The notes under the pieces are model-generated. The model saw only the letters and a program-made list of their open reading frames with translations. It had not been told where the DNA came from and did not search any database. Made by a program: the position numbers and the translations under genes. A stretch of DNA of 64,000 bases from Dermatophilaceae bacterium Sec6.4 (GTDB taxonomy: Bacteria; Actinomycetota; Actinomycetes; Actinomycetales; Dermatophilaceae), in assembly GCA_039636865.1 (NCBI GenBank), contig CP144172.1, positions 1,550,001 to 1,614,000 on the forward strand, written 5' to 3'. Every line of letters starts with the position of its first letter. The stretch's first letter is position 1. Shown piece after piece: positions 1 through 64,000 of this stretch.

Positions 1-151
1 GCAGGTCTGTGTGGGTCCGCCCCTCGGTGCCTGCCCGCAGGTCGAGGCGGTCGAAGTCGTATCCCGCCAACTCGCGGGCTGCCCAGGGCAGGTCGTTGTG
101 TCCGTCGATCAGCGGATAGTCGTGCAGCAGGTCCTGCAGGTCACGTGCCAT
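1..151 (-). CDS. Membrane dipeptidase (peptidase M19), partial
   Basis: Only the first 50 codons lie in the window; the gene starts with ATG at 151 and runs off the left edge. Residues 15-23 read IDGHNDLPW. This is the signature near the N-terminus of the renal-dipeptidase family (M19), where the His and Asp of the D-G-H-x-D motif bind zinc. Family members are zinc enzymes that cleave dipeptides, including some with D-amino acids. The gene diverges from rimO with about 65 bases between the two starts. Specificity cannot be judged from this fragment. Confidence 0.8.
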   Translation of the reverse strand, partial: MARDLQDLLHDYPLIDGHNDLPWAARELAGYDFDRLDLRAGTEGRTHTDL

Positions 152-218
152 CCGGCCATCTCACCACCCCGGGGGTTCGCGCCGGGCGGCGCGCCCGAGG
201 CCAACTACGCTGTAATCC

Positions 219-1697
219 ATGTCGACCTCCTCGCGCAGCGTTGCGCTGGTAACACTCGGGTGCGCGCGTAACGAGGTCGACTCCGAGGAGTTGGCCGGCC
301 GTCTCGCCGCAGGCGGGTGGACGCTCGTGGACGATGCGGCGGATGCCGACGTCGCCGTGATCAACACCTGCGGCTTCGTGGAGCAGGCCAAGAAGGACTC
401 GATCGATGCTCTCCTGGAGGCGAACGACCTCAAGGAGCGCGGTCGTACCAAGGCCGTCGTTGCCGTCGGTTGCCTGGCCCAGCGCTACGGCAAGAAGTTG
501 GCCGAAGAGCTACCCGAGGCGGACGCCGTGCTCGGTTTCGACTCCTACGAGGACATGTCCGCCCAGCTGACCGCGATCCTGGACGGGGAGCGTCCGGAGT
601 CCCATACACCCGGGGATCGGCGCAAGTTGCTGCCGCTCTCACCGGTGGACCGGCAGGGCAGCGGCGTAGCCCAGCCAGGTCATGGGAGTAACAGCAGCAG
701 CCTTTCGACCGCAGTTCCGCAGGATGTCGCGGTGGAGTCCCCGATCGCGACGCCGCGGATCATCCGGGCCAGGCTGGACGGTCGCCCGTGGGCGCCGTTG
801 AAGATAGCCAGCGGGTGCGACCGCCGCTGCGCCTTCTGCGCGATCCCGATGTTCCGGGGGGCCTTCATCTCCCGGCGCCCGGCCGACGTGCTGGACGAGG
901 CGCGATGGCTCGGTCAGCACGACGTCCGCGAGATCTTCCTGGTCAGTGAGAACTCCACGTCGTACGGCAAGGACCTGGGCGACCTGCGGCTGCTGGACAC
1001 CATGCTGCCGGAGCTCGTGGCCGTGGAGGGCATCTCCCGGGTGCGCGTCTCCTACCTGCAGCCGGCCGAGATCCGCCCCGATCTGCTGGACGTGATGACC
1101 TCCACGCCGGGTGTCGTCCCCTACTTCGACATCTCCTTCCAGCATGCCAGTGGTCGGCTGCTGCGTACGATGCGCCGTTTCGGGGACCGTGAGTCATTCC
1201 TGGGTCTGCTGGAGCAGGTCCGCGAACGCTCCCCTCAGGCCGGTATCCGGTCCAACGTGATCGTCGGCTTCCCCGGTGAGACGCAGGACGATGTCAACGA
1301 ACTGGAGGAATTCCTGCTCGAAGCCCGCCTCGATGTGGTCGGCGTCTTCGGGTACTCCGATGAGGACGGCACCGAGGCGGAGACCTACGGGGCGAAGCTG
1401 TCGGGCGATGAGATCGAGGCGCGGGTGGACCACATTCGCACCCTGGTGACCGAGCTGAACGAACAGCGCGCGGGTGAGCGGATCGGTGAGCTGGTGGAGG
1501 TACTGGTCGAATCGGTCGAGTACGACGAGGACATCGACGGCTGGGAAGTACGCGGTCGCGCCGGTCAGCAGGGTCCGGATGTCGATGGAGAGACGATCCT
1601 GACCTGCGCCGACGGTGCGTTGCCCGCCGTGGGCGAGATCCTCTCGGCACGGGTGGAGGACACCCTCGGAATCGACTGGATCGCGAGCCCGGTGTGA
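219..1697 (+). CDS. rimO: Ribosomal protein S12 methylthiotransferase RimO
   Basis: A 492-residue radical-SAM methylthiotransferase that adds a methylthio group to an Asp of ribosomal protein S12. The N-terminal UPF0004 domain carries the second-cluster cysteines in LGCARNE (Cys15), INTCGF and VGCLAQ. The radical-SAM C-x3-C-x2-C motif is CDRRCAFC at about residues 200-207, and a TRAM domain ends the protein. [11 protein letters not shown] near the N-terminus is typical of RimO; the MiaB paralogue in this window instead has HGCQMN. A Ser- and Gly-rich linker at about 130-165 separates the domains. The next gene overlaps the stop by 4 bases (GTGA), so the two are probably cotranslated. Confidence 0.95.
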
Positions 1698-2323
1698 GCG
1701 GTGAGCGCCGATTGGTGCCGCCATCTCTGGTGCCCGATCCGGCGACCGCACCGAGTACCGGGGTCTCCAACTGGAATATCGCCAATGCGCTGACGATGCT
1801 GCGTATTGCCCTGGTACCGGTGTTCGGGTGGGTGCTGCTCGCTCGTGGTGGGCACGAGACGACGTACCGGTGGGAGGCGCTCGCGGTGTTCTTCGTGGCC
1901 TCGATCACCGATCGCATCGATGGCAACCTGGCCCGGTCCCGGGGTCTGGTCACCGACTTCGGCAAGATGATCGACCCGATCGCCGACAAGGCCCTGATGG
2001 GGATGGCACTGGTCGGTCTGTCGCTGATCGGGGAGATCCCCTGGTGGATCACCACACTCATTCTCGTCCGGGAGATCGGCATCACCATGCTGCGGCTGTG
2101 GGTTCTGCGGCACGGTGTCCTGCCCGCGAGCCGGGGCGGAAAGCTGAAGACCGCACTCCAGGCGTTGGCCATCGGATTGTTCGTCATGCCACTCGGCGGG
2201 ATCGTGCACGTCGTGGCCTGGGCCGTCCTGCTGGTGGCGCTCATGATCACGGTGCTTACCGGTATCGACTACATCTTCCAGGCGCTGCGGTTGCGCGCCG
2301 GGTCGAAGCAAACAGGTCAATGA
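1694..2323 (+). CDS. pgsA: CDP-diacylglycerol--glycerol-3-phosphate 3-phosphatidyltransferase
   Basis: A 209-residue integral membrane enzyme of the CDP-alcohol phosphatidyltransferase family. It makes phosphatidylglycerophosphate, the precursor of phosphatidylglycerol and cardiolipin. The family motif D-G-x2-A-R-x8-G-x3-D-x3-D is complete: DGNLARSRG, then [11 protein letters not shown], at about residues 75-97. Several hydrophobic segments follow. The GTG start at 1694 overlaps the rimO stop, and the stop overlaps the cinA start. The order rimO-pgsA-cinA-clgR is common in actinobacteria, which supports the assignment over other CDP-alcohol transferases. Confidence 0.92.
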
Positions 2324-2835
2324 CGATGAGGTCGACGCCGATGTTCGAGCCGGCAGAGCTGATCGACGCGTTGCGACTGCGCTCAGCGACGGTTGCCGTA
2401 GCCGAGTCGCTGACCGGCGGGCTCGTGGTGTCAGCGCTGGTGGGGGTGCCCGGCGCGAGCGAGGTGGTGCGAGGGGGAGTCGTCGCCTATGCGACCGATC
2501 TGAAGTCCAGCGTGCTCGGCGTCGACGCCGACCTGTTGGCCCGCGGTGGCGCGGTACAGGCCCAGGTGGCGATGCAGATGGCGGCCGGCGTGCGCCGGGT
2601 GCTTGCAGCGACCTGGGGTCTGGCCACCACAGGTGTTGCGGGTCCGGCGCCGCAGGACGGGCAGCCCGTCGGTCGCGCGTTCATCGCGGTGTGCAGTCCG
2701 GGCTGGTCGCAAGTGCAACAGCTGGACCTGTTCGGCGACCGCGCCGCGGTGCGCGAACGGTGTACGAGCGCAGTGCTCGAGCTGCTGGCCACCGCGTTGG
2801 AAGAAACCGGTGCGAGGACTAATTCGCCCGGCTGA
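2320..2835 (+). CDS. cinA: CinA-family C-terminal domain protein (nicotinamide-nucleotide amidohydrolase type)
   Basis: A 171-residue stand-alone CinA C-terminal domain. It carries VAESLTGGLV near the N-terminus and TTGVAGPAPQDGQPVGR in the second half, both diagnostic of the family. Characterised members (PncC) deamidate nicotinamide mononucleotide in pyridine-nucleotide recycling. The N-terminal molybdopterin-like domain of full-length CinA is absent, as is usual in actinobacteria. ATG at 2320 overlaps the pgsA stop (ATGA), so this is the chosen start even though the frame stays open far upstream. It is the third gene of the rimO-pgsA-cinA operon. Confidence 0.9.
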   Translation: MTMRSTPMFEPAELIDALRLRSATVAVAESLTGGLVVSALVGVPGASEVVRGGVVAYATDLKSSVLGVDADLLARGGAVQAQVAMQMAAGVRRVLAATWGLATTGVAGPAPQDGQPVGRAFIAVCSPGWSQVQQLDLFGDRAAVRERCTSAVLELLATALEETGARTNSPG

Positions 2836-2936
2836 ATTGTTGCGCGGTCATGGTGTCTGTGGGCAAAGTCTGTGTGCACGGTCAGGGCTGCGTGAGGCAT
2901 TGGTTAGGCTGAAGCCAGCACGACATAGTCACGGCT

Positions 2937-2970
2937 CGACATTTCGATATCTGTTGCACGACATCTCGAT
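2937..2970 (+). repeat. Direct repeats before clgR
   Basis: CGACATTTCGAT (2937-2948) and CGACATCTCGAT (2959-2970) are 12-mers differing at one base, with starts 22 bp apart, about two helical turns. A third, shorter CGACAT lies at 2921. They sit in the 156-base gap just upstream of the clgR ribosome binding site. A -10-like TAGGCT lies at 2905-2910, so the repeats would fall in the transcribed leader or at a second promoter. They may be an operator, but the binding protein is unknown. Confidence 0.4.
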
Positions 2971-2991
2971 GCGGACACCTGGGAGGCGCTC

Positions 2992-3291
2992 ATGATCTTG
3001 CTACGACGCGAACTCGGTGATGTCCTGCGCGACGAGCGTCAGGAGCAGGGCCGGACGCTGCGTGAGGTCTCGGCAGCCGCTCGGGTATCGCTCGGCTACC
3101 TCAGTGAGATCGAGCGCGGCGAGAAGGAAGCCAGCTCGGAGTTGCTTTCCTCGGTGTGCTCGGCGCTCGGCATCCCGCTCTCGATCGCCCTTTCTCAGGT
3201 GTCCGAGCGGGTCGCTGCAGCCGAAGCCGTGTCTGCGCCGGTGCCGCTGCCGATGCACAAGCCTGCGACCCCGGTCGTCTCTGCAGCCTGA
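2992..3291 (+). CDS. clgR: XRE-family transcriptional regulator ClgR
   Basis: A 99-residue helix-turn-helix protein. It begins [20 protein letters not shown], and the HTH at about residues 20-55 contains [20 protein letters not shown]. This sequence and the position after pgsA-cinA match ClgR, which activates clp protease and stress genes in Streptomyces, Corynebacterium and mycobacteria and is itself turned over by Clp. The C-terminus is short and Ala/Pro-rich and ends VVSAA, so a degradation tag is plausible but not proven. A GGGAGG ribosome binding site precedes the ATG. Direct repeats upstream may be its operator. Confidence 0.88.
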
Positions 3292-3316
3292 CCGCAACCT
3301 GACCGCCTCGTCGCGG

Positions 3317-3366
3317 AAGTTGTGTGAACGGGCGCGCTCCATGAGGCGCACCCGTTCACACAACTT
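3317..3366 (+). terminator. Long-stem hairpin between clgR and the Nei gene
   Basis: Arms 3317-3337 and 3346-3366 are each 21 bases and pair with one mismatch around an 8-base loop. They lie between two convergent genes, so the hairpin probably terminates transcription from both sides. No U-tract follows. Confidence 0.75.
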
Positions 3367-3381
3367 CTCGAGAACGCAGCC

Positions 3382-4221
3382 TCAACGGCCCAGCGGTCGC
3401 TGCTTTTTCCCGTCGTCGGTAGGCCCCAGGCCGCCCTGACAGGTGGGGCAGTAGAACATGGTGCGGTCCTGCGGTGGCTGTCCGATCATGGCCACCCGGA
3501 TCTGGCGGCCGCACCGTTCGCACGGCAGGCCGCTGCGTCCGTGCACGTAGTTGTCGTCCTGCAGCCCGGTGCGTTGGGTGAGCGACCGGTTCGGGTGATG
3601 TGCTGAATGTTCGAGTTGCCGGTGGGCGACGTCGACCAGTTCGCGTAGTTGCGCGTGCTCCAGTTCTCCCACGGGCTGCCACGGCGGCATCCGCTGGGCG
3701 AAGAGGGCCTCCGCCGCGAAGAAGGTGCCGATCCCGGCGAGATTGCGTTGGTCCAGCAGCGCCGCACCGATCGGCACCTGCGGCGCGCGGGCGAGGTGGC
3801 TCACTGCCTGGTCCGGATCCCAGTCCGGGCCCAGGATGTCCGGGCCAAGATGTCCCACGAGCCGGTGTTCGCCCGACGTGGGGATCAGATCGAGCATTCC
3901 GAGCCGCCACCCCACCGCAGCCCAGGTGTCGGTGGCGAGCAGGGCCCGGATGTCGCCAGCCCGGGCAAAGCGCGGGGTGACCGAAGAGGTGGGACGCACC
4001 CGCCACGATCCCTCCATCCGCAGGTGGGAGTGGATGGTCAGTCCCGAATCAAGTCGGTGCAGCAGGTGTTTTCCACGACTGTGCACGCCGGTCGTGACCA
4101 TGCCGTGCAGCGGGCGGTCCCCGATGTTGGGCCACCTCAGCTCCGCGCCTGCGAGTGGTTCACCCCGCAGCGCCGCATCGAGCCGTTGGGCGGCCTTCCA
4201 CACCACATCTCCCTCCGGCAT
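3382..4221 (-). CDS. Fpg/Nei-family DNA glycosylase (endonuclease VIII type)
   Basis: A 279-residue base-excision repair glycosylase/AP lyase. Mature family proteins begin Pro-Glu, and here the start reads MPEGDVVWKAAQRL; the Pro is the catalytic nucleophile. MPEGD followed by V rather than MPELPE points to the Nei branch. The C-terminal zinc finger is present as CERCGRQIRV and FYCPTCQ at about residues 235-265. An H2TH region with LLDQRNLAGIGTFFAAE precedes it. In mycobacteria a nei gene also neighbours lhr, as seen here. It converges on clgR across a strong hairpin. Confidence 0.9.
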   Translation of the reverse strand: MPEGDVVWKAAQRLDAALRGEPLAGAELRWPNIGDRPLHGMVTTGVHSRGKHLLHRLDSGLTIHSHLRMEGSWRVRPTSSVTPRFARAGDIRALLATDTWAAVGWRLGMLDLIPTSGEHRLVGHLGPDILGPDWDPDQAVSHLARAPQVPIGAALLDQRNLAGIGTFFAAEALFAQRMPPWQPVGELEHAQLRELVDVAHRQLEHSAHHPNRSLTQRTGLQDDNYVHGRSGLPCERCGRQIRVAMIGQPPQDRTMFYCPTCQGGLGPTDDGKKQRPLGR

Positions 4222-4364
4222 ACGTTCGAACGTAGTTGCCGACGGTGCCGGCCGGCTGCGGGGGTCGAAATAGGATGGTCCTGCTCAGCGCAGGTATGTG
4301 AAGCTGAGTGCCGCGCCGCGCATCGTTGCGGCATGTTCGGGCACCGATGCAGCAGGAGGACACG

Positions 4365-4580
4365 ATGACGCAGGAATCGCAGTCGAAAGAGCCGAACGCG
4401 AAGGACCCGCAGAACGGACCGGATGAGGAGATGCGGCGCAAGTTCCGTGAGGCGCTGGACAAGAAGCACGCGCACGGTGGGCCCAATGCCCCCGATCGCA
4501 GTGGTCGCTCCAAAGCAGCGGGAAAACACGATGCGGAAACTGGGGGAACCCAGCAGATGTTCCGCCGTAAGTCGGGCTGA
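4365..4580 (+). CDS. DUF5302 family small protein
   Basis: A 71-residue, very hydrophilic protein rich in Lys, Glu, Asp and Gly. The core DEEMRRKFREALDKKHAH resembles the small actinobacterial DUF5302 family, whose function is unknown. The start is ATG at 4365, preceded by a strong AGGAGGA at about 4352-4358; an in-frame codon further upstream lacks such a site. No membrane segment or signal is seen. It may be largely disordered. It diverges from the Nei gene and converges on lhr. Confidence 0.75.
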   Translation: MTQESQSKEPNAKDPQNGPDEEMRRKFREALDKKHAHGGPNAPDRSGRSKAAGKHDAETGGTQQMFRRKSG

Positions 4581-4627
4581 CCCAGCGCGTTGGAATGTCG
4601 AACAGCTGAGGCATTGATCGACGAGGG

Positions 4628-4655
4628 CGTTGATCAACTGCCGCGTTGGTCAACG
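4628..4655 (-). terminator. Hairpin at the 3' end of lhr
   Basis: CGTTGATCAAC (4628-4638) pairs with GTTGGTCAACG (4645-4655) with one mismatch around a 6-base loop. It overlaps the lhr stop codon and lies between lhr and the convergent DUF5302 gene. The left arm also contains the palindrome GTTGATCAAC. Confidence 0.5.
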
Positions 4656-7600
4656 TCGTAGTCGCAGGCCGCGGGGTGTCGTATGGAACCCCGCGGTCTG
4701 TAGTGCAGCGGTCAGCGGTGAGTCGGCACCGAGTACGGCGTCGCCGTCCGCAGTGTGCACGGTAATTCCACTCAGTGCGCCTTCGCGGACGGCGAGTACG
4801 AGCGCGTCCGCCGCGGCTTGGAGTTCGGATTCTTCGGTGGACCAGCTCAGCAGCGACTTGCCGCCGCGCTCTATGTAGAGGGCCAACGACCCGTCCACCA
4901 GCACCACGAGAGCACCGGCTTTGCGGCCCGGTTTGTGTCCGCCACCGGATTCGGGCCAGGGCAGTGCCGCGCCGTACGGGTTGGCAGGGTCGGCAGCGGC
5001 CAGGACGACCGCGCGCGCTGCCTCGCTCGGCGCCGGCGGATCCCACGGGTTGCGGTGCGAGGTGATCGGTTTGGTTCCCGCGCGGAGCCGATCGATCGCG
5101 CCGGAGGTGGCGAACTGGGCCGCGCCCAGACCTTCCACGAAGTATCCACGTCGCACCCGTCCGGTCTCCTCAGCCGAAGCCAGCACCTTGTAGATGACCG
5201 AGAACCCACCCGGCACCCCTTCGGCAGCCACCGATCCACGGGTCACCACGCCATAGCGGTCCAGCAGCACCTCGGTGGTCGCGAGCGCGCGCAAGGTCGC
5301 GTCGGTGTCTGCAGCGGGCAGCGCGGACCACCGCCCCGCGCCGGTTGGCGGACCACCGCGGACCGGCATTGCCGGGCGGGCAGCGCCCATCGCGCGCAGA
5401 CCGGAGCCGGGTCGGGCATACCGCGTGCGCCGTGGGCCGGACGTACGGGCCTTGTGGGCCGTCTTGCCGCCGGCCAACAGGGCGCGTACCGGAGTCAGAG
5501 TGTCGCCGGTCATTCGTCCGGCCCACACCAGATCCCACAGAGCGGTGATGAACTCGGTGTCGTTCGTCGAGCCCACCGCGTCCGAGAGTGACCGGAAGAA
5601 GTAGGCGCCGCCCGCGCCGAGCGCTTCGATCAGAGCGAGGTGGGTCGGTGCCAGCTCGAGCGTCGTATCGGCCGGTGCCAGCGTGAGGTGGGCTGTCTCC
5701 GCCAGATGCAGGGACACCCATCCGTCGTCGCCGGGTAGTGCTGCGTGCCCCTGCCAGAGCACCTCACCACCACTGGTCAACTCGTCCAGCAGCGCCGGGG
5801 TGTAACCGACGACCCGAGCCGGCAGCACCAGGGTCTCCAGCGCGCTGGCGGGCACCCGGGCCCCGGCAAGCTGTTCCACTGCGCGCAGCAGGCCATCGAC
5901 ACCCCGGGCGCGCCCCTGGATGCCTTGCCAGGAGGGCATGAACCGCGCGAATTCCACTGCCGGCACCGGTTCGACCTCTGCCCGTAGCGATGCCAGCGAG
6001 CGCCGCTTGAGGATCCGCAGCACTTCGCGGTCGCAGAACTCCAGCGCGCCCTCGCCGGACTGCACGCCGGGCCTGAACTCGCCCTCCACCAACCTGCCGA
6101 CACCCACGAGGCGCCGCAGGCCGTCGTTGACCACTGCGCGACCGAGACCGAACGACTCGGCGGCTTCCATGACGGTGAACGGGATATGCGTGCGGGCGTA
6201 GCGCGACAGCAGCTCCCCGAGCGGGTCGTTGACCGGTTCGAGGAAGACACCGGGCACGCCGGGTGGCAGGGCAACGCCGAGTGCGTCGCGCAGGCGGGAT
6301 GCGTCTTCGATGGCGGCGTACCGCACAATTCCACCCCAGGAGGGCTCGATGACCCGCCGGGTCTGGATGAGCTCGGTCAGCCACCCCTGGACCTCGCCGA
6401 TGGTGCTCTCGCTGCGGGCGGTGACCTCGGTGACGGTGAGTGGGCCGAGCACCCGCAGCAGGTCGGCGACATCCTCCATGTTTCGTGCGCGACGGTTCTG
6501 CGCCAGGCGTTGCAGCTCTTGCCCGGTGTCGGTGACGACCTGCGGGTCCAGCAGATCGCGCAGCGAGGCACCCTCGGCGGTTCCCAGCAGATCCGACAGC
6601 AACGACGGGTCGAGCGAGAGCGCGGCGGCACGACGTTCGGCGAGTGGGGAGTCGCCTTCGTAGAGGAACTGTGCGACGTACCCGAAGAGCAGACTCGCCG
6701 CGAACGGTGAGGGTCGCGGTGTGTCGACCTGCACCATGCGCACCTTGCGTGCCCCGATATCGCGCATCAGCTGAGTCAGGCCCGGCACGTCGAAGACATC
6801 CTGTACGCACTCGCGCACCGCCTCCAGCACGATCGGGAACGACGGATAGCGGCTGGCGACCTCCAGCAGTTGCGACGCTCGTTGGCGTTGCTGCCACAGC
6901 GCCTGCCGCTTACCCGGCTGCCGTCGGGGCAGCAGCAGGGCACGTGCCGCGCACTCGCGGAAGCGCGCTGCGAACAGTGCCGATCCGCCGATCTGCTCGG
7001 TGACCAGCTGATGTACGTCATCGGGGTCGAGGGCGATGATCTCCATCAACGCACTGCCCAACGACTGCTCGCCCTCGTCGAGATCCAGGTCGAGCAGCCG
7101 CAGCACGATGCCGTCGTCGCCGTGCATGGCCTGCACCTCCAGGCCGAACCGCTCCCGCATCCGAGCCGCGATCGCGAGTGCCCAGGGTGCGTGTACCCCG
7201 GCGCCGAAGGGTGAGTGGATCACGATCCGCCAGTCGCCCAGTTCGTCCCGGAACCGCTCGACGACGATCTGGCGGTCGTGGGACAGGTGGCCGGTGGCTT
7301 CCTGCTGATCGCGCAGGTAGGCGATCAGGTTGTCCGCGGCCCACTGGTCCAGGCCCGCGGCGCGCACCCGTTCATGTGCCTTGTCGTCGGGCAGGGCACC
7401 GACCTCGCGGACGAAGGCACCTACCGCGGCGCCCAGCTCGACCGGCCGTCCCAGCGAGTCGCCCTTCCAGAACGGCAACTTTCCCGGTTGGCCGGGGGCA
7501 GGCGTCACCAGCACCTGGTCGTGGGTGATGTCCTCGATCCGCCAGGTGCTGGTGCCGAGGGTGAACAGGTCACCGACCCGCGACTCGTAGACCATCTCCT

Positions 7601-9323
7601 CGTCCAGCTCACCCACGCGACGCCCGGGCCCGGTGCCGCCGGCCAGGAACACGCCGTACAGCCCGCGGTCGGGGATCGTGCCGCCGCTGGTGACCGCGAG
7701 TCGTTGCGCGCCGGGACGACCGGTCAGGGTCGCGCCGACCCGGTCCCAGACGATGCGCGGTCGTAGCTCGGCGAACTCTTCGCTGGGATACCGACCCGAG
7801 AGCATGTCGAGCACCGACTCCAGCACCGTGCGCGCCAGCGTGCCGAACGGTGCTGCTCGTTGCACCAGTGCGTAGAGCTCCTCGACGTTCCACTCATCCA
7901 TCGCGCACATCGCGACGATGTGCTGAGCCAGCACGTCGATGGGGTTGGACGGCACCTTCAGGGCCTCGATGCCGCCGCTGCGCATCCGCTCGACGACGAC
8001 AGCGGTCTGCACGAGATCGCCGCGAAATTTGGGGAAGACCACGCCGTGACTGACGGCACCGACCTGGTGCCCAGCACGCCCGACCCGCTGCAACCCGCTC
8101 GCGACACTGGGTGGGGACTCCACCTGGATCACGAGGTCGACCGCCCCCATGTCGATGCCGAGCTCCAGGGAACTGGTGGCGACCACAGCCGGCAGTGCGC
8201 CGGTCTTGAGTGCGTCCTCGATCTCGCCGCGCTGCTCCTTGCTCACCGACCCGTGGTGGGCGCGGGCGAGTACGGCGGGCGCACCGCGGGCGCTGCCTGC
8301 CTGCGCCATCATCTGGGCCGGTGGGCGCGACGCCTGATCGTCGGCAGTATCGGCCGATTCGGCGGTGCGTTCCTGCCAGATCTCGTTGAGGCGGGTTGTC
8401 AGTCGCTCGGCGAGCCGCCGAGAGTTGGCGAAGACCAGTGTGGACCGGTGGGTGGTGATCAGGTCGACGATGCGTTCTTCCACATGTGGCCAGATCGAGC
8501 TGCGCTCGCGGGGGCCGGCTGCGGCACCGCTCAGATCCTGGGTGACCTGGCCCAGTTCAGCCAGATCGGGTACGGGGACGACGACGTCGAGGTCCCACTT
8601 CTTGGTCGACGGTGGTTGGACACAGGTCACCGGCCGGCCGCCGGCGAGGAACCGGGCGACCTCCTCGACAGGTCGAACCGTGGCGGAGAGTCCCACCCGT
8701 TGCGCGGGGGTGTCGAGCAACGCATCCAGCCGCTCCAGGGACACGGCCAGGTGCGCACCACGTTTGGAGCCGGCAAGCGCATGCACCTCGTCCAGGATCA
8801 CGGTCTCGATACCGGTGAGGGTCTCGCGAGCAGCCGAGGTCAGCAGCAGGAACAGCGACTCCGGGGTGGTGATGAGCACGTCGCTGGGGGTGCGGGTGAA
8901 GGCACGGCGTTCCTGCGCAGGGGTGTCGCCCGAGCGTACGGCGACCGTCACCTCGGGCGGCTGTTCGCCGAGGCGTATTGCGGCGTGTTTGAGGCCGACC
9001 AGCGGCGCGCGTAGGTTGCGTTCGACATCGACGGCCAGTGCCTTCATCGGAGAGATGTAGAGCACCCGGCAGCGTTTCTGCGGATCCTCCGGCACGGCCT
9101 GCGTGGCGATCCGGTCCAGCGCCCACAGAAAAGCGGACAGCGTCTTACCGGAGCCGGTGGGCGCGACCACGAGCGTGTGGGCCCCGCTGGAGATCGCGTC
9201 CCACGCACCGACCTGCGCGGTCGTGGGCTCGCTGAACGTGCCCGTGAACCACGCCCGGGTGATCGGGGAGAACCGGTCCAGGACATCGGCTGTGCTCTTG
9301 GCTGTGCTCTTGCTGGTGCTCAT
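4650..9323 (-). CDS. lhr: ATP-dependent helicase Lhr
   Basis: A 1557-residue superfamily 2 DNA helicase of the large helicase-related (Lhr) type, which moves 3' to 5' on single-stranded DNA. Walker A is APTGSGKT at about residue 55, the DExH box is LDEVHAL, and later helicase motifs include SSLELGIDMG and QRVGRAGH. A winged-helix and long Lhr C-terminal region follow. The length matches full bacterial Lhr (about 1500). I chose ATG at 9323 (MSTSKSTAK); an ATG nine codons upstream is possible. Mycobacterial lhr is induced by DNA damage and is near nei, as here. Confidence 0.95.
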   Translation of the reverse strand: MSTSKSTAKSTADVLDRFSPITRAWFTGTFSEPTTAQVGAWDAISSGAHTLVVAPTGSGKTLSAFLWALDRIATQAVPEDPQKRCRVLYISPMKALAVDVERNLRAPLVGLKHAAIRLGEQPPEVTVAVRSGDTPAQERRAFTRTPSDVLITTPESLFLLLTSAARETLTGIETVILDEVHALAGSKRGAHLAVSLERLDALLDTPAQRVGLSATVRPVEEVARFLAGGRPVTCVQPPSTKKWDLDVVVPVPDLAELGQVTQDLSGAAAGPRERSSIWPHVEERIVDLITTHRSTLVFANSRRLAERLTTRLNEIWQERTAESADTADDQASRPPAQMMAQAGSARGAPAVLARAHHGSVSKEQRGEIEDALKTGALPAVVATSSLELGIDMGAVDLVIQVESPPSVASGLQRVGRAGHQVGAVSHGVVFPKFRGDLVQTAVVVERMRSGGIEALKVPSNPIDVLAQHIVAMCAMDEWNVEELYALVQRAAPFGTLARTVLESVLDMLSGRYPSEEFAELRPRIVWDRVGATLTGRPGAQRLAVTSGGTIPDRGLYGVFLAGGTGPGRRVGELDEEMVYESRVGDLFTLGTSTWRIEDITHDQVLVTPAPGQPGKLPFWKGDSLGRPVELGAAVGAFVREVGALPDDKAHERVRAAGLDQWAADNLIAYLRDQQEATGHLSHDRQIVVERFRDELGDWRIVIHSPFGAGVHAPWALAIAARMRERFGLEVQAMHGDDGIVLRLLDLDLDEGEQSLGSALMEIIALDPDDVHQLVTEQIGGSALFAARFRECAARALLLPRRQPGKRQALWQQRQRASQLLEVASRYPSFPIVLEAVRECVQDVFDVPGLTQLMRDIGARKVRMVQVDTPRPSPFAASLLFGYVAQFLYEGDSPLAERRAAALSLDPSLLSDLLGTAEGASLRDLLDPQVVTDTGQELQRLAQNRRARNMEDVADLLRVLGPLTVTEVTARSESTIGEVQGWLTELIQTRRVIEPSWGGIVRYAAIEDASRLRDALGVALPPGVPGVFLEPVNDPLGELLSRYARTHIPFTVMEAAESFGLGRAVVNDGLRRLVGVGRLVEGEFRPGVQSGEGALEFCDREVLRILKRRSLASLRAEVEPVPAVEFARFMPSWQGIQGRARGVDGLLRAVEQLAGARVPASALETLVLPARVVGYTPALLDELTSGGEVLWQGHAALPGDDGWVSLHLAETAHLTLAPADTTLELAPTHLALIEALGAGGAYFFRSLSDAVGSTNDTEFITALWDLVWAGRMTGDTLTPVRALLAGGKTAHKARTSGPRRTRYARPGSGLRAMGAARPAMPVRGGPPTGAGRWSALPAADTDATLRALATTEVLLDRYGVVTRGSVAAEGVPGGFSVIYKVLASAEETGRVRRGYFVEGLGAAQFATSGAIDRLRAGTKPITSHRNPWDPPAPSEAARAVVLAAADPANPYGAALPWPESGGGHKPGRKAGALVVLVDGSLALYIERGGKSLLSWSTEESELQAAADALVLAVREGALSGITVHTADGDAVLGADSPLTAALQTAGFHTTPRGLRLRR

Positions 9324-9395
9324 CGCGTGCTCAAGACTGCCATCCGCCACCGACAGCCGTTCAGGCGACGACCAGGGGATGGAGGTGCAGGGGGG

Positions 9396-10433
9396 TCACC
9401 CGAGGCTGGGCTGCTGCTGGGTGATGCAGTGGACGCCGCCGCCACGGGCGTACAGCTCACGGGCATCCACGCCGACAACCTCACGGCCGGGGTAGACCTG
9501 TCGCAGCACGTCCAGGGCGCGGTCGTCATGGGCGTCGTCGAAGGTGCACGCGATGACGCCGCCGTTGACGACCAGGTGGTTGACGTAGCTGTAGTCGACC
9601 GGGCCCTCCTCGTCGGTCAGGGTCGCCGGCGCAGGGATCGGCACGATCCGGACCGTGCGTCCCGCCGAGTCGACCGCGCCGCGCAGGCTCTCGATGAGCT
9701 GCTCGCTGACGGCGTAGTCGGGGTGGGAGTTGTCCTCCTGATGGTGCACGAGCACGACGCCGGGCGAGGGGAAGGTCGCGACGATGTCGACGTGCCCGCG
9801 GGTGCCGAAGTCGTCATAGTCGCGGGTCAGCCCGCGGGGCAGCCAGATGAACGTGTCGACACCGATACACCGGGTGAATTCGGCCTCGATCGACTCCTTG
9901 GTCGCGTCCGGGTTGCGGCCGGGGTCCAACTGCACGGTCTCGGTCAGCAGGACCGTGCCCTCGCCGTCGATGTGAAATCCGCCGCCTTCGTTGACCAGCG
10001 GGGAGGAGATGACGTCTGCGCCGGCGAGTCCCGCCACGAAGCGCCCGATCTTCTCGTCGTGCTCCCAGCTCGCCCAGGACTGCGCGCCCCACCCGTTGAA
10101 GATCCAGTCCACGGCGCCGAGCCGGGTTCCATCCGCAGATCGGACGAACGAGGGGCCCATGTCGCGCATCCAGGCGTCGTTCAAGGGCGCCTCGTGCAGT
10201 TCGACCGCCGGATCGAGCAGGTCGCGGGCGATCTGCACGTCGGCCGGTGCCACCACCATCGACACCGGCTCGAACGCCACGGTCGCGTTGGCCACCGCAG
10301 CCCAGGTGCGCCGGGCGGCACCGGCCTCCTCGGCCGTGTCGCCGAGGGTGTATCCCTGGGTCGGGAACGCCATCCAGGTGCGCTCGTGAGGTGCCCACTC
10401 CGGCGGCATCACCCATCCGCCAGCGGTATTCAC
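9396..10433 (-). CDS. aguA: Agmatine deiminase
   Basis: A 345-residue member of the guanidino-group-modifying superfamily that turns agmatine into N-carbamoylputrescine and ammonia. Recognisable parts are MPPEWAPHERTWMAFP near the N-terminus, DAWMRDMGPSFV, NEGGGFHIDGEG, GHVDIVATF and the C-terminal GGGVHCITQQQP, whose Cys is the nucleophile. The GTG start at 10433 overlaps the upstream amidase stop by 4 bases, so the pair forms one translational unit. Together they convert agmatine to putrescine. A 72-base gap separates the stop from lhr, which may be cotranscribed. Confidence 0.92.
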   Translation of the reverse strand: MNTAGGWVMPPEWAPHERTWMAFPTQGYTLGDTAEEAGAARRTWAAVANATVAFEPVSMVVAPADVQIARDLLDPAVELHEAPLNDAWMRDMGPSFVRSADGTRLGAVDWIFNGWGAQSWASWEHDEKIGRFVAGLAGADVISSPLVNEGGGFHIDGEGTVLLTETVQLDPGRNPDATKESIEAEFTRCIGVDTFIWLPRGLTRDYDDFGTRGHVDIVATFPSPGVVLVHHQEDNSHPDYAVSEQLIESLRGAVDSAGRTVRIVPIPAPATLTDEEGPVDYSYVNHLVVNGGVIACTFDDAHDDRALDVLRQVYPGREVVGVDARELYARGGGVHCITQQQPSLG

Positions 10434-11392
10434 TGCTGCACCGTCCGCGCGTGCTCGGACGTCACCGGCGCCGCCAGTGCGGCGTAGGTGTCCGGTCTGC
10501 GGGTCGCGAGGAAGGGGAACAGATCCAGCCAGTCCCTGCACTGCCCCAGATCGAGATCGGCGACCAGCACCGCCTCCTCGTCGCGGGGAGCCTGGACGAG
10601 CACCCGGCCGTACGGGTCGGCGATGAACGAACTGCCGTAGAAGGTGATCAGGCCCTCGTTGCCGCAGCGGTTGGGCGCAATCACAAAGAGTGCGTTGGCG
10701 ATGGCATGCGCGACGATCGTGTGCTGCCACAGCGGCTGGGTGTCGAAGTCCGGGTGGTCCGGCTCGGAGCCGATAGCTGTCGGGTAGACCAGCAGCTGGG
10801 CGCCCGCGAGCGCGTAGGACCGCGCGACCTCCGGGAACCACTCGTCCCAGCAGGTCGGCAAGCCGATTTTGATATCGGGGTCCTGCACGACGGCGACCGG
10901 GTAGGCGTCCTGCGGCGGACCGGGGCGGAAGTATTTGTCCTCGTAGTAGCCGGCGGTGACCGGGATGTGGGTCTTGCGGGTGCGCTGCACCAGTTCGCCG
11001 TCGGGCGCCACCAGGATCGCGGTGTTGAACCCGCGGCCGTCCTCGGCGTCGGCACGCTCGTAGAGAGATGAGTGCACGTAGACGCCGAACTCGCGCGCTG
11101 CCCGCTGCACCAGCTGCATGGTCGGGCCGCTCACCAGGTCTTCGGCCGTGTCGCTCGGGGTGCCGGTGGGCAAGGTGTCGGCGGGGTAGCGCGAGAGGGT
11201 GATCTCGGGCAGGAACACGAATTTCGCACCTGTCTCGGCCGCCTGCCCGATGGCCGCGTGCAGGGTCTGCGCGAGCCGTACCGGGTCGCAATCCCACGCA
11301 TGCTGGACCAGTCCGACGCGGACAGGCGGTGACTGTGGTTCCTGGACGCGGGCAGGGGAATCGGGGACATCGGGAGCGATGATGAGGCGCAT
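10430..11392 (-). CDS. aguB: N-carbamoylputrescine amidase (nitrilase superfamily)
   Basis: A 320-residue carbon-nitrogen hydrolase. The Glu-Lys-Cys triad is visible: FLPEITLSRY (Glu), RKTHIPVTAGYYEDKYF (Lys) and PTCWDEWFPE (Cys). It should hydrolyse N-carbamoylputrescine, the AguA product, to putrescine, CO2 and ammonia. The assignment rests on the motifs and on the overlap with aguA. I chose ATG at 11392 (MRLIIAPDV); longer starts upstream have no clear ribosome binding site. It diverges from the DUF3046 gene with about 70 bases between them. Confidence 0.9.
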   Translation of the reverse strand: MRLIIAPDVPDSPARVQEPQSPPVRVGLVQHAWDCDPVRLAQTLHAAIGQAAETGAKFVFLPEITLSRYPADTLPTGTPSDTAEDLVSGPTMQLVQRAAREFGVYVHSSLYERADAEDGRGFNTAILVAPDGELVQRTRKTHIPVTAGYYEDKYFRPGPPQDAYPVAVVQDPDIKIGLPTCWDEWFPEVARSYALAGAQLLVYPTAIGSEPDHPDFDTQPLWQHTIVAHAIANALFVIAPNRCGNEGLITFYGSSFIADPYGRVLVQAPRDEEAVLVADLDLGQCRDWLDLFPFLATRRPDTYAALAAPVTSEHARTVQQ

Positions 11393-11465
11393 CACTGCAG
11401 TATGGCGTGCGTCACCCGCCGCACGCACCGGATCAGCGACCGTGACTCACTGACACACTGAGCGG

Positions 11466-11687
11466 GTGCGAGTGAGCGAATTCTGGCGACTGATGGATGA
11501 GGAGTTCGGCTCCGGATACGCCCGGGTGCTGGCGAGATCCCACTCGATCTACGCGCTCGCCGATCGCACCGCCGATCAGGCGATCGATGAGGGCGAAAAC
11601 CTGCGCGACGTGTGGCAGGCACTCTGCAAGGACATGGATGTGCCGCCGGACCGCTGGCTGGGTCGGGATCTGCCGGCTCCCCGCTGA
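11466..11687 (+). CDS. DUF3046 family protein
   Basis: A 73-residue soluble protein starting with GTG. The N-terminal VSEFWRLMDEEFG, the central alpha-helical part and the C-terminal DMDVPPDRWLG match DUF3046, a small actinobacterial family found directly upstream of recA. Its function is unknown. Conserved linkage to recA suggests a role in DNA metabolism or shared regulation, but the sequence offers no catalytic motif. The recA control region lies about 20 bases after its stop, so recA probably has its own promoter. Confidence 0.85.
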   Translation: MRVSEFWRLMDEEFGSGYARVLARSHSIYALADRTADQAIDEGENLRDVWQALCKDMDVPPDRWLGRDLPAPR

Positions 11688-11704
11688 CTGTGGCGCGTGT
11701 CGCT

Positions 11705-11720
11705 TCGTACGCGTGTTCGG
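11705..11720 (+). promoter_or_regulatory. LexA (SOS) box upstream of recA
   Basis: TCGTACGCGTGTTCGG matches 10 of 12 conserved bases of the actinobacterial LexA operator TCGAAC-N4-GTTCGA. It lies about 185 bases before recA and just upstream of a -10-like TAGAGT (11730-11735), where a bound repressor would cover the -35 region. Confidence 0.65.
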
Positions 11721-11729
11721 GGTGTGGTC

Positions 11730-11735
11730 TAGAGT
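11730..11735 (+). promoter_or_regulatory. Putative recA -10 element
   Basis: TAGAGT fits the actinobacterial TANNNT -10 pattern and lies 10 bases after the LexA box. No good -35 hexamer is seen at the usual distance. The implied leader before recA is about 160 bases. Confidence 0.4.
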
Positions 11736-11903
11736 TTCCACAGGTGCCCCACCGGGGAGTCGCTCATCCACACGTGCTGGATCAAGTGCGGCGGCTGTCG
11801 GTGGCGGCGCTTAGCGTCTGACCAGATCCAACGTCATCGCACGAGGCGTTGAGGAGAAGGTCGCCTGTAGGCGCGATCCACCGCGAGCAGAGAGAAGCAC
11901 CCG

Positions 11904-13010
11904 ATGAGCCCAGTAGCAGCCGGTCCCAAGCCCGGAGACAAAGCAAAGGCCCTCGAAGCCGTCATGGCCCAGATCGAGAAGGCGCACGGCAAGGGTTCCG
12001 TGATGCGCCTGGGCGAGGACGTCCGTCCCCCGATCGACGTCATCCCGACCGGTTCGATCGCGCTCGACCTGGCCCTCGGTATCGGCGGGCTCCCGCGCGG
12101 TCGGGTCGTGGAGATCTACGGCCCGGAGAGCAGTGGTAAGACCACGGTTGCGCTGCACGCGGTCGCCAGCGCCCAGCGGGCGGGCGGTATCGCTGCGTTC
12201 ATCGACGCCGAACACGCGCTCGATCCCGAATACGCCAAGAAGCTCGGAGTCGACATCGACTCGCTGCTGGTCAGTCAGCCCGACACGGGCGAGCAGGCGC
12301 TGGAAATTGCGGACATGTTGATCCGCTCCGGATCGATCGCCATCATCGTGATCGACTCCGTCGCTGCCCTGGTGCCGCGTGCGGAGATCGAGGGCGAGAT
12401 GGGTGACAGCCACGTCGGCCTCCAGGCCCGACTGATGTCCCAGGCGCTGCGCAAGATCACCGGCGCTCTCAGTAACACCGGCACGACCGCGATCTTCATC
12501 AACCAGCTGCGCGAGAAGATCGGCGTGATGTTCGGCTCGCCGGAGACCACTACCGGTGGCAAGGCGCTGAAGTTCTACGCGTCCGTGCGGCTGGACGTGC
12601 GCCGCATCGAGACGCTGAAGGACGGCACCGACCCCGTCGGTAACCGCACCCGCGTCAAGGTGGTCAAGAACAAGGTGGCTCCGCCCTTCAAGCAGGCCGA
12701 GTTCGACATCCTGTACGGACACGGCATCTCCCGTGAAGGTGGCCTGATCGACATGGGCGTGGAGCAGGGCTTCGTCCGCAAATCCGGAGCCTGGTACACC
12801 TACGAAGGCGACCAGCTCGGACAGGGCAAGGAGAATGTCCGCAAGTTCTTGCTGGACAACCCCGACCTGAGTGACGAGATCGAGAAGAAGATCAAAGAGA
12901 AGCTCGGTATCGGCCCGCAGGTCGACAAGCCTGCCGAGGTTGTGGTGTCGGCAGGGGCAGTCGCACCGGCCAAGGCTGCGGCGCCGGCCGAGGTGCCGGT
13001 CGACTTCTAA
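11904..13010 (+). CDS. recA: Recombinase RecA
   Basis: A 368-residue RecA, the strand-exchange protein of homologous recombination and the coprotease that triggers LexA self-cleavage. Walker A is GPESSGKTT, the Walker B region reads [12 protein letters not shown], and loop L2 contains [20 protein letters not shown]. No intein interrupts it, unlike in some mycobacteria. The C-terminal tail is acidic and then Ala/Pro-rich and ends VPVDF. It sits between DUF3046 and recX, the usual actinobacterial order. The LexA box at 11705-11720 indicates SOS control. Confidence 0.98.
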
Positions 13011-13012
13011 AG

Positions 13013-13543
13013 ATGACGTCGCGGGGAATGTCCTCGCCCCGTCCGGCAGGCGACGGCGCGTCGGATCCGCATGACGTCGCGCGGGCCATTGTGTTGCAAC
13101 AGCTCACGATGGCCCCGCGAAGCCGTCGCCACCTGGAAGACAAGCTCGTCGCCAAAGGGTGCGACGAGCAGGTGTCGAAGGTGGTCCTGGATCGGATGCA
13201 GGACGTCGGGTTGGTCGACGACGCGGCGTATGCGGGGATGCTGGTGCGCTCCCAACAGGTGGGCCGCGGGCTGGCCCGTCGGGCGTTGGCGCAGGAGCTT
13301 CGCCGTAAGGGCGTGGACGACGACGTGGCCCAGGAGGCACTTGAGCAGATCGATGACGAGAGCGAGCGGGCCCGCGCTCACGCGCTGGTGGCCAAGAAGA
13401 TGCGATCGATGCACGGTCTCGATGCCCTGGTTCAAACTCGTCGCCTCGCAGGCATGTTGGCGCGCAAGGGTTATTCGTCGTCGATGTCGTGGTCGGTGAT
13501 CCGGGAAGCCGTTGCCGATGCTCCCGAGCACCAGCGCGACTGA
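13013..13543 (+). CDS. recX: Regulatory protein RecX
   Basis: A 176-residue, mostly helical RecX, which binds RecA filaments and limits RecA activity. The three-helix repeat pattern is visible in LQQLTMAPRSRRHLEDKL, VGLVDDAAYAGMLVRSQQ and ARRALAQELRRKGVDDDVA. It begins 2 bases after the recA stop, so the genes are coupled. The stop codon lies inside a short 14-bp tandem repeat. Confidence 0.93.
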   Translation: MTSRGMSSPRPAGDGASDPHDVARAIVLQQLTMAPRSRRHLEDKLVAKGCDEQVSKVVLDRMQDVGLVDDAAYAGMLVRSQQVGRGLARRALAQELRRKGVDDDVAQEALEQIDDESERARAHALVAKKMRSMHGLDALVQTRRLAGMLARKGYSSSMSWSVIREAVADAPEHQRD

Positions 13544-13578
13544 CCTGGGCCGACTGACCTGGGCCGACTGACCCGGGC
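13537..13578 (+). repeat. Three 14-bp tandem repeats at the recX stop
   Basis: CGACTGACCTGGGC occurs at 13537-13550 and 13551-13564, with a third copy at 13565-13578 differing at one base. The first copy contains the recX TGA, and every copy supplies a TGA in another frame. Replication slippage is the simplest origin. Confidence 0.8.
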
Positions 13579-13607
13579 GGGCCGCTCAGCAGCGTAACGT
13601 CGGGCAG

Positions 13608-14987
13608 ATGACTGACGTTGCCGAGGCGCTGCACGCACTGCGCGGAATGCTCGACCCCAGGGTCGTGCTCAGCGATCTGGATCTGATGGCGAGCTACGTG
13701 CATGACGAGGCGGAGTGGGCACCGTACGAGATGCCCATGGCGGTGGTCCGGGTGCGCAGCGCCGCCGACGTGCAGATAGTCGTCCGGTGGGCGCTCGAGC
13801 ACCGCATCCCCGTGGTCGCGCGAGGTGCGGGCACCGGCCTGTCCGGCGGCGCGAACTCGCTGGCCGGATGCGTGGTGATCTCCTTGGATCAGCTGAACGC
13901 AGTACGGGAGGTCAACCCGCTGGAGCGACTTGCGGTCGCGGAGCCGGGAGTGATCAACGACGACCTGCGCAAGGCCGTTGCGGAGCACGGACTCTGGTAT
14001 CCCCCCGACCCGGCCAGCTCACCGTGGTCGACGATCGGCGGAAACGTCGCGACCAACGCCGGCGGTATGTGCTGCGTCAAGTACGGGGTTACCCGCGACT
14101 ACGTGCGTGAACTGCAGGTGGTCACCGGCACGGGCGACATCGTCCGGTTGGGACGCCGGACCGCCAAGGGGGTGTCCGGGCTGGACCTGATGAGCTTGTT
14201 CGTCGGATCCGAGGGCACCCTCGGCATCATCACCGAGATCACCGTCCGTCTGCTACCGCTGCCAGATCCCGGGCACACCGTGATCGGTTATTTCGACGAC
14301 CTGGTCGCGGCGGGCGAAGCTGTGCGGGCTGTCGCCTTGTGTGGGCTGACGCCTGCAGCCTTGGAACTGGTCGATCGAACGACCCTTGAGGCAGTCGACG
14401 AATACGCGCATCTGGGCATCGGTGCGGAGGCGAACGTCGTCCTCATCGGCCGGATCGATGACGGCGGCGAGGCGGGCTCGGCCGGTGCGCTCGCGATGCG
14501 TGAGGTGTTCGCTGCGGCGGGCGCCACCTTTACCGCGGAAGCCGCCGACGCAGAGGAGGCGGAGGCGATGATGGCGGCGCGGCGGCTGGCCTACCCGGCG
14601 CTGGAACGGCTGGGGGAGGTGCTCACCGAGGACGTGTGCGTGCCGAAGGCAGCCGTACCGCAGATGCTGCAGGACGTTGCTGACATCGGCATCAGGCATG
14701 ACATCAGGATCGCCAACATCGCGCACGCCGGTGACGGAAATCTGCACCCGCTGATGCTGATCGAGCGCGGCGATGTCGCTGCGAAGGAGCGCGCGCAGCT
14801 GGCGTTCACTGCCATCATCGACGCCGCATTGGCAGCAGGTGGCACGGTGACCGGTGAGCACGGGGTCGGTCTGCTGAAACGACCCGGGATGGAGCGCGAA
14901 CTCGGCCCGCAGGTGCTGGCCATGCAGCGCGCCGTCAAGGCAGCCCTGGACCCGCACGGCATTCTCAATCCCGGCAAGGCCGTCTGA
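13608..14987 (+). CDS. FAD-linked oxidase, GlcD / D-lactate dehydrogenase type
   Basis: A 459-residue flavoprotein with an N-terminal PCMH-type FAD-binding domain and a C-terminal FAD-oxidase domain. Visible landmarks are ARGAGTGLSGGANS, STIGGNVATNAGGMCCVKYG, VGSEGTLGIITEITVRLLP, HAGDGNLHPL and GEHGVGLLK. The family oxidises 2-hydroxy acids such as glycolate or D-lactate and passes electrons to the respiratory chain. The substrate cannot be fixed from sequence. No GlcE or GlcF partner lies next to it. It starts 64 bases after recX and has its own ATG. Confidence 0.88.
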   Translation: MTDVAEALHALRGMLDPRVVLSDLDLMASYVHDEAEWAPYEMPMAVVRVRSAADVQIVVRWALEHRIPVVARGAGTGLSGGANSLAGCVVISLDQLNAVREVNPLERLAVAEPGVINDDLRKAVAEHGLWYPPDPASSPWSTIGGNVATNAGGMCCVKYGVTRDYVRELQVVTGTGDIVRLGRRTAKGVSGLDLMSLFVGSEGTLGIITEITVRLLPLPDPGHTVIGYFDDLVAAGEAVRAVALCGLTPAALELVDRTTLEAVDEYAHLGIGAEANVVLIGRIDDGGEAGSAGALAMREVFAAAGATFTAEAADAEEAEAMMAARRLAYPALERLGEVLTEDVCVPKAAVPQMLQDVADIGIRHDIRIANIAHAGDGNLHPLMLIERGDVAAKERAQLAFTAIIDAALAAGGTVTGEHGVGLLKRPGMERELGPQVLAMQRAVKAALDPHGILNPGKAV

Positions 14988-15077
14988 TCTGCGCTGCGGC
15001 CGGCTGCCCTCGTCGACCACGGCCTGGCAGGAGGCCGACAGGAGGCCCGCGCAACACGCCGTATCCTGGACCGCGTT

Positions 15078-16598
15078 ATGCGCACGTATGAGGTCCGCAC
15101 CCACGGGTGCCAGATGAACGTCCACGACTCCGAGCGGATCAGCGGTCTGCTGGAGCATGCAGGGTATGTCGACCGGATGACCCTCGCCTCGGCCGAACAG
15201 CCGGAGGCGGCCGATGTGGTGGTCTACAACACCTGCGCGGTGCGCGAGAACGCCTCCGACAAGCTGTACGGCAACCTGGGAGCGCTCAAAGCGGTCAAAG
15301 ACGTGCACCCCGGAATGCAGATCGCGGTCGGCGGCTGCCTGGCGCAGAAGGACCAGGGCACGATCGTCGAGCGCGCACCCTGGGTCGACGTGGTCTTCGG
15401 CACCCACAACGTCGGATCGCTGCCCGTCCTGTTGGAGCGGGCCCGCCACAACGCCGAGGCGCAGGTGGAGATCCTCGAGTCGTTGGAGACCTTCCCCTCC
15501 ACGTTGCCGACCCGACGCGATTCGGCCTACAGCGGCTGGGTATCGATTTCGGTGGGCTGCAACAACACTTGCACCTTCTGCATAGTGCCTGCTCTGCGCG
15601 GTAAGGAGAAGGACCGTCGGCCGGGGGATGTCCTGGCCGAGGTGCAGGCGCTGGTCGACCAGGGAGTCGTGGAGATCACGCTGCTGGGTCAGAACGTGAA
15701 CACCTACGGCGTGGAGTTCGGCGACCGCCTCGCGTTCGGCAAGTTGCTGCGGGCCTGCGGGCAGATCACGGGCTTGGAGCGCGTGCGATTCACCTCGCCG
15801 CATCCGGCGGCCTTCACCGACGATGTCATTGACGCGATGGCGGAAACTGCCAACGTCATGCCGTCCCTGCACATGCCGTTGCAGTCCGGTTCGGACAAGG
15901 TACTCAAAGACATGCGCCGGTCCTATCGATCGGCCAAGTTCCTCGGCATCATCGACCGGGTCCGCGCATCGATGCCCGAGGCGGCCATCACCACCGACAT
16001 CATCGTCGGCTTCCCTGGTGAGACGGAGCAGGATTTCGAGCAGACCCTGCGGGTCGTTCGAGAGGCACGGTTCTCCTCCGCGTTCACCTTCCAGTACTCG
16101 ATCCGACCGGGCACACCGGCGGCAGAGCTGCCCGATCAGCTTCCGAAAGCAGTGGTTCAGGAGCGGTTCATGCGGCTGGTCGCGCTCCAGGAGGAAGTGT
16201 CCTGGGCAGAGAACAAGCGGATGATCGGCCGCGAGGTGGAGGTCCTGGTTTCACCGAGCGAAGGTCGTAAAGACGCTGCGAGCGGGCGAATGTCCGGTCG
16301 CGCACAGGACAACCGGTTGGTGCATTTTGCGGTGCCGGAGGGCGCGGAGCGGGCCCGACCAGGTGACATGGTCACCGTTGGTGTCACCTACGCAGCCCCC
16401 CACCACCTGGTGGCCGACTCCGGTGTCGAGGGCGGCGCCTACTCCGTGCGCCGCACCGCCGGCGGCGATGCGTGGGCAGCACTGCAGGACGGCGCGACGC
16501 CGGGCGCGATCAACAAGCCGGCCGTCGCTCTCGGAATGCCGAGTATCGGTGCGCCGGTATTGCGCGAGGTCGCGGCTGGTCCTGCCTGTGCCGGCTGA
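15078..16598 (+). CDS. miaB: tRNA-2-methylthio-N6-dimethylallyladenosine synthase MiaB
   Basis: A 506-residue radical-SAM methylthiotransferase that adds 2-methylthio to isopentenyl-A37 of tRNAs reading U-starting codons. First-cluster cysteines lie in [23 protein letters not shown] and VGGCLAQK; the radical-SAM motif is CNNTCTFC at about residue 161. A TRAM domain precedes a C-terminal extension. It needs the product of MiaA, encoded about 7.5 kb downstream. A -10-like TATCCT at 15060 leaves a very short leader. Confidence 0.95.
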
Positions 16599-17181
16599 CC
16601 CATCCGGCCAGGAGCCGACCCGCACCCTGCGGGCGGTTCCGCCGCAGCAGCGACCGCTACGGACGCGACGCACCGCGCGGGTTCTGCTGATCGACCGAGC
16701 AGAGCGGGTGCTGCTCTTCTCCGACCGGGACCCGGGGGTCAGCGGTGTCACCTGGTGGATCACCCCCGGTGGCGGAATCGAGGCCGGCGAGTCCGATGTC
16801 GTAGCGGCCATCCGTGAGGTGCACGAGGAGACCGGTTTGCTGCTGGACGCGACCGCTCTGATCGGGCCGCTCGCGGCGCGGCGGGTGCGGCACGGTTACT
16901 CCGACGTGGTCATCAACCAGCACGACACCTTTTTTGCGGCGTACGTCGATGCGTTCGAGGTCGACACCTCCGGGCACACGCAGGAGGAGAAGATCACCAT
17001 GACCGCGAGCCGGTGGTGGTCCCGCGACGAGTTGGCAACGACGACCGCGACGATCTGGCCTGCCCAGTTGGGTCAGCTGCGGGACGCCGCGGGCGAGTTC
17101 GAGGACAGCGCTCGGACGATGGCTCAGCTGCCCGATGCCGACGAATCCACAGTCTCACCCGACCTCGGTTGGGCCCGCTGA
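16588..17181 (+). CDS. Nudix hydrolase
   Basis: A 197-residue protein with a perfect Nudix box G-x5-E-x7-R-E-U-x-E-E-x-[22 protein letters not shown], then TGL, at about residues 55-77. Nudix enzymes hydrolyse nucleoside diphosphates linked to other groups, with Mg2+ bound by the Glu residues. The substrate is unknown. Before the box, [19 protein letters not shown] is the first strand pair of the fold. I place the start at GTG 16588, overlapping the miaB stop by 11 bases; later starts are possible. It probably shares the miaB transcript, which ends at the 48-bp palindrome after its stop. Confidence 0.85.
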
Positions 17182-17197
17182 CGACCACCCTCCGCGT

Positions 17198-17245
17198 TTT
17201 GGACATGCCGGGCGGGGCATATATGCCCCGCCCGGCATGTCCAAA
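17198..17245 (+). terminator. 48-bp perfect palindrome after the Nudix gene
   Basis: Each 24-base arm is the exact reverse complement of the other. The left arm starts TTTGGACATGCC and ends GGGGCATA. It lies 16 bases after the Nudix stop and ends 21 bases before the MFS start, so it likely terminates the miaB-Nudix transcript. A second, related palindrome of identical length follows the MFS gene. Confidence 0.8.
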
Positions 17246-17266
17246 TGCAGGACGAGGCTGAGCGGG

Positions 17267-18472
17267 ATGGTTGCAGGCACAGCGCCGACACCAGCCGGTT
17301 ACCGTCGTAGGGAGCCCGGCTACCGGCGGATCACGCTGGCCCTCTTCGCGGCCGGTATGACGACCTTCGTTGCGATGTACGCCGCGCAGGCCGTCCTGCC
17401 TGCGCTGTCCGAAGATTTTGGCGTGTCGCCTGCCGGGTCGGCGCTCGCCGTGTCGGCGACGACCGGTGCGCTGGCATTGGCGGTCATCCCGGCGAGTGCT
17501 CTTTCCGAGAAGTTCGGCCGGGTCAGGGTGATGACGGCGTCGGCCCTACTCAGCTTGATCGTCGGGTTGGTGCTGCCCTGGGTGGGCTCTTTCGGGGTAC
17601 TCATCGCGTTGCGGGCGGTGCAGGGCGTCGCGCTCGCGGGGGTGCCTGCTACCGCGATGGCCTACCTCGCGGAGGAAGTACACGCAGGTGATCTCGGTGC
17701 AGCAATGGGTCGATACATTGCCGGCACGACCATCGGTGGCCTGGCGGGGCGCATCATCGCTGCGTTGACACTTGATCTGTCCACGTGGCAGTGGGCGCTG
17801 GAGGCAGCCGCGCTGGTGAGCGTGGTGTTCACGCTGATCTTCATTCGCTCTGCGCCGCCGTCGGTGTATTTTCGCCCGCAACCGGTCGGCCTACGGACGA
17901 CGACCCGCGCGGTGCTGGGACACCTGCGGAACCCTCGCCTGGTGGCTCTTTTCGCGACCGCGTTCCTGCTGATGGGCGGCTTCGTCTCGCTCTACAACCT
18001 GCTCGGCTACCGGCTGCTGGCCGGCCCGTTCAATTTGTCGCAGACGGTGGTCGGTCTGGTCTTTCTGATGTATCTGTCCGGGACCGTCTCCGCAGCCGCA
18101 GCCGGACGGTTGTCGGACCGTTTCGGTCGTGCCTCTGTCCTGATATGCGCTGAGCTCGTAGCCCTGATAGGGCTGCTGCTGACCTGGACGACGAGGTTGC
18201 CGGTCGTTCTGGCGGGGGTGCTGTTCTTCACCGCGGGCTTCTTCGCGGCACATGCCGTCGCGAGCGGGTGGGTCAGCCGTATCGCGAATGAGCACCGCGC
18301 AGAGGCCAGCTCGCTCTATCTGCTGGCGTACTACGCGGGCAGCTCGGTGTTGGGCGCAGTCGCCGGTTTCGCCTACTCCGGGGCAGGCTGGCACGGCGTC
18401 ATCGCCTACATCGGTGCGGCGTTCGGCGTAGCAGTCCTCATCGTGGTCGCCCTCAGCCGCGCGACACCCTGA
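17267..18472 (+). CDS. MFS transporter
   Basis: A 401-residue membrane protein with about 12 hydrophobic segments. The loop after helix 2 reads SALSEKFGRVRVM, matching the major-facilitator signature G-x-x-x-D-R-x-G-R-[RK], and the second half repeats it as GRLSDRFGRASVL. Overall it resembles drug or metabolite exporters of the YnfM/arabinose-efflux type. The substrate is unknown. I start at ATG 17267 because an earlier in-frame ATG lies inside the palindromic terminator. The gene is isolated between two matching 48-bp palindromes, so it is probably monocistronic. Confidence 0.88.
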   Translation: MVAGTAPTPAGYRRREPGYRRITLALFAAGMTTFVAMYAAQAVLPALSEDFGVSPAGSALAVSATTGALALAVIPASALSEKFGRVRVMTASALLSLIVGLVLPWVGSFGVLIALRAVQGVALAGVPATAMAYLAEEVHAGDLGAAMGRYIAGTTIGGLAGRIIAALTLDLSTWQWALEAAALVSVVFTLIFIRSAPPSVYFRPQPVGLRTTTRAVLGHLRNPRLVALFATAFLLMGGFVSLYNLLGYRLLAGPFNLSQTVVGLVFLMYLSGTVSAAAAGRLSDRFGRASVLICAELVALIGLLLTWTTRLPVVLAGVLFFTAGFFAAHAVASGWVSRIANEHRAEASSLYLLAYYAGSSVLGAVAGFAYSGAGWHGVIAYIGAAFGVAVLIVVALSRATP

Positions 18473-18482
18473 TATCTCGCGA

Positions 18483-18530
18483 TTTGGACTTGCTGAACGG
18501 GGCACATGTGCCCCGTTCAGCAAGTCCAAA
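18483..18530 (+). terminator. 48-bp perfect palindrome after the MFS gene
   Basis: The arms are 24 bases and perfectly complementary; the left arm starts TTTGGACTTGCT and ends GGGGCACA. It shares 19 of 24 arm bases with the palindrome at 17198, and all five differences are matched by changes in the opposite arm. It begins 10 bases after the MFS stop. It also encodes the last residues of the minus-strand DUF1348 remnant. Confidence 0.8.
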
Positions 18531-18843
18531 AGGTGGGAGGTGCGGGGGTTAATGCAGCGCGACTTTCGTACTGGTAGCGCGCCGCGATTCTGTTGCCGGA
18601 GAAGGACCACAGCTGTTTGCGCAGCGCATAGTCCAACTCGCGTGACCACTTGTCCCGAAGCAGCTCGATGATCTGCTGATGCCCGGTGACGAAAGTCCCG
18701 CGATTTCGCCACACCGAGTCCTGGGAGTAGCCCATCGCGACCTTCCCCGGGTCGCAGGTGTTCCAGGCGTCCTCAGCGCCTTGCACCTTGTGCAGTGCGC
18801 TGTCCTCATCGAAAGGAGGAAGAGGGGGTCGCGGTTGCGTCAT
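18517..18843 (-). pseudogene. Truncated DUF1348 (SnoaL/NTF2-like) gene
   Basis: The 108-codon frame begins like the DUF1348 family: PPFDEDSALHKVQGAEDAWN, DSVWRNRGTFVTG, ELDYALRKQLWSFSGNRIAA. Family proteins are about 150 residues and continue after RxQYE with a conserved strand region. Here homology stops at RYQYE, and the frame runs through unrelated codons into the 48-bp palindrome, which supplies the last residues and the stop. The second half of the cone-shaped fold is therefore missing, and the product is probably non-functional. It lies about 30 bases downstream of the PH-domain gene on the same strand. Confidence 0.75.
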
Positions 18844-18872
18844 GACGGTCTTTTCGCTATCGGGGACGACGA

Positions 18873-19190
18873 TCAGTTCGAAGCTTTGACGCCGTGACGT
18901 GCGAGCACCCTGATGACCTCGCCGGGGTTGTCCGGAGTGACGACGGGCTTGATGTGCCGACCGAGGTTGATAGCCAGGGCTGTCTTCTTCCTGGGACGTC
19001 CCACGTCGAGGTTGTGCCAGTCGACGAAGTTACCGGTGCCCCACACGCGGCCCCGACTTGCCGGGCGCGATTCGATCGAGTGGATCTTGGAGTAGGGAAT
19101 GGTCTTGCTGCTCGCCAGCGGGAAGTAGTACCTGCGGATCACCAACGCGTCCTCGGTGCAGACCACGAGTCCGTCATCATATTCACTCAC
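18873..19190 (-). CDS. Small PH-domain-like protein
   Basis: A 105-residue soluble protein. The pattern LVIRRYYFPLASSKTIPYSK, then SRGRVWGTGNF and DVGRPRKKTALAINLG resembles short actinobacterial proteins with a bacterial pleckstrin-homology-like beta barrel. No function is established. It starts with GTG at 19190. On the minus strand a -10-like TATCGT (19197-19202) lies only 6 bases before the start, so the transcript may be leaderless. The truncated DUF1348 gene follows. Confidence 0.65.
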   Translation of the reverse strand: MSEYDDGLVVCTEDALVIRRYYFPLASSKTIPYSKIHSIESRPASRGRVWGTGNFVDWHNLDVGRPRKKTALAINLGRHIKPVVTPDNPGEVIRVLARHGVKASN

Positions 19191-19278
19191 AATGCAACGA
19201 TAGGCACATTCGCTATCCCCGGCAATCAGCTCCGCACCCGCCCTTCGTTGCGCGGCAGTAGATCGGAACAGACACGTG

Positions 19279-19318
19279 ATCTGGGATCCGCGCGGGTTTT
19301 TCGACGCGGATCCCAGAT
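19279..19318 (-). terminator. Hairpin terminator between the CFA operon and the PH-domain gene
   Basis: ATCTGGGATCCGCG (19279-19292) pairs perfectly with CGCGGATCCCAGAT (19305-19318) around a 12-base loop. It follows the minus-strand methyltransferase operon, whose last stop is at 19358. A second smaller hairpin (TGATCGG / CCGATCA) lies at about 19332-19350. Confidence 0.7.
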
Positions 19319-19357
19319 GTAGAGAGGTGATCGGCCGGACCGATCAGACCGAACTGT

Positions 19358-20680
19358 TCAGACCCGAGGGTCACTCCAGCTCGCCGGACGCACCGCGGGC
19401 AATGCGCTCATACCGTCCCGTCGGCGAACGGCGGTGATCTGGTCCACACCCATCCGGCCGTCCTGGAACGCGAGCAGTCCGCCTGCGAGGTAGAGCTCCC
19501 ACACCCGCACGACCTCTTCGCCGACCAGCTTGGTCAACTGGTCCTTGGAGGCTTCGAAACGGCGTTGCCACGCGCGCACCGTCCACACGTAGTGCTCACG
19601 CATGGCGTGTACATCGCGCACCTCCAGGCCGGCCCGCTCCAGGAAGGCAACGGTTTGACCGACCGGCCGCATGGTCATGTCCGGGGCGATATAGGCCTCG
19701 ATGAACGGGCCGCCACCGGGGTGACCGTCGTGCCGGGACATTTGTTGGATGACGATCTGGGCCTCATCCGAGGCGCAACGGGCCAGCGTGTCGGCATAGG
19801 TCGCATAGTTGCGCTCGCCCACGTGCTCGCCCATCTCCAGCGACGCGACAGCCTCGAACGGCGGGTCGTCGATCTCGCGATAGTCCTGCAACCGGATCTC
19901 GACCTTGTCGCCCAGCCCGCGTTCGGCGATCCGGGCGTCGATGAAGGCCTTCTGCTCTTTGGAGATCGTCACGCCCGTGACCTGGGCGCCGAAGGCCGAT
20001 GCGGCGTGCAGCGAGAGCGAACCCCAACCACAGCCGATATCCAGGAACCGCATTCCGGGGCGCTTGTCCAGGCCGGCCTTGCGGCACACCAGATCCAGCT
20101 TGTCGCGTTGTGCATCCTCCAGTGAATACGCCTCGGACTCCTCGCCGTCGAGGTCCGCACCCGTGACGTACGCGCTGGAGTAGGCCATGTGGTCATCCAG
20201 GATCAACGAGTAGAACTCGTTCGACAGGTCGTAGTGGTTGTGGATGACGTCCCGGTCGCGGCCTACCGAGTGCAACCGACCCCGTACCGCGATCTGTGTT
20301 GCCGGCGCCCGTAGCGGAGTGCCGAGGACGCCGAGTTCGCGTGCGAGCTTGGTGGCTTCCACGAATGTGCGTGCGGGCGGGCGACCACCCGTGACACCGC
20401 GCGCCTTGAGCGTCGCGCGTACCGCTGACAAACCCTGCACGAGGTCGCCTTCGACCTCCAGCTCTCCGGTGACGTAGGCCTGCGCGGCGCCCAGTTCACC
20501 CGGATGCCAGAGCAACCGGCGAATTGCCTGCGGGCTGTTCAGCGTCACGTGCGGAGCATCTGTGGGTCCGGCGCTACTGCCGTCCCATACTGTCAGATGC
20601 ACCGGTAGCGCACCGCCGGCCAGCGGAGAGATCAGTGCTTCCAGGCGTGCGGCGATGCCCGTGTTCGACGAGGTGGTCAT
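19358..20680 (-). CDS. Cyclopropane-fatty-acid-synthase-like SAM methyltransferase (second copy)
   Basis: A 440-residue member of the cyclopropane-fatty-acyl-phospholipid synthase family, which transfers a one-carbon unit from SAM to a double bond in a membrane lipid chain. The SAM site is LDIGCGWGSLSLHAAS; upstream lies HYDLSNEFYSLILDDHMAYS, and MGEHVGERNY follows. The start is ATG at 20680, overlapping the stop of the preceding methyltransferase gene (ATGA). It is the last gene of a four-gene operon. The two CFA-like proteins are clearly diverged, so they may act at different steps or on different lipids. Confidence 0.88.
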   Translation of the reverse strand: MTTSSNTGIAARLEALISPLAGGALPVHLTVWDGSSAGPTDAPHVTLNSPQAIRRLLWHPGELGAAQAYVTGELEVEGDLVQGLSAVRATLKARGVTGGRPPARTFVEATKLARELGVLGTPLRAPATQIAVRGRLHSVGRDRDVIHNHYDLSNEFYSLILDDHMAYSSAYVTGADLDGEESEAYSLEDAQRDKLDLVCRKAGLDKRPGMRFLDIGCGWGSLSLHAASAFGAQVTGVTISKEQKAFIDARIAERGLGDKVEIRLQDYREIDDPPFEAVASLEMGEHVGERNYATYADTLARCASDEAQIVIQQMSRHDGHPGGGPFIEAYIAPDMTMRPVGQTVAFLERAGLEVRDVHAMREHYVWTVRAWQRRFEASKDQLTKLVGEEVVRVWELYLAGGLLAFQDGRMGVDQITAVRRRDGMSALPAVRPASWSDPRV

Positions 20681-21945
20681 CGGGTCTTCCCCTTGGCGAA
20701 GGTCAGCTGGTGCACGTCCAGGTAGTCGGCCCGGAACCCGCCCTCGCTGTAGCGCAGGTAGAAACGCCACATCCGCTGGAACGTCTCATCGAATCCGAGC
20801 TCTTCGAGACGATCGCCCGCCGCATCGAATGCTTCGGCCCAGACGCGCAGGGTCTCCGCGTAGCTGGCACCCATCGCGAGGTCGTCGCCCAATGTCAGGC
20901 CCCGCCCTGCTGCACTGTCCCGCAGTATCTGGACCGACGCGAGCGCGCCACCGGGGAAGATGTACTTGTGGATCCAGGTATAGGTGTTCTTGGTCTCCAG
21001 CACGCGGTGGTGCGGCATCGTGATGGCCTGAATCACGGCGATACCTCCCGGCTTGAGCAGGCTGGCGATCTTCTCGAAGTAGGTGTCGAGGTACTCCAGG
21101 CCGACGGCCTCGATCATCTCCACTGACAGGACGGCGTCGTATTGCCCCGTGGTGTCTCGGTAGTCACGCAGCGCGATGTCGACCAGATCGCCGACTCCGG
21201 CATCATCGATCTTGCGCTGCGCCCAGGCGAGTTGTTCACGCGACAGAGTGACTGAATCGACGTGCGCGCCACGTTGCGCAGCGCGTAACGCCAGCTCGCC
21301 CCATCCGGTGCCGATCTCCAGCACGCGGGCCCCCGGCACGACGCCGGCCCGGTCGAGCATCCGGTCGATCTTGCGGTGCTGGGCACGCTCCAGGCCGGCC
21401 GCGTCGACCGGGCCGTCGAGCAGCGCCGACGAGTAGGACATCGACGGGTCCAGGAAGGTTGCGAACATCTCGTTCGAGAGGTCGTAGTGCCGTTCGACGT
21501 TGCTGCGGGAATTCTTGGTCGACGGCTTGTCCGACATCGGCTTACGAGCCAGGTAGGCGGACCGCATCGTCTTCAGCGACGCCGGCACGAGGGTGTCCAC
21601 GCCGCCCGCGAATGCCGCGATCAGACCGGCGAGGTCGTCGCAGTCCCATTCGCGCGCCAGGTAGGACTCGCCGAACCCGATCAGGCCACCAGTGCCCATC
21701 CGACGCATCAGTGCGGGCGGATTGTGCACGATCATCGTCGGGGCGTCACGGTGATCGGCGCTGCCGCCCAGCGTCACGCCATCCGGCATCACGACACGGA
21801 TCGGAAGGCCCGCGACGGCGCGGCGGAACAGTCCGCGCATCACGCGTTGAGCAGCGGTTGCCTTGAGGCTGCGTGGAATTCGTACCACGTCGGGCCACCG
21901 GATGGGATCGATTCCCTGGGCTGTCGGATCGAACAAGGCGGTCAT
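20677..21945 (-). CDS. Cyclopropane-fatty-acid-synthase-like SAM methyltransferase (first copy)
   Basis: A 422-residue CFA-synthase-family methyltransferase. The lipid-binding N-terminal half is followed by HYDLSNEMFATFLDPSMSYS and the SAM loop LEIGTGWGELALRAAQRG. Later motifs are SVEMIEAVGLEYLDTYFEKI and HKYIFPGGALAS. Close relatives make cyclopropane or methyl-branched fatty acids. ATG at 21945 overlaps the DUF1365 stop. It is the third of four coupled genes. Confidence 0.9.
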   Translation of the reverse strand: MTALFDPTAQGIDPIRWPDVVRIPRSLKATAAQRVMRGLFRRAVAGLPIRVVMPDGVTLGGSADHRDAPTMIVHNPPALMRRMGTGGLIGFGESYLAREWDCDDLAGLIAAFAGGVDTLVPASLKTMRSAYLARKPMSDKPSTKNSRSNVERHYDLSNEMFATFLDPSMSYSSALLDGPVDAAGLERAQHRKIDRMLDRAGVVPGARVLEIGTGWGELALRAAQRGAHVDSVTLSREQLAWAQRKIDDAGVGDLVDIALRDYRDTTGQYDAVLSVEMIEAVGLEYLDTYFEKIASLLKPGGIAVIQAITMPHHRVLETKNTYTWIHKYIFPGGALASVQILRDSAAGRGLTLGDDLAMGASYAETLRVWAEAFDAAGDRLEELGFDETFQRMWRFYLRYSEGGFRADYLDVHQLTFAKGKTR

Positions 21946-22697
21946 ACTGCCTCCTGGGGCGAGTGGTGTGGTCGAGGTTGGATGGGCAGTCGCCGGGTCC
22001 ACAACCGCACTCCGTGCAGGTGGATCAGGGCGGTCACGACATAGGACGCGAGGGGGGTTGCCAACACAGCTTTCGCGGTATCACGACGGCCTTCTACGCG
22101 GCGTCCGCGCCAACCGGTCGCATACGGTCGCTGATCTGGGCGCCGCAAGGTGATGGCGATATCGAAATCGGTGTCCGGCTCGGGCAGCGACATCGTGTAT
22201 TCGCCGCTCACGTCGTTGAACGGCGAGACATAGAAGTCCTTGTGCACGTTCGCGCGCCCTCGTGCGTCGGGTCGGATCAGATAGGCGTGCCGCTCGCCGT
22301 AGGTGTTGTGCACCTCAGCGATGACACATGCCAGTGCGCCGTCAGCGTCGTGGCACCAGTAGATGCTGACCGGGTTGAACACGTAGCCGAGGGAGCGAGC
22401 GGAGGTGAGCACGCGCACCGTTCCCTGCGCGATGTCGATTCCGTGTGTTGCGGCAAAAGCTGTCGCATTGTCACGCCACACCCCAGCCGGGTCGCCCAGG
22501 TGGTCGGCAGCCGAGAAGCGCACAAAAGCGCTTTGCCACCAGGGTAATTCGCGGGGACGGTCGGCTGCGCCGAGTTTGTCAAGATCCACCAGCCAGCTGA
22601 TCCCGGGATAGGCAAATCCATGACTGAGCGGCGACGTGCGCTGATGCCTGACCCGAGTCAGGTAGGGGGTTGCTGTGGGGTGCGGCGTCAGTCCCAT
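21942..22697 (-). CDS. DUF1365 family protein
   Basis: A 251-residue DUF1365 protein. The recognisable pattern is LTRVRHQRTSPLSHGFAYPG, then SLGYVFNPVSIYWC, then AEVHNTYGERHAYL and HKDFYVSPFNDVSGEY. Its biochemical role is unknown. In many bacteria it is encoded between an amine-oxidase-like flavoprotein and a CFA-synthase-like methyltransferase, as here. The start at 22697 overlaps the upstream flavoprotein gene by 10 bases. Confidence 0.88.
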   Translation of the reverse strand: MGLTPHPTATPYLTRVRHQRTSPLSHGFAYPGISWLVDLDKLGAADRPRELPWWQSAFVRFSAADHLGDPAGVWRDNATAFAATHGIDIAQGTVRVLTSARSLGYVFNPVSIYWCHDADGALACVIAEVHNTYGERHAYLIRPDARGRANVHKDFYVSPFNDVSGEYTMSLPEPDTDFDIAITLRRPDQRPYATGWRGRRVEGRRDTAKAVLATPLASYVVTALIHLHGVRLWTRRLPIQPRPHHSPQEAV

Positions 22698-23950
22698 GAC
22701 CCGCCCAGGCTTTCCGCCGCGCGTAATCCGGATAACGCGCCGTCTTCGTGGAAACCCCATGCGTGGTATGCGCCAGCGAAGGCAATCCGGTCATCGGACA
22801 GCGACGGGAGGCGTCGTTGTGCCTGGACCGATTCCAGGGTGTACAGCGGATGTTCGTAGGTCATCTGGGCGATCACCGTGCTCTGGTCGACCGTGTGCTG
22901 GCCGTTGAGCGTGACCAGCATGCGGGTGTTCGACGGGCTGGGCAGCCGCATCAGTCGGGTCATGTCGTACGTCACCACGACTTCCTCCTTGTCCTGGGGA
23001 GCCAGGTAGTTCCATGACGCCCACGCGCGCGGGTTGGACGGCAGGACGGAGATGTCGGTGTGCAGTTGGGCGACATTGACCGAGTAGGTGATCGCGCCGA
23101 GAGTGGCGCGCTGGGCCTCGGACGCATCGGGCGACATCGCCAACGCCTGACGCGGGTGCGTCGCGATGACCACGCCGTCGTAGTCCTGCGTCGTCCCTGC
23201 TGAGTCGGTGACCTGCACACGGTCACCCATTTTGCGCACGCTGGTGACCGCAGTGGCGAGCCGGGTGGCATGCAGACCGGCCACGACACGATCGACGTAG
23301 ACCCGGGACCCGCCCGTTACCGTGCGCCAGACCGGAGAACCGTTCACGGTCAGCATCCCGTGGTGGTCCAGGAAGCTGAGCAGAGACCTCGCCGGGTAGT
23401 CCAGCGCAGCATCCGGGGCGCATGACCACACGGCAGCTATCACCGGGCGGATGAAGTTGTCGGTGAAATCCTGGCTGTAGGAGGTCTGCGACAACCACGC
23501 GCCCATCGTCAGTTCCTCGTGCGCAGGTCCATCCAGGAACACCCTCGCGCGGCGGTGAAAGCGTTTGATGTCCAACAGCATTCGCAAAAACCCGGGGCGT
23601 ACGACGGTGCGTGGATCAGCAAGGATCCCGCCTGCACCTTTACCGCCCGCGTATTGGAATCCGGTCTGCGGGACAAAAATCGACATGCTCATGTCCGATG
23701 CCTGCGTCGGCACGTCCAGCTCGCGGAAGAGTCGTTGAAGTGTCGGGTAGGTCCGGTCGTTGTGCACGATGAAGCCGGTATCGACGGCGATCGTGGTGCC
23801 GTCCGGCATGGGCACGTCGTGGGTGTGAGCGTGGCCACCGGGCCGGTCGTCGGCTTCGTAGAGCGTGACGTCCCCGGTGCGGCTCAGGATGTGCGCGGCC
23901 ACCAGACCCGATACACCGCTGCCGACGACGGCAAAGCTGCGCGTGGACAT
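22688..23950 (-). CDS. FAD-dependent amine-oxidase-like oxidoreductase
   Basis: A 420-residue flavoprotein. The N-terminal dinucleotide-binding loop is VVGSGVSGLVAAHILS and the second FAD contact is YEADDRPGGHAHTHDV. The C-terminal FAD motif is near FAGAYHAWGFHEDG. It resembles the NAD(P)/FAD-binding proteins encoded with DUF1365 and CFA synthase. In Rhodobacter related flavoprotein and methyltransferase genes take part in making furan-containing fatty acids; whether this one acts as a fatty-acyl desaturase or oxidase is inference. I chose ATG 23950 (MSTRSFAVVG). It is the first gene of the operon and diverges from miaA. Confidence 0.85.
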   Translation of the reverse strand: MSTRSFAVVGSGVSGLVAAHILSRTGDVTLYEADDRPGGHAHTHDVPMPDGTTIAVDTGFIVHNDRTYPTLQRLFRELDVPTQASDMSMSIFVPQTGFQYAGGKGAGGILADPRTVVRPGFLRMLLDIKRFHRRARVFLDGPAHEELTMGAWLSQTSYSQDFTDNFIRPVIAAVWSCAPDAALDYPARSLLSFLDHHGMLTVNGSPVWRTVTGGSRVYVDRVVAGLHATRLATAVTSVRKMGDRVQVTDSAGTTQDYDGVVIATHPRQALAMSPDASEAQRATLGAITYSVNVAQLHTDISVLPSNPRAWASWNYLAPQDKEEVVVTYDMTRLMRLPSPSNTRMLVTLNGQHTVDQSTVIAQMTYEHPLYTLESVQAQRRLPSLSDDRIAFAGAYHAWGFHEDGALSGLRAAESLGGSWD

Positions 23951-24070
23951 CTGGGCTCCCTGAAAGGTCTGGTTGTTGGACTGATGATGATTCGTCGCCG
24001 GACCGCCCGCGGATGGGTCCTGCAGCGACGAATGTCGCCGGCGGCGGTGCCGCATCGGATAATTCCCTAT

Positions 24071-24994
24071 ATGAGTGTGCGCGTCGAACCCGCGGTGATT
24101 GCGGTCGTCGGATCGACGGCAACCGGCAAGTCAGATCTTGCGCTGCATCTGGCGCGCGAGCTGGGCGGTGAGATCGTGAATGCCGACGCGTCTCAGATCT
24201 ACCGCGGGATGAATATAGGCACGGCCAAACTTCCGTTCCAGCAGCGGCAGGGGATCGAGCACCACCTTCTGGATTTTCTCGACGTGAGCGATGAAGCCAC
24301 TGTCGCGGCCTACCAGGAGCGTGCGACGCGCACGATCGACGAACTGCTGGCAGCGGGCACACCGGTCGTCCTCGTCGGCGGTTCGGGCCTGTATGTACGG
24401 GCAGCGCTGGACGTGCTGGACATTCCACCCACCGATCCGCAGGTCCGCTTGGCCTGGGAGGGACGGCTGGCGATCGAAGGGGTAGATGCGTTGCATCGGC
24501 GGCTTGCCACCGTCGATCCCCGCGCGGCCGAGGCGATCGGGGCGTTCAACGGACGGCGGATCGTGCGGGCGCTGGAGGTGATCCAGATCACCGGGCGGCC
24601 CTTCAGCGCGAGTATGCCGACCCGCACCTACCGGCATCCCACCCTGCAGATCGGACTCCGCGCCGAACGCGAGGTGCTGCAGCCACGGGTCGTGACGCGC
24701 GCCCACGCCATGTGGGCGGGCGGCTTCCTGGACGAGGTACGCACGCTGGATGGGCTCGGGCTACGGCAGGGTCGGACCGCGAGCCGCGCCATCGGATACG
24801 CCCAGGCGTTGCGGCAACTGGACGGCGACCTGTCGCAGGAGGAGGCGATCACCGAGACGGTGCTGCTCACGATGCGCTTCGCCCGACGACAACGTGCGTG
24901 GTTCCGACCCGATCAGCGCATCCAGTGGCTCGATCACGACGACCCGCAGCTCGCGGAACGCGCGTCGCACCTCGTGCACGCCGTTCATCCCTGA
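24071..24994 (+). CDS. miaA: tRNA dimethylallyltransferase MiaA
   Basis: A 307-residue enzyme that transfers the dimethylallyl group to A37 of tRNA, the step before MiaB. The P-loop is GSTATGKSDLAL, DASQIYRGMNIGTAKL follows, and VGGSGLYVRA and RRIVRALEV lie in the middle. I start at ATG 24071. A -10-like GATAAT (24058-24063) ends 7 bases before it, so the message may be leaderless. dapF follows within about 12 bases. Confidence 0.93.
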   Translation: MSVRVEPAVIAVVGSTATGKSDLALHLARELGGEIVNADASQIYRGMNIGTAKLPFQQRQGIEHHLLDFLDVSDEATVAAYQERATRTIDELLAAGTPVVLVGGSGLYVRAALDVLDIPPTDPQVRLAWEGRLAIEGVDALHRRLATVDPRAAEAIGAFNGRRIVRALEVIQITGRPFSASMPTRTYRHPTLQIGLRAEREVLQPRVVTRAHAMWAGGFLDEVRTLDGLGLRQGRTASRAIGYAQALRQLDGDLSQEEAITETVLLTMRFARRQRAWFRPDQRIQWLDHDDPQLAERASHLVHAVHP

Positions 24995-25005
24995 CAATGG
25001 CTGGC

Positions 25006-25866
25006 ATGTCGAGCGTCGAATTCGTCAAGGGTCACGGCACGATGAACGATTTCGTGTTGGTGGCCGACCACGACGGGGCGTTGCAGCTCCGTGCTGAGCA
25101 CATCGGTTTCCTCGCCGACCGGCACGCAGGAATCGGTGCGGACGGCGTGATCCGGGTATGCCGGGCCGGCGCTGTGGCTGACGCGCCCGCCGGCATGGCA
25201 CCAGATCTGTGGTTCATGGACTACTACAACGCGGACGGGTCGGCGGCTGCAATGTGCGGCAACGGCACCCGCGTCTTCGCTCAGTATCTGCTCGAGCACT
25301 CCCTGGTCTCCGGTTCGTCGTTCGAGATCGGCACCCGTTCCGGGGTCAAGCGCGTCGAGGTGGTGCCGGGCGGATACCGCACCGATCTGGGCCAGTGGGC
25401 GTTGTCCCGCCCCGATATCGCAGCCGAGCGCGGCATGGACTCGGTCGTACAGGTCGTCGGCGCCGAGGACCCACTACCCGCGCTCAGCCTCGACCTGGGC
25501 AACCCGCACACCGTCGTCGCGCTACCGCCGTCGATCGAGCTGGGCTCGCTGGACCTGCAGCATGCCCCGCATATCGACCCGCACCCACAAGAAGGCAGCA
25601 ACGTGGAGTTCGTCCGCGTCATCGAGCCGGGTCACATCAGCATGCGGGTGCACGAGAGGGGCGTCGGCGAAACGCTCAGCTGCGGCACCGGGGCTGCCGC
25701 TGCGGTCCTCGCGACCTGGTTCTGGAGCGGCCAACCCGCCCAGGATCTGGAATGGATCGTCGACGTGCCGGGCGGCCGGCTGGGCGTCATCATCGCGGGC
25801 GACCGGGTGTCACTGTCGGGGCCGGCGACGCTGGTGGCGCAGGGTCGCGTCAATCTGCCCGACTGA
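25006..25866 (+). CDS. dapF: Diaminopimelate epimerase
   Basis: A 286-residue cofactor-independent racemase that turns LL- into meso-diaminopimelate for lysine and peptidoglycan. The two catalytic cysteines are in AAMCGNGTRVFAQY and ETLSCGTGAAAAVLA. FVKGHGTMNDFV opens the protein. ATG 25006 is chosen; an in-frame ATG three codons earlier is equally possible. Its 3' end overlaps the convergent methyltransferase gene by 17 bases. Linkage of miaA, dapF and hflX is typical of actinobacteria. Confidence 0.94.
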   Translation: MSSVEFVKGHGTMNDFVLVADHDGALQLRAEHIGFLADRHAGIGADGVIRVCRAGAVADAPAGMAPDLWFMDYYNADGSAAAMCGNGTRVFAQYLLEHSLVSGSSFEIGTRSGVKRVEVVPGGYRTDLGQWALSRPDIAAERGMDSVVQVVGAEDPLPALSLDLGNPHTVVALPPSIELGSLDLQHAPHIDPHPQEGSNVEFVRVIEPGHISMRVHERGVGETLSCGTGAAAAVLATWFWSGQPAQDLEWIVDVPGGRLGVIIAGDRVSLSGPATLVAQGRVNLPD

Positions 25867-26464
25867 CACGCAGCAACCGATAGCCCTTCTCACTCGCGTG
25901 CCGGGTGGTGACCAGGTCCCCGAACTCCTCGCCCAACCAACGTTGCAGCGAGTCGGATCCGAGGTTTCGCTGGACGACGAGGTAGGCCGCGCCGGTGTCG
26001 GTCAGCTTCGGCAACCAGCCGGCCAGCAGCTCATGCAGTGCCTTCTTGCCGATCCGGATCGGCGGGTTGGACCAGATCAGGTCGAAGCGGATGTCCTCCG
26101 GAACGCTGTCGGGCAGCCCCGCTCGTACCTCGACTCCGACCGCTTCGGCGTTACGCCGGGTGAGGTCGAGCGCACGCTCGTTGACGTCGACGGCGTGCAC
26201 CGTCGCGGCGGGCGAACGTAGCGCCATCGTCAGAGCCAGCGGTCCCCAACCACAGCCGAGGTCCAGGAAGGTGCCGGTGGTAGCCGGCGCGGGCACCTGA
26301 CGCAGTAGCACTCCCGTGCCCTGGTCGATGCGGTCACCGGAGAAGACACCGCCGGCGACCTGAACGGGATAGGTGGTGCCCGCGAGCGGAATATTGATCG
26401 TGCGTCGTTCGGTGTCGCCGGCGGGTCGGGCGGTGAAGTAGTGCTGTTGCTCAGAATCCGTCAC
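25850..26464 (-). CDS. RsmC-like class I SAM methyltransferase
   Basis: A 204-residue methyltransferase. The SAM loop is FLDLGCGWGPLALTMA, the acidic strand end is HAVDVNERALDLTRRNA, and the catalytic N-P-P motif appears as LIWSNPPIRIGKKALHE. The NPP[IY] motif and small size match the RsmC/RlmG group that methylates guanine N2 in rRNA. It is half the length of E. coli RsmC because the N-terminal pseudo-domain is missing, as is usual in actinobacteria. The rRNA position it modifies is not known. Confidence 0.85.
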   Translation of the reverse strand: MTDSEQQHYFTARPAGDTERRTINIPLAGTTYPVQVAGGVFSGDRIDQGTGVLLRQVPAPATTGTFLDLGCGWGPLALTMALRSPAATVHAVDVNERALDLTRRNAEAVGVEVRAGLPDSVPEDIRFDLIWSNPPIRIGKKALHELLAGWLPKLTDTGAAYLVVQRNLGSDSLQRWLGEEFGDLVTTRHASEKGYRLLRVSRAD

Positions 26465-26536
26465 GAGCGAACGCTACCGACTCCGCTCGCGCCCCACCCG
26501 TCCGGCGCCCCGCCCCACTCTTCCTTTTCGCGTTGT

Positions 26537-26607
26537 GGTCGCTGGCGACGCAAACGTAGGCAGGATCGAGGTTTTCGCTCCTGTCGTGGTCGCTGGCGAC
26601 CCAAACG
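26537..26607 (+). repeat. Left inverted-repeat pair flanking the DUF559 gene
   Basis: GGTCGCTGGCGACGCAAACG (26537-26556) and GGTCGCTGGCGACCCAAACG (26588-26607) are 51 bases apart. Each has a self-complementary core GTCGCYGGCGAC followed by an AAACG tail. Each copy is preceded by a TTTTCGC-like segment. The same pair, at the same 51-base spacing but inverted, lies on the other side of the DUF559 gene. Confidence 0.8.
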
Positions 26608-26657
26608 TGGAGAGGGGCCGATGTCGCTAGCTTCGAAATAGCGCCGCCACTGTGGTT

Positions 26658-27410
26658 TCAGGCGAGATGGCTTGCCCCAGCGGCTTGCACCGCGCCGGTG
26701 ATTCGTCGCAGAACGTGCTCCGGGTGCTGAAGAAGGTCCGCGCCGGTGATCACCATGAAGCGCCACCCCGCCGATTCGAGTTCCTCCCGCCGGGTTATGT
26801 CGTTTCGCCACTGGCTTTCGCGGTCGATGTGATCGCGCCCGTCGTACTCGATCGCCAACATCAGGTGTGGATAGCTGAGGTCGAAACGTCGCGCGGTCCT
26901 GCCCTGTCCGTCCAGGATGCAGTAGTTGATCACCGGCTCGGGCAGCCCGGCGAACATTATCAGCAGACGCAGCCGTGTCTCGTATGCCGAGTCCACCTCA
27001 ACGCGAACCAGACGCGCGGCCTTTCGGGCGCGCACAGCACCTCGCACGCTGCTGGAGTCAGTCATCGAGATCAGCTGCTCCGGCGTTGTGCGTCCATGCC
27101 GGATGAGCGAATCACCCAGTACGACCAGGTCCACCAGATCCAGACACCCCGCAAGATCCACGAATGTCTGCTCGGCCGTGGTCGTGGGCACCCCACGACA
27201 GGTGGTCACTATCGGCGCTGCGGGGTAGCGGTGAGTTCGAATGCCATGGGTACGTGAGCGTTTGTCAAGCACCGTTGCCAGATGTACCTCATCGGTGTCA
27301 GGCACGATGCCGCCGAGCAGGCGTGCCGCAGTGTGGTGGCTGGCGGCGCTGGCGTGCATTCGCGCGAGACAGGGAATTTGACGAGTCCATCCATCGAACA
27401 TGCCGTACAT
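26658..27410 (-). CDS. DUF559 (PD-(D/E)XK nuclease-like) protein
   Basis: A 250-residue protein. The C-terminal half is a DUF559/Vsr-like endonuclease fold: RRFDLSYPHLMLAIEYDGRD, then WRNDITRREELESAGWRFMV, with candidate catalytic Asp, Glu and Asp. The N-terminal part (HHTAARLLGGIVPD, VDLAGCLDLVDLVVLGD) resembles regions of large actinobacterial families often annotated as AbiEi-like or endonuclease-domain proteins. The N-terminus is short, so a winged helix may be missing; ATG 27359 is an alternative start. Whether it cuts DNA is unknown. It is flanked by paired inverted repeats and converges on the RsmC-like gene's upstream side. Confidence 0.7.
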   Translation of the reverse strand: MYGMFDGWTRQIPCLARMHASAASHHTAARLLGGIVPDTDEVHLATVLDKRSRTHGIRTHRYPAAPIVTTCRGVPTTTAEQTFVDLAGCLDLVDLVVLGDSLIRHGRTTPEQLISMTDSSSVRGAVRARKAARLVRVEVDSAYETRLRLLIMFAGLPEPVINYCILDGQGRTARRFDLSYPHLMLAIEYDGRDHIDRESQWRNDITRREELESAGWRFMVITGADLLQHPEHVLRRITGAVQAAGASHLA

Positions 27411-27428
27411 GGACGACGCGTCGGCGAC

Positions 27429-27437
27429 TTATCCACA
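27429..27437 (+). other. Isolated DnaA box
   Basis: TTATCCACA is an exact match to the consensus DnaA 9-mer. It lies between the DUF559 start and the right repeat pair. A single box may be a chance match. Confidence 0.3.
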
Positions 27438-27461
27438 GGCCGTGACTTGCGGCGGAAACGC

Positions 27462-27532
27462 CGTTTAGGTCGCCAGCGACCGAGACGACCCGAAAGAGAC
27501 CCATCCACGCGGCGTTTACGTCGCCGGCGACC
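27462..27532 (-). repeat. Right inverted-repeat pair flanking the DUF559 gene
   Basis: Read on the minus strand, 27462-27481 is GGTCGCTGGCGACCTAAACG and 27513-27532 is GGTCGCCGGCGACGTAAACG. They mirror the left pair in sequence, order and 51-base spacing. The outer flanks also match (CGCGTT on both sides), so the inverted repeats extend to about 80 bases. Confidence 0.8.
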
Positions 27533-27621
27533 AGAACGCGGGAGGGGGAGATGAGCGGTGGGGGAAGTGACGGCATAAAGCATTCGCGGATACCGTTCTC
27601 ATCTGTAAGCCTAAGGAGAAC

Positions 27622-29094
27622 ATGCCAGCACACGACGAATTCTTCGAAACCCGAGCCAGCGCGTTGTCAGCGCGGGAACCCGACCTGTACGACGCCGACG
27701 GCTTCGTCCTCGACAAAGGCGACGAGAGCAGGGACGGCGACCAGTCCGAGCGTGAGGACCGCGCTGCGCTACGGCGTGTGCAAGGCCTGTCGACCGAGCT
27801 CGAGGATGTCACCGAGGTCGAGTACCGCCAGCTGCGACTGGAACGGGTGGTGCTCGCGGGTGTCTGGTCGGCGGGCACGTCGCAGGACGCCGAGAATTCG
27901 CTGCGCGAGCTGTCCGCGCTCGCCGAAACCGCCGGGTCCACCGTGCTTGCGGGAATGCTGCAGCGACGGAGCAAGCCGGATGCGAGCACCTGGATGGGCG
28001 CGGGTAAAGCGCGCGAACTACGCGATGTCGTGGTGGCTGAAGGCGCTGACACCGTGATCGCCGACGGTGAGCTCGCCCCGGGGCAGCGCCGCGGCCTGGA
28101 AGACGTGGTCAAGGTCAAGGTCATCGACCGGACGGCCCTGATCCTTGACATCTTCGCCCAGCACGCCAAGTCCAAAGAGGGCAAAGCGCAGGTCGAACTA
28201 GCGCAGCTGCAGTACCTGCTTCCGCGGCTCCGCGGTTGGGGTGAGTCGATGTCGCGCCAGGCCGGTGGCCAGGCGGCAGCCGGTCAGGGGATGGGTTCGC
28301 GCGGTCCCGGTGAGACCAAGATCGAGCTGGACCGTCGCCGCATCAACACCCGTATCGCCCGGCTGAAGCGTGAGCTCACCGGGATGAAGACAATGCGCGA
28401 CACCAAGCGTCATTCGCGGCGCAGCAATCACGTGCCGTCGGTAGCGATCGCGGGCTACACCAACGCCGGCAAGTCCTCGATCCTCAACCGGCTCACCGGT
28501 GCCGGTGTGCTGGTGCAGAACCAACTGTTCGCGACCCTGGACCCGACCGTGCGGCGGGCCGAGACGGCCGACGGTCGCCACTACACGATGACCGACACCG
28601 TCGGGTTCGTCAGCAACCTGCCGCATCAGCTGATCGAGGCCTTCCGCTCGACGCTGGAGGAGGTCGCCGACTGTGACCTGCTGCTGCACGTCGTCGATGG
28701 GGCCCACCCCGATCCCGAAGGCCAGATCAGCGCGGTTCGCGCCGTGCTCGCCGACGTCGGGGCACACGATGTCCGCGAGGTCATTGTGATCAACAAAGCT
28801 GACGTCGCGGAACAGGACGTCCTGGATCGCATCCAACGCACCGAGAAGCACACCATCGTCGTATCTGCCCGCACCGGGGCAGGATTCGAGGAGTTGCGCG
28901 CACTTATCGACGAGGAGCTGCCGCGCCCGGAGATCATCGTGGACGTGGTGTTGCCCTACAACAGGGGTGACCTTTTGAGCCGGATGCACGACGAGGGCGA
29001 GGTGCTCACCACCGAGCATCTGGCCGATGGCACCCGGGTGCACGCCAAGGTCAATGCTGCGCTGGACGGTGAGCTCGCGGCGTACGCCCGTTGA
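27622..29094 (+). CDS. hflX: GTPase HflX
   Basis: A 490-residue TRAFAC GTPase that splits stalled or stressed 70S ribosomes. The N-terminal HflX domain includes DASTWMGAGKARELRD and GQRRGLEDVV, followed by GSRGPGETKIELDRRRI. The G domain has G1 GYTNAGKSS, G3 DTVGF, and G4 NKAD. The first 60 residues are an acidic extension. ATG 27622 is preceded by a good TAAGGAG. A -10-like TACCGT lies at about 27592. Confidence 0.95.
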   Translation: MPAHDEFFETRASALSAREPDLYDADGFVLDKGDESRDGDQSEREDRAALRRVQGLSTELEDVTEVEYRQLRLERVVLAGVWSAGTSQDAENSLRELSALAETAGSTVLAGMLQRRSKPDASTWMGAGKARELRDVVVAEGADTVIADGELAPGQRRGLEDVVKVKVIDRTALILDIFAQHAKSKEGKAQVELAQLQYLLPRLRGWGESMSRQAGGQAAAGQGMGSRGPGETKIELDRRRINTRIARLKRELTGMKTMRDTKRHSRRSNHVPSVAIAGYTNAGKSSILNRLTGAGVLVQNQLFATLDPTVRRAETADGRHYTMTDTVGFVSNLPHQLIEAFRSTLEEVADCDLLLHVVDGAHPDPEGQISAVRAVLADVGAHDVREVIVINKADVAEQDVLDRIQRTEKHTIVVSARTGAGFEELRALIDEELPRPEIIVDVVLPYNRGDLLSRMHDEGEVLTTEHLADGTRVHAKVNAALDGELAAYAR

Positions 29095-29125
29095 CCGTGC
29101 AGCTTGCTGAGGCATAGTCGCGTGG

Positions 29126-31807
29126 GTGAGCATCGAACACGAGCGTCTGGCCGCCTCCAACGACGACCTCGCTCCATGGCGGCTATGGGGGCCCTACGTG
29201 AGCGGGCGGCAGTGGGGCACCGTCCGCGAGGACTACTCCGCAGCGGGCGACGCGTGGGACTACCTGCCGTTCGACGACGCGCACCGGCGTGCGTACCGCT
29301 GGGGTGAGGACGGGCTGGCCGGGTTGTGCGACCGGTTCGGCTTCTTCAACCTCTCCCTCGCGCTCTGGAACGGCGCCGACGACCGACTCAAAGACCGGTT
29401 GTTCGGGCTCACCAACAGTCAGGGCAACCACGGTGAGGACGTCAAGGAGGTCTGGTGGCCCACCGACGCCACGCCGACGCATTCGTATGCCAGTTGGCTC
29501 TACCGCTATCCCCAGCAGGCCTTCCCGTATGCGGAACTGTTGCACGAGAACGCAGCCCGCGGCAGAGACGACGCCGAATACGAGCTGACCGATACCGGGA
29601 TCCTGGCCGACGACCGGTTCTTCGACATCGAGGTCACCCATGCGAAGGCGACGCCCACCGACATCGTCGTGCAGGTCACGGCGACCAACCACGGCCCGGA
29701 CGAGGCACCGCTGGATCTGATCCTGCAGGGCTGGTTCCGCAATACCTGGGCCTGGGGTCGCGATTCCCGCAAACCGAGTATGCAACGCACCGGGGACCAC
29801 GTGCAGTTCCAGCACGACTGGCTGGGCGGCTATCAGCTCGTCGCAGAGGGCGAACCCCAGATCCTGTTCTGCGACAACGAAACCGATGACTTCGCTCTCT
29901 ACGGCACCGCAAGCGCGTCGGACTGCCCCAAGGATGGTCTGGATCAGACCATCGTGCATGGCAACACGGCGTGCACCCGATCCGATCAGGGCACCAAGGT
30001 CGGCTTCCGGTGGCACTTCGACGCGGTCGGTGCCGGGCAGTCCGTCACGGTCCGACTGCGACTGACCGCGCTACCGCAAGAAGGCCCTGCAGCCACGACG
30101 GAGAAGGCGGGTAGAGACCTCCGCGCCACAGCGGGCGCCGACCACGCACCGGTCGCTGCGGCATCCGACGATGGGAGTGACACCGTGCTGACCGCCCGCC
30201 GCGCCGAGTCGGACGAGTTCTACGCGCAGGTGCTCGCCGGGGCCGCCGACGACCAGGAACGGCACATCGCCCGCCGCGCGTTCGCTGGACTGCTCTGGGG
30301 CCGCCAGCTGTACCGCTACAGCGTCGCGGAGTGGCTGGAGGGAGACCCGGCGCAACCCGAGCCGCCCGCGCAGCGTCGAACGGGGCGCAACTCGCGCTTC
30401 TCGCATCTGGACATCGCCGACATCATCTCGATGCCGGACGAGTGGGAGTACCCGTGGTTCGCCTCCTGGGACCTGGCCTTTCACACCCTGCCGTTGGCTG
30501 ATGTCGACCCGTGGTTCGCCAAATTGCAGATCGAGTTGATGGTGCGCGAGTGGAGCCAGCACCCCAACGGGCAGCTCCCCGCCTATGAGTGGGACTTCGG
30601 CGACGTCAACCCACCGGTCCTCGCGTGGGCAGCGCGGATGGTGCACAGGGTCGACGGCGGCTCTGACACCGGGTTCCTGGTGCGGGTCTTCAGCAAGCTG
30701 TTGCTGAATTTCTCCTGGTGGGTCAACCGCAAGGACGCGGATGGCTCCTACCTCTTCGAAGGGGGCTTCCTGGGGATGGACAACATCGGGTTCTTCGACC
30801 GTTCCGCGCCGTTGTCGGGCGGTGCCCGCTTGGAGCAGTCCGATGCCACGAGTTGGATGGCGTTCTACGCGCTGTCGATGCTGCAGCTGGCGGTCGAGCT
30901 GGCCAGGAATGCGCCGGGCTGGGACGACGTGGCGCGGATGTTCTTCGAATACTTCCTGCGCCTGGCCGGTGCGATGGACGACTTCGGATCGGCAGGGGTA
31001 TCCCTCTGGTCACCGGAGGACGGCTTCTACTACGACACGCTGGTCCGCGCGGACGGCAGCAGCGAGCAGTTGCCGGTGCGGTCACTGGTCGGCCTGTTGC
31101 CGCTGATCGCCGTGCACTCCATTCACCCGATCGTGCTGGACCAGATCGGCGAACTCGTCGACGAGGTCGAGTGGATGCAGCGGCGCGACACTGCGCTCGC
31201 CGACGCGCTGATCCATCACGAGTCGCACGAGGACGACCGGGTGACGATTGCACTCGTGCCGTCGCAGCGCCGAACGGCGCTCTACCGCAGGCTCTTCGAC
31301 GAGGCGGAGTTCCTCTCGCCGCACGGGATCCGGTCGTTGTCGGCGGTGTACCGCGACGGTTTCGAGGCTGATGTGGACGGCTCCCAGATGTCGATCCGGT
31401 ACGTGCCGGGGGAGTCCGACAGCGGACTGTTCGGTGGCAACTCCAACTGGCGCGGCCCGGTATGGATGCCGGTGAACGTGCTGCTGCTGGACGCGCTGCG
31501 TAGTTACGCAGCCGCAGAGCCGGACCTGCTCGTGGAGCACCCGACAGGAAGTGGCGTCTCGCTGACGTTGCAGCAGATCGCCGATGACCTACGGGCACGG
31601 TTGATCGGCTTGATGCGCACTGACGCGAACGGCCGGAGGCCGGGGACCCCGACCTGGTATTCCAGCGGCCCGTTGTGGGATCCGCACGTGACCTTCAGCG
31701 AGTACTTTCATGGCGACACCGGCGCGGGTCTCGGTGCCACGCATCAGACGGGATGGACGGCGCTGCTCGCGCATCTCATCTGTCACCCGGGCGGTCTGCG
31801 CGACTGA
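29126..31807 (+). CDS. GH63-family glucosidase-like protein
   Basis: An 893-residue cytoplasmic protein with an (alpha/alpha)6 glycosidase domain. The stretch [20 protein letters not shown] and the later [13 protein letters not shown] are hallmarks of GH63 and related glucosidases. The N-terminal 330 residues form a beta-sandwich. Bacterial relatives act on alpha-glucosidic or glycerate-linked sugars; the substrate here is not known. No signal peptide is seen. GTG 29126 starts it, 31 bases after hflX. Confidence 0.82.
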
Positions 31808-31869
31808 GCTGCATGAGTTCATCCACAGGGTGGGTCGGGCTGCCCTGCCGGAGGTCATACCCTGGCCCG

Positions 31870-34344
31870 ATGCCCGCCGACCTGGACGACTTGCTTGCCG
31901 CTGCTGTCCAGGGTGTGGGCGGCACACCCCGCGAAGGGCAGTCGCGGATGGCGCACGCGGTGCACGATGCGCTCGCCGACGACACCCATCTGCTCGCGCA
32001 GGCGGGCACGGGCACCGGTAAGTCGCTGGCCTACCTGGTGCCCGCCATCGCGCACGCGGTGCAGAGTGGCAAGCCCGCGATCATCGCTACCGCGACGCTG
32101 GCACTGCAGGCGCAGATCGTCGACCGCGACCTGCCGCGCATCGCCGACGCGCTCGCCCCGGTGCTCGGCCGCCGACCGACGTACGGGCTGGTCAAGGGCC
32201 GCCGCAACTATGTATGTGTCAACAAGCTCGGGGGTGGGTACCCGGATGACGACGGTGACGGGCTGCTGTCGGTCGGCGAGGTCGACCAGCAGGCCGGCCG
32301 GCTCGGCGCCGAAGTGCTGCGACTGCGTGAATGGGCCGACGAGACCGAGTCCGGGGACCGCGACGACCTGGTTCCCGGCGTCAGCGAACGCGCGTGGCGG
32401 CAGGTATCGGTATCGGCTCTGGAGTGTCTGGGCTCGAAGTGTCCGATGGTGACCGAGTGCTTCGTGGAGCAGGCCCGTACCCACGCCAAGGACTGCGACG
32501 TCGTGGTGACCAACCACAGCTTTATGGCGATCGACGCCTTCGAGGGCCGTCGGATGCTGCCCGAGCACGACCTGCTGGTCATCGATGAGGGCCATGAGCT
32601 GGTCGACCGCGTGACCTCGACCGTCACCGACGAGCTGTCCGCCGGGATGGCCGGCGCGGCTGCCCGGCGTTGCGGGCGACTCGCCGACACCTCGGCGATG
32701 ACCGACGCGGGTGAGTTCGTGCAGAGCGTGCTGGAGCGGTTGGCGCCCGGCCGGTTGACCGGCTTGCCGGAGGATCTCGCGCTCGGGCTGGGCCGGTTGC
32801 GCGATACCGCCCGAGACGTCATCAGTCAGCTCAAACCGGAGCAGGGCGCCGCAGCCGACGGTGGTCGCCAGGTCGCGCAGGCCGCCGTCGACGAGGTGTT
32901 CGACACCGCCGCCCGGGTGCTGGAGCAGCGGGCGTTGGACGTGGCGTGGATCTCCGATGATCCGCGCCGGGGCCACCTGCTGCGCGTCGCGCCGATGAGC
33001 GTGGCGATGGCGTTGCGTGACGCTGTCTTCGGCGAACGCACCGTCGTGATCACCTCGGCCACGCTGGAGCTGGGCGGCAGCTTCGATGCCATCGCAGGCA
33101 GCCTGGGCCTGCGCGGTGCGGGCGGGCCCAGCTGGAAGGGGCTGGACGTCGGTTCACCGTTCGACTATCCGAGCCAGGCGATCGCCTACGTCGCCCGGGC
33201 GCTCCCGGCACCGGGGCGCGACGGCCCGAGCGAGGCGATGCTGGACGAGATCGAGACATTGATCCGGGCAGCGGGCGGGCGGACCCTGGGGCTGTTCTCC
33301 TCCCGCCGGGCGGCCCAAGTTGCCGCCGAGGCCATGCGTGAGCGGCTGGGCACGACCTTCCCGGTCCTGTGCCAGGGGGATGACCAGATCGCGACCCTGG
33401 TGCGGCAGTTCGCCTCCGACGCAGCCACCTGCCTGTTCGGGACGATGACGCTGTGGCAGGGCGTCGACGTGCCGGGCAGTGCGTGCCAGCTGGTGCTGAT
33501 CGACCGCATCCCGTTCCCACGCCCGGACGACCCGCTCGCGTCCGCGCGCACCGAGGAGATCGCCCGCCGGGGCGGCAACGGCTTCATGGCGGTATCGGCG
33601 ACGCATGCCGCGCTGCGGCTGGCGCAGGGTGCGGGCCGGTTGATCCGCCGCGCCGATGACAGGGGAGTGGTGGCCTTTCTGGACCCCCGCATGGTGACCG
33701 CGCGGTATGCCGGATTCCTGCAGTCCACCCTGCCGCCGTTCTGGCCGACCAGCGACCGCGCCCTGGTGCTCAACGCGCTACGCCGGCTGGACGAGACCGC
33801 GACGCCGCTCGTAGCGGTGCAGGCCAAGGAGCGACGCCCTGCCGCCAACTCGCCGGCCCCCGTCGTGCGTGACGACGACACGTCTGCGCTCGCGACGCCC
33901 TCCACAGATGGGCCCGTCGAGCACCCCGCACCGGCGGAGAGCTTCACACCGGTTGCCACCCCGCTGCCCGACGCGTCAAGTCCCCAGCAGGACCTTCTCG
34001 ACAGCCTGCGCGCGCAGGTGGCCCACGTTGAATCGCAGCCGCTGGCCCAGCCCTCGATCATGCCGCTGGGCGCCAACCGGCCGCTCGCCCCGCAGCAGCC
34101 GGCTGTGGACCGCGTCCCCGTGGCCGAGGAACAGCCGCAGGAGCCTGAGCCGGCCCGTGCGGAACCCACCTTGCGGGTCGTCGCAGCAGACGGTGAGCGG
34201 GTCTGGAGCGCCGACGACGACGACGAATTACGCGATGGCGTCGAGATGGGGTTGGACGCAGCCGAGCTGGCAGAACACCTCGGCATTCCGGCTGCAGAGG
34301 TGGCGGCGCGGTCCGTTGTGCTCGGCCTGGACCTGCAGCACTGA
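31870..34344 (+). CDS. dinG: ATP-dependent DNA helicase DinG-like
   Basis: An 824-residue XPD/DinG-type superfamily 2 helicase. Walker A is AQAGTGTGKSLAYL and the DEAH box is LLVIDEGHELVD. Four cysteines for an Fe-S cluster are present: one in RRNYVCVNKL and three in LECLGSKCPMVTECF. Helicase motif VI is near RLAQGAGRLIRR. A Pro/Ala-rich linker leads to a C-terminal acidic segment DDDDELRDGVEMGLDAAELA that looks like a small helical domain. It probably resolves replication and recombination intermediates. holA follows closely. Confidence 0.9.
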   Translation: MPADLDDLLAAAVQGVGGTPREGQSRMAHAVHDALADDTHLLAQAGTGTGKSLAYLVPAIAHAVQSGKPAIIATATLALQAQIVDRDLPRIADALAPVLGRRPTYGLVKGRRNYVCVNKLGGGYPDDDGDGLLSVGEVDQQAGRLGAEVLRLREWADETESGDRDDLVPGVSERAWRQVSVSALECLGSKCPMVTECFVEQARTHAKDCDVVVTNHSFMAIDAFEGRRMLPEHDLLVIDEGHELVDRVTSTVTDELSAGMAGAAARRCGRLADTSAMTDAGEFVQSVLERLAPGRLTGLPEDLALGLGRLRDTARDVISQLKPEQGAAADGGRQVAQAAVDEVFDTAARVLEQRALDVAWISDDPRRGHLLRVAPMSVAMALRDAVFGERTVVITSATLELGGSFDAIAGSLGLRGAGGPSWKGLDVGSPFDYPSQAIAYVARALPAPGRDGPSEAMLDEIETLIRAAGGRTLGLFSSRRAAQVAAEAMRERLGTTFPVLCQGDDQIATLVRQFASDAATCLFGTMTLWQGVDVPGSACQLVLIDRIPFPRPDDPLASARTEEIARRGGNGFMAVSATHAALRLAQGAGRLIRRADDRGVVAFLDPRMVTARYAGFLQSTLPPFWPTSDRALVLNALRRLDETATPLVAVQAKERRPAANSPAPVVRDDDTSALATPSTDGPVEHPAPAESFTPVATPLPDASSPQQDLLDSLRAQVAHVESQPLAQPSIMPLGANRPLAPQQPAVDRVPVAEEQPQEPEPARAEPTLRVVAADGERVWSADDDDELRDGVEMGLDAAELAEHLGIPAAEVAARSVVLGLDLQH

Positions 34345-34380
34345 GCACGGTCGTCGGACCCGCATGGCAGGGTGTGCCGT

Positions 34381-35343
34381 ATGTCGCAGACGCCCGCCTT
34401 CGTCCTGATCTCAGGCCCGGAGCGGGTGCTTGCCCAGCGCGGCCTGGACAGCGCGTTGGATGTCTACCGCGCCGCTGACCCTCGGTCGGAGGTGGTGCGC
34501 CTCACCGCATCGGACTACCTGGCCGGTTCGCTTCTGGTGCATGCCAGCCCGAGCCTGTTCGGCGGCACCACCGTGGTGGTCGTGCAGGACGTTGACGAAG
34601 CAACCGATGACCTGCAATCCGACCTGCTGACCGTCATCGGTCAGGGCGTGCTCGATGACCTGCGGCTGGTCGTCATGCACAAGGGCGGCAACCGCGCCAA
34701 GCGGGTTCTGGATGCTCTCAAAGGCGCCGGGGCGCGGCGTATCGATGCGCCGGCGATCAAGACCGACCGCGAGAAACACGAATTTCTGACCCACGAGTTC
34801 CGCCGAGAGCGGCGCAAGGCGACCCCGGAGGCCGTCCGGGCATTGCTGGAGGCCGTCGGCCGCGACGTGTCCGAGCTCGCGTCAGCCGCGAAACAACTGG
34901 TCGACGACACGCAGGGCCTGATCGACGTCGAACAGGTCGAGAGGTACCACGGGGGCAGAGTCGACGCGTCCGGATTCCGGGTGGCCGACGCGGCGGTCGC
35001 GGGTGAGGCGTCCGAGGCGCTACGGCTGTTGCGGCACGCCATTTCATCAGGTGTCGACCCGGTCCCGATCGTGGCCGTCCTGGCGAGTCAACTACGACAG
35101 ATCGCACGGGTGGCGACCGCGGGCGGCGGGTCCGCCGCATCACTCGCCAGCACGCTGGGAATGGCGCCCTGGCAGGTCGACCGCGCTCGCACAGCGGCGC
35201 GGGGGTGGGACGGTGAGCGACTCGGCGCGGCGATTCAGGCGGTCGCCGCGGCCGACTTCGCGGTCAAGGGCGGTGGCCGGGACCCGGTCTACGCCGTCGA
35301 GCACGCCATCCTGACCATCACCCGCCACCGAGGCACCCGCTGA
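34381..35343 (+). CDS. holA: DNA polymerase III subunit delta
   Basis: A 320-residue HolA, the clamp-loader subunit that opens the sliding clamp. LISGPERVLAQRG begins the AAA-like domain, which lacks a true Walker A, as expected for delta. ALLEAVGRDVSELASAAKQL and RLLRHAISSGVDPVPIVAVL are conserved. It starts at ATG 34381, 36 bases after dinG. rpsT follows on the same strand. Confidence 0.92.
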   Translation: MSQTPAFVLISGPERVLAQRGLDSALDVYRAADPRSEVVRLTASDYLAGSLLVHASPSLFGGTTVVVVQDVDEATDDLQSDLLTVIGQGVLDDLRLVVMHKGGNRAKRVLDALKGAGARRIDAPAIKTDREKHEFLTHEFRRERRKATPEAVRALLEAVGRDVSELASAAKQLVDDTQGLIDVEQVERYHGGRVDASGFRVADAAVAGEASEALRLLRHAISSGVDPVPIVAVLASQLRQIARVATAGGGSAASLASTLGMAPWQVDRARTAARGWDGERLGAAIQAVAAADFAVKGGGRDPVYAVEHAILTITRHRGTR

Positions 35344-35392
35344 CCCGCTCGCCTCTCCGACCGACTCCAGCCGTCGCAGCGATGCCGCTGAT

Positions 35393-35421
35393 TTGGGTGC
35401 GCCTGGCTGCGCTGGTAGATT
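35393..35421 (+). promoter_or_regulatory. rpsT promoter
   Basis: TTGGGT (35393-35398) and TAGATT (35416-35421) are separated by 17 bases, fitting a housekeeping sigma promoter. The implied 5' leader before rpsT is about 138 bases, long enough for S20 autoregulation. Confidence 0.6.
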
Positions 35422-35565
35422 TGCCAATCGCGTGCGCGCTCCGGTCGTGCGCGCATGCATCATGTTCTTGTACGACGAGTTCGCCGGGTGTCGTCGATGC
35501 CCTCTTTATCGTCGTGAAAGTCGCCCTCATACGACACCATCGATTTCGACCAAGGAAGTTCATTC

Positions 35566-35826
35566 GTGGCAAACATCAAGTCGCAGATCAAGCGGGTCAA
35601 GACCAACGCGATCCGCACGGAGCGCAACAAGGCTCACAAGTCCGAGGTGCGCACCTGGATCCGCAAGGTCCGTGAGGCCGCCGAGTCCGGTGACAAGCCG
35701 GCCGCCGAAGAGGCGCTGCGTACCGCAGGCAAGAAGCTGGACAAGGCCGTGACCAAGGGCGTTATCCACAAGAATCAGGCCGCCAACAAGAAGTCGGCGA
35801 TGGCCAAGAAGGTCAACGCGCTCTGA
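35566..35826 (+). CDS. rpsT: 30S ribosomal protein S20
   Basis: An 86-residue basic helical protein of the small subunit that binds 16S rRNA. It starts [20 protein letters not shown] and ends [12 protein letters not shown], as expected. The start is GTG, preceded by AAGGAAG; a weak start is typical of autoregulated S20 genes. A strong hairpin follows the stop. Confidence 0.97.
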
Positions 35827-35848
35827 GTGCAGGCATCCCGCACCATCC

Positions 35849-35884
35849 GACGCCGGTCATCCCTGTTCAGGGGTGACCGGCGTC
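35849..35884 (+). terminator. rpsT terminator
   Basis: GACGCCGGTCATCCC pairs with GGGTGACCGGCGTC with one wobble or bulge position around a short loop. It begins 22 bases after the rpsT stop and separates rpsT from the leuS leader. Confidence 0.75.
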
Positions 35885-35922
35885 GCGCGTTGTTCGGGAT
35901 CTGGTGGGTCGCGAGGTTGCGG

Positions 35923-35928
35923 TAACCT
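35923..35928 (+). promoter_or_regulatory. -10 element for the leuS leader transcript
   Basis: TAACCT fits TANNNT and ends 7 bases before the ATG of the leader peptide, so transcription probably begins at or next to that ATG. No strong -35 is seen. Confidence 0.5.
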
Positions 35929-35935
35929 CTGACGC

Positions 35936-35962
35936 ATGCATTGCCTGCGCCCCCTTATCTAG
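35936..35962 (+). CDS. Candidate leuS leader peptide (8 residues)
   Basis: The frame encodes M-H-C-L-R-P-L-I and then TAG. Two of eight codons are for leucine, CTG and the CTT that is rare in GC-rich genomes. The start is probably leaderless, as the -10 ends 7 bases upstream. The stop overlaps the first base of a strong hairpin. This is the layout of a ribosome-mediated attenuator sensing leucyl-tRNA; coding is inferred from context. Confidence 0.5.
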   Translation: MHCLRPLI

Positions 35963-36006
35963 CCGCGTTCGATTCAGGCCCTTCACTGAGCCGATCGATA
36001 CGCGGC
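35962..36006 (+). promoter_or_regulatory. leuS leader hairpin
   Basis: GCCGCGTTCGAT (35962-35973) pairs with ATCGATACGCGGC (35994-36006), leaving one bulged base. Inside, TCAG can pair with CTGA. The stem begins at the leader-peptide stop codon, where a terminating ribosome would melt it and a stalled one would not reach it. Confidence 0.6.
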
Positions 36007-36008
36007 CA

Positions 36009-36034
36009 CCCCTTGCCTGAGCAGGGGGTTTTCT
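36009..36034 (+). terminator. Rho-independent terminator in the leuS leader
   Basis: CCCCTTGC pairs with GCAGGGGG across a CTGA loop, and TTTTCTC follows. This is the only hairpin I found in the window with a clear U-tract. It ends about 67 bases before leuS, so it must be bypassed for leuS to be expressed. Confidence 0.7.
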
Positions 36035-36100
36035 CATGCAGTCAGCTGCCGCACGCAGCGAGTCCGGCCCCGCAGGCGAGGATCTGATGAAGGAAGAATC

Positions 36101-38974
36101 TTGAGCGACACCGAACCACAGCACCGCTACACCCCCGCACTGGCTGCGCAGATCGAGCGCCGGTGGCAGGACCACTGGGAGCAGGAGGGCACCTTCCATG
36201 CCCCGAATCCGAGCGGTCCATGGGCGGGGCAGAGTGATGGTGGCGATGGCGCGGTGGAACGCCCCAAGTTCATGGTGCAGGACATGTTTCCCTACCCTTC
36301 CGGAGCTGGGCTGCACGTCGGCCACCCGTTGGGTTTCATCGCGACCGACGTTGTCGCGCGATACCAGCGGATGCAGGGCCGCAACGTGCTCTACACCTTG
36401 GGTTTCGATGCCTTCGGGCTGCCGGCCGAGCAGTATGCGGTGCAGACCGGTCAGCACCCCCGCAAAACCACCGAGGAGAACATCGAGACCTACATCGGTC
36501 AGTTGCGGCGGCTCGGGTTGTCGCACGACGACCGCCGGGCGGTGCAGACGATCGATCCGGCCTACTACAAGTGGACGCAGTGGATCTTTACCCGGATCTA
36601 CAACAGCTGGTACGACGAGAGCGCGGGCCGGGCTCGCCCCATCGAGGACCTGATCGCGGCGTACGAGTCCGGTGACATCGCGCCGGCGTCGGGAACGCCA
36701 TGGGCGCAGCTGAGCGCGCCCGAGCGGGCCCAGGCGATCGACTCGCGCCGACTGGCCTACAAATCGACGGCGCCGGTCAACTGGGCGCCAGGGCTGGGCA
36801 CGGTGGTCGCCAACGAGGAGGTCACCAACGAAGGCCTCACCGAGCGTGGCGATTTCCCGGTGTTCCGACGCAATCTGCCGCAGTGGATGATGCGGATCAC
36901 TGCGTACGCCGACCGGTTGATCGACGATCTGGACCGGGTCGACTGGCCGGAGTCGGTCAAGGCCATCCAACGTAACTGGATCGGTCGTTCGCAGGGTGCC
37001 GCCATTACCTTCACCGTGCAGGACGGTGGCCCCGGTATCGATGTCTTCACCACGCGACCGGACACCATCTTCGGCGCGACCTATATGGTGTTGGCGCCCG
37101 AGCACGAGCTGGTCGACGTCATCACGGCGGCCAGTTGGCCGCAGGGCACCGATCCGCGCTGGACCGGCGATGCGAATGACCCGCGGGCCGCCGTGGCGGC
37201 CTACCGTGCTGCTGCGAGTCGTAAATCCGACCTGGAGCGACAGGTCGACGACAAGACGAAGACCGGCGTCTTCACCGGCGCCTTCGCAACGAACCCGGTC
37301 ACCGGAGCTGCCGTGCCCGTCTTCATCGCCGACTACGTCCTGATGGGTTACGGCACGGGCGCGATCATGGCGGTGCCCGCCGAGGACCCACGCGACTGGG
37401 ACTTCGCGAAGAAGTTCGGCCTGCCGTACGTGCGCACGGTGCAACCCGCCGACGGTCACGACGAGGACAGCGCCTACACCGGCGCCGGCCCGATGATCAA
37501 CTCCGCCAATGACCGGGTGTCGTTGAACGGCAAGGGCGTACCGGACGCGAAGGCCACGATCATCGAATTCCTGCAGCAGCAGGGCGCCGGCCACGGCACG
37601 ATCAGCTACAAGCTGCGTGACTGGCTGTTCAGCCGTCAGCGGTACTGGGGTGAACCGTTCCCCATCGTCTACGACGCGACGGGCGCAGCGCATGCCATCC
37701 CCGAGTCGATGTTGCCCGTGCAGCTGCCGGAGGTTGCCGACTATTCGCCCAAGACGTACGCGGCCGACGACGCCGCCTCGATGCCCGAGTCGCCGCTGAG
37801 CCGCGCCGCCGAGTGGGTCACGGTCGAGTTGGACCTGGGCGACGGCCTCAAGACCTACACGCGCGAGACCGACACGATGCCCAACTGGGCTGGATCATGT
37901 TGGTATGAGATGCGATACACCGATCCTGCGAACAGTGAGCGGTTCGTGGACCGTGGTTGTGAGGAGTACTGGATGGGCCCCGGACGGGGTGCAGGCGAGG
38001 GAGTTGCCAACGATCCCGGCGGCGTCGACCTCTACATCGGCGGTGTCGAGCACGCGGTGCTGCACCTGTTGTACGCACGTTTCTGGCACAAGGTGCTCTT
38101 CGACCTGGGCGAGATCAGCTCCAGTGAGCCGTTCCGCAAACTGTTCAATCAGGGCTACATCATGGCGTTCGCCTATCGTGACGCCCGCGGCCAGGTGGTC
38201 CAGGCGAGCGAGGTGCAGCAGCATGGAGAGGGCGCCGCGACGACGTACACCTGGAACGGCGAGCCGGTCACCCGCGAGTACGGGAAAATGGGCAAGTCGC
38301 TGAAGAACGTCGTGACCCCCGATGAGATGTGCGAGCACTACGGCGCCGACACCTTCCGTGTCTACGAGTTGTCGATGGGCCCGTTGGATGCTTCTCGGCC
38401 CTGGGAGACCCGCGCGGTCGTCGGTTCGCAACGGTTCCTGCAACGGTTGTGGCGCAACGTGATCGACGAGGAGACCGGCGAGGTACGGGTAACCGACGAA
38501 CCTGCCGACGAGGCCACGATGCGCTTGTTGCACAAGACGATCGAGGGTGTGCGCCGCGATTTCGAGCAGCTGCAGTTCCACACGGCGACCGCCAAGTTGA
38601 TCGAGTTGAACAATGCGCTGACCCAGCTCGTGCAGGTCCCTCGCGATGTCGCCGAGCAGCTGGTCGCGTTGACCTCACCGCTGGCCCCGCATCTGTGCGA
38701 GGAGCTGTGGCAGCGCCTCGGGCACGGGCAGTCGATTGCCTACGAGCCGTTCCCGCAGGCGGACGCCGCACTGCTGACGCAGGTGACGGTGACCTGCGTC
38801 GTGCAGGTGACGGGCAAGATCCGCGATCGCATCGAGGTGGCCCCGGACATCTCACCCGAGGATCTGGAGGCGCTGGCGATCGGTAGCGCAAAGGTCGTGG
38901 AGTCGCTCGGCGGTGCCCAGATCCGAAAGATCATCGTGCGCGCGCCGAAGCTGGTCAATATCGTGGCGGGGTGA
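36101..38974 (+). CDS. leuS: Leucine--tRNA ligase
   Basis: A 957-residue class Ia aminoacyl-tRNA synthetase. The HIGH-type motif is HVGHPLGF, the KMSKS-type motif is [11 protein letters not shown], and a CP1 editing domain with [19 protein letters not shown] lies between them. TTG at 36101 is the start, with AGGAAG 9 bases upstream; the weak start suggests tight control. The leader carries a short Leu-containing peptide and a terminator. The stop overlaps the degV start (GTGA). Confidence 0.96.
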
Positions 38975-39873
38975 CCACCGACCGGATGAACGTCGCCGTC
39001 GTCACCGATTCGACCGCCTACCTGCCCGCGGACCTGGCCGCCCGCCACCACGTGCGGGTCGTGCCGCTGCACGTGGTGATCGGTGGGAAATCCTATGACG
39101 AGGGTCGTGACATCTCCTCCGCGCAGGTCGCCGCTGCGTTGCGGTCCTTCAAGCCGGTATCGACGTCCCGTCCGTCCCCAGGTGCCGTGCTGGCGGTCTA
39201 CGAGGAGCTCGCCGACGCCGGCGCGCAACACATCGTGTCGATCCATATCTCCGGAGAGATGTCGGCCACGCTCGCCTCCGCGCAGATCGCCGCCGCTCAG
39301 TCGCCCGTTCCGGTGACGGTTGTGGACAGTCGCTCGATCGGTATGGCGATGGGGTTCGCCGTGCTCGGCGCGGCGGAGGCAGCTGCGGGCGGTGCGCCGC
39401 CAGTCGACGTAGCCCGGATCGCGCGCGACCTGGCCGGTGCCGCATCGGTCAGTTTCTACGTCGACACCCTGGAGTACCTACGTCGCGGCGGGCGGATCGG
39501 TAAGGCCGCGGCATTGTTCGGTTCGGCGTTGGCCATCAAGCCGCTGTTGACCGTGACGAACGGTCGGATCGAACCTCTCGAACGGGTCCGCACGACCAGT
39601 AGGGCGCTGGCCCGGATGCGCGAGCGGGCGGTCGCGGCCGCGCAGGCGATGGACGCCACGGAAGGTGTCGATATCGCCGTGCACCACCTGGACTCCCGCG
39701 AGAGGGCGGAGCAGCTTGCGCAGGCGTTGGCCGAAGCAGTGCCGCAGGTGCGCCGGGTGCTGCTCGTCGAGCTCGGCGCCGTCGTCGGCGCCCATGTCGG
39801 GCCGGGCACCCTCGCGACCTCGGTCAGCCCCCGACTGCCCGGCCGATCGGCCATCCTGGGCGCGTCCGACTGA
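38971..39873 (+). CDS. DegV family fatty-acid-binding protein
   Basis: A 300-residue DegV-like protein. [14 protein letters not shown] and [18 protein letters not shown] open the two-domain fold, with [16 protein letters not shown] and [19 protein letters not shown] following. Such proteins bind a single fatty acid; in Firmicutes the homologue FakB presents it to a kinase. No FakA homologue is adjacent. GTG 38971 overlaps the leuS stop. leuS-degV-comEA-comEC is a common actinobacterial order. Confidence 0.9.
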
Positions 39874-39921
39874 GCTCGTCCTCCTTCGTACATTTTCCTG
39901 AGCCCGTCCTTCTGCGCACGA

Positions 39922-39958
39922 CCGTCCACATCCCCCGCGTCAGAGGCGGTTGTCCACA
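39922..39958 (+). other. Two DnaA boxes upstream of comEA
   Basis: CCGTCCACA (39922-39930) and TTGTCCACA (39950-39958) both fit the actinobacterial DnaA-box consensus in the same orientation, 28 bp apart. They lie in the degV-comEA gap, 52 bases before comEA. Confidence 0.45.
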
Positions 39959-40009
39959 GCGGTGCGCGACGAGCGGTCGCCGCCAGTGCCGGGTACCTAG
40001 CGTGAAGCC

Positions 40010-40996
40010 ATGTCACGCTCCCGGGACGAAGAAGTCGTGCCCGACCGGCTTGCCGCCATGCTCGACGAGATCGATTCCCAGCGACGCCCGGCCGGTTGGA
40101 TACCCACGCAGGAATCGTTGCTGGACAGTCGCCGACCCGCGGTTCAGGCCGATTCGGTCAGCGATGGCCGATCTGCGGGCCACGGTGGGCGCGGTGGCGC
40201 GCGCCTGCACCGACGTCGGTCCGGGCGGCCGGCCCGACATGCTGACACCGGGGTCGACGTACGCCCGCATGCGCCGCTGCTGCAGGGTCCCGCGGCCCTG
40301 CGTCATGCCGAGATCGCACCGCGGAGACTCGCGGTGCTGGCAATGGTGTTTGTCGTGCTGGTCGCCGGGTTGGTGTTGGGCGGACGAGTCGTCCTCGCAC
40401 GGGCGTCGGCGACCCCGCAGTCCGTCCCCACCTCGGCTGCGGTCAAGCAGCCGACGTCCGCGGCCACCGGTCGTGCATCCGGGTCCTCCTTCGGTACCAC
40501 CGGGCCGCGTGCGGCACCGGCGGCCACCCAGGTCGTCGTGCAGGTGGTGGGTCAGGTCCGCCGGCCGGGCGTCGTCTCGTTGCGAAGCGGCGCCCGGGTG
40601 CAGGACGCTGTGGCAGCAGTCGGAGGGGCGTTGCCCAGCGCCGACCTGACCGCGATCAACCTTGCCCGGGTACTGAGTGACGGTGAGCAGATTCAGGTGC
40701 CGAAGCCGGGTCAGGTACCGAGCACGCCACCGGCAAATCCGGGCGGACCTGGGGGAACTGGGGGAGCGGCGGGCGCGAACGGCGCTGCGGCGGCGCCCAG
40801 CGGCGCGCCGGTCAACCTCAATACAGCGGACCTGTCTGCGTTGGACACCCTTCCCGGTGTGGGTCCCGTGCTGGCCCAGCGGATCTTCGACTGGCGCACC
40901 CGAAACGGTCGATTCAGCAGCGTTGACGAGTTGGGTGAGGTGAGCGGCATCGGCGACAAGATGCTGCAGCGGCTACGGCCCCGCGTGACCGTGTGA
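40010..40996 (+). CDS. comEA: ComEA-family DNA-binding membrane protein
   Basis: A 328-residue protein with a long basic cytoplasmic N-terminus and a membrane helix at about residues 106-130 (LAVLAMVFVVLVAGLVLGG). An SLBB domain follows (VVQVVGQVRRPGVVSLRSGA), then a Gly/Ala/Pro-rich linker and a C-terminal helix-hairpin-helix domain (VNLNTADLSALDTLPGVGPV and VSGIGDKMLQRLRPRV). ComEA binds transforming DNA outside the membrane and hands it to ComEC. comEC overlaps its stop by 4 bases. Natural competence is not established in most relatives. Confidence 0.88.
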   Translation: MSRSRDEEVVPDRLAAMLDEIDSQRRPAGWIPTQESLLDSRRPAVQADSVSDGRSAGHGGRGGARLHRRRSGRPARHADTGVDVRPHAPLLQGPAALRHAEIAPRRLAVLAMVFVVLVAGLVLGGRVVLARASATPQSVPTSAAVKQPTSAATGRASGSSFGTTGPRAAPAATQVVVQVVGQVRRPGVVSLRSGARVQDAVAAVGGALPSADLTAINLARVLSDGEQIQVPKPGQVPSTPPANPGGPGGTGGAAGANGAAAAPSGAPVNLNTADLSALDTLPGVGPVLAQRIFDWRTRNGRFSSVDELGEVSGIGDKMLQRLRPRVTV

Positions 40997-43392
40997 CCCG
41001 ACCGGCCGGGGTGTCGGGACAGACCCAGACGCCGCACCAGCCGGCACCACCGGCTGTGCTCGATCTGCGGATGCTTATCCCAGCACTGGCCGGGTGGGCT
41101 GCGGTATTTCTCGCGCTGCCGTATCCCAGCACGCGGGTCATCTGGGTGGCCGTCGGGTGTTTCAGCTGCGGCCTGGCTGCACTCGGCGCGCACTGGTGGA
41201 CTGCACGTCGCTGGTTGCTCGCTGCGGCGCTCGGAGCCCTGTGCACGGCACTGGTGCTCGGCGCGGTCGCCGCTCATCAGGCCAGCCGCACGGCCGGGCC
41301 GCTGAGCGCGCTCGCTCGTGACTCCGCGATTGTGAAGGTCACCGCAGTCGTACAGTCCGACCCGCGCCTGATCGCGGGCGATCGGGGCCGTTCGACGGTG
41401 ATCTACCGGGCGCTGGTGCGTACCGTTGCTGGTCGCGGCCAACACAGCGCGGTGCGGACACCGGTGCTGATCTTCGCCCGGCCGGACTGGAAGAGCCCCG
41501 ACTGGCACGACCGCATCGAGCTGGTCGGCCGTCTGCAGTCCGCCGATCTGGGCGACGACGTTGTCGCGGTCCTGGACGCGCGTTCCGAGCCGCGCGTGGT
41601 GCGTCGCCCAGGTGCGGTCATCCGCTGGGTGGGATCGCTGCGCGTGCATACTCGCGCTGCCGCCGCACAGTTGCCGCCGGATCCGCGGGGTCTGGTGCCC
41701 GCACTGGTCATGGGCGACACATCGGCCATGCCGCAGCGGCTGAGCGATGACATGCGCGCTACCGGCCTGACCCACCTCGATGCGGTGTCGGGCGCCAATG
41801 TCACCTTTGTGCTCGCCGGCGCCCTCTGGTGTGCGGGATGGTGTCGGGTGCGGCGACGCTGGCGGTTGCCAGTGGCGTTCGCCGTACTGGTGTGGTTCGT
41901 GATGCTGTGTCGACCCGAACCCAGCGTGCTGCGGGCGGCGGCAATGGGGGCGGTGGGCCTGATCGGCCTGTCTGCCTCGCGGCGGCGGGCCGGGCCGCCG
42001 GCCCTGGCCGCGGCGATACTCGTGCTGCTGGTGTGGGACCCGTGGCTCGCGCGGTCCTACGGTTTTGCGCTGTCCACTCTGGCAACCCTGGGGCTGCTGG
42101 TCTTCGCCCGCCCCTGGGGCGACGCGATTGCCCGCAGATTGCCCCGGTGGGCGGCTCCCGTCGGCGATGCGACCGCCATCCCGTTGGCTGCCCAGGCTGC
42201 CTGCGCGCCGGTGATCGTGCTGTTGCAGTCCTCGGTGAGTGTGATCGGCCTCCCGGCCAATCTGCTGGCCGCAGTGTTTGTGGAACCGGCGACCCTGGCG
42301 GGCGTCGCGACGGTCCTGCTCAGCCCGTTGGGGGTGACGGTCGCGGTGGTGCCGGTGTGGTGCGCCGCGGTGCCGGCCTGGTGCATTGCGTGGATCGCCC
42401 ACACGGGAGCCGACGTGCCCGGTGGATCGCTGCCGTGGCCGCCTGGCGTACGGGGTGCCCTGCTGCTGGCGGCTCTCCTTCTGGTCGTGGTTTGTTCGAG
42501 CGTCGGCCTTGTCCGCCGCGGCCGGGCCCACCCCGTGATCGCGACGGTCTGCGTCCTGGCGGTGACGGCTGCGGCCTGGCCGATCCCGCATGCTGGGTGG
42601 CCGCAGACCGGGTGGGTCTACACAGTCTGCGATGTCGGTCAGGGCGATGCCTCCATGCTGTCGACGGCCCCGGGCCATGCAGTGCTCATCGACACCGGGC
42701 CCGATCCGGCAGCAGTGGACTCCTGCCTGCGACGTGCCCATGTCGAGCATCTGGACGCGATCGTCCTGACGCACTTCCACCGCGACCACATCGGGGGCCT
42801 GGCGGGTGCGGTACGAGATCGCGGCGTCCGTGAGATCTTCGTAACGCCGGTCCAGGCCACCGACAGCTCCGCCAGGAGTGAGCAGAGCAATGTGTCGTCG
42901 GTGCGGGCCATCGCGACGGGTCGGCGTATCCCGGTACGACCGTTACAGACGGGTGACGTCGTGAACTGGCCGGGTATCCGGGTCGAGGTGCTGTGGCCCA
43001 AGCGGGAGATCGACGCCGGTTCGATCCAGAACAATGCCAGCGTCACCCTCGACGTGCGGACCCGCGGACTGCGGTTGCTCCTGACGGGCGATATCGAGCG
43101 CGAGGCGGGGGCCGCGGTGCTCGGGGAGCTGCTGCGCCGCCCGCCCGGGCCGCCGTTCGATGTGTTGAAGGTCGCGCATCACGGGTCGGCCAACCAGTCC
43201 GCCGACCTGGTCCGGTTCGCACATCCAGCGGTGGCGATCGTGAGCGTCGGTGCCGACAACGACTACGGACTGCCGGCGCCCTCGACGATGGCGCTGCTGC
43301 GCAGTGTCGACAGTGCGGCCTACCGTACCGATCAGGGTGGGGATGTCGCGGTGCTCCTGAACGGCGACCGGCTGACGGTGGCTCGCAGGTGA
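40993..43392 (+). CDS. comEC: ComEC/Rec2 competence membrane protein
   Basis: A 799-residue polytopic protein. The N-terminal DUF4131 region has two or three membrane helices, then a soluble part, the competence domain with HLDAVSGANVTFVLAGAL and many helices, and a C-terminal metallo-beta-lactamase domain with LTHFHRDHIGG. The family forms the DNA uptake channel; the C-terminal domain may degrade the non-imported strand. GTG 40993 overlaps comEA. It converges on the LysR gene with only 11 bases between the stops and no visible hairpin. Confidence 0.9.
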   Translation: MTRPAGVSGQTQTPHQPAPPAVLDLRMLIPALAGWAAVFLALPYPSTRVIWVAVGCFSCGLAALGAHWWTARRWLLAAALGALCTALVLGAVAAHQASRTAGPLSALARDSAIVKVTAVVQSDPRLIAGDRGRSTVIYRALVRTVAGRGQHSAVRTPVLIFARPDWKSPDWHDRIELVGRLQSADLGDDVVAVLDARSEPRVVRRPGAVIRWVGSLRVHTRAAAAQLPPDPRGLVPALVMGDTSAMPQRLSDDMRATGLTHLDAVSGANVTFVLAGALWCAGWCRVRRRWRLPVAFAVLVWFVMLCRPEPSVLRAAAMGAVGLIGLSASRRRAGPPALAAAILVLLVWDPWLARSYGFALSTLATLGLLVFARPWGDAIARRLPRWAAPVGDATAIPLAAQAACAPVIVLLQSSVSVIGLPANLLAAVFVEPATLAGVATVLLSPLGVTVAVVPVWCAAVPAWCIAWIAHTGADVPGGSLPWPPGVRGALLLAALLLVVVCSSVGLVRRGRAHPVIATVCVLAVTAAAWPIPHAGWPQTGWVYTVCDVGQGDASMLSTAPGHAVLIDTGPDPAAVDSCLRRAHVEHLDAIVLTHFHRDHIGGLAGAVRDRGVREIFVTPVQATDSSARSEQSNVSSVRAIATGRRIPVRPLQTGDVVNWPGIRVEVLWPKREIDAGSIQNNASVTLDVRTRGLRLLLTGDIEREAGAAVLGELLRRPPGPPFDVLKVAHHGSANQSADLVRFAHPAVAIVSVGADNDYGLPAPSTMALLRSVDSAAYRTDQGGDVAVLLNGDRLTVARR

Positions 43393-43403
43393 TAACCGGT
43401 GAG

Positions 43404-44333
43404 TCAGACCGTCGGGGTCGGCCGCTGCACGGCGGTGGCGGCTGAGCAGAGGGCGCGCAGCGTGGCCGCGACGGCCGGAACCCGGGTCAGGTCCGGCGTG
43501 GTCACGGCGTAGACCGTGCGTCGTGGAGCCGGTTCGATCGCCACGACGCTCACCCCGTCGTTGTGAGCCGATGCCAGGATCAGGTCGGGCACCAACGCGA
43601 CCCCGAGACCCGCGGCCACGAAGCCCAGCACCGCGACGTAGTCCTCGGTCTCGTACGAGACGGACGGACTGAAGCCTGCGTGCTCCGCCAACGCCAGCAG
43701 GTGACCGCGACAGCGCGGGCAGCCGGCGATCCATTCTTCGTCGACCAGGTCCGCCATTCCCACCGATGTCATACCGGCAAGCCGGTGGTCAGCGGGAACG
43801 ACCAGCCGGACCTCGTCATCGAGCAGCGTGCGCGACTGGAACTGCGCGATGTCGTCTTCACCGCGGGCAGGCGTGGTGCCGTCGTAGGCGAACGCGACGG
43901 CGATATCGCAGTCACCGGAGCGCAACGCAGCCAGCGATTCAGGCGGCTCAGCCTCGGTGAACGTCACCTCGATGTCGGGGAACTCCCGGCGCACCATGGC
44001 CAGGGCGTGCGGCACGAGGGTCGAGGAGGAGGACGGGAAGGCCATTAATCGCACCCTTCCGGCCCGCAGGCCGGCAATGGCAGCTACTTCGGACTCGGCG
44101 GTCTCCAACGCTTTGAGGATCGGCCCGGCGTGCCGGGCGAGCACGGCGCCCGCCTGAGTCAGGCGCACGCTGCGGCCCAACCGCTCGACCAGGACCGTGC
44201 CGATGCGGTCTTCCATCCTGCGGACCATCTGCGAGATCGCCGGCTGGGAGTATCCCAACGAGGTGGCGGCCGCCGTGAAGCTGCCTTCGTCGGCAATGGC
44301 GCGGATGACTCGTAGCCCGGCTGCATCGATCAT
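43404..44333 (-). CDS. LysR-family transcriptional regulator
   Basis: A 309-residue LysR protein. The N-terminal winged helix reads LRVIRAIADEGSFTAAATSL and GYSQPAISQMVRRMEDRIG; the effector-binding domain starts at about residue 90. The effector is unknown. I start at ATG 44333 (MIDAAGLRV); ATG 44345 is an alternative. Two inverted repeats of the LysR type lie between it and the divergent sirtuin gene, which is the likeliest target besides itself. Confidence 0.88.
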   Translation of the reverse strand: MIDAAGLRVIRAIADEGSFTAAATSLGYSQPAISQMVRRMEDRIGTVLVERLGRSVRLTQAGAVLARHAGPILKALETAESEVAAIAGLRAGRVRLMAFPSSSSTLVPHALAMVRREFPDIEVTFTEAEPPESLAALRSGDCDIAVAFAYDGTTPARGEDDIAQFQSRTLLDDEVRLVVPADHRLAGMTSVGMADLVDEEWIAGCPRCRGHLLALAEHAGFSPSVSYETEDYVAVLGFVAAGLGVALVPDLILASAHNDGVSVVAIEPAPRRTVYAVTTPDLTRVPAVAATLRALCSAATAVQRPTPTV

Positions 44334-44345
44334 GCTGCCAATCAT

Positions 44346-44391
44346 ATAACTACTTGTTATCGAAAGGCGCGCTATCAACACATATCGTTGA
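44346..44391 (+). promoter_or_regulatory. LysR-type operator repeats
   Basis: ATAAC-N5-GTTAT (44346-44360) contains a T-N11-A pattern, the usual LysR core. TCAAC-N7-GTTGA (44375-44391) follows 29 bp later. Both lie in the gap between the divergent LysR and sirtuin genes. Confidence 0.5.
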
Positions 44392-44439
44392 GTGAGCGCC
44401 TCCTGTCGGGCCGCGCACGCCGAATGTCACACTGATCGA

Positions 44440-45324
44440 GTGCCCGCTGATGCCACACCCCCGCCGTCCGACGTCGTTCCGGAGCAACAGTGGGCCCGCC
44501 TGACCGAACTGGTCGCGGGTGGCGGCGTCGTGCTCCTGACCGGCGCCGGTCTGTCCACCGATTCCGGCCTGCCCAGCTATCGGGACGTTGCCGGACAACG
44601 GATCGCGCAACCGATGACGGTGTCGGAGCTGATGGCAACGTCTGAGGCGCGGCAACGCTATTGGGCCCGCTCCTACGTCGGGTGGCCCAGGTTTGCGGCG
44701 GCTCGCCCCAACGACGGCCATCGGGCGGTCGCCCAGCTGCAGGGTGCCGGACTACTGTCCGCGATCATCACTCAGAACGTCGACGGGCTGCACCAGGCCG
44801 GGGGCGCTCGGGGGGTGGTCGAGTTGCACGGCAGCCTCGCGCGGGTGGTGTGTAGGAACTGCTCAGCTCTGCATCGTCGGGATGACGTGGACGACTTGAT
44901 GCGCGCGGCCAATCCGGGCTTCGATCGACATATCGGTGGCGCGGTCCGGCCGGACGGTGATGTCGCGCTGCCCGAAGCGGTGGTGCGGGGGTTCGTTCCC
45001 GCGTCGTGCCCGGCGTGCTCGTCCCAGCTGCTCAAGCCGGATGTGGTGATGTTCGGGGAGTCGGTACCCAAGCCGCTGGTCGACGACTGTTTCGCCGCCG
45101 TCGAAGCGGCCGGCTGCCTCCTGGTGCTCGGATCGTCGCTGGCGGTGATGTCGGGCTACCGGTTCGTGCGACGCGCTGTGCGCACCGGCGTACCGGTGGT
45201 CATCCTCAACCACGGATGGACCAGGGGCGACGGCGACACCGAGTTGAAGATCGACGCACCGCTCAGCCCGACCCTGCTCGCGTTGAGCGCGCACTGCCGG
45301 GACGCAACAGAGATCCCCGCCTGA
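44440..45324 (+). CDS. Sir2-family NAD-dependent protein deacylase
   Basis: A 294-residue sirtuin. The NAD site is LTGAGLSTDSGLPSYRD, TQNVDGLHQ follows, and the catalytic His is in VELHGSLARVVC. Four zinc cysteines are in CRNC and CPAC. GSSLAVMSGYRFV closes the Rossmann part. GLPSYR replaces the more usual GIPDFR. It removes acyl groups from lysines; the targets are unknown. GTG 44440 is chosen. The gene diverges from a LysR regulator. Confidence 0.9.
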   Translation: MPADATPPPSDVVPEQQWARLTELVAGGGVVLLTGAGLSTDSGLPSYRDVAGQRIAQPMTVSELMATSEARQRYWARSYVGWPRFAAARPNDGHRAVAQLQGAGLLSAIITQNVDGLHQAGGARGVVELHGSLARVVCRNCSALHRRDDVDDLMRAANPGFDRHIGGAVRPDGDVALPEAVVRGFVPASCPACSSQLLKPDVVMFGESVPKPLVDDCFAAVEAAGCLLVLGSSLAVMSGYRFVRRAVRTGVPVVILNHGWTRGDGDTELKIDAPLSPTLLALSAHCRDATEIPA

Positions 45325-45339
45325 GGCGGCGTGCGGACC

Positions 45340-46059
45340 TCAGACGCGACGCAGCACGGCCGTGACCTTGCCGAGCACGACCGCATCATCGCCGTCGATC
45401 GGGTCGTAGGCAGGGTTGTGCGGTAGCAGCCAGACCTTGCCGTCGGTGCGCTTGAACGTCTTGACCGTGGCCTCGTTGTCGAGCATCGCGGCGACGATGT
45501 CGCCGTTGCTCGCGGTCGGCTGTTGACGCACCACGACCCAGTCTCCGTCGCAGATCGCAGCCTCCACCATCGAGTCACCGACGACCTTGAGCAGGAACAG
45601 ATCCCCCTCGCCGACGAGCTGCTTCGGTAGCGGAAAGATGTCTTCGACGGCTTCTTCGGCGAGGATCGGACCGCCGGCCGCGATGCGGCCGACGACCGGC
45701 ACGTAGGTCGCTGCCGGACGGCGATCTCCGACACCCGTCTCGTCGACGTCGGTGTCGGTGGCTGCCGACACACTGGCGCCCCCGCGGTAGCCGCGCTGGT
45801 CCTGGTCCTGATCGGGAGAGATGACCTCGATGGCGCGGGGTCGGTTGGGGTCGCGCCGTAGGTAGCCCTTGCGCTCCAGCATCGACAACTGGTGCGCGAC
45901 CGAGCTGGGGCTGGTCAGTCCGACCGCCTCGCCGATCTCCCGAAGGCTGGGGGGGTACCCGCGTCGGTCGACCGAATTACGGATGACCTCCAGTACCCGA
46001 CGCTGTCGCGTGGTCAATCCGTCATCTTCGCGCTCGGGCATCTGATGCACCTCAGCCAT
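45340..46059 (-). CDS. lexA: LexA repressor
   Basis: A 239-residue SOS repressor. The N-terminal winged helix contains [16 protein letters not shown] and [20 protein letters not shown]. The cleavage Ala-Gly is in GRIAAGGP at about residue 126, the catalytic Ser in VGDSMVEAA at about 161 and the Lys in ATVKTFKR at about 199. I start at ATG 46059, preceded by AAAGGGA; the frame is open 41 codons further. LexA-box-like sites lie in the divergent gap, indicating autoregulation. Confidence 0.95.
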
Positions 46060-46178
46060 GATCGGTCCCTTTCTCGGCACTGCTGCACCTGTCCGTGATC
46101 GTCCTCGAGGAGGCCTGTCGGTGGTCGGTGCTTTGGTGGATTCAGTAGACCCGAGAGTACGAGCTTCGGACACAGTTT

Positions 46179-46194
46179 CCAAACATTTGTTCGG
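46179..46194 (+). promoter_or_regulatory. LexA-box-like site 1 (lexA / LysM gap)
   Basis: CCAAACATTTGTTCGG matches 9 of 12 conserved bases of TCGAAC-N4-GTTCGA. It lies 120 bases from the lexA start and could serve both divergent genes. Confidence 0.5.
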
Positions 46195-46211
46195 GGCGTG
46201 TCTGGATTTTT

Positions 46212-46227
46212 TCGAACGCTCGTGCTA
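46212..46227 (+). promoter_or_regulatory. LexA-box-like site 2 (lexA / LysM gap)
   Basis: TCGAACGCTCGTGCTA matches 10 of 12 conserved bases, with a perfect left half-site. It lies 78 bases before the LysM gene start, 33 bp from site 1. Confidence 0.55.
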
Positions 46228-46289
46228 ACAATCAGACAGATGATCGATCGCACACCCGTACGATCGACGACGTGATGGAGGACCATCTG

Positions 46290-46730
46290 ATGAGTGTCGT
46301 GACAACAATGCGCACCCCGCCGGCGCGGCGTCCCGTGACCGACATGACTCGCGGGCATCTTCGCCTCGTGCCCGCCGGGGGCTCACTGCAGCCCCAGCAT
46401 GCACTGCAGGCTGAGCATCTACTGCCGGCTGCCGATTCACTCAACCGCAGCACCCACATCACCCGACGCGGCCGATTGCTGATCAGCTGCTCGATCGGGC
46501 TGCTGTGTGCGGTCGGCCTCGGCTCAGGGGTACGAGTGCTGGCATCGGCGCAGGCTCCCGCGCCGGTGTTCCAGACGGTCACTGTGCAGGCCGGGCAGAC
46601 GTTGTCGGAAATTGCGCACCGTGCATACCCCGATCTCGCTGTCGGTAACGCCGTTACCCGGGTGCAGCTGACCAACAACCTGAACACCAGTCAGGTGTTC
46701 GCAGGCGAGCAGCTGCGGCTGGCGCGCTGA
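46290..46730 (+). CDS. LysM membrane protein, probable SOS cell-division inhibitor
   Basis: A 146-residue protein with a membrane helix at about residues 60-80 (LLISCSIGLLCAVGLGSG) and a C-terminal LysM domain (VTVQAGQTLSEIAHRAYP) outside the membrane. Position between lexA and nrdR matches mycobacterial Rv2719c/ChiZ and the YneA/DivS inhibitors, which are SOS-induced and block septation. The role here is inferred from this context and from the LexA-like boxes. ATG 46290 is chosen because GGAGGA lies 8-13 bases upstream. Confidence 0.75.
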   Translation: MSVVTTMRTPPARRPVTDMTRGHLRLVPAGGSLQPQHALQAEHLLPAADSLNRSTHITRRGRLLISCSIGLLCAVGLGSGVRVLASAQAPAPVFQTVTVQAGQTLSEIAHRAYPDLAVGNAVTRVQLTNNLNTSQVFAGEQLRLAR

Positions 46731-46764
46731 GGCTTGCGTGCTCGGCTCTGGCGACATACGATCC

Positions 46765-46807
46765 CTACATCTGGTAGTTACATCGTTGGTATTCGTCCAC
46801 ATATAGT
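46765..46807 (+). promoter_or_regulatory. Pair of NrdR boxes upstream of nrdRJ
   Basis: CTACATCTGGT (46765-46775) and CCACATATAGT (46797-46807) fit the core of the NrdR box, CwAtATaTwGt. Their starts are 32 bp apart, the three-turn spacing expected for NrdR. The second overlaps a -10-like TATAGT (46802-46807), so binding would block the nrdRJ promoter. Confidence 0.6.
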
Positions 46808-46824
46808 CCCCAGGGTGCGCGCGG

Positions 46825-46866
46825 TTATCCAGAGGTTGTCCCCGACTTATCCACCGGTTACCCACA
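46825..46866 (+). promoter_or_regulatory. Array of four DnaA-box-like 9-mers, 11-bp period
   Basis: TTATCCAGA (46825), TTGTCCCCG (46836), TTATCCACC (46847) and TTACCCACA (46858) are in one orientation with starts exactly 11 bp apart. Each matches 7-8 of 9 bases of TTRTCCACA. The array lies between the NrdR boxes and nrdR, in the transcribed leader or core promoter. Confidence 0.6.
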
Positions 46867-46896
46867 ACGCGCATCGAAAGTGCAGGAGATTCCACC

Positions 46897-47412
46897 ATGC
46901 ATTGCCCCTTCTGCCGACACGATGACAGCAGGGTTGTCGACTCCCGTTCCAGCGAGGACGGCACCTGCATCAAGCGGCGTCGTCAGTGCCCGAACTGCAA
47001 CAAGCGCTTCTCCACCTTGGAGACCACGAGCCTGACCGTGGTCAAGCGTTCCGGAGCCAGCGAACCGTTCAGCCGCCAGAAGGTGCTCGTGGGCGTCCGT
47101 AAGGCCTGCCAGGGGCGCCCCGTCACCGAAGACGATCTGGCCCTGCTGTCCCAGCAGGTCGAGGAGTCGATCAGGGTGCAGGGTCTGGCCGAGATCGACG
47201 CGCACGATGTCGGCCTGGTCATCCTGGAGCCGTTGCGCGCACTCGACGAGGTCGCTTACCTGCGGTTCGCTTCCGTCTACCAGGCCTTCGATGACCTCGA
47301 TGATTTCGAGTCGGCCATCGCGCGGTTGCGCAGTGAGCGGTCAGTGGCCGCGTCCGACGAGCCCCACAGTATTGATCCAGCCCATCACGTTTCAACGGAG
47401 GAAACCGCATGA
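46897..47412 (+). CDS. nrdR: Transcriptional repressor NrdR
   Basis: A 171-residue repressor of ribonucleotide reductase genes. The zinc ribbon is [13 protein letters not shown] plus [15 protein letters not shown], and an ATP-cone follows that senses ATP and dATP. The C-terminal 20 residues are a non-conserved tail. It overlaps nrdJ by 4 bases (ATGA). NrdR-box-like sites upstream suggest it represses its own operon. Confidence 0.95.
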
Positions 47413-50315
47413 CCGAGACCACCGGCTCACGGACCGATGCCGCCCGCGCAGAGGCAGGGGTGCACATCGAGCGCATCTTCACCACGCCGGGGGTCCACCC
47501 GTACGACGAGGTCACGTGGGAGCTTCGCGATGTCGTCCAGCAGAACTGGAAGACCGGCGAGACGATCTTCGAGCAGCGTGGGGTGCTGTTTCCCGACTCC
47601 TGGTCGCTGAACGCCTCGACCATCGTGACGACCAAGTACTTCCGCGGCGCGCTCGGGACCCCGGTTCGCGAGACCAGCCTCAAGCAGCTGATCGACCGTG
47701 TGGTGCTGACCTACGTCAAGGGCGGCCGTGACCACGGTTACTTCGCCAACGATCAGGATGCGGAGATCTTCGAACACGAACTGACCTGGGCGCTGCTGCA
47801 CCAGGTGTTCAGCTTCAACTCCCCGGTGTGGTTCAACGTCGGCACCAAGAGCCCTCAGCAGGTTTCGGCCTGCTTCATCCTGTCGGTCGACGACTCGATG
47901 GACTCCATCCTGAACTGGTACAAGGAGGAGGGCTTCATCTTCAAGGGTGGCTCCGGCGCCGGCCTGAACCTGTCGCGCATCCGCTCCTCCAAGGAGCTGC
48001 TCTCCAGTGGTGGCACGGCCAGCGGCCCGGTGTCGTTCATGCGCGGCGCCGATGCATCCGCGGGCACCATCAAGTCCGGTGGGGCCACCCGCCGCGCAGC
48101 CAAGATGGTCGTGCTCGACGTGGACCACCCCGACATCGAGGAGTTCATCAACACCAAGGCGCGTGAGGAAGACAAGATCCGCGCCCTACGCGATGCCGGC
48201 TTCGATATGGACCTCGGCGGCCGCGACATCACCTCCGTGCAGTACCAGAACGCGAACAACTCGGTGCGTGTCAGCAACGAGTTCATGCAGGCGGTGCAGG
48301 ACGGCACCTCCTTCGGGCTGCGCGCCCGCTCCACCGGCGAGATCATCGAGCAGGTCGACGCGCGGGAACTGTTCGGCAAGCTGAACAACGCCGCGTGGGA
48401 ATGCGCCGACCCGGGCATCCAGTACGACGACACGATCAACGACTGGCACACCACCCCCGAAAGTGGTCGGATCACCGCGTCCAACCCCTGCTCGGAGTAC
48501 ATGTCGCTGGACAACTCCTCGTGCAACCTGGCCTCCCTGAACCTGCTGAAGTTCCTGCGCGAGGACGACACGTTCGACACGGCGAGCTTCCAGAAGGTCG
48601 TCGAGCTGGTCATCACCGCGATGGACATCTCGATCTGCTTCGCCGACTTCCCGACCGAGGCGATCGGCCAGACGACCCGCGACTTCCGCCAGCTGGGTAT
48701 CGGCTACGCCAACCTGGGCGCGTTGCTGATGGCCACCGGCCACGGGTACGAGTCCGAGGGCGGCCGCAGTATCGCCGGCGCCATCACCTCGCTGCTGACC
48801 GGCGCCGCCTACAAGCGATCCGCGGAGATGGCGGCGATCGTCGGCCCGTATGCCGGGTACGCCCGCAACTCCGATGCGCACCAGCGCGTCATGCGCAAGC
48901 ACCGCAGCGCCAACGACGAGCTGCACACCCTGGACACCATGGACGGGGAGATCCACCGGTACGCCACCAAGGCCTGGAAGGACGTCATCGACCTGGGCGC
49001 GGTCCACGGTTACCGCAATGCACAGGCCTCGGTGCTCGCGCCGACCGGCACCATCGGCTTCATGATGGACTGCGACACCACGGGCATCGAGCCGGACTTC
49101 TCGCTGGTCAAGTTCAAGAAGCTGGTCGGTGGCGGTTCGATGCAGATCGTCAACCAGACGATTCCGCGCGCCCTGACCAAGCTGGGTTACCAGAACGAGG
49201 CGATCGAGGCGATTGTTGAGCACATCGCCGACAAGGGCCACGTCGTGAACGCGCCTGGTCTGAAGCCGGAGCACTACGAGGTCTTCGACTGCGCGATGGG
49301 TGAGCGGCCGATCAGCGCGCTCGGCCACGTGCGGATGATGGCCGCGTGTCAGCCGTTCCTGTCGGGTGCGATCTCCAAGACCGTCAACCTGCCCGAGGAC
49401 GCCACCGTCGAGGACATCGCGCAAGTGCACCTGGAGGGCTGGAAGTCCGGCCTGAAGGCACTGGCCGTCTACCGCGACAACTGCAAGGTCGGTCAGCCGT
49501 TGTCCGACGGTGGTTCCACGGCGAAGAACAAGGCAGCCGCCGCAGCGCAGGCCACGACCGAAAAGATCGTGGAGTACCGCCCCATTCGCAAGCGGATGCC
49601 CAAGCGTCGCAACTCCCAGACCACGTCGTTCGCGGTCGGTGGCGCTGAGGGGTACCTGACGGCCGGCACCTACGACGACGGTCAGATGGGTGAGCTGTTC
49701 CTGAAGTTCGGCAAGCAGGGTTCCACGCTGGCCGGGATGATGGACGCGTTCTCGATCGCGGTGTCGATCGGCCTGCAGTACGGCGTGCCGCTGGAGAGCT
49801 TCGTGGAGAAGTTCACCAACCTGCGCTTCGAACCGGCCGGGCTGACCGATGACCCTGACGTGCGGATGGCGCAGTCGATCATGGACTACGTGTTCCGCCG
49901 GCTGGCTTTGGACTACACCGACTTCGAGACGCGTTCGTTCATGGGCATCCACACCGCCCAGGAACGAGCCCGCCAACTCGAGACCGGTTCGTACGCCGAG
50001 TCCACCGACACCGATTCCGATGAGGACCTCGTGGGGGAATTGGAGTCCTACTCCCAGTCCGCGGCGGAATCCTCCAAGCGGGTGGAGCCGGTCATCACGC
50101 ACGCCGACATCACCCATGGCGACATTGCCTCCGGTGCTGGTGCGGCCAACGCCCGGGTGGTCTCCAGCGAGATCCACTCCTCGGCCGAGCTGATGGAAAA
50201 GTTTCAGGGCAAGGCTGCGGACGCGCCCATGTGCATGACGTGCGGTACAAAGATGCGCCCGGCGGGTAGCTGCTACGTGTGCGAAGGCTGCGGCAGCACC
50301 TCCGGTTGTAGCTGA
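47409..50315 (+). CDS. nrdJ: Adenosylcobalamin-dependent ribonucleotide reductase (class II)
   Basis: A 968-residue class II reductase that makes deoxyribonucleotides without oxygen dependence. Key stretches are [44 protein letters not shown] with an active-site Cys, and [17 protein letters not shown]. The C-terminus has two C-x2-C pairs ([14 protein letters not shown]) used to re-reduce the active site. No cobalamin riboswitch is seen upstream. It is cotranscribed with nrdR. Confidence 0.96.
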
Positions 50316-50342
50316 AGTAGAGGTACTGCACCCAGGTCTCCT

Positions 50343-50373
50343 GCAGGGTCGGCTGTAGTCCAGCTGACCCTGC
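50343..50373 (+). terminator. nrdJ terminator
   Basis: GCAGGGTCGGCTG pairs with CAGCTGACCCTGC, with one G-U pair, around a 5-base loop. It starts 28 bases after the nrdJ stop. No U-tract follows. Confidence 0.65.
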
Positions 50374-50554
50374 GGGTCTGAGGGTGGTGCGGGAGCCTGG
50401 CGCGTGCGACGGGTGTGGTCTGCGGGGTTGTGTGCAAGTCTCACGCGACCACCAGATGTTAGGGACCGCACTTGTCGATGCCACTTCCGCCGGCCACTAC
50501 GACGCTGACCCGGCGGTGTCGACCACCTGGGTCCAAGACCAGGGGAATGTCGGG

Positions 50555-52042
50555 TCAGTTTTTGGTGGAGTCACCTGTCGACGCGTTGATATGCCATATC
50601 TCGAAGATGTGCTTGCGCTGCGCGGCGCTGGCGTAGCCGGTGTAGCTCACGCCCTGGCGGGGGTTTCGCGCGGCAATGCCACGGTGGGACGCTGGATCGG
50701 AGACGAACATGACGAAGCCGATTTGGTCCGGTCCGAGATAGCTGTCCTCGAAGATCAGGTCGCCGGCTCTTTCCTGGCCCGGCTTCACCCGAACGCCGTG
50801 ACCAGAGGCCAGCCAGTTCCGCTGTTCCTGGGCAGTTCTGGGGATCTTCACACCGATCCGTGCGTAGGCGGCCTGCACGAAGGATGAGCTGTCCCAGGTG
50901 TCTGGTCCGTCGGCGCCAAAGCTGTACGCACGTCCGACCTGGCCGCGGGCCCAGGTCATCACACCAGCGGTCCGTGCCGGTGTGGCCGCATCGTTGGACG
51001 TGTTGGTGCAGGCTGTGCCGGCGGGCCCGGCGGCATACGATGCGGCGTAGTAGAGCACGTCGTTGACGTACCACGTCGCGTGGTTGTAGCGCAGGAGCGC
51101 CGCCCGCACGCCCGCCGCACCGTCCTTGACTCCTGATTCGCGCAGCAGGTGCGCCGCAGAGTAGACACTGTCGGAGTTGTTGTGGATGTCAAGCTTGCCG
51201 TCACCATTTCCGTCGACGCCGTAGAGCGCGAAGGTGGCCGGTAGGAACTGCATGAGACCCTGCGCGCCAGCAGTCGACTCGTGGTTGTTACGACCTTGCC
51301 CGGTCTCTTCCATGCCGACCCCAGCAAGCAGCGGCCAGGGCACGCCGTACTTCTGACCCGCCGCGACGTACAGATCCATGATTGCGGCCGGCACCGGCAG
51401 CGATTGTTGGGTGAGGCTGTCTCTGCGTACCGACCCGGGCGACGGGAGCGTAAAACCGGCAGACACTGCCGTTGTCGATGCCGAGCCGTTCAGTGCCGCC
51501 CTGTGCTGGAGCATAAAGGGCACCGGGTTGACCGGTTTACCGTTGACGTGGACCTCGAAGTGCAGGTGGTCCCCGGTGCTCTCTCCCGTGGAACCCTCGA
51601 CGCCGAGCACCTGACCCGCCGCGACCTGGACACCCGCCTTGATACCGGAGTCGATCCGCGCCATGTGACCGTAGAGCGTCTGCACACCATCCGCATGCCG
51701 CAAAGTCACTTCGTTGCCCAGCCCACCGTAGGGGCCGGCATGAACCACGGTGCCCATGTCAGCCGCCACCACCGGCCCCGGGCCGGGCAGCATCGCCAGA
51801 TCTACGCCGGCATGCAGTCGGTACGTATGGGTGATGGGGTCGGTCCGGAACCCGAAGGGGGAGGTGATGTCATATCGCTGCTCGACCGGCGCGCGCCAGC
51901 CGATCGGTCCTGACCCACAACTGGTCCCGGATTTGCTGGATGCCGAGGCCGACGCTATTGGCACCACCAGGACCAGCGCAGTGGCCGGGACCATCGCGAC
52001 CGGCCGAATCCATGCTCTCAATCCCGTTGACCCAGTACCCAT
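50555..52042 (-). CDS. Secreted M23 peptidase / lytic transglycosylase / degenerate NlpC-P60 protein
   Basis: A 495-residue exported cell-wall protein. A signal peptide (PVAMVPATALVLVVPIASAS) precedes an M23 domain with zinc ligands in HAGVDLAM and GDHLHFEV at about residues 77-165. A lytic transglycosylase domain follows, with catalytic Glu in GVGMEETGQGRNNHEST and AGAQGLMQFLPATF. The C-terminal 130 residues are NlpC/P60-like, but the nucleophile position reads DTWDSSSFVQAAY where active relatives have D-C-S, and the usual His region reads GIAARN. That domain is probably inactive. GGGGGG lies just before the ATG. Confidence 0.85.
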   Translation of the reverse strand: MGTGSTGLRAWIRPVAMVPATALVLVVPIASASASSKSGTSCGSGPIGWRAPVEQRYDITSPFGFRTDPITHTYRLHAGVDLAMLPGPGPVVAADMGTVVHAGPYGGLGNEVTLRHADGVQTLYGHMARIDSGIKAGVQVAAGQVLGVEGSTGESTGDHLHFEVHVNGKPVNPVPFMLQHRAALNGSASTTAVSAGFTLPSPGSVRRDSLTQQSLPVPAAIMDLYVAAGQKYGVPWPLLAGVGMEETGQGRNNHESTAGAQGLMQFLPATFALYGVDGNGDGKLDIHNNSDSVYSAAHLLRESGVKDGAAGVRAALLRYNHATWYVNDVLYYAASYAAGPAGTACTNTSNDAATPARTAGVMTWARGQVGRAYSFGADGPDTWDSSSFVQAAYARIGVKIPRTAQEQRNWLASGHGVRVKPGQERAGDLIFEDSYLGPDQIGFVMFVSDPASHRGIAARNPRQGVSYTGYASAAQRKHIFEIWHINASTGDSTKN

Positions 52043-52149
52043 GCCACCCCCCTCTGTTAACCGTCATCATAGAAGCGACAAAGGCTCGACGGGTGGGTTT
52101 TGCGCATCCTCGTACCGCCCTTGATGAAAATGTTGACACCTCTGGCGGG

Positions 52150-52179
52150 ATCGTAGAACGGCACAATCCGACGGCTCAA
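52150..52179 (-). promoter_or_regulatory. Promoter of the secreted cell-wall hydrolase
   Basis: On the minus strand TTGAGC (52179-52174) and TACGAT (52155-52150) are 18 bases apart. The implied leader is about 100 bases. I could not recognise a known riboswitch in it. Confidence 0.45.
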
Positions 52180-52256
52180 CACTCGACACTGGCGGGGTCG
52201 CGGACGGCCCGTCTGCGGATCGCCTACCGACTTTGAAGGTAATCCTGTAGCGCGCG

Positions 52257-52649
52257 CTACTCGAGCTGCTCGCCGGTGATTCTGCGCGTCATCGCGCCGG
52301 CAACGCGCGTGCCTTGCAGCTTGGCCTGATCGGCTCGCGCGCCGCAATGCCGCTCATCGATGGTGCGGCACCACAACTGCAACCACCGCGCGAAGTGGGC
52401 CGGCGTCAGGTCCGCCTTGGCATGCAGCAGCTGGTGGGGCCGAAGTGCGTTGCGCTTGTAGGAGCCGGCGCGGAACAACACCGTTTCCCAGAAGTCGCAG
52501 ATCACCGGAAGATGGACCTCCAGATCCATCTGCGCGATGTCGAGGAACACCGGGCCGATCAGGTCGTCCGCAAATGCTCGCTGATAGAAGTCACGCAGCA
52601 GAGCGACGACCTCCTCATGAGTGTCGATGTCGTGAGGTCGGTCCGTCAT
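52257..52649 (-). CDS. Group III truncated haemoglobin
   Basis: A 130-residue globin on a two-over-two helical fold. VVALLRDFYQRAFADDLIGP and ICDFWETVLFRAGSYKRNAL are typical of group III (TrHbP); LRPHQLL probably carries the proximal His, and HFARWLQLWCRTID forms the last helices. Such proteins bind O2 or NO; the role is unknown. I use ATG 52649; a GTG 5 codons upstream overlaps the ClC stop. The stop lies inside the palindrome GTAGCGCGCGCTAC (52247-52260), a possible terminator. Confidence 0.85.
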   Translation of the reverse strand: MTDRPHDIDTHEEVVALLRDFYQRAFADDLIGPVFLDIAQMDLEVHLPVICDFWETVLFRAGSYKRNALRPHQLLHAKADLTPAHFARWLQLWCRTIDERHCGARADQAKLQGTRVAGAMTRRITGEQLE

Positions 52650-52653
52650 GCGG

Positions 52654-54744
52654 TCATCGGGCACCTGGGTCCGGCGCGGTGGCGCGGCCGGCGGTGACTG
52701 CCTCGCCGTCGAAGAGCGAACGCACCTGATCGGTGGTGTCGGGTCGGGACAGCAGCATCACCTGATCACCGGCGGCCAACGACACCGCGCCCAGTCCGAG
52801 CAGCATCGCGTCTCTACGTCGTACCGAGATGACGATGACGCCGCTGGGCAGTACTTCTTCGTTGAGTCGGTGCCCTACCAGCTGCGAATTCTTACCCACC
52901 TGCACCTCGAGCACACCGCCGTTGGCGGACACTCGCGAGATCTGCCGGGCTTCCTTGCGCTGCATGGAGTCGTAGGAGCGCACCACGTCACTGAACGCGA
53001 CGATGCCGCGGACGGACCGATCGTCGTCCAGCACTGTCAGCCAGTGCGTGTCGGCCGGCATCGCGTCGATGGCCTGGTCCAGGGTCGAGGTGATCGAGAC
53101 CGAGGGCGCGGTGGCGTCAACCTTGCGCGCCAGGGTGGCCGAGGGGTCCTTGCCGGCCGGTTCGAGCAGTTCGGCCATCGTGACAGTGCCCAGGAACCTG
53201 TCGTTGGCGTCGATCACGGGAGCTCCGGGAGCGCCGACCTGCGACAACTGCTGCGTTGCGTCGCTGAGTGTGTCCGTCTCGTGCAGCACCAGGCGCGGGG
53301 TGGCCATCGCGTCGGTGACTGCGATCCGCCCGAGGAGTGGCAGGCCTGCCCTCAGGCGTGCCCCGGCTGCTTCTTCGCGGTTGGTCAGCTGCGACTCGTA
53401 GATCGTCTGGTCGTAGTGCCGGACGATCAGGTAGGCGAGCCCTACAGCGACCATCGCGGGCGCCAGGATGGTCAGGTTTCCGGTCATCTCCGCAACCATC
53501 AGCATGATTGCCAGTGGTGCTCTGGCGATGCTTCCGAAGCAGGCCATCATGCCGACGATCACGAACGGTGCCGGGCTGGTCGGGACGCCCGGTGCGAAGG
53601 TCTCCAGTACGCGCCATACGGCGGCTCCGGTGAAGGCGCCGATGACCATACCGGGTCCGAAGATTCCGCCGGACCCGCCTGTGCCGATGGACAGCGACGT
53701 CGACAGGATCCGCGCGAACGGCAGCAGCAGGATGATCCACAGGGGGATACCGAGCAGTCCGTCGCGGGTCAGCGAAATCTGCACCCAGCCGTAACCGGTG
53801 CCCAGTACCTGGGGGATGGCGAGGGCGAGGATGCCCACGAGCAGCCCGCCGACGGCCGGCTTGATGATGGTGCTGCCGGGTAGCCGCTTGACCAGTTTGA
53901 CCGTGCCGTAGAACGTCTTGCTGTAGGCCAGTCCCACGAACCCGGCAATGATGCCGATGACTGCAAACCAGATAAGCTGGACCGGTTGGTGGAACTGGTA
54001 GCTGGCGCCGGCGAATCCGAACATGGGGGAGAAGCCTTCGAAGAATCCGAAGACGGTGTAGGCGACGATCGAGGTCACCAACCCGGGGATCAGTGCCTCG
54101 ACCTCGAAGTCGTCCTTGTAGACGATGTCTGCGGCGAGCACCGCTCCACCCAACGGTGCGCCGAAGATCGCGCCGATACCCGACCCGATACCTGCCGACA
54201 CCGCGATCCGGCCGTCCTCGGGGGACAGGTCCAGGGTGCGGGCCAGCAGTGAACCGAATCCCGCGGAGATCTGGGCGGTGGGGCCTTCGCGTCCGCCCGA
54301 TCCGCCGGAACCGATGGTGATGGCCGAGGTGACGATCTTGACCACCACGACGCGGGCCCGGATCATCCGTGGGTTGCGGTGCACGGCGTCGATCGCGGCG
54401 TCCGTGCCGTGGCCCTCGGCTTCGGGCGCAAGTTTGGTGACCAGGAAACCCGAGACCAACCCGCCACCGCCGACGACCAGCGGGATGGCCCACCAGCGGG
54501 TGAAATGGCCCGATCCGGCTCGCCCGCCTTCGGAGATCGGGGTGGGGTCCATGTATCCGCCGATGCCGTACAGCAGCAGATCGCCGGCCGTGCGCAGCGC
54601 AATGAAGAACACCACGGCACCGAGGCCGGCGATGATCCCGATCGCGGCTCCCAGTACAACCCACTTCTTGAGGTAGCTGGCGCGTCGCACCCACGCGCCG
54701 GCGGATGCGCCGACGGATCGCAGCTGCATCTGAACGAGTGTCAT
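52654..54744 (-). CDS. ClC-type chloride channel or H+/Cl- antiporter with CBS and TrkA-C domains
   Basis: A 696-residue membrane protein. The ClC core has about 10-12 hydrophobic segments, the filter GSGGREGPTAQ at about residues 147-158 (its Glu is the gating glutamate) and GSGGIFGPGMV at about 365. Two CBS domains at about 455-580 may bind nucleotides, and a TrkA-C-like domain (VGHRLNEEVLPSGVIVISV) ends the protein. Channel versus exchanger cannot be decided. Start ATG 54744 overlaps the marR stop. Confidence 0.9.
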   Translation of the reverse strand: MTLVQMQLRSVGASAGAWVRRASYLKKWVVLGAAIGIIAGLGAVVFFIALRTAGDLLLYGIGGYMDPTPISEGGRAGSGHFTRWWAIPLVVGGGGLVSGFLVTKLAPEAEGHGTDAAIDAVHRNPRMIRARVVVVKIVTSAITIGSGGSGGREGPTAQISAGFGSLLARTLDLSPEDGRIAVSAGIGSGIGAIFGAPLGGAVLAADIVYKDDFEVEALIPGLVTSIVAYTVFGFFEGFSPMFGFAGASYQFHQPVQLIWFAVIGIIAGFVGLAYSKTFYGTVKLVKRLPGSTIIKPAVGGLLVGILALAIPQVLGTGYGWVQISLTRDGLLGIPLWIILLLPFARILSTSLSIGTGGSGGIFGPGMVIGAFTGAAVWRVLETFAPGVPTSPAPFVIVGMMACFGSIARAPLAIMLMVAEMTGNLTILAPAMVAVGLAYLIVRHYDQTIYESQLTNREEAAGARLRAGLPLLGRIAVTDAMATPRLVLHETDTLSDATQQLSQVGAPGAPVIDANDRFLGTVTMAELLEPAGKDPSATLARKVDATAPSVSITSTLDQAIDAMPADTHWLTVLDDDRSVRGIVAFSDVVRSYDSMQRKEARQISRVSANGGVLEVQVGKNSQLVGHRLNEEVLPSGVIVISVRRRDAMLLGLGAVSLAAGDQVMLLSRPDTTDQVRSLFDGEAVTAGRATAPDPGAR

Positions 54745-55325
54745 CGTGTTTTTTCCCTGGTGCCCGGTGCGGCTTTGGTAGGTGGAAGTGGTCGAGAGTC
54801 CCTGGTGCGGTCACTGGCGTGTGCTGCCTGCACCAGCAGGGTGAGTGAGGTGGCGAGCTGGGCCTGCAGCTCCACCGGTATGGCCGCCAGCAGCGCGTTG
54901 ATCTCGGTGGTCCGCTGGGCGGTACTCGCCTCGATCAGCGCCCGACCCTCGGGCCGAAGAGTCAGAATCACCTGACGTCGGTTCATGGAGTCGGTGCTGC
55001 GGTCGAGTAGTTGTTTGCCGATCAACCGGTCGCACATCCGGGTTGCGGTGGAGGGTACGACGCCGAGTGCGTCGGCGAGATGGGCCACGGTCATCGATTC
55101 GTGCATATTGATCAGCACCAACGCCCGGAACTGAGGCATTGTCACCTCGTGTTCAACCCCTGCGAGCGCGTTGGCGGCCACTGCCACGAAGACTCGGTTC
55201 GCCGCGAGCACCGCGTCCACGATGTCGGCCTGACCGGCGAGCACACTGGCGGTTTCGTCGCCATCCAGCTCGAGGGCGACAGGGTCATCGGACGCAGTTG
55301 GTGGCACATTCACATAGGAAAGCAT
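54741..55325 (-). CDS. MarR-family transcriptional regulator
   Basis: A 194-residue winged-helix repressor. The DNA-binding part includes MTVAHLADALGVVPSTATRM and the wing LDRSTDSMNRRQVILTL. It lies first in a three-gene unit with the ClC and haemoglobin genes and probably controls them. The ligand is unknown. The start is uncertain: ATG 55325 or an internal GTG a few codons later. A palindrome directly upstream is a likely operator. Confidence 0.87.
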   Translation of the reverse strand: MLSYVNVPPTASDDPVALELDGDETASVLAGQADIVDAVLAANRVFVAVAANALAGVEHEVTMPQFRALVLINMHESMTVAHLADALGVVPSTATRMCDRLIGKQLLDRSTDSMNRRQVILTLRPEGRALIEASTAQRTTEINALLAAIPVELQAQLATSLTLLVQAAHASDRTRDSRPLPPTKAAPGTREKTR

Positions 55326-55343
55326 AGTGCAACTATTGCTACT
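55326..55343 (-). promoter_or_regulatory. MarR-type operator
   Basis: AGTGCAACTATTGCTACT contains GCAA-N3-TTGC, an inverted repeat like MarR operators. It touches the marR start codon, so binding would repress the operon. Confidence 0.5.
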
Positions 55344-55442
55344 GACACGCAAATGGTGGCGGTGGTGACCGGTGTCACGGCGCCGAGTGATCGTGGCCCT
55401 CGAGTAGCCGCGCTCCGGCGAAGTGGTGCAGCAGAAGCTGCG

Positions 55443-56294
55443 TCAGAGATGCCGGACCCCGGTGTCGTGCAAGAGGGCCGCATAACCTTCGCGGTAGGTG
55501 GGATAGGTGAACACGAATCCAGACTCGCGTAGCCGGGTGTTGCGGCATCGTTTGCCTCGACGATGTTCGGTGCCGATAGGCGCGGGGGCTGCTACCGGCA
55601 CCGGTAGTTCGAGCCTGGCCGAGAGGTACTCGATGATTTCGCGCCGGTCGACGGGGTTGTCGTCGACGCCGATGTATACGGTCTCAGGCCCGTCCTGCCT
55701 GGTCATCAGGTGCACGACGGCTGCGGCGGCATCGTCGCGGTGGATGAGGTTGACGAACTCCGGCTGGTCGGAAACGGGCTGGACGCCGTCCCGGACGCGG
55801 TCGATCAGTCGAGTCCGACCGGGCCCGTAGATGCCCGCGAGGCGCAGGATCGTCGCACCGGGGATCCGCTCGAGCAGGGCTTCTTCTGCTTCGCGCAGCA
55901 CGACTGCCGTTGGCGCCGTGGGTTCGGCCGGAGTGCACTCATCGACCCAGGACCCGTCCGAGACACCGTAGGTCGCGGTTGAAGATACGAACAGGACGCG
56001 CGGAAGCACAGTGCAGTCGCGTTGAATGGCCGTCGTTACGCGGCGAACACTGTGGACGTACGCCGCACGGTAACCCTCGACGCTGCGCTCATCGGGGCTG
56101 ATAGCGATCACCACGATGTCCGTGTCCGCAGGCAATGTCGGCACTTCGGTGGACAGGTCCACCGACTGTCCTTCGATCGGCGGCGGCAGTTTGGCGCTCG
56201 AGCGTCGCAGGCCCATCACGCGATGCCCCAGAGCAGCCAACCGCAGTCCGGTTTCGGTACCGAGGTCACCGCAACCTGCCATCACAACAGTCAT
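55443..56294 (-). CDS. NAD-dependent epimerase/dehydratase-like (extended SDR) protein
   Basis: A 283-residue Rossmann-fold protein. The nucleotide loop is VVMAGCGDLGTETGLRLAAL, a G-x-G-x2-G variant typical of atypical extended SDRs, and RVLFVSSTATYGVSDG is the active-site strand region. RLAGIYGPGR and NLIHRDDAAAAVVHLM follow. The usual Y-x3-K is not evident, so catalysis is uncertain. ATG 56294 has a good AGGAGG. It may act on a sugar nucleotide, given the neighbouring polysaccharide genes, but this is inference. Confidence 0.8.
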   Translation of the reverse strand: MTVVMAGCGDLGTETGLRLAALGHRVMGLRRSSAKLPPPIEGQSVDLSTEVPTLPADTDIVVIAISPDERSVEGYRAAYVHSVRRVTTAIQRDCTVLPRVLFVSSTATYGVSDGSWVDECTPAEPTAPTAVVLREAEEALLERIPGATILRLAGIYGPGRTRLIDRVRDGVQPVSDQPEFVNLIHRDDAAAAVVHLMTRQDGPETVYIGVDDNPVDRREIIEYLSARLELPVPVAAPAPIGTEHRRGKRCRNTRLRESGFVFTYPTYREGYAALLHDTGVRHL

Positions 56295-56429
56295 TTCGGC
56301 CTCCTTGCCGCACCGCATCGGGGCCGCCGGTTGCCTGGCGGACTTCATTCTGTGCATCACAACACATGGCCCCACCGAATGATCAAACCTGGTATTCAAC
56401 CACATGACGCAGCACCGAGGCTCCACAAA

Positions 56430-56443
56430 CGCAATATATTGCG
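56430..56443 (+). promoter_or_regulatory. Palindromic operator with embedded -10
   Basis: CGCAATATATTGCG is a perfect 14-bp palindrome in an AT-richer gap. TATATT (56435-56440) within it could be a -10 element for the sugar transferase gene, so a bound dimer would block initiation. Confidence 0.45.
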
Positions 56444-56471
56444 GGTGACCCCGGATGGTAACAGAGATGAA

Positions 56472-56558
56472 CTCCCACAAGGTCGTTCGTGGAATGCTTC
56501 AACGAACTTGACCAAACCTTGAAGGTTTGTTGTCACCCTACTGACCACCATGTGGGAG
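56472..56558 (+). ncRNA. Structured leader of the polyprenyl sugar transferase gene
   Basis: Three nested helices are visible. P1 pairs CTCCCACAAGGT (56472-56483) with ACCATGTGGGAG (56547-56558), 11 of 12 bases. P2 is a hairpin at 56485-56507 with arms GTTCGT and ACGAAC extended by GAA/TTC. P3 is CAAACCTT-G-AAGGTTTG (56513-56529). P1 contains the GGGAGG ribosome binding site, so folding would hide it. The shape suggests a cis-regulatory RNA; P2 and P3 could instead be DNA operators. Confidence 0.5.
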
Positions 56559-56562
56559 GGTC

Positions 56563-58098
56563 ATGACCGACATTGCGGACGCAGGCATCGTGCCGCCGGC
56601 TGCGCTGGAGCTCACCGCAGCGGACCGGCTGTCAGCGGTCGGTTCCTGGGGTAGCGGCGCTGCGCTGCCTGCTCGCGGTGAAGGCGTACACACGCGTGAC
56701 TGGATGAGGCCCTACCTGGTCGCAACCGTACTCGCTGATTTGATCTGCGCGCTGCTGTGTGGCGCGGCTGCCGTGGTGGTCTCGGGTGCTGTGCCGCTTC
56801 GGGGCCCGATCCCGCTGCCGTACGTGGTGCTCCTGGCTCTCAGCCCGTTGGCCTGGGTCGGGACGGTTGCGTCGTGCCATGGCTACGAGCGCCGCTTCCT
56901 CGGGGTCGGGGCGGAGGAATACCGCGCTCTGATCTCCGCGGCGATCCGGCTGCTGGCCTTGTCGGCGTTCGTGTCCTACGCCATCTACACCGACCGCCCC
57001 TATCTGTCCCGATTTTTCGTCCTCGTCTACTTCCCGACCCTGTTGGGCGGTGCGCTCATGGCGCGCTTCATTCTGCGCAAGCAGCTGTACCGGGCCAGAT
57101 GGCAGGGGTTGGCCTGTCAGCGTGCGGTAGTGGCCGGCCGAGGCTACGCCGTAAGGGACCTGGTTGCCGACCTGCATCGAGAGACTCTGCACGGCATCCG
57201 TCCCATCGCGATCTGCACCACTGAAAGCATCGAACTGGTCGGTGGCGTCCGCCGAGAAGGGTCCGTGCGCGACACGGTTGAGGTCGCGCGCAAACACGCC
57301 GCTGACGTCGTCGTGGTGGCCAGCCCGTCCGACCTCGACGGGGTCGAACTGCGGCGCCTGTCCTGGGAGTTGGACGACCTCGGTATCGAACTGATCGTGT
57401 CTCCGGGAGTTGTCGAGGTGACCGGGCCGCGGATGTCGATTCGGCCGGCCGCGAACCTCTCGCTGTTGCACATCGAGCGACCCGCGCTCCATGGTCTCAA
57501 TGCGGTGACCAAGGCAGTCTTCGACCGGGTGGTGGGGGGCCTGTTGGTTCTCCTGCTCGCGCCACTTTTCCTACTGGTCGCCCTGTTCATCAAGGTGCGG
57601 GACGGTGACTCCGTTTTCTTCCGGCAGACGCGGGTCGGGATTGACGGGCGGAATTTCACGATGCTGAAGTTCCGGTCGATGGTGCCGGACGCCGAGAGTC
57701 AACTCGCGAACTTACGTAGCGACGCCGACGACGGCAACGGTGTGCTCTTCAAGTGTCATGACGATCCACGTGTCACCCCGATCGGCAAGGTGCTACGCCG
57801 CTACTCGCTCGACGAGCTGCCGCAGCTGATCAACGTCATGCACGGTGACATGTCGATCGTGGGTCCCCGGCCACCACTGCGGTCCGAGGTCGACGGCTAC
57901 GGCGCCGATGCAGTTCGGCGGTTGCGGGTCAAACCGGGGCTGACCGGTCTCTGGCAGGTGAGCGGCCGCAGCAACCTGACGTGGGATGAATCGCTGCGGC
58001 TGGACCTGCGGTATGTCGACAACTGGTCGATGTTCCTGGACCTGCAAATCCTGTGGCGCACAACACGCGCCGTTCTACGCGGAACTGGCGCCTATTGA
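56563..58098 (+). CDS. Polyprenyl-phosphate sugar-1-phosphate transferase
   Basis: A 511-residue membrane enzyme that starts surface-polysaccharide synthesis by moving a sugar-1-phosphate to undecaprenyl phosphate. The N-terminal half has about four helices and a CoA-binding-like region. The C-terminal catalytic domain shows FDRVVGGLLVLLLAPLFLLV, FFRQTRVGIDGRNFTMLKFR, SLDELPQLINVMHGDMSIVG and GPRPPLRSEVDGYG. The sugar is unknown. ATG 56563 has GGGAGG upstream, inside a predicted stem. Gfo/Idh/MocA follows with a TGATG overlap. Confidence 0.9.
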   Translation: MTDIADAGIVPPAALELTAADRLSAVGSWGSGAALPARGEGVHTRDWMRPYLVATVLADLICALLCGAAAVVVSGAVPLRGPIPLPYVVLLALSPLAWVGTVASCHGYERRFLGVGAEEYRALISAAIRLLALSAFVSYAIYTDRPYLSRFFVLVYFPTLLGGALMARFILRKQLYRARWQGLACQRAVVAGRGYAVRDLVADLHRETLHGIRPIAICTTESIELVGGVRREGSVRDTVEVARKHAADVVVVASPSDLDGVELRRLSWELDDLGIELIVSPGVVEVTGPRMSIRPAANLSLLHIERPALHGLNAVTKAVFDRVVGGLLVLLLAPLFLLVALFIKVRDGDSVFFRQTRVGIDGRNFTMLKFRSMVPDAESQLANLRSDADDGNGVLFKCHDDPRVTPIGKVLRRYSLDELPQLINVMHGDMSIVGPRPPLRSEVDGYGADAVRRLRVKPGLTGLWQVSGRSNLTWDESLRLDLRYVDNWSMFLDLQILWRTTRAVLRGTGAY

Positions 58099-59234
58099 TG
58101 CCAGTCAGCCTTGACCACAACAAGATCGGAGTTCACCAGGTGATCAATCTCGCGGTCGTCGGGCTCGGCAAAATGGGGCTGTCTCATTTGTCGATGGCCC
58201 GCGCCCACCCCCGAATCAACCTTGCGGCAATCTGTGACTCGTCCGGATACGTCCTGGACGTCCTCAACAAATACACGAAAGTCCCGGTCTTCACCAGCTT
58301 CGACAAGATGCTGGCCGAGATGCAGCTGGACGCCGTGATCATCGCCACGCCGACCCACCTGCACGCACCGATGGTTCGAGCCGCGCTGGATCGTGGTCTG
58401 CATGTCTTCTGCGAGAAGCCGTTCTGCCTCGATGGAGACCAGGGGCTCGCGCTGGCAGACCTGGCGCAGACCCGCGGCCTCGTCACGCAGGTTGGCTACC
58501 ACAATCGTTTCGTCGCCTCGTTTCGAGAGGTGAAGTCGCTTCTGGACCAGGGGGCGATCGGGCAGGTAAACCGGGTGCTTGCCGAGGCGTACGGGCCAGT
58601 TGTGCTGAAACCGAGCGGCGGCGGATGGCGATCGAGACGTGCCGCCGGAGGTGGGTGCCTCTACGACTACGCGGCGCACCCGATCGATCTCGCGAACTGG
58701 TATCTCGGATCGCCGATCGGTGCGGGCGGGAGCGTACTCAGCAAGGTTTTTTCCACGGAGATCGACGATCAGGTCTCCAGCACGCTCTATTACCCAGGTG
58801 ATGTCAGCGCGCAGGTATCTGTCAGTTGGTCGGACGAATCTCAACGAAAGATGTCGACGAAGCTGAGCATCTGGGGCACGCAGGGAAAGATCTCGGTAGA
58901 TCGACAAGATCTGAATGTCTACCTGCGGGATGGGGCGAGGATTCCCCCCGGGTACTCCGCCGGTTGGAATGTGCGGTACACGACTGAATTGACGCCTCCG
59001 GTGTGGTTTTACTTACGCGGCGAGGAGTACAGCGCGCAGATCGACAGCTTTGTGCACCGTGTCGAAGTGGGCGAACTACGAGGCCTCAACGATTTCGGCA
59101 GCGCCATTGAGACCGACCGGGCGCTGGCCCTCATTCTTGCCGATTCACAGCGCGGCGGGGCAATGGCCTCTCCTGTGGCTGCCGATATACCCGCGCCCAG
59201 CGCGCGCCGATGGAGAAGTCGAGTTTCTAGATGA
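58098..59234 (+). CDS. Gfo/Idh/MocA-family oxidoreductase
   Basis: A 378-residue dehydrogenase. The NAD(P) loop is LAVVGLGKMGLSHLSMARAH, ATPTHLHAPMVRAAL follows, and the signature E-K-P is in VFCEKPFCLDG. The C-terminal sheet domain includes GGGCLYDYAAHPIDLANWYL, with the usual D/H residues near the catalytic Lys. It probably oxidises or epimerises a nucleotide-linked sugar for the locus. It overlaps the sugar transferase stop and the next gene's start. Confidence 0.88.
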   Translation: MPVSLDHNKIGVHQVINLAVVGLGKMGLSHLSMARAHPRINLAAICDSSGYVLDVLNKYTKVPVFTSFDKMLAEMQLDAVIIATPTHLHAPMVRAALDRGLHVFCEKPFCLDGDQGLALADLAQTRGLVTQVGYHNRFVASFREVKSLLDQGAIGQVNRVLAEAYGPVVLKPSGGGWRSRRAAGGGCLYDYAAHPIDLANWYLGSPIGAGGSVLSKVFSTEIDDQVSSTLYYPGDVSAQVSVSWSDESQRKMSTKLSIWGTQGKISVDRQDLNVYLRDGARIPPGYSAGWNVRYTTELTPPVWFYLRGEEYSAQIDSFVHRVEVGELRGLNDFGSAIETDRALALILADSQRGGAMASPVAADIPAPSARRWRSRVSR

Positions 59235-60181
59235 CAAGAGGTATGCAGATGATTGACACGAAACAGGCCCCGGCCATTGATCGGCTGATGCTCGGGGACA
59301 ACCAATTCTTCGGTATAAACCACATGTCCGAAGATCGAGCGCGCGCGCAGACTCTGCAGTTTCAGGACATCGAGGCCATCATCCAGGTGATCGATGCGGC
59401 CTATGACGAGGGCGTTCGGACCTTCATGTGTACAACGCATGATCGGGTGTCGCTGATCTGCGACCATGTGCGGGCTCATCCCGACCGTTACGAAGGGATG
59501 TCGTTCGCTCCTTCCATGCCCTATGCGCACAAGTACGCGAACGCCGTCACCGACTCCGGCATGCTCGGCGCGATCAGGCGCTTCCTACCCCAGGAGGGCA
59601 TGCTCAACGCTGCCTTACGCGGCGGCCGATCGCTGGCCGGCAAGGATATCGAGGGTGTCACAACGTTACTGGTCGATGCCGAGATGTCGATGTTCAAGGG
59701 CCTGTCGACGCCCGTGATCTTCCTGCAGAACGTGGTCGTGGATCTCCTGCTGGGGCTTGGATTCGACGACGCGTTTGCGATCTTTGCTGATCACATCCGC
59801 AAGCGGTACAACGCGGAGCCCGGTTTCATCACCATGAACCTGCCGATGCTCCTGGACACCCTCGACCGCGTCGGCGTCGAGAACCCGATTGTGTGCTCCA
59901 ACATCAACAAGATCGGCTTCCGCATGTGCGGTGGAGTTGATGCCTACGAGGATGCGTTGCGTAACCGCCGCTTCCGAGCCGTCGCAATGTCGATCTTCGC
60001 ATCGGGCGCGATCCCGCCCCGCGAGGCATTGGAATGGGTCTGCGAACACGAGAATATCGAGTCCATCGTGTTCGGTGCGTCGAGCCGCCGGAACATTCGG
60101 GCGACGCATGATCTGGTTGATGAGCTGTGGAGGCCGAGTCGTGTTGGGGTAGGCGGGGCGTTGGCCTCTCTGGCTACCTAA
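59231..60181 (+). CDS. Aldo-keto-reductase-like TIM-barrel protein, function unknown
   Basis: A 316-residue soluble protein. It starts IDRLMLGDNQFFGINHMSED, with a first strand and loop like aldo-keto reductases, and ends EALEWVCEHENIESIVFGAS, like their NADP-binding end. I cannot find the usual Asp-Tyr-Lys-His tetrad, so redox activity is doubtful. The middle (FMCTTHDRVSLICDHV, FITMNLPMLLDTLDRVG) looks like further barrel strands. It overlaps the Gfo/Idh/MocA gene by 4 bases, which ties it to sugar metabolism. A 16-bp perfect hairpin follows. Confidence 0.6.
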   Translation: MTRGMQMIDTKQAPAIDRLMLGDNQFFGINHMSEDRARAQTLQFQDIEAIIQVIDAAYDEGVRTFMCTTHDRVSLICDHVRAHPDRYEGMSFAPSMPYAHKYANAVTDSGMLGAIRRFLPQEGMLNAALRGGRSLAGKDIEGVTTLLVDAEMSMFKGLSTPVIFLQNVVVDLLLGLGFDDAFAIFADHIRKRYNAEPGFITMNLPMLLDTLDRVGVENPIVCSNINKIGFRMCGGVDAYEDALRNRRFRAVAMSIFASGAIPPREALEWVCEHENIESIVFGASSRRNIRATHDLVDELWRPSRVGVGGALASLAT

Positions 60182-60188
60182 CCGGGCC

Positions 60189-60232
60189 CTTCGCACTTGA
60201 GGGTCCTTCTCGTCCCACCCTCAAGTGCGAAG
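60189..60232 (+). terminator. Hairpin terminator at the end of the first polysaccharide operon
   Basis: CTTCGCACTTGAGGGT and ACCCTCAAGTGCGAAG are perfectly complementary 16-base arms around a 12-base loop. It lies between convergent genes and may serve both. No U-tract is seen. Confidence 0.8.
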
Positions 60233-60279
60233 AACCCTTGAACGCTGTGCGCCCGTCCGGTACTCGAGATCACGCGTAC

Positions 60280-61308
60280 TCATTGTTGAACCGCCGCTAC
60301 CGGGGTTCCGTCGGTCCACACATTCCCGGTGTAGACGGTGCCAGGGGCGCTGGTGTTGATGGAAGTTGTCGGGCCGTAGTGACCACATTTGCCGTATGGA
60401 CCTTTCTGGAAAACGTTGTTCGTCATCACCACGTTGGTGGACACCGGGTATTTCTTGCCCGGCTGGTAGCCGCCGTAGAGGCAGAACGACGGATCGGGCC
60501 CACCGAGCATCAAATTGCGGTCGATGATCACGTCGTTGACCTGCGCCAAGTCCCCGAAGAGCGCCACGTCCGCGGTACAGCCATCGCCTTGTCCAGTGGG
60601 TGGGTCGCAGGCGATCGAATTGTGCCGCAACAGAATGTGGTTACCGCCACTGGTCAGAAACCCCTGGATGTGCGCCCCACCATAGGAGCGTTGCCCATGC
60701 AGGTAGGAGTCCTGCACGTCACAGTTGCCACGGCATTCAACCGAGTCTTTTCCACCGGAGATGTCAGTTCGTCTGATGACCAGGTTGTACTGCGATTTTG
60801 GGGAGGTCAGGTTGTAGGAGATTGCGGCGCTGAACGTGGATTGGTTACCTGCGAAAATGTTCGAGTCGGTCACCGAGACTGTGCCTGGCCAGTCCGCTTC
60901 CACCCTCGGCAGCTTCGAGTCACTGATCACGAACGACCCGTTGTAGGCGAGCAACGCGTCACATTTGGCGGTGACGTCTTTGGCCGTGATGGTCACCGTC
61001 GAGTCATCTCTGATGGTGCACGGACCGGTATATGGTGCCAGCGTCGTACCAGCGGGAACACCAGTGTTCGACCCATTCGGGTAGGCGGATCGTTGGTAGG
61101 CGCCAGGTGCCGTCCTCGACGGAGCCGGCTGACGGGACTGCGCCTCGGCACGTGGGGTGGTGGCCGAACCGGACCGTGGACTGCGGCTGCAACCAGCGAC
61201 GAAGGTCACGGCCGAAACGAGCAACCCGATGGCGATAGCGATCGCGATCCAGGCTGTGCCGCTGTGTTCCCCACCAGGCCTCCACCGGGCCGGATCTAGC
61301 GTGCGCAC
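60280..61308 (-). CDS. Lipoprotein with beta-helix-like C-terminal region
   Basis: A 342-residue predicted lipoprotein. A hydrophobic signal (IAIAIGLLVSAVTFVAGC) ends in a V-A-G-C lipobox; a Ser/Pro/Arg-rich linker follows. The rest has short repeating strand-turn units with Asn- and Asp-rich turns (VSVTDSNIFAGN, LVIRRTDISGGKDSVECRG, ILLRHNSIACDP, VIIDRNLMLGG, VVMTNNVFQKG), as in right-handed beta-helix polysaccharide-binding or lyase proteins. GTG 61308 overlaps the GT2 stop by 13 bases. Its role at the surface is inferred. Confidence 0.65.
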   Translation of the reverse strand: MRTLDPARWRPGGEHSGTAWIAIAIAIGLLVSAVTFVAGCSRSPRSGSATTPRAEAQSRQPAPSRTAPGAYQRSAYPNGSNTGVPAGTTLAPYTGPCTIRDDSTVTITAKDVTAKCDALLAYNGSFVISDSKLPRVEADWPGTVSVTDSNIFAGNQSTFSAAISYNLTSPKSQYNLVIRRTDISGGKDSVECRGNCDVQDSYLHGQRSYGGAHIQGFLTSGGNHILLRHNSIACDPPTGQGDGCTADVALFGDLAQVNDVIIDRNLMLGGPDPSFCLYGGYQPGKKYPVSTNVVMTNNVFQKGPYGKCGHYGPTTSINTSAPGTVYTGNVWTDGTPVAAVQQ

Positions 61309-62189
61309 GCCGTCGACTCGTGGAGGTCGTCCGATACACGCGTTGAGTCGTCGCGCTCCCAAACTTGCGCATCCGCAACCGGGCGGCGTGCACGCACCGC
61401 GGCCCAGGCAGTTACTACGACGTAGACCGCTGCTGCAGGTGCGAGCCACGGATGAGGAACCACGACGTCCCGCAGCCAGGACATCCGGTCAGCAGCACGG
61501 ACAGGGGCGTCGACCATACCGTCCCGTGCGGCTGCGCGCATCGCGGCGTTGCCCCGCCGAACCCTCACCAGCCGATTCACCAGGTCGCGCATATGCAGTG
61601 GAGTGGCGATCTTCGTGCTCACTGAAGATACGAGGCATCGTTCCTCGGAACGGAACTGCGCATCTAGGAAGAGGTCATCGGCAATCATCTCCGGGAATAC
61701 GTCGAATCGGCGACGACCTTCCTCGGACAGGGCAATCAGTCCACGCCCGAACAGGCCGTTCTCGAAGGCCGGCAAGCGGCTGCTGACCGCGTAATATGCG
61801 CGCACCGACAGCGGGCGGCCCCGCACCTCGAGCTCCCGGCGTGGATAGGCCGCCAACGGTGGATCGGTGGCATCGACGAGGGTGTGCTGCAGGAGGCGAA
61901 TGCCCGCTGCTGTCACCAGAATGTCGGCGTCGAGGTAGATCCTGGGATAGCTGCCAACCGCAGCATCACCCGCGTTGAGCGCACCCGCCTTACCAGGTCG
62001 AGCCAGCTCAATCACGTGTACACCGGTTCGCTGGCGCGCAACATCCGCAGTGCGGTCGGTGCACCCATTCGCCACCACGACAACTTCGAACTCCTGCGGC
62101 CGTGAGCCGCCCAGTAGCCCGTCGAGGCAACGACCGATCACCGCGGCTTCGTTGTGGGCCGCTATCACGATGCTCGTCACGGCGGTCAT
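61296..62189 (-). CDS. GT2-family glycosyltransferase
   Basis: A 297-residue glycosyltransferase. The GT-A fold begins SIVIAAHNEAAVIGRCLDGL; VVVVANGCTDRTADVA and IYLDADILVTAAG (the metal-binding D-x-D) follow. AFENGLFGRGLIALSEEG and EMIADDLFLDAQFR are in the catalytic half. A C-terminal hydrophobic helix (WLAPAAAVYVVVTAWAAV) may anchor it to the membrane. The acceptor is unknown. The lipoprotein gene overlaps its 3' end. Confidence 0.85.
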   Translation of the reverse strand: MTAVTSIVIAAHNEAAVIGRCLDGLLGGSRPQEFEVVVVANGCTDRTADVARQRTGVHVIELARPGKAGALNAGDAAVGSYPRIYLDADILVTAAGIRLLQHTLVDATDPPLAAYPRRELEVRGRPLSVRAYYAVSSRLPAFENGLFGRGLIALSEEGRRRFDVFPEMIADDLFLDAQFRSEERCLVSSVSTKIATPLHMRDLVNRLVRVRRGNAAMRAAARDGMVDAPVRAADRMSWLRDVVVPHPWLAPAAAVYVVVTAWAAVRARRPVADAQVWERDDSTRVSDDLHESTACAR

Positions 62190-62248
62190 CCCTTCGTACG
62201 CTCATCGGATCAGGCCCTGCGTCACCGACTGCCGGATGCTTCGACAGC

Positions 62249-62283
62249 CCGGTCACATCCACACCTGCCCCGGATGTGACCGG
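62249..62283 (+). promoter_or_regulatory. Perfect 12-bp inverted repeat between GT2 and CelD-like genes
   Basis: CCGGTCACATCC (62249-62260) and GGATGTGACCGG (62272-62283) are exactly complementary with 11 bases between them. It lies in the gap between divergent genes, which suggests an operator or a structured leader. Confidence 0.5.
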
Positions 62284-62350
62284 TGTGGCGGACGCTCTCG
62301 CTCCAGATGATGCAGTAACAAATGCTTACCCTGCCGACTTATTGATCGAC

Positions 62351-63478
62351 ATGTTCAGTTCTGCAGATGCGCGGCAGCTCGGTGCTGTCGCACGTACCGT
62401 GGCCAGCGTGCCAAGGGACGTGAGATCGCGCGCCGTCAGCGTGCATGCTGTGTCGTACGGCCAGTTACCACCCGATGTGTTGGCCGCATGGCGAGGATTT
62501 CGTGATGCCGACCCGGCGTTCGACAGTCCGTTCTTCCACCCCGGCTTCGCGCAGGCTGTCGATCACTGTGGTCCGGCCGTTACCGTCGTCTTTGGTCGGG
62601 ACCGTTCCGGCGATGTCGTGGCAATCTGGCCGATGCACAGGCGTGGCCGGGTCCTCCGACCGGTTGGCTGGCCGGCTGCCGATTTCCAGGGACCCATCGG
62701 TACTGCCACGCTGGCCCCTTCCTGTGTCCTGTCCGCCACGCGCGCATCTCTGCTGCTGTTCGACCACCTCACCGACAGCGCACCCGCTGTGAGGGCCGAG
62801 GTGCAGACCTGGCGCCCCTCGCCCTTTCTCGACACCACCGGCGGCCTCGAGGGTTATCTGACCCGCACGTCGAAGTCCGGTCGCTCGAACATGACTCAGG
62901 CTCGCCGACGCACTGAAAGTGCGACCCGCGATATCGGCCCGCTCCGCTTCACATCCGACTCCACGTCCGATGCTCTGCTCGATCAGGTCATCGCGCTCAA
63001 GCGGCAGCAGTACAAAAAAACCGATGCACGCGACTACTTCGCTCAGCCGGAGCGAGTCGACCTGATGCATCACCTGCTCGCGTTGCGTAATACCTCGTTC
63101 ACCGGTGTGCTGTCGGCCGTTCACTTCGGAGAAACACTGGTCGCAGCTCACTTCGGTATCCGGGCGGACAATGTTCTGCACTGGTGGTTTCCGGTGTACG
63201 AACCTGAGTTTTCCGGGCTGGCACCGGGATGGATTCTGCTCCGTGAGCAGGTAGCTGCAGCGCCGGACCTCGGGATCACCCGCATCGATCTCGGTCGCGG
63301 TGAGGACATGTTCAAGCGCCATGCGAAGACCGGCGAGGTCGCTGTGGGCGAAGGATTTGTCTCGGCCTCGCGCATCGTGCACACCGGACTGGCATCACAA
63401 CGAACCGCGCGGGAATGGCTTCGACACAGTGAACTTGCACCAGGTCTCAAACGTGTCGCTCGTGCGCTCGGGCGCTGA
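62351..63478 (+). CDS. CelD/FemAB-like GNAT-fold acyltransferase
   Basis: About 375 residues. The region AWRGFRDADPAFDSPFFHPG opens a GNAT-like fold of the CelD/BcsL type found in polysaccharide loci; RSNMTQARRRTESA and FTGVLSAVHFGETLVAAHFG, with WWFPVYEPEFSGLAPGWILL, are characteristic later parts. It may acylate a surface polysaccharide or sugar precursor. ATG 62351 is chosen, but GTG 62285 and other codons are in frame and no clear ribosome binding site decides. Confidence 0.75.
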   Translation: MFSSADARQLGAVARTVASVPRDVRSRAVSVHAVSYGQLPPDVLAAWRGFRDADPAFDSPFFHPGFAQAVDHCGPAVTVVFGRDRSGDVVAIWPMHRRGRVLRPVGWPAADFQGPIGTATLAPSCVLSATRASLLLFDHLTDSAPAVRAEVQTWRPSPFLDTTGGLEGYLTRTSKSGRSNMTQARRRTESATRDIGPLRFTSDSTSDALLDQVIALKRQQYKKTDARDYFAQPERVDLMHHLLALRNTSFTGVLSAVHFGETLVAAHFGIRADNVLHWWFPVYEPEFSGLAPGWILLREQVAAAPDLGITRIDLGRGEDMFKRHAKTGEVAVGEGFVSASRIVHTGLASQRTAREWLRHSELAPGLKRVARALGR

Positions 63479-63604
63479 CTTCACGGGCCGTCCGCCCCCT
63501 GTCGGCACGATCACGGAACATCCGGTGCCCTGGGCATCCCACCGTGCACGCACCCCACCAGCGGCAACCCGCACAGAAGTTGATCGGCGCATACGATGAG
63601 AGAC

Positions 63605-64000
63605 ATGGTGCGCCCTTCGGTCACAGATGGTTGGTTATCCGATCACGCGTCCCAGGAGGTCGAGGCCGACGATGCAGCGGCGTATGTCGATGCTGCCACG
63701 GTCGCGCTGCGGTTCTCCTCCATCCAACTGGACGCCGGCGCGACCCAGGACCCACGATCGTTCGAGACCGCCACGCCGCGGTCGCTGCGCGATGCCATGG
63801 GTTGCCTGGCCACGGGGGTATGTGTGATCACGACGTTCTGGGAAGGCGACGATGTCGCGATGACGGCCAACTCCGTCACCTCGGTGTCGCTGGAGCCCCC
63901 GCTGATCCTGGTGTGTATCGCCAAAACAGCAAGGTTTTACGAAGCAATCATCGAGGCGGAGCAATGGGGGGTCAGCGTGCTGGACGCCACGTCGCACGCA
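63605..64000 (+). CDS. Flavin reductase family protein, partial
   Basis: The frame is open from ATG 63605 to the right edge (132 codons). After about 60 variable residues, SLRDAMGCLATGVCVITTFW and DDVAMTANSVTSVSLEPPLI, then LVCIAKTARFYEAII, match the flavin-reductase (HpaC/RutF) domain, which supplies reduced flavin to monooxygenases. The partner is not in the window. The rest of the gene lies outside. Confidence 0.85.
   Translation, partial: MVRPSVTDGWLSDHASQEVEADDAAAYVDAATVALRFSSIQLDAGATQDPRSFETATPRSLRDAMGCLATGVCVITTFWEGDDVAMTANSVTSVSLEPPLILVCIAKTARFYEAIIEAEQWGVSVLDATSHA

Follow-up and report, generated by a model that had tools for sequence, protein, structure and literature searches.

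We found a row of six in-phase DnaA-box-like sites in front of the nrdR-nrdJ operon of Dermatophilaceae bacterium Sec6.4, within a stretch of 64,000 nucleotides (hereafter the window). Judged by its sequence, spacing and conservation, by a motif that it has in common with oriC and by the co-occurrence of a further row before dnaB, the nrdRJ row very probably represents an array on which DnaA oligomerises to control nrdRJ, whatever the sign of this control. The original prediction had described four 9-mers starting at 46825, 46836, 46847 and 46858. Re-reading of the sequence showed that these positions are exact, that the spacing is exactly 11 bp, leaving gaps of 2 bp, and that all four sites lie on the plus strand. 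The in-phase row extends further upstream, with two additional sites at 46793 and 46804, giving six sites over 74 bp. Sites were scored with a DnaA-box matrix trained on the dnaA-dnaN intergenic regions of 42 genomes of the family (of 56 dnaA loci, the 42 in which the limits of oriC could be set); the training set contained no nrdR sequence. All on the plus strand, the row consists of site 1, TCGTCCACA (46793..46801, score 12.9), site 2, TAGTCCCCA (46804..46812, score 9.7), 11 bp from site 1, site 3, TTATCCAGA (46825..46833, score 7.1), after a step of 21 bp, and, each after a further 11 bp, site 4, TTGTCCCCG (46836..46844, score 6.2), site 5, TTATCCACC (46847..46855, score 13.2), and site 6, TTACCCACA (46858..46866, score 10.7). 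Scores are low for sites 3 and 4, and the exact sequence TTRTCCACA is absent from the array (there is none between 1589950 and 1688656). The sequence of site 6 was found again in relatives, and only 30 bp separate this last site from the nrdR start codon.

The row lies in the control region of a ribonucleotide reductase operon. The first gene, nrdR (46897..47412, plus strand; Pfam PF22811, Zn_ribbon_NrdR, and PF03477, ATP-cone), encodes the dATP/ATP-sensing repressor of ribonucleotide reductase genes, and nrdJ (47409..50315, plus strand; PF08471, PF02867 and PF12637) encodes a class II, B12-dependent ribonucleotide reductase. NrdR boxes had been proposed to stand beside the array, and a box pair is indeed present on the plus strand. 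Box 1 occupies 46762..46777, with the core CTACATCTGG at 46765-46774, a core that we found in 48 of 55 regions of the family. Box 2 occupies 46794..46809, with the core CCACATATAG at 46797-46806. The spacer between them is 16 bp, and 15-16 bp is the usual length (PMC12051234). Through sites 1 and 2 the row overlaps box 2, a feature that is absent from the original prediction.

A promoter may be placed just upstream. The predicted -35-like element TTGCGT (46734..46739, plus strand) stands 17 bp before the predicted -10-like element TACGAT (46757..46762, plus strand), and this pair (46734-46762) ends on NrdR box 1. Comparable arrangements, with a TTG-type hexamer, a spacer of 16-18 bp and a -10-like hexamer, were seen in 33 of the 48 family regions that could be anchored on NrdR box 1, at most 50 bp upstream of that box. 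If the predicted promoter is right, transcription would be expected to start near 46769 and the row would extend from about +25 to +98. The array would then probably lie downstream of the nrdRJ promoter and within the transcribed leader, a point that the original prediction did not contain. The placement downstream of the start is uncertain, since a stricter scan of the window gave no consensus promoter. Two inverted repeats were seen in the same regions. One, of the type TTACA-N4-TGTAA, is conserved between the two NrdR boxes (window 46778-46791, where its right arm is degenerate; relatives, e.g., L090, L095, L116) and occurs also in loci that carry no DnaA array (L284, L285, L305). A second repeat, approximately GGGCAT-N4-ATGCCC, lies between array and start codon in the nrdR leader of near relatives (L093, L095, L096, L099) and was not seen in the window.

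The array is far beyond chance. Its four 9-mers from 46825 onwards reach a summed matrix score of 37.1, compared to simulated best values of 20.9 for strict 11-bp steps and 27.4 for steps of 10-12 bp (10 genomes of 3.8 Mb, third-order Markov, both strands). Within the 614 kb of the 3.79-Mb genome that were scanned, oriC included, the window row was the top four-site array, followed by oriC and the region upstream of dnaA. The pattern TTRTCC-N5-TTRTCC, with one mismatch allowed, matched three times in the window, always inside the array, where 0.23 matches were expected; one of 100 shuffles likewise gave three.

The row is also conserved well beyond the surrounding DNA. We collected 300-bp pieces upstream of nrdR from the 55 of 59 family genomes with a match, which represent 49 of 52 genera. 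Runs of at least three sites at 11/12-bp steps, as judged by the oriC matrix, were found in 37 of these 55 regions, and runs of at least two in 47. On the reverse strand of the same upstream regions no run of at least three was detected (0/55), nor was there one on either strand of 677 control pieces of 300 bp from the same loci, or in 1753 pieces of the own genome. Other step pairs performed as follows: 8/9 and 9/10 bp gave 0/55, 10/11 bp gave 29, 12/13 bp gave 2, and all pairs from 13/14 to 16/17 bp gave none. In the last 250 bp of the 55 upstream regions we counted 269 plus-strand and 34 minus-strand sites, the Markov control being 33.6 (s.d. 6.3). Pairs of sites are 11 bp apart in 109 cases (control 0.1) and 12 bp apart in 41, with a single pair at 10 bp and none at 13. 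A six-site template scored above 45 in 37 of 55 regions, 17 of which have the layout 11, 21, 11, 11, 12; the small spread of the second step proves nothing, as the template allowed only 20-22 bp there. The original prediction had staked its case on the conservation of the 9-mers and of the 11-bp period in close relatives, and runs at strict 11/12-bp steps are indeed present in the 37 family genomes as well as in three further families (f5, f16 and f18; see below).

These data bear on the simplest alternative, a chance arrangement or a tandem duplication without function. The sites are tandem and some relatives do not have them, as such an origin would allow. Against it stand the simulations, the contrast between 37 of 55 genomes and none of 677 controls, and the pattern of divergence: in 22 aligned arrays, themselves selected by means of the matrix, similarity amounts to 81% in the site cores and 47% at the remaining positions, so that conserved cores alternate with variable DNA. 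We therefore regard chance as an explanation that can practically be discounted. The strict run of three is absent in 18 of the 55 family genomes and the run of two in 8, and the nrdR upstream region of Dermacoccus (L033) has no array. The losses in some genera are real, and the array is consequently not essential. A link to the presence of a class I enzyme was considered and dropped: PF00268 is present in 23 of 59 family genomes, and three of six array-less genomes (G009, G013, G014, G041, G057, G058) have it, which reveals no pattern.

The position of the sites is fixed to the NrdR boxes. In a template-free analysis of the 48 anchored regions, 229 sites clustered to within a few bp around the distances 29, 40, 51, 61, 72, 83 and 95 bp, as measured from the core of NrdR box 1, and 226 of them fall within four neighbouring phases modulo 11 relative to this box. 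With the nrdR start codon as the reference, the sites scatter over all eleven phases. Consequently, the row belongs to the region of promoter and NrdR boxes rather than to translation. For the first site beyond +45, distances vary to a similar extent with either reference (s.d. 36 relative to box 1 and 38 relative to the start codon, owing to a few outliers), although 25 of 46 such sites lie at exactly +61.

Since the array probably lies within the 5' leader, an RNA element, either a structure or a set of protein-binding repeats, might have been at work instead. We consider this highly unlikely. One family genome (G008, locus L141) carries three sites at a weaker threshold, with 10- and 11-bp steps, at the same place on the opposite strand; this is a single case, but these sites would fit a DNA element rather than an RNA element. 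The same motif is, furthermore, found in oriC. A structured RNA leader or riboswitch was rejected: there was no Rfam match up to an E-value of 1, and the predicted fold of the leader is less stable than those of its shuffled versions (z +1.55).

That the 9-mers are close to the DnaA box, as originally proposed, was borne out by the oriC matrix of the relatives, which finds them, with the motif shifted towards weaker variants. Enrichment of 6-mers, which does not involve the matrix, gave the same picture, with TCCACA enriched 112-fold after NrdR box 2 and 83-fold in oriC. Other words differ: TTACCCA is enriched 339-fold at nrdR vs. 11-fold in oriC, and TCCCCA 54-fold vs. 14-fold. Because these words are favoured at nrdR, the two motifs are not identical, and the excess suggests a preference for weak sites at nrdR. 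The window array combines the match to the DnaA box with a common orientation and gaps of 2-3 bp. The E. coli protein requires paired boxes with a gap of 2 or 3 bp, and widening the gap by a single bp beyond 3 strongly lowers binding (PMC11317965). The idea that the spacing would let DnaA molecules line up agrees with this, since steps of 11/12 bp are the 2/3-bp gaps that E. coli DnaA requires (PMC11317965). The family's oriC likewise has peaks at these steps, with 55 site pairs 11 bp apart and 88 pairs 12 bp apart, and further ones at 9 bp (41 pairs) and 13 bp (25 pairs). The own genome encodes a DnaA with domain IV (Bac_DnaA_C).

Further places with such arrays were sought in the own genome with a model of the nrdR arrays (R1), by which 150 of 1449 first-look candidates were scored. 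Of the 12 matches, nrdR ranked first (E 8e-4), followed by two matches upstream of dnaB (0.007 and 0.008); lower matches were oriC (0.035), the crgA side (0.040) and the region upstream of dnaA (0.099), with E-values that are weak by themselves. Four of the 12 have no assigned gene, and one of these (C2:796856, E 0.011) ranks above oriC. Upstream of dnaB, the gene of the replicative helicase, we thus found a second row that the original prediction had not included (G000:C2:519702-519789, L230:1501-1590), with steps of 12, 11, 22, 11 and 11 bp. This layout recurs in relatives (e.g., L309, L323, L329, L334). Among 420-bp pieces upstream of dnaB from the 49 of 56 genomes with a match, 32 contain runs of at least three sites and 48 contain runs of at least two, while none of the 49 has a run of at least three on the reverse strand. 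A DnaA-box cluster also lies about 30 kb from dnaA (G000:C2:452848-452872, L234:1501-1525), between a rhomboid gene and crgA, which we take to be the gene called Rv0011c in mycobacteria. This cluster is reminiscent of the mycobacterial Rv0010c-Rv0011c region that is bound by DnaA (PMC7738170). Mycobacterial DnaA binds oriC, the rpmH-dnaA region, the region upstream of dnaB, Rv0010c-Rv0011c and Rv3843c-RVnc0040 (PMC7738170). The first four of these five regions have counterparts among the R1 matches of the own genome; no nrd region is among the five, nor is nrd named anywhere in that text, which counts against the DnaA reading, and nrdRJ would be the addition. As a separate observation, the own genome contains a dispersed motif, GTTATCCACATCCCCC, with a second motif, TTATCCACA, 29-49 bp away (L147:9226, L148:9384, L149:12058, L150:10168, L152:10949); DUF222 genes adjoin two of these five places.

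The rows before dnaB are important for the question whether another protein, or NrdR itself via extra half-sites, could bind the array. Two of the sites do coincide with NrdR box 2, and the DnaA reading is drawn from sequence only. We nevertheless judge such an occupant quite unlikely. Arrays also precede dnaB; the array sites are directional whereas NrdR boxes are palindromic; and the matrix that detects them was derived from oriC. Box-bearing regions without any array exist as well, namely nrdR of the Streptomycetaceae (runs in 0/20, core in 5), nrdR of family f14 (runs in 0/4, core in 3) and the class I nrd region of the own genome, in whose 9 kb one NrdR-like core was found with the plus-strand pattern and no run. 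A reading in terms of NrdR only was thus rejected, given the rows before dnaB and their absence at other NrdR-box regions.

The reach of the array beyond the family was explored with a sequence-only model of NrdR box 2 plus array (R2), built from 22 sequences and applied to 297 genomes from the order. At E <= 0.01, 199 of these genomes gave at least one match, many of the matches being weak. The best 26 of the matches listed are all at nrdR; five of them are in other families (f5, f16, f18), and 20 come from genomes outside the model-building set. Four of 30 R2 loci (L265-L268) have none of NrdR, NrdJ, DnaA, DnaN or LexA within 1.5 kb. Outside the family we then inspected 45 of 266 matched genomes, hand-picked in favour of the families with R2 matches and hence no random sample. 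Within this selection, runs of at least three sites precede nrdR in 2/2 genomes of f5, 6/12 of f16 and 2/2 of f18, and in 0/29 from the other 13 families; in f14, the NrdR box core is present in 3/4 genomes and a run in 0/4. A further set of 80 named nrdR loci, partly overlapping with the family genomes and grouped by organism as labelled in the records, gave runs in 13/18 Dermatophilaceae-type loci and 2/3 unplaced metagenome bins. There were no runs in 20 Streptomycetaceae loci (of which five have an NrdR box core by the box pattern), 12 Microbacteriaceae loci, 18 loci from Cellulomonadaceae, Promicromonosporaceae and Demequina, and 9 others. One contig (L048), recorded under the title of a Spirochaetaceae metagenome bin and probably mis-binned, carries a five-site run beside an actinobacterial-type nrdR.

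How could such an array work? We propose that DnaA monomers would occupy adjacent 9-mers in head-to-tail order along one helical face, with gaps of 2-3 bp between sites. As most sites are weak, they would fill only cooperatively, as at oriC, as DnaA-ATP rises, and the ATP form would be the one that matters. From its beginning on NrdR box 2 the row extends about 57 bp beyond the box, probably inside the transcribed leader. Given this position, a filled array would be expected to influence the promoter that NrdR controls and to interact with NrdR itself. NrdR binds with dATP plus ATP (PMC9110341) and would independently repress when dATP is high. The output of nrdRJ would in this way respond to initiator state and dNTP pool alike.

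The sign of regulation is the weakest step of this mechanism. In E. coli, high DnaA-ATP lowers the transcription of nrdAB (PMC8203912). We lean towards a similar effect here, in which high DnaA-ATP would lower nrdRJ transcription through a road-block or through exclusion at box 2; lowering is expected because the row begins on box 2 and probably follows the transcription start. DnaA might instead bind the array and activate nrdRJ, either by way of a second promoter in the stretch that separates the array from the start codon or by driving NrdR off box 2. This overlaps with our preferred explanation and differs from it in sign, and we hold it to be a serious though lesser possibility. It can draw on the activation of E. 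coli nrdAB by low DnaA-ATP or by DnaA-ADP (PMC8203912), on the two promoters of P. acnes nrdRJ (PMC3848588) and on mycobacterial DnaA, which seems to favour dnaB expression (PMC7738170). However, no promoter-like match is found in the 30 bp between the last site and the start codon, and the phase of the array follows NrdR box 1 rather than the start codon.

Control of nrdRJ, of either sign, has also to be weighed against a role of the array in the economy of DnaA itself. E. coli DnaA-box clusters outside oriC have storage or recharging roles (datA, DARS). Both datA and DARS are among the DnaA-bound regions in E. coli (PMC11317965). An array that mainly stores or recharges DnaA in this manner, with little effect on nrdRJ, appears improbable to us: phase and position are fixed to the NrdR boxes, the association with nrdR holds in four families, and nrdRJ and dnaA are 1.1 Mb apart on a single contig.

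DnaA control of a ribonucleotide reductase operon is not new in itself. The original prediction named DnaA control of nrdAB as established in E. coli. There the level of DnaA-ATP sets the expression of nrdAB (PMC8203912). Both in E. coli nrdAB and at nrdRJ, DnaA boxes stand in the control region of an NrdR-controlled ribonucleotide reductase operon (PMC8203912, PMC12176259). E. coli nrdAB has three boxes, one of which is specific for DnaA-ATP (PMC8203912), compared to six in-phase sites at nrdRJ. It also encodes a class I enzyme, whereas the enzyme here is of class II and the row overlaps NrdR box 2, probably downstream of the start. In E. coli, double DnaA boxes, among them those of nrdD and purH, are likewise 2 or 3 bp apart, and this spacing is essential, as tested at purH (PMC11317965). 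They are pairs and belong to other operons, whereas rows of four to six are found here. In the low-affinity arrays of E. coli oriC, too, weak sites stand in rows and guide the oligomers of DnaA (PMC4285127); in contrast, the window row is located at a promoter region and does not contain the exact TTRTCCACA. Streptomyces coelicolor has NrdR boxes before nrdR-nrdJ, as here (PMC9110341). The 20 Streptomycetaceae loci that we analysed, among which S. coelicolor is not included, differ from the window in having no DnaA run before nrdR.

Known before were therefore the DnaA control of nrdAB, the binding of DnaA at nrdD and the rows of weak sites at oriC. As far as the open-access literature shows, the new features are a row ahead of a class II nrdRJ operon, the overlap between this row and an NrdR box, the conservation of the row in four families and the rows before dnaB in this group; subscription papers may hold a prior mention. 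The original prediction knew of no described array before a class II nrdRJ operon, and our own search of the open-access literature found none either, an earlier mention elsewhere being possible.

A more far-reaching version of the control model can be offered only tentatively, and we would not expect it to hold in full. NrdR box 2 might be dual-coded, its halves serving as the first two DnaA positions, so that a DnaA-ATP filament and the dATP/ATP-loaded NrdR tetramer would exclude each other and nrdRJ would become a two-input switch. This switch might belong to an initiation regulon of oriC, dnaA, dnaB and nrdRJ that is conserved in several actinobacterial families and has a common geometry, namely 11-12-bp runs interrupted by a gap one site long.

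For species that lack Hda, the coordination of dNTP synthesis with the initiation of replication has been posed as an open question (PMC11853086). The row described here is a concrete cis-element by which the initiator would be coupled directly to a ribonucleotide reductase operon, and it is conserved across four families within a single actinobacterial order. The nrdRJ promoter offers a place to dissect the spacing rules of DnaA away from oriC, and the predicted regulon comprises nrdRJ, dnaB, dnaA, oriC and the crgA-side site. In these bacteria, dNTP supply may be wired directly to the start of replication.
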